Shown: in pieces, positions 1-17,587 of the stretch
Layout: each line of letters starts with the position of its first letter
How positions within the stretch are numbered: the first letter of the stretch is position 1
Program-made: the position numbers and the translations under genes
Notes under the pieces: generated by a model
What the model saw: only the letters and a program-made list of their open reading frames with translations
The model's database searches: none
What the model was told of the DNA's origin: nothing
NCBI GenBank assembly: GCA_943329165.2
Contig: CALQCV020000014.1
Location: forward strand, 1 to 17,587
DNA: 17,587 nt
DNA from: Candidatus Nitrotoga sp. CP45
GTDB lineage: Bacteria; Bacteroidota; Bacteroidia; Flavobacteriales; Flavobacteriaceae
Direction of reading: 5' to 3'

Positions 1-2
1 AT

Positions 3-215
3 CAGGCTACGTTCCCGATTGATGTCCCTCATCTTTGTTTATTGATGACTTCAAAACCTAATGACAAAATCCTTGATAATTTCAGCGGAACATCGGTTAC
101 GGGTCAAGCTGTTATGGAACTTGGTCAAGGTAGATGTTATATAGGTTATGAACCATCGCCTGAATATATGGTCGCATCTAAAATTAGATTGTCAGAATAT
201 AAAGATGTCGCTTAA
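3..215 (+). CDS. DNA methyltransferase, C-terminal fragment (N4/N6 class), cut by window edge
   Basis: The first 71 codons in this frame, up to TAA at 213-215, read as the end of a permuted (beta-type) DNA amino-methyltransferase. After a short ATFPIDVPHL segment, typical of the helix that precedes motif I in this family, comes LDNFSGTSVTG, the SAM-binding motif I (usually DPFxGxGTT), then GRCYIGYEPSPEYM, matching the motif II region with its acidic residue after a beta strand. The protein would modify adenine-N6 or cytosine-N4 in DNA using SAM. The catalytic (D/N/S)PP(Y/W) motif must lie upstream, outside the window. Asn replaces the Pro of DPF, and the usual GTT is SVT. It sits in the recombinase element, so it may be an orphan methyltransferase or part of a restriction system; no nuclease is visible here. 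The family is fairly certain and the specificity is unknown. Confidence 0.75.
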   Translation, partial: QATFPIDVPHLCLLMTSKPNDKILDNFSGTSVTGQAVMELGQGRCYIGYEPSPEYMVASKIRLSEYKDVA

Positions 216-234
216 TGATTAAACATTTACAACT

Positions 235-450
235 ATGATATCAAATACCGAACTTAAAAAACAACTAAAAAAGGATGGGTTAAATTTAGACGATAACCAA
301 CTGAATTCAATCCGAACCTTTTTGGTAAAGATGGCAACTATTGAGTATAATCAATATAGGGAACAGAAAAGTAAAGTTCAAAATTGCCAATCAAATTCAA
401 TTATTGAACTTAGCCATAACACAGAAGAATTAATCCTTAATATCGCTTAA
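235..450 (+). CDS. Small hypothetical protein of the element (71 aa)
   Basis: This short gene lies 19 bases after the methyltransferase stop and 2 bases before the recombinase start, so the three are probably one transcript. The protein is hydrophilic and rich in Asn, Gln, Lys and Glu. Its first half (ELKKQLKKDGLNLDDNQLNSIRTFL) is predicted helical and the rest is low in complexity. It has no cysteines, signal peptide or membrane segment. I do not recognise a family. Its tight fit between methyltransferase and recombinase argues for a real gene, perhaps an accessory or regulatory protein of the element, but no function can be given from sequence. Confidence 0.6.
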   Translation: MISNTELKKQLKKDGLNLDDNQLNSIRTFLVKMATIEYNQYREQKSKVQNCQSNSIIELSHNTEELILNIA

Positions 451-452
451 GT

Positions 453-2012
453 ATGAAAAATGTAATAATCTGTTCCCGTGTTTCAACTGACGAACAAGCA
501 CAGCAAGGGTATTCTTTGGAATACCAAGAAGAAATAATCACAAGATATTGCATCAATAAAGGATATAACATTATAAATTCCTTCAAAGAAGATTATTCTG
601 CAAAGGATTTTAATCGTCCCCAATGGAAAAAAATTAAATCGGTAGTCCAAGAAAGAAGAAGAAAAACTGATTCAATTGATGCTATAATTTTTCTTCGTCC
701 TGATAGATTTTCACGTAATCTTTTATTGTCCTTTTCTGAAATCGCAACATTATCAAAAATTGGATGTGAGATTGAGTTTGTAGAAGGACAGGTGGATGAT
801 TCTAACCCCGAAGCACTATTACTCCAAGCGATTGGATTTGCATTGCCAGAGGTTGAAAATCGCAAAATATCTAAACGTTCCAAAGAGGGCTCACACAAAG
901 CACGTAAAAATGGGTGTTTCACAGGAACCCCACCAAAAGGTTATAGATGTGTGAGAATAGGAAAAGATTCTTCACTTGAGCTTAGTCAGGATGCGGACTT
1001 AATTCGTCAGGCATTTGAAAAAATGGCATCAGGACATTATACAGCCGATGAAGTGAGACGATGGTTGAATGGACAGGGGATTAAAATGTGTAAAAACCAA
1101 TTTCCCAACATAATCAGAAATCTGACATATTCCGGTAAAATTTTGGTTAGAGCATTAGGGAATGAACCGGAGCAAATAGTTCAGGGGTTACATCCTGCCC
1201 TTATATCAGAGGAGTTGTTTGCAAAAGCAAATGATGTGTTGAGTGGAAGAAAAAGAAATATGGACTTTAAGAGTGATAAAATAAATCTATATCCTCTTAA
1301 AGGACATTTGTGCTGTCCAACTCACGGGAGAGCCTTGTCTGCCTATGCTTCAACAGGGAGGAGTGGAAATAAGTTTCACTACTACATCTGCACCAAACCC
1401 CACGTTAAATGTGATAGATACCCAATTGAAGATGTCCATAATCAAGTAGAGAGAATCTTGTCTAACATTCAGTTGTCTGCTCAATTGATGAATACCTACC
1501 GCACCACATTAGAAGGGTTATTTGAAAATGATGATATGAATAGAAAAAAGAACATCCAAAAATCATTAGATGAAGTTGAACGATTAAATAAAAGAAAGTC
1601 ATTCATTGAAGAACAATATATGGATGGAGAACTTCCCTCACACGAGTATCAAGACCTTAAAAACAACATTAATACTCGGTTGTTTAATGAGAAAAACAAA
1701 CTTCAAGAACTTCAAGAAGTATTATCTCCTTTTAGAGAATATTTGGACAAACAAGTTCCAATGTTAGAAGATTTGGTTGGGTTCTATAAATCGGTTGATG
1801 GGAGAACTAAAAACAAAATTCTTGGCTGCATCTTTTCAGAAAAGTTACATCTTGAAGAAAAAAAAGTTGCAACACCTAAATTCACAACTCCAATAGAACT
1901 TCTTCTCAATGCCAGTAAGGTTTTGCAAAATGGTAAAAATAAAAAAGAGGTCAAAAATGACCTCTTTTTACAATTTGCTCCCCCTCTTGGGCTCGAACCA
2001 AGGACCCTCTGA
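453..2012 (+). CDS. Large serine recombinase (site-specific integrase/resolvase family)
   Basis: The 519-residue protein has the layout of large serine integrases. An N-terminal resolvase domain (about 1-150) begins NVIICSRVSTDEQ with the probable nucleophile Ser11 and a conserved Arg in SRVST, followed by FLRPDRFSRN. A recombinase DNA-binding domain follows (about 160-270: GTPPKGYRC, then the YTADEVRRWLN region). Next is a zinc ribbon (Cys287/Cys288, His291, Cys313, Cys320) and a coiled coil rich in Lys, Glu and Leu (about 350-430). It would cut and join DNA at att sites to integrate or excise the element. The C terminus is odd: residues 509-519 (APPLGLEPRTL) are the antisense of tRNA-Asn, and the stop codon lies inside that tRNA. 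The hairpin at 1942-1969 also lies inside the coding end. In the excised form the tail may therefore differ. The zinc ribbon is slightly atypical because a His appears where a second CxxC Cys is common. Confidence 0.93.
   Translation: MKNVIICSRVSTDEQAQQGYSLEYQEEIITRYCINKGYNIINSFKEDYSAKDFNRPQWKKIKSVVQERRRKTDSIDAIIFLRPDRFSRNLLLSFSEIATLSKIGCEIEFVEGQVDDSNPEALLLQAIGFALPEVENRKISKRSKEGSHKARKNGCFTGTPPKGYRCVRIGKDSSLELSQDADLIRQAFEKMASGHYTADEVRRWLNGQGIKMCKNQFPNIIRNLTYSGKILVRALGNEPEQIVQGLHPALISEELFAKANDVLSGRKRNMDFKSDKINLYPLKGHLCCPTHGRALSAYASTGRSGNKFHYYICTKPHVKCDRYPIEDVHNQVERILSNIQLSAQLMNTYRTTLEGLFENDDMNRKKNIQKSLDEVERLNKRKSFIEEQYMDGELPSHEYQDLKNNINTRLFNEKNKLQELQEVLSPFREYLDKQVPMLEDLVGFYKSVDGRTKNKILGCIFSEKLHLEEKKVATPKFTTPIELLLNASKVLQNGKNKKEVKNDLFLQFAPPLGLEPRTL
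1942..1969 (-). terminator. Intrinsic terminator behind tRNA-Asn
   Basis: A perfect 12-bp stem, AAAAAGAGGTCA with TGACCTCTTTTT and a four-base loop, ends in a T run on the minus strand 9 bases after the tRNA 3' end. It is near symmetrical, so it could stop transcription from both sides. It lies within the last codons of the recombinase gene, so it would also affect that transcript. Confidence 0.8.
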
Positions 2013-2051
2013 TTAACAGTCAGATGCTCTAACCAACTGAGCTAAGGAGGA
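1978..2051 (-). tRNA. tRNA-Asn (anticodon GTT)
   Basis: Read on minus, the 74 bases fold as a full cloverleaf. The acceptor stem is TCCTCCT with AGGGGGA (one G-U pair) plus discriminator G. The D arm is GCTC/GAGC, the anticodon stem is TCTGA/TCAGA around loop CTGTTAA (anticodon GTT), the variable loop is GGGTC, and the T arm is CTTGG/CCAAG around TTCGAGC. CCA is not encoded. The gene looks intact. Its 3' half overlaps, antisense, the last codons of the serine recombinase at 453-2012, which marks it as the likely integration target of that element. Confidence 0.97.
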
Positions 2052-2076
2052 AGATAGTTTATCTTTTAAGCGGTTG

Positions 2077-2106
2077 CAAATATAGAACGATTTTTATTTT
2101 TTACAA
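2077..2106 (-). promoter_or_regulatory. Bacteroidota-type promoter of tRNA-Asn
   Basis: On the minus strand, TTG (2106-2104) is followed after exactly 19 bases by TATATTTG (2084-2077), an exact match to the TAnnTTTG -7 box of the Bacteroidota primary sigma factor. The box ends 25 bases before the tRNA 5' end, leaving room for a short leader. Confidence 0.8.
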
Positions 2107-2136
2107 ATAAATAATCAAGAAAATTTTAAATAAAGA

Positions 2137-3483
2137 TTATTTGTGAAAAATCGCCTTATAAATATCATTCCCGTTGGCAAATAGCAATAACGAAATAAGC
2201 AATACAAAGCCAACCATTTGGGCGTTTTCCAAGAACTTATCGCTAGGTTTTTTGCCGCTAATCAATTCGTATAATAAAAACATTACGTGACCTCCATCTA
2301 ATGCCGGAATAGGTAATAAATTCATAACCCCAAGCATAATCGAAAGCAAGGCTGTAATGCTCCAAAAAGCTTCCCAACTCCAGGTGTGTGGAAATATATT
2401 AAAGATAGCTGCAAATCCACCAACGCCTTTGTAAGCACCCGTGCTAGGCGTAAAAATAGCTTTAAGTTGTTTTCCATAACTACTAAGTTGGTCCAGACCC
2501 TTGCTAATTCCGACGGGAATTGATTCAAAGAAACCATATTCTTCATTGCTTATTTTGTACAACCCCAACTTTTCTAAATCCTCATAAGGAATTTTAGAAG
2601 CGTAAGCAATTCCAAGTTTGGCACTATCGCTAACTTTGATATTTACTGCAATTGCTGCACCGTCTCTTTTAATGAGTGCGGGAACTGTTTTCCCTTTTAA
2701 TGTATCTACTGCAGCCAGAACTTCATCTGCAAAATTTATAGGTTTTCCATTAAAGCTGGTAATGATATCTTTTGCCTTTAGCACTCCTTTATTTTGAGAA
2801 TCATCCTGAACTTCTCTTATAATAAAAGGAAGGCGTAATTCTAATAGCGATGCTCTTTTGCCTTGCATCAATTGGTCAATAAAGTTTACTGGAAAATGCA
2901 CTTTTACTTGCTGTCCATCACGTAGCACTATTATTTCTTTAGACAAAAGTGCCTTTTCGTTAGCTTCAAAAAACCGTTCTACTTTTTCACCATCGATAGA
3001 AACCAATTTATCCCCGGTCTTTAGCCCTGCTTTCTCCACTACGGGATTTGCAATCCAGATTCCCTCTTTCACTTCGCTATTAGCAATATATTGTTCGCCA
3101 TAAAAAAAGGTCATCCCAATATAAATGATAAACGCCAAAATAAAATTCACCGTAACACCACCTAGCATAATGATTAATCTTTGCCAAGCCGGCTTAGAAC
3201 GAAATTCCCATGGTTGTGGCGGTAATGCCATTTGCTCTTTGTCCATGCTTTCATCAATCATTCCTGATATTTTTACATAGCCCCCCAATGGCAACCATCC
3301 TATACCGTATTCAGTTTCGCCTATTTTCTTTTTTAATAAAGAATATTTGATATCAAAAAACAAATAGAATTTCTCTACTCGTGTTTTAAATAATTTGGCG
3401 GGAATAAAATGCCCTAATTCGTGAAGTATTATTAGTATTGATAAACTCAGTAAAAATTGAGATAATTTGATTGCAATTTCCAT
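2137..3483 (-). CDS. rseP: Site-2 (RIP) zinc metalloprotease RseP, M50 family
   Basis: This 448-residue membrane protease cuts substrates within or near the inner membrane; in E. coli its homologue cleaves the anti-sigma factor RseA. The N-terminal membrane segment carries the zinc site HELGH (21-25). Two PDZ-like regions follow (about 125-290: GLKTGDKLVSIDG, then LKAKDIITSFNGKPI). The second catalytic motif, NLLPIPALDGGH, has the metal-ligand Asp near 396, and a last membrane span (GFVLLISLLLF) ends the protein. Motif order and length fit the RseP/MmpA family. The start ATG directly precedes the first hydrophobic segment. It is co-oriented with the M1 peptidase gene upstream but is separated from it by 78 bases that contain a -7-like box, so it may have its own promoter. 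Its substrate in this organism cannot be told from the sequence. Confidence 0.95.
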   Translation of the reverse strand: MEIAIKLSQFLLSLSILIILHELGHFIPAKLFKTRVEKFYLFFDIKYSLLKKKIGETEYGIGWLPLGGYVKISGMIDESMDKEQMALPPQPWEFRSKPAWQRLIIMLGGVTVNFILAFIIYIGMTFFYGEQYIANSEVKEGIWIANPVVEKAGLKTGDKLVSIDGEKVERFFEANEKALLSKEIIVLRDGQQVKVHFPVNFIDQLMQGKRASLLELRLPFIIREVQDDSQNKGVLKAKDIITSFNGKPINFADEVLAAVDTLKGKTVPALIKRDGAAIAVNIKVSDSAKLGIAYASKIPYEDLEKLGLYKISNEEYGFFESIPVGISKGLDQLSSYGKQLKAIFTPSTGAYKGVGGFAAIFNIFPHTWSWEAFWSITALLSIMLGVMNLLPIPALDGGHVMFLLYELISGKKPSDKFLENAQMVGFVLLISLLLFANGNDIYKAIFHK

Positions 3484-3512
3484 TTTTTATGTATCGATTT
3501 CTTTTTAACGCA

Positions 3513-3540
3513 CAAAAGTAAGGTTTCCACCTTACTTTTG
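3513..3540. promoter_or_regulatory. Palindrome with TAnnTTTG boxes facing out on both strands
   Basis: CAAAAGTAAGG and CCTTACTTTTG form a perfect 11-bp inverted repeat around TTTCCA. Each arm holds TACTTTTG, an exact TAnnTTTG -7 box reading outward. The minus-strand box lies 30 bases before the rseP start and is a likely rseP promoter element. I see no TTG 19 bases before it, so it may instead be an operator or a weak terminator for the M1 peptidase transcript. Confidence 0.45.
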
Positions 3541-3561
3541 CATACAATAATTTGCTTAAGC

Positions 3562-5484
3562 CTATTTTTTTATGAATTTTTTATGATATGTACCATTTGT
3601 AGTCTTAATATTCACATAATGAACACCTGTTGACAGACTGTTTATCGAAAAATCTAAAGTCGAATTTTCCAAAACTTTTTGCCCAAGATTATTGTAAACA
3701 ATTACTTTTTCCAGCGTCAAAGTACCCGGTATTTGGATGTGCACTTCATCTGAACTTGGATTAGGATAAATCGAAACGGCACTGTCTAAATCAAAGTTTT
3801 GATTTCCTAACGTAACTGTAGAACTAGCAGCCGCAATAAGTCGCCGTTGTGGATCAAATTCCACACTTGTTATAGGGAAAGGAACATTTGTTATTAGTAT
3901 TTGTCCGTTACTTGTATTGTTCAATACTAAATCAGCTTGTTGTCCGCCAGCACCAAAAATTCTAACCGGAACAGGCATTTCAAAATAAGAAACCGAAAAA
4001 TCCGATTGGGTTTGGTTAATCACAAATTTGGCCTGACCTACACCCCAATTTTGAGCCGTAATCGCATAAGTTGGATACCCTTGATTGTAAATCCAATCGT
4101 TGAAGAATTCCGTTAAACTTTGTCCGTAAACTGTTTCCATCTGGGTTTTGAAATCGGTAGTTACAGCATATTTATAAGCGTAATTAGCATTGGATAAATA
4201 ATTTCTCACCCCTTGAAAGAACAACGCGTCACCCAGTTTAAAACGCAACATTTCCAAAACCATAGCGCCTTTGTTATAACTCAATCGACTATCGAAAATC
4301 CGGTTTACATTAGTGGCTTGTGCATCTGTTAAATAAACATTCCCAGCCGGACTTGATGTAATATAGTCTATCATTCCTGCTTTTTCGGTTACAAAAGCAT
4401 CTACGCCATCCAAATTTTCAACTACTAAAGCTGCCAAATAAGTGGCAAATCCTTCGTTTAACCAAATGTCTTTCCATGTGCCACAAGTTACTTTATCCCC
4501 AAACCATTGGTGTCCCATTTCGTGAGCAATCAATTGTCTGTCAAAATTATACATAAACGAAACGGTTGTATGTTCCATTCCGCCGCCCCAACTAAACTGA
4601 GCATGCCCATATTTTTCATTACGAAAAGGATATGGCTCAAAAAGAGTTTCAAATAAATTCATAATTTCTAGTGTTTGATCTAAATCAACAACTGAAGAAG
4701 CATAATTTTCGGGATAGATATAATTTACAATAGGAAATGTATTTGGCGCTGTTCCTGCCGTTTGATTGTATATTTGGTAATTAGTAACTGCAATTGCAAT
4801 TAAATAAGCTGGAATCGGGTAACCGTGATGAAAATGTGTTGTCTTGTTGGCACCATTGATTACAGGTGCTTCGGTTTCAATTCCATTGGAAACGCTTACA
4901 TACTGTGATGGCGCAGTAACATAAACATCAATAGCATCAATTTTATCATTCAAATCCTGCTTACAAGGCCACCAGTCTCTGGCGCCAAATGGCTCTGAAA
5001 GTGTCCAAATAATTGGGCTCCCGTTGTGTGTTGTTTGAACAAAAGAATCAAATCCATTAGCTGGTGGAATCCCCGAATAATTAATCTCAACAGTAGCTGA
5101 AGTTCCCGTAGTTTGTGTTGCAGGTAACGTAATAATCAATTCATTGTTGGTGTTTTCGACAAAAGCTAAATTGGTTGCTCCTAGTTTAACCGAACTCGCC
5201 GTTAATTGATTAGCAAAATCGAATGTTACAGTAGTCATGTTTGACAATGCTGTGTAGGTAGTAAAGACTTTCCCCGTAATAAATTTTACCGCTGGATTAA
5301 CCGTAAATTCTAATCTGTGATAAGTAATATTATAATTAGCTGTATTGGGATTGACTTCAATATTCAGTTGTTGCACCGCTGTTTTCATTTCAGCTTCAGC
5401 AATCGAATTGGTTTTACTTAGATAGTTCTGTGCAAAAACAGATGATATTGAGAGATAAAGTATAAATAAGTAGGTTTTTTTCAT
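3562..5484 (-). CDS. Secreted M1-family aminopeptidase with T9SS sorting domain
   Basis: This is a zinc aminopeptidase of the M1 (gluzincin) family that would remove N-terminal residues from peptides outside the cell. I chose the ATG at 5484 because it starts a clear signal peptide (MKKTYLFILYLSISSVFA); the 13 codons upstream would bury it. From that start the protein has 640 residues. An N-terminal beta domain (about 35-230) is followed by the exopeptidase motif GGMEH at 301-305 and the zinc site HEMGH at 321-325 with Glu344 in NEGFA (exact HExxH-x18-E spacing). The last 75 residues form a type A sorting domain of the type IX secretion system (IYPNPSSDEVHIQI, then VIVYNNLGQKVLE, GVHYVNIKT and a KKFIKK end). 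That domain would be removed on export, with the enzyme secreted or surface-bound. Downstream lies rseP. Substrate preference is unknown. Confidence 0.94.
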   Translation of the reverse strand: MKKTYLFILYLSISSVFAQNYLSKTNSIAEAEMKTAVQQLNIEVNPNTANYNITYHRLEFTVNPAVKFITGKVFTTYTALSNMTTVTFDFANQLTASSVKLGATNLAFVENTNNELIITLPATQTTGTSATVEINYSGIPPANGFDSFVQTTHNGSPIIWTLSEPFGARDWWPCKQDLNDKIDAIDVYVTAPSQYVSVSNGIETEAPVINGANKTTHFHHGYPIPAYLIAIAVTNYQIYNQTAGTAPNTFPIVNYIYPENYASSVVDLDQTLEIMNLFETLFEPYPFRNEKYGHAQFSWGGGMEHTTVSFMYNFDRQLIAHEMGHQWFGDKVTCGTWKDIWLNEGFATYLAALVVENLDGVDAFVTEKAGMIDYITSSPAGNVYLTDAQATNVNRIFDSRLSYNKGAMVLEMLRFKLGDALFFQGVRNYLSNANYAYKYAVTTDFKTQMETVYGQSLTEFFNDWIYNQGYPTYAITAQNWGVGQAKFVINQTQSDFSVSYFEMPVPVRIFGAGGQQADLVLNNTSNGQILITNVPFPITSVEFDPQRRLIAAASSTVTLGNQNFDLDSAVSIYPNPSSDEVHIQIPGTLTLEKVIVYNNLGQKVLENSTLDFSINSLSTGVHYVNIKTTNGTYHKKFIKK

Positions 5485-5572
5485 GGTAAGCGCAAAAAGT
5501 TTTACGAATGTAATGATTATCAACAGTAGTTAATCTTAAATATTCTATAAAGTAACAATTAAGGCAGCCCTT

Positions 5573-5756
5573 TGAGTGTAATTCATTTTTGATTTTTTAC
5601 CACATAGATACATAGTTTTTAGTGAGGTTATTAAGGCATCTCAATTTAGCATAGTATATCATTGCTATGTGAACCAATAATTGGTCTTCATAACTCTTTT
5701 TTTCTATGTCTCTATGTGGTTTATTTCAATTTTTGATTTTCTATTAATTACACCCA
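5573..5756. repeat. Long imperfect inverted repeat filling the gap before serS
   Basis: The gap between the divergent M1 peptidase and serS genes (5485-5858) is mostly this element. Its outer arms are TGAGTGTAATT and the complement of AATTACACCCA. Inner arms are ACCACATAGATACATAG (left) and CTATGTCTCTATGTGGT (right), complementary at 16 of 17 bases. The central part continues with weaker pairing and a smaller CATAG/CTATG palindrome. No coding sequence is seen. The form is that of a miniature inverted-repeat or REP-like unit. I recall CCACATAGAnACATAG-type repeats as common in Flavobacterium intergenic DNA, but this was not checked. Confidence 0.6.
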
Positions 5757-5830
5757 ACCTATTAAGAACAGTTTAAATCCGAAGAAGCCTAAGTTTTTCT
5801 ATATCGGAAAGGTTATATCAAACATTTCAT

Positions 5831-5838
5831 TAAATTTG
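5831..5838 (+). promoter_or_regulatory. Likely -7 box of serS
   Basis: TAAATTTG matches TAnnTTTG exactly and ends 20 bases before the serS ATG, giving a short leader. No good TTG lies 19 bases upstream, so this is a partial match. Confidence 0.5.
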
Positions 5839-5858
5839 CGTGCATATATAAAAATGTC

Positions 5859-7130
5859 ATGTTACAAATAAGTTACATCAGAGATAATAAAGAAAAAGTG
5901 ATTGCGGCTCTAGCCAAAAGAAACATGGATGTGAAGACACTCGTGGAAGAAGTAATCCAGTTAGACGAAAATAGAAGAAGCACACAAGTGGCGTTAGATA
6001 CTACTTTGGCAGAAGCCAACAAGCTTTCATCTGCCATTGGCGATTTGATGAAAAGTGGCGAAAAAGCGAAAGCTGAAATTTTGAAACTAAAAACCGTTCA
6101 GTTAAAAGAAAGCAGCAAAGAACTTGGTGAAAAATCGGATAAGCTGGCGAATGAACTTTTAGAAAAAATGTATCAGTTGCCAAACCTTCCTGCCGATATT
6201 GTTCCAGTTGGAAAAACTCCGGAAGAAAACCTAAACGTTTTTCAGGAAGGTGATATTCCTGTTCTGCACGAAGGCGCACAACCACACTGGGAATTGGTAA
6301 AAAAATACGACATCATCGATTTTGAATTAGGCGTAAAAATCACTGGTGCAGGTTTTCCTGTTTACAAAGGAAAAGGAGCCAAATTACAACGCGCGCTGAT
6401 TTCATATTTCTTAGATAAAAATACCGACGCCGGTTATCAGGAGTTTCAAGTACCTCATTTGGTTAATGAAGCTTCAGCCTATGGAACCGGTCAATTACCG
6501 GACAAAGAAGGGCAAATGTACCATGATGCTGCCGATGATTTATACTTAATTCCAACTGCGGAAGTTCCGGTAACGAATATTTTTCGAGATGTTATTTTGC
6601 AGGAAAGTGAATTACCAATTTTGTGTACAGGATATACCCCATGTTTCCGTCGTGAAGCAGGATCTTATGGCGCGCACGTTCGTGGTTTGAATCGTTTGCA
6701 CCAATTTGACAAAGTAGAAATAGTTCGAATCGAACATCCTGATAAATCATATGCAGCTTTAGACGGAATGGTCGAACATGTGAAAACAATATTGCAGGAA
6801 TTAAAATTACCCTACAGAATTCTGCGTCTTTGTGGCGGCGATATGGGTTTTGCTTCGGCTTTGACCTATGATTTTGAAGTGTTTTCTACAGCTCAGGATA
6901 AGTGGTTGGAAATTAGTTCAGTTTCTAATTTTGAGTCGTTCCAAGCCAATCGTTTGAAATTGCGTTTCAAAGGAAAAGAAGGAAAAACTCAATTAGCACA
7001 CACGCTGAACGGAAGCTCATTGGCATTGCCAAGAGTTTTAGCCGGAATTCTAGAAAATTATCAAACACCGGAAGGTATCGTCATACCTGAAGTGTTGCGA
7101 AAGTACACTGGTTTTGATATTATAAACTAA
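5859..7130 (+). CDS. serS: Seryl-tRNA synthetase
   Basis: The enzyme charges tRNA-Ser (and tRNA-Sec where present) with serine in the cytoplasm. The 423 residues are the normal length of bacterial SerRS. An N-terminal long coiled-coil arm (about 1-110, rich in Lys, Glu and Leu), which grips the long variable arm of tRNA-Ser, is followed by the class II catalytic core. Motif 2 appears as CFRREAGSYGAHVRGLNRLH starting at residue 262, and motif 3 as NGSSLALPRVLAGILE starting at 384. LIPTAEVPVTN, the conserved serine-binding TxE region, precedes motif 2. All key motifs are intact. The gene has its own -7 box and is followed by a palindromic repeat, so it is probably transcribed alone. Confidence 0.98.
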   Translation: MLQISYIRDNKEKVIAALAKRNMDVKTLVEEVIQLDENRRSTQVALDTTLAEANKLSSAIGDLMKSGEKAKAEILKLKTVQLKESSKELGEKSDKLANELLEKMYQLPNLPADIVPVGKTPEENLNVFQEGDIPVLHEGAQPHWELVKKYDIIDFELGVKITGAGFPVYKGKGAKLQRALISYFLDKNTDAGYQEFQVPHLVNEASAYGTGQLPDKEGQMYHDAADDLYLIPTAEVPVTNIFRDVILQESELPILCTGYTPCFRREAGSYGAHVRGLNRLHQFDKVEIVRIEHPDKSYAALDGMVEHVKTILQELKLPYRILRLCGGDMGFASALTYDFEVFSTAQDKWLEISSVSNFESFQANRLKLRFKGKEGKTQLAHTLNGSSLALPRVLAGILENYQTPEGIVIPEVLRKYTGFDIIN

Positions 7131-7131
7131 A

Positions 7132-7187
7132 ACCATATGAGACATAGAAGTTAAACTTCTTAAATTTACTTATATGCCTTATATGGT
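7132..7187. repeat. Palindromic intergenic repeat after serS
   Basis: ACCATATGAGACATA at the left pairs with TATGCCTTATATGGT at the right, with a perfect inner hairpin AGAAGTT-A-AACTTCT at 7147-7161. It starts just after the serS stop. The inner hairpin lacks a T run, so it is not a clear terminator. The outer arms resemble a repeat type I associate with Flavobacterium gaps. Confidence 0.5.
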
Positions 7188-7285
7188 AAAAAATATGCTT
7201 TAATAAAAGTTAATCTTTCATAATCAATGTACTAATTGAACACAAATGTTTTACTTTAGTACATTGTTCGTTTTAATTCCTATTC

Positions 7286-9064
7286 ATGAAAAGAGTTTTC
7301 GCTATAGTGGTTTTATTCGTTTCGTTTTGGGCAAATGCTCAGAACGAGCAGTTGGCGAATAATTATTTTGACCGTGGTGAATTTGAAAAAGCGTTAGTGA
7401 GTTATGAAGAGTTATTAAAATCCAATGATGGAAATTTTAATTATTTTCAAAGAACGATTGAATGTCTGCAGCAACTACAGCAATATGACAAAGCGGCAAA
7501 ACTTTTAGAAAACCGAATTGACAAATACAAACAAAATAATCTTTTGGTCGAATTGGGGTTTAATTATCAGTTGCAAAAAAACCAAGAGAAAGCCAATAAA
7601 TATTACAATCAAGCGATTGATAAAATCAAGAAAAACACCAATGAAGTCTACGGAATTGCCTATGTTTTTGAGAGAAAAGTGTTGGTAGACTATGCGCTTT
7701 TAGCCTATAAAACAGCATTGGAAATGGAACCTAAATTGAGTTTCAATTTTCAAATGGCGCCACTCTATGGACAACAAGGCAATACCGATTTGATGATTGA
7801 CATGTACTTGCAAGAGTCTTTTCAAAACCCACAAAACCTACCGCTAATTCAAAATCAATTGTCCCGATTTATGACGGAAGAAGTGGATACCAGTTTTAAC
7901 GATTCGTTAAAAAAAGCGCTGTTACTTCGAGCACAAAAAACGCAGGATATTTTTTGGAATGATTTCCTAAGCTGGCTTTTTATTCAACAAAAAGAATATG
8001 GAAAAGCCTTTATTCAGCAAAAAGCAATTTACAAACGAAATCCGGATTCTTTTGCCAATATTGTGAGTTTAGGCCGAATGGCCATTGAAGACAATGACCA
8101 AGATTCAGCTACCGAAATTTTGAGTTTTGTACTGGAAAACACTAAAGATTTAGAATTACTGATTCAATCGCATTCCTATTTGATAGAAATGAAAATTGAT
8201 CACGCTACAGAGAAAGAGTATCCTGCCATCACAGCCGAACTAGAATCGTTAATTAAAGAATTTGGCGTTAGCCCCTACACACTTTCACTTTTAAAATTAG
8301 AGGCCGATTTCTATGCATTTCATTTGAACAATTCAGAAAAAGCAAAAGCGATTCTAAAAGGTGCCATGGAAATGCCGATTAACCCATATCAATTGGCTGA
8401 AGTAAAAATGGAGTTGGCCGACATTTATTTGTTTGAAGAAAAGTTTAATCAAGCGTTGCTTTATTATTCGCAAATTGATGAAGACATGAGTGGCGACGTA
8501 GCCGGTCAGGAAGCCAGTCTAAAAACTGCTAAAACAAGTTATTTTAAAACCGATTTTGAATGGGCATCACATCAGTTAAAAGTCTTAAAGTCGGCTTCAT
8601 CACAATTGATTGCCAATGATGCATTGGATTTGTATTTACTGATAAGTGATAACACGGTTGAAGATTCACTACAAGTGGCTTTGAAAAAATTTGCGCGTGC
8701 TGATTTTCTTTTATATCAAAATAAAAAGGCTGCTGCTTTAGCAGGATTTCAACTTATTTTAAAAGAACACAAAGGCGAAGATATCGAACCGGTAACACTT
8801 TTACGTATTGGGAAAATCTATGAGAAAATGGGAGATTTTACTAATGCTTTAGCCAACTATGATGCGATAATAACCAAACATAAACAATGTGTTTATATTG
8901 ATGAAGCGCTTTATTTTTCGGCAGAAATTTACAACATCCAACTAAAAGATCCCGAAAAGGCAAAACTGCTCTATGAAGAAATGCTTACCAAACACGAAGA
9001 CAGTATTTACTATGTTGATTCGAGGAACAAATACCGGAAATTACGTGGAGATACTAATCTTTAA
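7286..9064 (+). CDS. Exported TPR-repeat protein (592 aa)
   Basis: A signal peptide (MKRVFAIVVLFVSFWANA) is followed by tetratricopeptide-like helical repeats over nearly the whole length. Clear units are YFDRGEFEKALVSYEELL (27-44), GFNYQLQKNQEKANKYYNQA (about 91-110), ELADIYLFEEKFNQALLYY (about 377-395) and LRIGKIYEKMGDFTNALANY (about 513-532). No catalytic motif or lipobox is seen. TPR scaffolds of this kind bind other proteins, here in the periplasm or at the outer membrane. The gene lies between serS and the DUF4286/rsmA genes, 46 bases before the DUF4286 gene and probably co-transcribed with it. The precise role is unknown. The start is set by the signal peptide. Confidence 0.85.
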   Translation: MKRVFAIVVLFVSFWANAQNEQLANNYFDRGEFEKALVSYEELLKSNDGNFNYFQRTIECLQQLQQYDKAAKLLENRIDKYKQNNLLVELGFNYQLQKNQEKANKYYNQAIDKIKKNTNEVYGIAYVFERKVLVDYALLAYKTALEMEPKLSFNFQMAPLYGQQGNTDLMIDMYLQESFQNPQNLPLIQNQLSRFMTEEVDTSFNDSLKKALLLRAQKTQDIFWNDFLSWLFIQQKEYGKAFIQQKAIYKRNPDSFANIVSLGRMAIEDNDQDSATEILSFVLENTKDLELLIQSHSYLIEMKIDHATEKEYPAITAELESLIKEFGVSPYTLSLLKLEADFYAFHLNNSEKAKAILKGAMEMPINPYQLAEVKMELADIYLFEEKFNQALLYYSQIDEDMSGDVAGQEASLKTAKTSYFKTDFEWASHQLKVLKSASSQLIANDALDLYLLISDNTVEDSLQVALKKFARADFLLYQNKKAAALAGFQLILKEHKGEDIEPVTLLRIGKIYEKMGDFTNALANYDAIITKHKQCVYIDEALYFSAEIYNIQLKDPEKAKLLYEEMLTKHEDSIYYVDSRNKYRKLRGDTNL

Positions 9065-9110
9065 ACAAACCTCTTCATTCAAAAATCATTAATCTTCAAT
9101 CAACAATCTT

Positions 9111-9422
9111 ATGATCTTATACAACGTCACCATCAACATACACGAAAGCGTTCACGACCAATGGATGCGTTGGATGCAGGAAAAACATATTGGCGATGTG
9201 TTGGCAACTGGGAAGTTTTCAGCTGCCCGTATGGTTAAGGTTTTGGTAGAAGAAGACATGGGAGGAACAACTTATTCAATTCAATACACAACTAATAGCA
9301 AAGAAACGTTACAACGCTATTATGATGAAGATGCTCCAAGGTTCCGCGAAGAAGGATTAAAATTATTTGGAGACAAAATGCTGGCCTTTAGAACGGAGTT
9401 GGAGTTGATATCGGAACATTAA
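9111..9422 (+). CDS. DUF4286-family protein
   Basis: This 103-residue protein opens with MILYNVTINIHESVHDQWMR and continues with HIGDVLATGKFSAARMVKV, a pattern I recognise from the DUF4286 family of Bacteroidota. It is predicted to be a small alpha/beta ferredoxin-like fold, cytoplasmic, with no signal peptide. The function of the family is not known. It follows the TPR gene and would directly precede rsmA if the GIY-YIG unit at 9464-9830 were absent; the small gaps suggest an operon. The stop is 44 bases before the left repeat of that unit. Confidence 0.8.
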   Translation: MILYNVTINIHESVHDQWMRWMQEKHIGDVLATGKFSAARMVKVLVEEDMGGTTYSIQYTTNSKETLQRYYDEDAPRFREEGLKLFGDKMLAFRTELELISEH

Positions 9423-9463
9423 CCAGCCCATTTGTCATTGCTTCGCCAGTTCGCTGACGCTCG

Positions 9464-9487
9464 TGTCCCGCGCATGCGGGAATCCAT
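9464..9487 (-). repeat. Left copy of dRS3-like inverted repeat
   Basis: TCCCGC-GCAT-GCGGGA (9466-9481) is itself a hairpin and is followed by ATCCAT. Read on minus it is ATGGATTCCCGCATGCGCGG and then GACAC, matching the right copy. The form ATTCCC-N8-GGGA resembles the Neisseria dRS3 repeat. A further GC-rich hairpin with a TTCG loop (9444-9459) lies just outside. Confidence 0.7.
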
Positions 9488-9502
9488 AAAACAAGATTTA
9501 CA

Positions 9503-9805
9503 ATGCAACAGTTTCGTCAATACTTCATATATATTTTGGCCAGCAAGAAAAACGGAACACTTTATATTGGAGTAACAAACAGTATTGAAAGAAGAGTTGA
9601 AGAACATAAAAACAAACTAGATCCAAAATGCTTTACAGCAAAATATGACGTAAACATATTGGTTTACTTTGAAACGTTCCAATATATTGACGATGCCATA
9701 AAAAGAGAAAAACAACTTAAAAAGTGGAATCGTCAATGGAAAATAAATTTGATTGAAGAAGAGAATAAAGATTGGAAAGACCTGTCTGAAAATTGGAATA
9801 ATTAA
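9503..9805 (+). CDS. GIY-YIG domain nuclease, small stand-alone type
   Basis: The 100-residue protein is essentially one GIY-YIG domain. The two name motifs are YIYIL (here FIYIL, 8-12) and LYIGVT (20-25). The conserved Arg is in IERRVEEH (28-35), and the metal-binding Glu is in IKREKQLKKWNR, the signature of the UPF0213/YhbQ-like group. Proteins of this fold cut DNA (UvrC, homing endonucleases), but the substrate of this short group is unknown. The gene is bounded tightly by inverted GC-rich repeats and separates two genes that otherwise look like operon partners, so it appears to be an insertion. It might act on the hairpins that flank it, by analogy with REP-associated transposases; this is speculation. 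Confidence 0.9.
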   Translation: MQQFRQYFIYILASKKNGTLYIGVTNSIERRVEEHKNKLDPKCFTAKYDVNILVYFETFQYIDDAIKREKQLKKWNRQWKINLIEEENKDWKDLSENWNN

Positions 9806-9806
9806 T

Positions 9807-9830
9807 ATGGATTCCCGCCTGCGCGGGAAC
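9807..9830 (+). repeat. Right copy of dRS3-like inverted repeat
   Basis: ATGGATTCCCGCCTGCGCGG and then GAAC is the mirror of the left copy, differing at a few positions. TTCCCGC-CTGC-GCGGGAA (9812-9829) is a 7-bp hairpin. ATTCCC-N8-GGGAA matches 11 of the 12 fixed positions of the dRS3 consensus. It ends 11 bases before the rsmA ATG, so it lies in the rsmA leader and could affect its translation. Confidence 0.7.
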
Positions 9831-9841
9831 AACAAGCGGAA

Positions 9842-10621
9842 ATGAATGACGTAAGAGCCAAAAAACATCTCGGGCAACACTTCTTAACAGACGAATCTAT
9901 TGCCAAAAATATAGCTGATACTTTGAATTTTGAAGGCTATGACATTACGTTGGAAATTGGTCCAGGAATGGGAGTTTTAACCAAATATCTTTTGGAAAAA
10001 ACAACCGAAACGTATGTCATTGAAATTGACACTGATTCGGTGGAATATTTGAATACGCATTATCCAAAACTACACGGCAAAATCATTTCTAAAGATGTTT
10101 TAAAATACAATCTCAACGAAGTTTTTGAAGGCAAACCGTTTGCTATTATTGGCAATTTTCCGTATAATATTTCATCGCAAATTGTGTTTAAATGTTTGGA
10201 ATTACGCCACCAGGTTCCAGAGTTCTCGGGTATGTTTCAAAAAGAAGTAGCGGAACGCATTTGCGAAAAAAAAGGCTCTAAAGCCTACGGAATTCTATCT
10301 GTTTTGGTTCAGGCGTTTTATGATGCTGAATATTTGTTTACGGTTTTACCCGATGTTTTTAATCCGCCACCAAAAGTAAATTCGGGGGTTTTACGCTTAC
10401 GCAGAAAAGAGAATTTTACGCTGCCGTGTAATGAAAAATTATTCTTTTCGGTAGTGAAAACTGGTTTCCAACAACGTCGCAAAACCTTGAGAAATAGTTT
10501 AAAATCTTTCCAACTTTCGGATAATTTAAAAGAAGACACTATCTTTGACCTGCGGCCAGAGCAATTAAGCGTTGAACAGTTCATAGAACTTACTCAAAAA
10601 ATAGAAGCCAATGCAGTTTAA
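9842..10621 (+). CDS. rsmA: 16S rRNA (A1518/A1519-N6) dimethyltransferase
   Basis: RsmA (KsgA) uses SAM to dimethylate two adjacent adenines in the 3' terminal hairpin of 16S rRNA, a late step in small-subunit assembly. The 259-residue length is usual. The N-terminal KKHLGQHFL signature is at 7-15, the SAM motif LEIGPGMG at 37-44, the acidic motif YVIEID follows, and the catalytic NFPYNIS begins at Asn105. The C-terminal helical domain contains [13 protein letters not shown], typical of the family. All key residues are present. It overlaps mgtE by 11 bases, so the two are translationally coupled. Its 5' leader contains the right-hand GC repeat of the GIY-YIG unit, which may have changed its original link to the upstream genes. 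Confidence 0.97.
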
Positions 10622-11963
10622 AATCAGCAAAAAACTCTTAGAGCAAATCGAGCAGCTCATTCATCAAAAAAATGACCAGGAATTGGCCGTTTTGTTGAAT
10701 GACTTGCACCATGCCGATATTGCAGAGATTTTTGATGAACTGAATATTGAAGAAGCTACTTATATTTTCAGAATTTTAGATAGTGAAATCACGGCTGAAA
10801 TTCTTCCTGAATTAGAAGATGATGTTCGTGAAAAAATTCTTCATGGGCTTTCTGCCAAAGAAATTGCGGAAGAGTTAGATGAATTAGATACCGATGACGC
10901 TGCCGATATTATCGCCGAACTTTCACAAAGCAAAAAAGAAGAAGTAATCTCGGAGTTGGAAGACGTTGAACACGCTAAAGACATTGTTGATTTATTGCGT
11001 TATGACGAAGATACTGCTGGTGGTTTGATGGGTAAAGAGTTAGTAAAAGTCAACGAAAATTGGAATGTGCTAACCTGTGTCAAAGAAATGCGAATCCAAG
11101 CGGAAAACGTTACTCGCGTGCATTCGATTTACGTGGTAGATGATGAAAATCGTTTGAAAGGCAGATTGTCACTAAAAGACTTATTAACGACTTCCACCAA
11201 AACGCCAATCAGCGAAGTGTATATCAAAAAAGTAGATTCTGTAAAAGTGGATACACCAAACACTGAGGTAGCTCGAATCATGCAAAAATATGATTTGGAG
11301 GCAATTCCGGTTGTTGATGAAATGGGAAGATTAGTCGGTCGAGTTACCATTGATGATATCGTTGACGTAATCAAGGACGAAGCCGACAAAGATTACCAAT
11401 TGGCTGCGGGTATCTCTCAAGACGTTGAGGCCGATGACAGCATTTTAGAACTCACCAAAGCGCGTTTGCCTTGGTTAGTTTTAGCACTGTTAGGTGGATT
11501 TATTAGTGTAAAAATGTTAGGGTTATTCGAAGGTGCTATGTTAGAACATGGAGAGTTATTTTTCTTTACGCCTTTAATTGCCGCCATGGCAGGAAATGTC
11601 GGTGTTCAATCCTCTGCAATAATAGTACAAGGCTTAGCCAATCACTCTATCAGCGGTTCTATTTTTAACCGATTATTAAAAGAAATTTCATTAAGCCTTT
11701 TAAACGGAGCTATACTAGCGACAATCCTTTTTTTAGGAAGTCATTTTCTTTTAGGAGTTGAACCTAAAATTGGAATGATTGTTACTATTGCATTGGTATC
11801 TGTAATTATTATTGCCTCACTTATCGGCACTTTTATTCCGCTATTACTTGATAAATTTGGCATTGACCCAGCGCTAGCTACTGGTCCTTTTATTACAACA
11901 AGTAATGACATCTGTGGAATTCTTATTTATTTTTCTATTGCAAAATTGATTTTAGGGTTTTAA
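10611..11963 (+). CDS. mgtE: Magnesium transporter MgtE
   Basis: MgtE is a magnesium-gated channel of the inner membrane. The 450 residues show the full family order. An N-terminal acidic helical domain (about 1-130, many Glu/Asp in [15 protein letters not shown]) is followed by two CBS domains (about 135-258; the [19 protein letters not shown] and [20 protein letters not shown] cores), which sense magnesium. Five membrane segments begin near residue 286. The pore-signature regions [17 protein letters not shown] and [18 protein letters not shown], which hold the conserved Asp residues near the ion path, are intact. The start overlaps the end of rsmA by 11 bases. The gene ends facing the galactanase gene, with a repeat between them. 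Confidence 0.97.
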
Positions 11964-12002
11964 TCAATTAGTAGCGCAATAGTTTCTTTCTTTAGACTTA
12001 TG

Positions 12003-12066
12003 CTCCCGCTGTCCATTATATCTTTTTCTTTTGCAAAGAAAAAGGATGTCATTCCCATCGGGGCTA
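12003..12066. repeat. Intergenic hairpin repeat between convergent genes
   Basis: CTTTTTCTTT-TGC-AAAGAAAAAG (12022-12044) is a perfect 10-bp hairpin. It is flanked by CTCCCGCTGTCC on the left and GGATGTCATT plus CATCGGGGCT on the right, with partial outer pairing. Reading on minus, AGCCCCGAT then GGAT...TTTTC...GGACAGCGGGAG resembles an intergenic repeat I recall from Flavobacterium genomes. It may double as a terminator for mgtE and the GH53 gene, though no clean T run follows on the plus strand. Confidence 0.5.
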
Positions 12067-12087
12067 TTAAGGACGTTTTGTTTTTCT

Positions 12088-13158
12088 TTACTCCGCAAAA
12101 GCTGCCATAGCCGGTAGTGCTCTATTGTTAAAATCCCATAACGATTGGTTTTCCCATGGCGAACCGTTGGTCGATTGATTGCCTCTAAAAGCGACCCATT
12201 CGGTTCCCCAATAACAAAAGCCAAATCCTTGTTGGGTTTCTTTTATCTTTTCTTTTAATGCAAGTAAATAGGACTTTTGTCCAAAAGGCATGGCATCATA
12301 AGATGGAATGATTTGGTTGGTTGTACCCAAAACATTATTGGTCCAATCATTAAAACCTAAGGTAAAAGGATAAGAAGTCTCAGCGATAATTACTTTTTTA
12401 TTATGCGTTTGGCCTAACGTGCTAATAGTAGATTTTACATCTTCTAAAATTTTTCCATGCCAAATAGGATAATATGACAATCCAATATAGTCATAATTTA
12501 CCGTTGCCATTTTATTGTAAAACCAACTCGCATCAGCACCAATACCAGCATAATGAAGCATGATTTTAGTTTTTGGCGCTTGGGTTCGAATGGTGTTACT
12601 GGCAATTGACAATAATTCTAAAAATTCACTTTCATGAATTGCTAAATCGGCTTTAGGCCACATAAAACCATTATTGATTTCATTTCCAATTTGAATAATG
12701 TCTGGTTTTATCTCGGTCATTAGCATTGAAGTATAATTGGTAAAAGCAATTTTCAAATCGCTAAAAGACAAATTGGCCCATGCTGCTGGAATCGTTTGCG
12801 CTCCAGGATCGGCCCAGGTATCAGAATAGTGAACGCAAAGCCATACTTTCATGCCAGCATTTTTTACTCGTTGTGCTAATGCTTTGACTTCATTAAAAGA
12901 AGAAAGATTTTCGGGAGAATTATTCCAAATGCGAATTCGAATGGTGTTACATCCTGCTTTTTTTAAGGTAAGTAATGCGTCTTCCGATTGATTAGTAGCA
13001 TTGAAATATTGCGTTCCTTCATTTTCTATTAAAGGTAAAAACGACATATCGGCTCCTTTAATAAATACTTCTTGTAAAGTGTCATTAGACGAATTTTCAT
13101 TAGAACATGAAAAAGAAAATAACAAAAGGGTACAATAAAAAATGGCTCTTATTTTCAT
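12088..13158 (-). CDS. Endo-beta-1,4-galactanase (GH53), lipoprotein
   Basis: The 356-residue protein matches glycoside hydrolase family 53, which cuts beta-1,4-galactan side chains of pectin (arabinogalactan type I). A lipoprotein signal (LLLFSFSC, lipid-bearing Cys18) is followed by the family start FIKGADMSFLPLIE. The TIM-barrel core contains RIRIWNNSPEN, VHYSDTWADPG, the acid/base Glu160 in QIGNEIN and the nucleophile Glu260 in IAETSYPF; the 100-residue spacing of the two Glu fits the family. The C-terminal GFCYWGTEWVAF is also typical. It probably sits in the outer membrane or periplasm. No SusC/SusD partner is in the window, so it is not in a visible polysaccharide locus. Two TAATTTTG boxes (minus, 13180-13173 and 13170-13163) lie directly before the start and may include its -7 box. 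Confidence 0.93.
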   Translation of the reverse strand: MKIRAIFYCTLLLFSFSCSNENSSNDTLQEVFIKGADMSFLPLIENEGTQYFNATNQSEDALLTLKKAGCNTIRIRIWNNSPENLSSFNEVKALAQRVKNAGMKVWLCVHYSDTWADPGAQTIPAAWANLSFSDLKIAFTNYTSMLMTEIKPDIIQIGNEINNGFMWPKADLAIHESEFLELLSIASNTIRTQAPKTKIMLHYAGIGADASWFYNKMATVNYDYIGLSYYPIWHGKILEDVKSTISTLGQTHNKKVIIAETSYPFTLGFNDWTNNVLGTTNQIIPSYDAMPFGQKSYLLALKEKIKETQQGFGFCYWGTEWVAFRGNQSTNGSPWENQSLWDFNNRALPAMAAFAE

Positions 13159-13199
13159 GTTTCAAAATTACTCAAAATTATCGAAGCGTTTAAAAATAA

Positions 13200-13225
13200 A
13201 AAACTCCTCTGAAAAGAGGAGTTTT
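13200..13225 (-). terminator. Hairpin terminator with no visible gene of its own
   Basis: AAAACTCCTCT-GAAA-AGAGGAGTTTT is a perfect 11-bp stem. On minus it is followed by TTTTTTATTTTT. It lies upstream of the GH53 gene and left of the cassette array, and nothing immediately to its right on minus would need it, so its gene may have been lost. The rest of 13159-13345 holds no coding sequence; TACATTTG at 13332-13339 is an exact -7-like box facing the array, but without a well-spaced -33 box. Confidence 0.7.
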
Positions 13226-13345
13226 CTGTAGCTGCCAACCGAAACCATGATGATTGTTTCTAGTAAAAGAAAATGTACCGCCCTTAAAAGTTTCTTTTAT
13301 TTTCTAATTTAGATTTGTAGTAATATTATATTACATTTGAAAAGA

Positions 13346-13425
13346 ATAAAGCGAAACAAACCTTCGTGTATACAACCCATTTTGGGTGGATTTGCGAATG
13401 TTTGTTTCGGGTATAAACGAGTTAT
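13346..13425 (+). repeat. First, atypical recombination-site-like hairpin at the left edge of the array
   Basis: CGAAACAAACCTTCG (13352-13366) pairs with CGAATGTTTGTTTCG (13395-13409) at 14 of 15 positions, with a nested ACCCA/TGGGT hairpin at the tip. It is followed by GTTATAGGC (13421-13429), the same right-end motif as the three full sites of the array. On the left, ATAAA (13346-13350) stands where the others have ATAAC. It is shorter (80 bases against 128-130), so it may be a degenerate site or the primary insertion site of the array. Confidence 0.5.
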
Positions 13426-13453
13426 AGGCTATTTTACTAGAAATCCGAAACAA

Positions 13454-14569
13454 ATGAAATTGAAAAAAGCGTACTTAATACTTCTTCTCTTTACTTGCTT
13501 TTGTTTCGCACAAGAAAAAACAAACAATACATTTCATTTAACAGTTTCACCAATAGTAAACCAAACTAAAACTTTGAATTTAGAGATTATTTCTACTTTA
13601 GAAAGTTTTCTAAAAACTAAAAATGATTCATTGATTTACAATAAACATTGGTCAAAGGATGATTTTAAGAACTATATTTTTCCATATATAGACATTTACA
13701 ATATTGAACAAAGCAAACTTGGAAATGATTTTTATAAACCAACTTTAATTGAAATTATCGACACGGATGATGAAAATTGCAAAATTCTAAAAATCGCATT
13801 TATTGGCCATAACGCTGAAAAAAACGAAAACTTTTTAAAGGTGATTTACAATATTGTGGCAACAAAAAGTAATAATGAAATCATGCTTAGCAGATATCTA
13901 AACATAATCGATAAAGAATGGAAAAGTTTAAAAGCTGGGAAAATAAATTATAAAATTTCACCCAATAAAACACCAAATTATAATGATATTGAAAAACAAA
14001 AATTAGAGATCAATAGAATTTGTAATTTTTTTAATACTGAAGAATTAGAAATAAAATACTTTTCCTGTGTTAATCCAAAAGAAGTATTTGAAATAAAAGG
14101 TTTTGATTATAATCCACTTATGTATATTGATAAAACTGGCGGTTTGGCTGATTATGGAAATATTATTTTTTCTGGAAATAATTCTGAGATTTATACACAT
14201 GAAATTATTCATATCTACACTTCAAAATTATTTCCAAACAAAAACAATTTCTTGGATGAAGGAATTGCAATGTATTTAGCTGGAAGTGGAAAATATGATT
14301 TTGATTGGCATAAAAAGAAAATGAAAGCATTTCTTGAAAAAAATCCTAGCCTTAACTTAACTGATTATTTTGATATTTATTCAAGAGAATATATAGAAAA
14401 TGAAACATCAATTCCATACATGGTGGCTGCTTTAATATGCGAAAGTACAATTACGAAATTTGGTAAAGAGAAACTTTTCGAGTTACTCAATAGCAAAGAC
14501 GATATTTGGAGAATTATACATAAAGTAGGATTGACAAAAGAGAATTTAAATAGAGAACTTCGAAAATAA
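13454..14569 (+). CDS. Exported metallopeptidase-like protein of cassette 1
   Basis: I chose the ATG at 13454, which opens a signal peptide (MKLKKAYLILLLFTCFCFA); 39 further codons upstream are open but run through the GTTAT boundary of the cassette and its hairpin. The 371-residue product shows H249EIIH253 and, 16 residues on, Glu269 in LDEGIAMYLAG. This HExxH plus downstream (D/E)EG-A-YL pattern is that of gluzincin zinc peptidases of the peptidase-MA-like type. The N-terminal 200 residues are Lys/Asn rich and resemble nothing I recognise. The protein probably acts outside the cytoplasm. The stop lies 5 bases before the start of the cassette end motif. No strong promoter is seen inside the cassette. 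The catalytic assignment rests on the motif only. Confidence 0.7.
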   Translation: MKLKKAYLILLLFTCFCFAQEKTNNTFHLTVSPIVNQTKTLNLEIISTLESFLKTKNDSLIYNKHWSKDDFKNYIFPYIDIYNIEQSKLGNDFYKPTLIEIIDTDDENCKILKIAFIGHNAEKNENFLKVIYNIVATKSNNEIMLSRYLNIIDKEWKSLKAGKINYKISPNKTPNYNDIEKQKLEINRICNFFNTEELEIKYFSCVNPKEVFEIKGFDYNPLMYIDKTGGLADYGNIIFSGNNSEIYTHEIIHIYTSKLFPNKNNFLDEGIAMYLAGSGKYDFDWHKKKMKAFLEKNPSLNLTDYFDIYSREYIENETSIPYMVAALICESTITKFGKEKLFELLNSKDDIWRIIHKVGLTKENLNRELRK

Positions 14570-14574
14570 AAAAC

Positions 14575-14713
14575 AGCCTATAACACTTGCTAAAACTTAT
14601 GGCTAGTTTTTCGGTATATTGTTCGTTTACTTTTAATAACTTCGCTCGGGCGGTTATGAAAAAAAAGCTTTCCATAAGCCGCCACAAGCTCTAGCAAGGA
14701 AACGTTATATGTG
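14575..14713 (+). repeat. attC-like site 1, end of cassette 1
   Basis: The core runs from ATAAC (14580) to GTTAT (14708), 129 bases. CTTGCTAAAACTTATGGC just inside the left end pairs with GCCACAAGCTCTAGCAAG (14681-14698), 15 of 18 positions Watson-Crick. A second hairpin, GGCGGTTATG with CATAAGCCGCC, lies within. The left end AGCCTATAAC is the exact complement of the cassette's own start GTTATAGGCT at 13421. About 93% identical to site 3 over the first 107 bases. Confidence 0.75.
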
Positions 14714-14740
14714 ATTTTTCCAAAATTTCTAAGAAACTAT

Positions 14741-14775
14741 TTGCTTGATTACCAAAATTTGGTAACTTTACCAAA
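14741..14775 (+). promoter_or_regulatory. Promoter and palindromic operator of the toxin-antitoxin pair
   Basis: TTG (14741-14743), 19 bases, then TAACTTTA (14763-14770; 5 of the 6 fixed positions of TAnnTTTG) form a promoter. The perfect palindrome TTACCAAA-A-TTTGGTAA (14749-14765) overlaps the spacer and the -7 box, and a third half-site TTACCAAA follows at 14768-14775. This fits autoregulation by the ribbon-helix-helix antitoxin. Confidence 0.7.
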
Positions 14776-14787
14776 AATGAAGAAACC

Positions 14788-15030
14788 ATGGGAAAAAACA
14801 CATCAATATCATTAGGAAATCATTTCGAGAGTTTTATAGAATCAACTGTATCTAAAGGTCGATTCAGCAACGCAAGTGAAGTAGTACGTGCTGGACTTCG
14901 ACTTTTGGAAGAAGAAGAAAGTCGCATAATTGTTTTACGAAATGCAATTCGTGAAGGAATTGAAAGTGGCCGCGCTGTTGACTTTGATCCGAAAAAACAT
15001 TTAGAAACTCTTAAGTCTAGAAAAAAATAA
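14788..15030 (+). CDS. ParD-like ribbon-helix-helix antitoxin
   Basis: The 80-residue protein has the ParD/CopG layout. A short N-terminal strand (NTSISLGNHFESFIESTV) pairs in the dimer to bind DNA, and the helix-turn-helix part (GRFSNASEVVRAGLRLLEEEE, about 24-44) is the family signature. A charged C-terminal tail (45-80) would wrap and neutralise the toxin. It overlaps the toxin gene by one base (TAATG), so the two are translationally coupled. A perfect palindrome over the promoter is its probable operator. The pair fills cassette 2 of the array, where such modules could stabilise the array. Assignment is by motif and context. Confidence 0.92.
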   Translation: MGKNTSISLGNHFESFIESTVSKGRFSNASEVVRAGLRLLEEEESRIIVLRNAIREGIESGRAVDFDPKKHLETLKSRKK

Positions 15031-15323
15031 TGGCCAAGTTTTATTTAAACAACAAAGCCGTTGATGATTTAAAAGACATTTGGGATTATACAGTAAAAAC
15101 TTGGTCTGAAAATCAAGCAGAGATTTATTACTTGTTACTTATGGATTCATGTCAGGAATTAGCAAATAAACCAAATCAAGGTAAGTCTTATGATATAGTA
15201 GAAAAAAATATATTAGGCTTTAAAACTGGTGAACATATTATTTTCTATCAAATAGTTTCTCTCGAAGAAATTGAAGTGGTTAGAATTTTGCATGGAATGA
15301 TGGATATCAAAAACCACCTATAA
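15030..15323 (+). CDS. RelE/ParE-family toxin
   Basis: The 97-residue protein matches the ParE branch of the RelE/ParE superfamily. It has FYLNNKAVDDLKDIWDYTV, typical of the first strand and helix, then W(S)ENQAEIYY, LANKPNQGKSYD, LGFKTGEHIIFYQIV and a closing EVVRILHGMMDIKNHL. ParE proteins poison DNA gyrase, whereas RelE proteins cut mRNA; the DIWDYT and RILHxxMD signatures point to ParE-like, but the target is not proven. It is encoded directly behind its antitoxin with a 1-base overlap. Its stop codon TAA is part of the ATAAC that begins the following recombination-site-like sequence, showing how tightly the cassette is packed. Confidence 0.92.
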   Translation: MAKFYLNNKAVDDLKDIWDYTVKTWSENQAEIYYLLLMDSCQELANKPNQGKSYDIVEKNILGFKTGEHIIFYQIVSLEEIEVVRILHGMMDIKNHL

Positions 15324-15456
15324 CAGCCGTTTGTAGCAACTGCGAAGCGCGCGCTTCTCTGGAAAATCCTGCGGATTTTCAAAAGGAGTTTTGTACTTGG
15401 AGTTTTTAGTGTTAAATTTATCGCAGCTGCTACAAGCGACACGTTATGAGCTATAG
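15315..15456 (+). repeat. attC-like site 2, end of cassette 2
   Basis: The core runs from ATAAC (15320) to GTTAT (15447), 128 bases. GTTTGTAGCAACTGCGA (15329-15345) pairs with TCGCAGCTGCTACAAGC (15421-15437) at 15 of 17 positions. Inner palindromes are GAAGCGCGCGCTTC and GAAAATCC-TGC-GGATTTTC. Its sequence differs from sites 1 and 3 but length and plan are the same. The left end pairs with the cassette start at 14704 at 14 of 16 positions. Confidence 0.75.
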
Positions 15457-15458
15457 CA

Positions 15459-15488
15459 TTGGAAATCCGTAAACAATTTATATCTTTG
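15459..15488 (+). promoter_or_regulatory. Promoter of the Fic gene inside cassette 3
   Basis: TTG (15459-15461), exactly 19 bases, then TATCTTTG (15481-15488), an exact TAnnTTTG box. It begins a few bases after the site-2 right end and stops 10 bases before the Fic ATG, so the leader is very short. Confidence 0.75.
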
Positions 15489-15498
15489 GTAGCATCAA

Positions 15499-16476
15499 AT
15501 GATAGCATCTATGAAGCCACCATATGAAATTACACAGCCTATTTTAAAACTTATAACTTCAATTTCTGAGAAGATTGGAGAAGTGAATGCTAACTATTTA
15601 AATAAGCAATCACCTACTCTACGCAAGCAAAACAAAATCAAGACAATTCATTCATCACTTCAAATCGAAGGAAATACACTTTCTCAAGAACAGATTACAG
15701 CGCTGATTGAAAACAAAAGAGTAATTGGTCCTGAGAAAGATGTAACCGAAGTTATCAATGCAATTAAAACATATGAAAAATTAGAGAGTTTCAAAGCTAC
15801 TGATGAAAAATCATTTTTAAATGCACACCAGATCATGATGAAAGGATTAATTGCTAATCCTGGTAAGTATAGAAATAAAAGTGTTGGAATTGTAAAAGGT
15901 TTAGAAGTTGCACATGTTGCTCCGCCATTTGAAAATGTTCCATTTTTGATGAAAGATTTATTCACTTATCTTAAAAAATCTGATGAAATAGTTTTGATAA
16001 AAAGTTGTGTCTTTCATTACGAAATGGAACTTATTCATCCATTTATTGATGGAAACGGAAGAATTGGAAGGTTGTGGCAAACAATTATTCTAATGGAAAA
16101 GTATCCAGTTTTTGAGTTTTTACCTTTTGAAACCTTAATCAACAAAACACAGAAAGAATATTATGAATCTTTAGCACTAAGTGATAAAGCAGGAAACTCA
16201 ACTGTATTTATTGAATATATGTTACATGTAATTGATCAATCGCTTGGTGAACTTCTAAATTTTAAAAATCGCACGCTTAAAGAAATGGATAGGATTGAGT
16301 ATTTTTTAAAAATTTCATCAAACCAATTTACTAGAAAAGATTACATGAACACTTTTAAAGACATATCGACAGCTACTGCTTCGAGAGATTTGAAAAAAGC
16401 AACAGAACTAAATCTTATAACGAAGCAAGGAAAAGATAATCAAACTGTTTACAACATAAACAGCTACAGCTCATAA
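15499..16476 (+). CDS. Fic family protein (predicted AMP transferase), cassette 3
   Basis: Fic enzymes move AMP or similar groups from nucleotides onto protein side chains. The active motif HPFIDGNGRIGR starts at His180 and is complete. An N-terminal inhibitory motif SSLQIEGN (Ser52-Glu57-Asn59) matches the (S/T)xxxE(G/N) helix that blocks ATP binding, so the enzyme is likely of the self-inhibited class with this helix before the Fic core. The last 60 residues (YFLKISSNQFTRKDYM, TATASRDLKKATELNLI) look like a winged-helix domain. Length 325 residues is usual for this type. A second ATG at codon 5 is possible; the promoter allows either. The stop TAA lies inside the ATAAC of the following site. 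Target proteins are unknown; roles in stress or phage defence are possible but not shown. Confidence 0.92.
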   Translation: MIASMKPPYEITQPILKLITSISEKIGEVNANYLNKQSPTLRKQNKIKTIHSSLQIEGNTLSQEQITALIENKRVIGPEKDVTEVINAIKTYEKLESFKATDEKSFLNAHQIMMKGLIANPGKYRNKSVGIVKGLEVAHVAPPFENVPFLMKDLFTYLKKSDEIVLIKSCVFHYEMELIHPFIDGNGRIGRLWQTIILMEKYPVFEFLPFETLINKTQKEYYESLALSDKAGNSTVFIEYMLHVIDQSLGELLNFKNRTLKEMDRIEYFLKISSNQFTRKDYMNTFKDISTATASRDLKKATELNLITKQGKDNQTVYNINSYSS

Positions 16477-16607
16477 CACTTGCTAAAACTCATGGCTAGT
16501 TTTTCGGTAAATTGTTCGTTTACTTTTCATAACTATGCTCGGGCGGTTATTGAAAAAAAGCTTTCCATAAGCCCGCCACATCGCAAATCTGCAAAACGTT
16601 ATCTGCA
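16464..16607 (+). repeat. attC-like site 3, end of cassette 3, near copy of site 1
   Basis: The core runs from ATAAC (16473) to GTTAT (16602), 130 bases. The first 107 bases match site 1 with about 7 substitutions and one indel. The last 23 differ: site 1 has AAGCTCTAGCAAGGAAAC before GTTAT, while site 3 has TCGCAAATCTGCAAAAC, which pairs poorly with its own left arm. The left end CTACAGCTCATAAC matches the complement of the cassette start at 15443 at 13 of 14 positions. Confidence 0.75.
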
Positions 16608-16904
16608 AGTTATCCTTGCAATAATTTAAGAAATGTATATGGAACTACAATTGACAATTCTAATGCCTACCACCAAAGGTCATTACTTAATTTCACAAAC
16701 GGTTTTAAATCAGATATTTTATTTGTTCAAGGATTAGATGATATGCCAATCCAAATGTATTCTTGGCCAACTTTTAAACAAGATGTATTAAGTTGTACAA
16801 ATTGCCAAAATCGTCAATTTGTTGAAATACCAGGAGGTCATACTGCAATTTTTCAAAGCCAAACAGCTAAGGCCGAATTCAATAATTTTATAAATAGTAG
16901 ATAA
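16599..16904 (+). pseudogene. C-terminal remnant of an alpha/beta hydrolase
   Basis: From the GTTAT of site 3 an open frame leads to TAA at 16902-16904, about 101 codons, with no start codon at a sensible place. The product SDILFVQGLDDMPIQMY followed by FVEIPGGHTAIF has the form of the last third of an alpha/beta hydrolase: the strand plus Asp loop (QGLDD), and the catalytic His in GGHTA. The N-terminal part with the Ser elbow is missing. The break coincides with the boundary motif of the array, so loss probably came from a recombination or deletion at the site. The gene is likely dead. It could be what is left of a fourth cassette, or a chromosomal gene cut by the array. Confidence 0.6.
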
Positions 16905-16917
16905 AAGAGAAAATCAA

Positions 16918-16941
16918 AAGCCCCTGATTTCTCAGAGGCTT
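16918..16941 (-). terminator. Terminator hairpin with GAAA loop, nearest the array
   Basis: AGCCTCTGA-GAAA-TCAGGGGCT on minus pairs fully with one G-U and is followed by TTTTGATTTTC. On plus the same pair is a C-A mismatch, so minus is the working direction. GTACCCGGAGC (16945-16955) on its right resembles the complement of a tRNA 3' end, and a small hairpin TCAAACTT/AAGTTTGA follows. Confidence 0.65.
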
Positions 16942-16992
16942 TAAGTACCCGGAGCAAATCAAACTTCAAAAGTTTGACTCGATCCTAAAAGA

Positions 16993-17018
16993 AAAACGAC
17001 TGATTTCTCAGTCGTTTT
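16993..17018. terminator. Second terminator hairpin in tandem
   Basis: AAAACGACTGA-TTTC-TCAGTCGTTTT is a perfect 11-bp stem. On minus the run TTTTTCTTTT follows, the stronger T tract. It is about 50 bases from the previous hairpin and shares its loop. Confidence 0.7.
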
Positions 17019-17102
17019 CTGTACCCTTCACTATCAAGTTGTCGAACCATTTTATAGTAGATTTAAAACGATTGCACTACGCCTACTTGCTGCTAACAAA
17101 AA

Positions 17103-17122
17103 AGCCACAGTTTCCTGTGGCT
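17103..17122 (-). terminator. Terminator of the T9SS surface protein gene
   Basis: AGCCACAG-GAAA-CTGTGGCT followed by TTTTTTG on minus lies 20 bases after the stop of the gene at 17143. Position and T run make it that gene's terminator. Confidence 0.85.
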
Positions 17123-17142
17123 CATTTGTAACGTAACTAAAC

Positions 17143-17587
17143 TTATTGCAATATAATCTTTTTAATATCCACAATTTGACCTTGTGGGTTGATGATTTGA
17201 ACAAAGTACATTCCAGTTCCGCCCCACGTTTCGAGTTGCATAGTGCTGTTTGTTCCAGAAGTAGTAATTGGTGTTGTGGCCACTTCTTGACCCAATGAGT
17301 TAATGATTTTCAATGTTCCACCGTTCAAATTGGTAATGTTGTTGAAGTTGATGTTGATTTGGGTGCTTGCAGGATTGGGAGCCATCGTGATGTTGTTGGC
17401 ATACGTTGCTGGGTTGTTGTAAGATAGTTGCCCCACGTTTATAATGAGCGTATCCGTAACGGTGATGTTGGTGATGCACTGGTTGGCGTTATATAAGTTT
17501 GTGATTTCTTGTTGCGAAAGTGCACGGTTCCAAATACCAATATCGTCGATTAATCCATATGCAAAATGAGGCACTCCAAATAGTGCA
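17143..17587 (-). CDS. LamG-type surface protein with T9SS sorting domain, C-terminal part
   Basis: The frame is open from the right edge, so the gene begins outside the window; the GTG at 17574 is internal. About 148 codons are visible. The first part, GLIDDIGIWNRALSQQEITN, is the last strand of a LamG/concanavalin-like domain as found in large flavobacterial surface proteins. A linker (NQCITNITVTDTLIIN) follows. The last 80 residues form a type IX sorting domain: MAPNPASTQININF, LKIINSLGQEVATTP, GMYFVQIINPQGQ and the basic end KKIILQ. The protein would be exported through the Sec and T9SS routes and held at or released from the surface; its binding partner or enzyme activity lies in the missing part. 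A clean terminator follows the stop. Confidence 0.88.
   Translation of the reverse strand, partial: ALFGVPHFAYGLIDDIGIWNRALSQQEITNLYNANQCITNITVTDTLIINVGQLSYNNPATYANNITMAPNPASTQININFNNITNLNGGTLKIINSLGQEVATTPITTSGTNSTMQLETWGGTGMYFVQIINPQGQIVDIKKIILQ

Follow-up and report, generated by a model that had tools for sequence, protein, structure and literature searches.

The cassette array

The window, by which we mean the whole stretch of DNA analysed (17,587 nt), contains three contiguous and co-oriented gene cassettes, each closed by a folded site of 128–130 nt, in an array that is headed by an attI-like hairpin; all features described here lie on the + strand. The attI-like site (13346..13421), which was recognised by its fold, its sequence and its alignment to a relative, is an imperfect hairpin (arms at 13352-13377 and 13384-13409) followed by GTATAAACGAG/TT, the slash marking the crossover in G/TT, with the crossover point at G 13421. 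The hairpin region (13346-13430) has a folding z of -5.0.

Cassette 1 (13422..14704) consists of an ORF for 371 residues (13454-14569), with a signal-peptide-like start and an HEIIH motif and without a Pfam family, and of site 1 (14581..14707), an attC-like folded site that scores 104.8 bits (E 9.6e-18) with R1, the covariance model described below, in whose training set it was included. Cassette 2 (14705..15443) carries a ParD antitoxin gene (14788-15030) and a ParE toxin gene (15030-15323), closed by site 2 (15321..15446), which is unrelated in sequence and has the same fold (R1 46 bits, E 6.4e-6; also a training site). Cassette 3 (15444..16598) combines a Fic/DOC family gene (15499-16476) with site 3 (16474..16601), again both an R1 match and a training site. 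After this third site, sequence and one-frame translation indicate the start of a fourth cassette (16599..16905), which begins with G/TTATCTGCAAG at 16598 (crossover as G/TT, A at position 11) and runs into a gene fragment; an R1 search of the contig gave no match beyond 16601, so that this start has no closing site.

Measured from ATAAC to GTTAT, the sites span 14580-14708 (129 nt), 15320-15447 (128 nt) and 16473-16602 (130 nt). An earlier interpretation made from the letters of this DNA (the sequence-only reading) had described three co-oriented units ending in such sites of 128–130 nt, and the sequence and the R1 placement confirm them, as well as the single direction and the toxin-antitoxin cargo (ParD-ParE in cassette 2) that it had likened to integron cassettes. 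The two sites that it had called near copies behind unrelated genes are sites 1 and 3, which share 92% identity over their left 108 nt and differ at their right ends; the sequence of site 2 is different. Its layout of the array stands for the cassettes with their sites, but not for the array start, which is an attI-like hairpin with G/TT at 13421 and not a cassette site.

Taken singly, the sites are not outstanding in folding on the + strand (z of -1.3, -2.1 and -0.8 for sites 1, 2 and 3): the folding of single sites on their own is weak evidence, and the fold rests on comparison. Set against the definition of a CALIN (at least 2 attC within 4 kb, no integrase), the window holds 3 sites within ~2 kb and no int (the recombinase gene of relatives, see below) was found in the genome, with the reservation that these sites are not of the attC family assumed by that definition.

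A family of sites with a conserved fold

R1 was built from 30 sites that had been picked by their boxes, spacing and arms, not by their inner stems, and R1 itself holds no arms. In these 30 sites, 89.7% of cells are paired as compared to 57.9% in shuffles, the covariation score is 0.791 vs 0.211 (a value reached by none of 500 shuffles), and only 26-49% are paired when the partners are slid. The sites thus form one family, in which the fold is conserved and there is little sequence conservation. In a MAFFT alignment the two stems are equally long (17 vs 17 nt) in 24 of the 30 sites, the left arm being longer in 1 and the right in 5, and no conserved extra-helical bases were found on the R''-L'' arm of the 30 sites. 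An unpaired and unequal central spacer, with 2 nt on the left and 5-6 nt on the right, is present in all 30.

The genome to which the window belongs has 8 R1 sites in two arrays (three on contig C14 and five on C102), and R1 sites occur in 128 of 395 sampled Bacteroidota genomes, up to eight candidates having been scored per genome. Such further copies in the same and in related genomes are what the sequence-only reading had called for. Of 168 matches, 133 were analysed after removal of 33 from duplicate loci and of two weak ones, and YAAC..GTTR stands exactly at the ends of 114 of them. GTTRRRY, the R' box of integrons, was seen at only 2 of 87 cassette starts and at 6 of the 87 ends, which bears out the earlier suggestion of a separate site family that does not follow this motif. 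A blastn search of plasmids with one site gave no matches, because the sites are too diverse.

Two other identities for the sites were rejected. A blastn search of a family draw with one genome per genus had returned the own genome only, as for a private repeat, and this view was overturned by the genus draw and the covariance model. One weak Rfam match in the window array (E 0.033, below the gathering score) was taken as chance.

Cassette arms and the inferred circle form

Each cassette opens with an arm of ~15 nt that is complementary to its own end, where the partner bases run up to the left box of the closing site; a site is therefore complete only in the excised circle. In cassette 1, for example, the start arm GTTATAGGCTATTTT pairs with the end arm AAAACAGCCTATAAC. 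Over 87 cassettes bounded by consecutive model matches, the identity between start and own end is 0.78-0.90 at positions 4-9, 0.62 at position 10, 0.05 at position 11 and 0.72-0.83 at positions 12-15, falling to background from position 16 on; at positions 4-15 except 11 the corresponding values are 0.28-0.70 with shuffled partners and 0.22-0.71 in situ. Since the training sites were picked partly by their arms, and 41 of the 87 closing sites owed their discovery to an arm rule, the test was repeated on the other 46 cassettes, where the values are 0.67-0.83, 0.43, 0.09 and 0.63-0.70 in the same order. They are 0.86-1.0, 0.46, 0.0 and 0.64-0.79 in 28 cassettes of other families, a test for which 30 of 31 site matches were used (a 191-nt match was dropped).

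The mismatch at position 11 is fixed: all 87 starts have A, and in 68 it stands opposite C (read as G on the complement). Folding of the bottom strand gave -28.1 kcal/mol for the circle form vs -22.2 in the array; in folding bias alone, the circle form was the more stable in 78 of the 87 cassettes and the bottom strand was favoured over the top strand in 79. A cassette can be written as G/TTRnnnGnnA...gene...YAAC-folded site-CG/TT (crossover at G/TT), with ~122 nt between the boxes.

The recombinase of related genomes

In relatives, the gene directly upstream of the array (int) codes for a ~350-aa XerA-like tyrosine recombinase with a ~65-aa N-terminal domain, and int, the attI-like hairpin and the co-oriented cassettes follow each other on one strand. 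The closest solved structures are archaeal XerA (4a8e, 1.3e-36; 5hxy, 1.7e-35), followed by IntI4 (2a3v, 1.4e-28). Two full int proteins score 196.5 and 209.6 bits with TIGR02249, below its cut-off of 265 bits, and the best curated profile is NF040815 (218.6 and 225.7 bits, cut-off 220). The stretch from GLR to HxxRH measures 91-92 residues in 39 new integrases (of 47) that were parsed, and carries a ~40-residue insert in the five IntI rows listed; by this comparison int is without the IntI-specific insert (the I2 region). An AF2 model of int has no helix between 253 and 271; its pTM is 0.50, and the whole-chain structure matches (XerA and IntI4 first) are therefore read only as "tyrosine recombinase". 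In a tree of 54 rows, with IntI from this phylum only and the bootstrap not settled, IntI forms one clade (100/100) and the new int another (92/93).

The sequence-only reading had reported no integrase beside the window array; none was found there, and the recombinase that relatives do have is not an IntI. No support was found for a tyrosine recombinase with the IntI-specific insert, as int of relatives is without it and none of 299 genomes of the genus passes the TIGR02249 cut-off. A search for int in the window's own genome (assembly 77% complete) found none, so we infer nothing about activity there. A trace of it is probably left at 13303..13320, where TCT AAT TTA GAT TTG TAG may be a vestige of the last codons: positions 13159-13421 align locally to the int 3' end plus attI of F. 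paronense with a score of 147 (maximum of 53 in 200 shuffles), and int of F. paronense ends in ..SPFDDL-stop, the alignment over the codons themselves being short. The recombinase beside the arrays of relatives and this apparent vestige were both absent from the earlier reading.

The attI motif TATAnAnnAG/TT (crossover at G/TT) follows 46 of 48 related int gene ends vs 18 of 371 other ORF ends, where the int group is limited to proteins with a characteristic C-terminus and includes one gene twice (L064/L109); it is absent after the other 2. The distance from the stop codon to the motif that ends the attI-like hairpin is 88-105 nt in 41 of the 46 cases. The motif alone is not specific, because 10 of 11 IntI genes were likewise followed by a match; the distances were scattered there, and most of these sequences are near-identical.

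At loci fetched for their recombinase alone (median downstream sequence 1215 nt for int, 1497 nt for IntI and 876 nt for others), a site lies downstream on the int strand in 23 of 48 int loci, as compared to none of 12 IntI loci and none of 18 loci of other recombinases. About half of the int loci have no site within ~1.2 kb of downstream sequence, and at one locus (L169) the site lies upstream instead. Sites were found in all of ten int regions from other families, and the 30 sites checked are all downstream on the int strand; as these regions were drawn from genomes already known to hold sites, this is not an independent rate. Ten IntI regions had no R1 sites. Classical attC arrays were not recognised beside these ten either (the pattern was too strict or the arrays are absent), and the control therefore says no more than that IntI is not accompanied by R1 sites.

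Across the phylum draw, sites occur in 37 of 43 genomes with a close int and in 91 of 352 others (Fisher 1.5e-14), the int and site surveys being taken as covering the same 395 genomes (same number, same handles). The close-int set was hand-picked at >=53% identity and leaves out one partial 53% match without a site (G682), with which the count becomes 37 of 44; 6 of the 43 have no site at the threshold used. With any int match at 1e-50, the figures are 72 of 109 vs 56 of 286 (Fisher 9e-18). IntI genes over the TIGR02249 cut-off are present in 100 of 375 genomes of the phylum, some of which also hold the new int; among 103 genomes listed with an IntI-type match, none is of the window's genus or family. 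A third group, the ~590-aa open-frame recombinases of Flavobacterium, forms a separate clade (100/100) with entry sites of the type TATTTACTAG/TT behind (crossover at G/TT) and R1 sites downstream in 3 of 10 loci, one of them cut off.

Apparent exchange of cassettes between genomes

A 656-nt cassette is 96% identical in two genomes, with flanks at 0.26-0.27. Whole-cassette blast revealed 3 near-identical cassette pairs between genomes that part at G/TT, a small number because one genome per species was compared. Likewise, 5 of 820 int/attI pairs are 0.81-0.98 identical and drop to 0.28-0.38 right after G/TT, being followed by different first cassettes; one of these pairs is from two complete Chryseobacterium plasmids. 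Single cassettes thus appear to be exchanged with exact borders at G/TT, in few cases (3 cassette pairs, 5 attI pairs). Breakpoints at this position, which the sequence-only reading had expected, are seen here between species-level genomes, and its integron-like interpretation of the array gains support from these borders, from the site family and from the own-end arms.

Proposed mechanism and alternative explanations

We favour the view, and hold it to be very probable on the comparative evidence, that Bacteroidota have an integron-like gene-capture system independent of IntI, and that the array represents its cassette part. As int is without the IntI-specific insert, stays below the IntI cut-off and forms its own clade, and as the sites are without conserved extra-helical bases, the system would work like an integron and not be of the IntI family. 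In the proposed process, int would excise a cassette as a circle, whereupon the site, now completed by its arms, would fold on the bottom strand into one long hairpin; int would cut at the GTT of the right box and join it to attI or to another site by an exchange of single strands, in the manner of IntI with attC. At arm position 11, the fixed A:C mismatch of the top strand would become a G:T pair on the bottom strand, and this pair, together with the unequal outer spacer (2 vs 5-6 nt), would select the bottom strand. The window's genome has apparently lost int by deletion, or else the gene is located in the part that the assembly lacks, the array being left as a CALIN-like remnant.

It is unlikely, if the best surviving alternative, that, as with XerC/XerD, the sites are recombined in double-stranded form and that the fold serves another purpose, e.g. 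transcription termination. This would agree with int being closest to archaeal XerA and without the I2 helix, which the section cited holds necessary for cassette capture (PMC7790495). However, only GTTR is common to the partner sites, less than the 6-8 bp central region given for ordinary tyrosine-recombinase sites in the part of PMC2727003 concerned, and a role in the transcript does not explain arms that pair only in the excised circle or the wobble on the bottom strand.

An ordinary degenerate IntI integron (a CALIN), with drifted attC sites served by IntI in trans, would have the same anatomy, AAC/GTT boxes and toxin-antitoxin cargo, and true IntI genes do occur in the phylum, some together with the new int. 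We regard this as quite improbable, as no listed IntI-type genome is of the window's genus or family and 0/299 genus genomes pass the cut-off, R1 sites stand behind int in 23/48 loci but behind IntI in 0/12, and the sites have neither GTTRRRY (2/87) nor a conserved extra-helical base. Least probable of all are small transposase-moved, transposon-like elements with a terminator hairpin, for which unit-specific terminal inverted repeats at both ends of each unit's gene part and the site directly behind the gene would speak, but against which stand the head-to-tail units with one GTT common to each junction, the position of the right repeat before the ~122-nt site rather than at the unit's outer end, the single entry site beside a tyrosine recombinase, and the stems of fixed 17/17 nt with covariation.

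Relation to known systems

With IntI integrons, the gene-capture system favoured here shares a tyrosine recombinase beside a single entry site, co-oriented gene-plus-site cassettes, AAC/GTT boxes, folded imperfect palindromes, crossover at G/TT, pairing of the cassette start with the own site and integrase-less arrays. It differs in its recombinase, which is of another clade and lacks the IntI-specific insert, and in its sites, which have YAAC/GTTR boxes without GTTRRRY, equal stems (17/17 nt in 24/30), an unequal outer spacer and no conserved extra-helical bases. In class 1 integrons the integrase gene is divergent from the cassettes, whereas int is on the same strand. The arms are 15 nt with a fixed mismatch at position 11, as opposed to a self-pairing of 9-11 nt reported for most classical cassettes in the portion of PMC2727003 cited. 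NF040815, "site-specific tyrosine recombinase/integron integrase", is the best curated profile for int and names some relatives in public records; unlike the present system, this is only an annotation label, with no cassettes described. XerA itself is described as resolving chromosome dimers (PMC8138268, section cited). The ~590-aa Flavobacterium recombinases differ by their separate clade (100/100) and another entry-site sequence. No description of a cassette system of this kind was found in the literature searched.

Riemerella anatipestifer is a member of Flavobacteriales. According to the sections on uptake in PMC13148043, a gene of this species, aph(3')-IVb, which has a short 5' part and a 140-bp attC-like folded 3' part (a stem-loop), reaches the chromosome through natural transformation, with no need of flanking homology, at one entry place beside a relE gene; homology-free entry of a gene with such a 3' part is what it would have in common with the cassettes, and this experiment speaks for the explanation favoured here. 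The words "recombinase" and "integrase" are absent from the main text of that paper, and its section on uptake names no attI or site family.

Integrons are defined through IntI with its I2 helix. This helix is described as indispensable to cassette capture and as absent from every other protein (PMC7790495, in the section cited), and the search of a standard integron finder depends on a profile of the I2 domain (PMC9668308, in its description of the search). A cassette system without I2 would escape integrase searches of this kind, because they require that profile. We consider it somewhat more probable than the contrary, from the sequence comparisons, that this is a second integron lineage, in which folded single-stranded sites that have no extra-helical bases are recombined by a tyrosine recombinase lacking the I2 helix, and which would be either of independent origin or a surviving relative of the stage that preceded the gain of I2. 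If so, I2 and the extra-helical bases would be unnecessary for cassette capture as such, and needed only for IntI's way of doing it.

The system appears to be an integron-like form of gene capture that is spread through Bacteroidota and uses another recombinase than classical integrons. If this is true, it would be a gene-exchange platform across a phylum, with sites in 128 of 395 sampled genomes, and could explain the homology-independent gene uptake of Riemerella, and the question whether folded-site recombination preceded I2 would become directly testable.

Cassette arrays in the assembly

The contig of the window belongs to a 2.0-Mb assembly with a completeness of 77%, the named relatives of which are mostly Flavobacterium. 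The sequence-only reading had described three co-oriented units, each closed by a site of 128–130 nt running from ATAAC to GTTAT, and their coordinates were reproduced both from the sequence and with R1, a covariance model of the site family. Sites 1 and 3 are 92% identical over 108 nt; the sequence of site 2 is different. The cassettes carry an ORF without a Pfam family, a ParD-ParE pair and a Fic/DOC gene. A second array is present in the same genome, where blastn with a site gives one more copy, on contig C102, and R1 gives eight sites, namely the window's three and five more that form a single row on C102, a separate 6.9-kb contig (G000:C102, locus L014).

No integrase had been seen beside the array, and int, the gene for the tyrosine recombinase of about 350 aa that lies upstream of such cassettes in relatives, was indeed not found in this assembly, complete to 77%. 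The window hairpin aligns with the 3' end of int and the attI-like site of F. paronense (score 147, shuffle maximum 53), and the alignment takes in the apparent last codons of int. The array of the window may be inactive. A large serine recombinase is encoded in the left part of the window (453-2012) beside a DNA methylase fragment, with no obvious relation to the array.

A family of folded sites

Copies of the site, which the sequence-only reading had proposed to look for in related genomes, are present: blastn gave site-like matches in 30 of 299 genomes of the genus, own genome counted, and R1 matched in 128 of 395 genomes drawn across the phylum. R1 was built from an alignment of 30 training sites, chosen by boxes, spacing and cassette arms from pieces, at most 20 kb long, of the genus genomes with such matches, with the arms (the first ~15 nt of a cassette and the bases leading up to the site that closes it) left out of the model. 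All 13 consensus pairs show changes on both sides among these sites, and 89.7% of the alignment cells pair, compared with 57.9% in shuffled controls. Their covariation score is 0.791, a value that none of 500 shuffles reached and that dropped to 0.06–0.15 with partners slid. In 24 of the 30 sites the stems measure 17 nt on the left and 17 nt on the right, and extra-helical bases are no feature of the family. The right box does not fit GTTRRRY, as had been claimed, the pattern occurring in 2 of 87 cassette starts. One site (L074:727-853, minus strand) lies on a contig that is assigned to a Rhizobium assembly and shares sequence with a Bacteroidetes contig; the assignment is probably a binning error.

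Cassette borders and mobility

A border test on 87 cassettes between consecutive R1 sites (23 loci) compared the opening bases of each cassette with those preceding its own closing site, the latter read as reverse complement. Identity was 0.78–0.90 at positions 4–9, 0.62 at position 10, 0.05 at position 11 and 0.72–0.83 at positions 12–15, with background beyond, and it was much lower in controls where partners were shuffled between cassettes or where the left flank of a site was compared with its right flank in the array arrangement. Because 41 of the 87 closing sites had originally been located with an arm rule, the test was repeated on the other 46, with identities of 0.67–0.83 (positions 4–9), 0.43 (10), 0.09 (11) and 0.63–0.70 (12–15); for 28 cassettes of other families the values were 0.86–1.0, 0.46, 0.0 and 0.64–0.79. 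Position 11 holds an A in 87 of 87 starts, with C opposite in 68, which would give a mismatch on the top strand and a G:T pair on the bottom strand. Mean folding of the bottom strand was -28.1 kcal/mol in the circle form versus -22.2 in the array; the top strand of the circle form gave -24.3 kcal/mol. By arm pairing and folding energy, the site is thus complete only in the excised cassette, and the bottom strand gives its best fold. The same logic of a start pairing with its own end is found in integron cassettes, for which a self-pairing of 9–11 nt has been described (PMC2727003).

Differences between genomes, proposed earlier as a check on breakpoints, part at G|TT in three cassette pairs and five int/attI pairs, most comparisons having one genome per species. 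A 656-nt cassette is 96% identical in two genomes; in one of them it follows an attI-like TATACCCTAG, in the other it lies within an array. The identity runs from the entering GTT to the closing GTT and is 0.26–0.27 outside. Two further cassette pairs, at 96.5% and 75% identity, show the same border behaviour. Among 820 pairs of int/attI regions, five are 0.81–0.98 identical in the upstream part and 0.28–0.38 after G|TT. One of these consists of two complete Chryseobacterium plasmids, with five R1 sites after int, on the same strand, on one and one site found on the other. Group II introns have been reported to sit within integrons, and one with a reverse transcriptase lies inside the cassette array of a Chryseobacterium plasmid (L236:22722-24464, minus strand).

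The recombinase and its entry site

In F. paronense the first cassette is preceded by a gene for a 347-aa tyrosine recombinase. A hairpin with TATAnAnnAG|TTR follows 46 of 48 int gene ends (one gene counted twice), the motif lying 51–130 nt past the stop and, in 41 of the 46, 88–105 nt past it. The motif also follows 18 of 371 other ORF ends, 1 of 18 other recombinases, 4 of 9 members of a ~590-aa family and 10 of 11 IntI genes, at scattered distances and mostly in near-identical sequences in the last group. Given these matches behind IntI, the motif by itself is not specific.

An R1 site lies downstream on the int strand in 23 of 48 int loci, in none of 12 IntI loci and in none of 18 loci of other recombinases, all fetched for the recombinase alone and with less sequence for the last group. 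Sites also follow int on its own strand in ten of ten larger int regions, all drawn from genomes in which sites had been found beforehand; the R1 search found none in ten IntI regions. Within the phylum draw, close int genes (at least 53% identity) are spread over 12 families, and sites occur in 37 of the 43 genomes that have one versus 91 of 352 others.

The ~590-aa open frames (L089, L091, L095, L098-L100, L102-L105) form a second recombinase family with its own clade and a different type of entry site, TATTTACTAG|TT. The gene is followed by R1 sites in three of these loci (L099, L100 and, cut off, L102), and the family may supply a second integrase for the same cassettes. A tyrosine recombinase of Acinetobacter and Klebsiella plasmids, called TnpF in one record, is 54–55% identical to int residues 131-347.

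Relation to integrons

The nearest relative of int, by sequence among solved structures and by curated profile, is archaeal XerA. Unlike IntI, int is without the insert before the HxxRH box; it scores below the IntI cut-off, and in a small tree with unsettled bootstrap and IntI rows from Bacteroidota only, the int clade received 92/93 and the IntI clade 100/100. The sites likewise differ from those of IntI integrons in having no conserved extra-helical bases and in rarely fitting GTTRRRY. Extra-helical bases direct strand choice in attC (PMC2727003). The absence of the I2 helix from int accords with the lack of such bases in the sites, as the I2 domain is spoken of as stabilising them (PMC7790495). 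Taken together, the separate clade, the missing insert, the score and the two site features place outside the IntI family a system that would work like an integron.

The phylum of the draw was delimited by GTDB, and a GTDB phylum may take in groups counted apart by others. IntI-type genes above the curated cut-off occur in 100 of 375 phylum-draw genomes, some of which also carry int. This frequency exceeds what the IntegronFinder 2.0 paper suggests, which gives In0 and one complete integron (Salinibacter) for Bacteroidetes (PMC9024848). Nemergut-type surveys picked integrases by the additional domain (PMC2426708). A classification of tyrosine recombinases describes the insert as not fully conserved within the integron-like subgroup, and the term Flavobact- is absent from its main text (PMC8138268). 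Some int-type proteins are already labelled 'site-specific tyrosine recombinase/integron integrase' in public records. No description of this cassette system was found in the open-access journal literature searched, by title, abstract opening and selected papers. By its description, the nearest published report is that of a Riemerella anatipestifer gene with a 140-bp attC-like stem-loop that integrates via natural transformation, without homology (PMC13148043).

With a slight reduction made because the control of ten larger regions is not independent and the attI motif is of limited specificity, we consider it highly probable that the array of the window is the cassette part of an integron-like, non-IntI gene-capture system of Bacteroidota.
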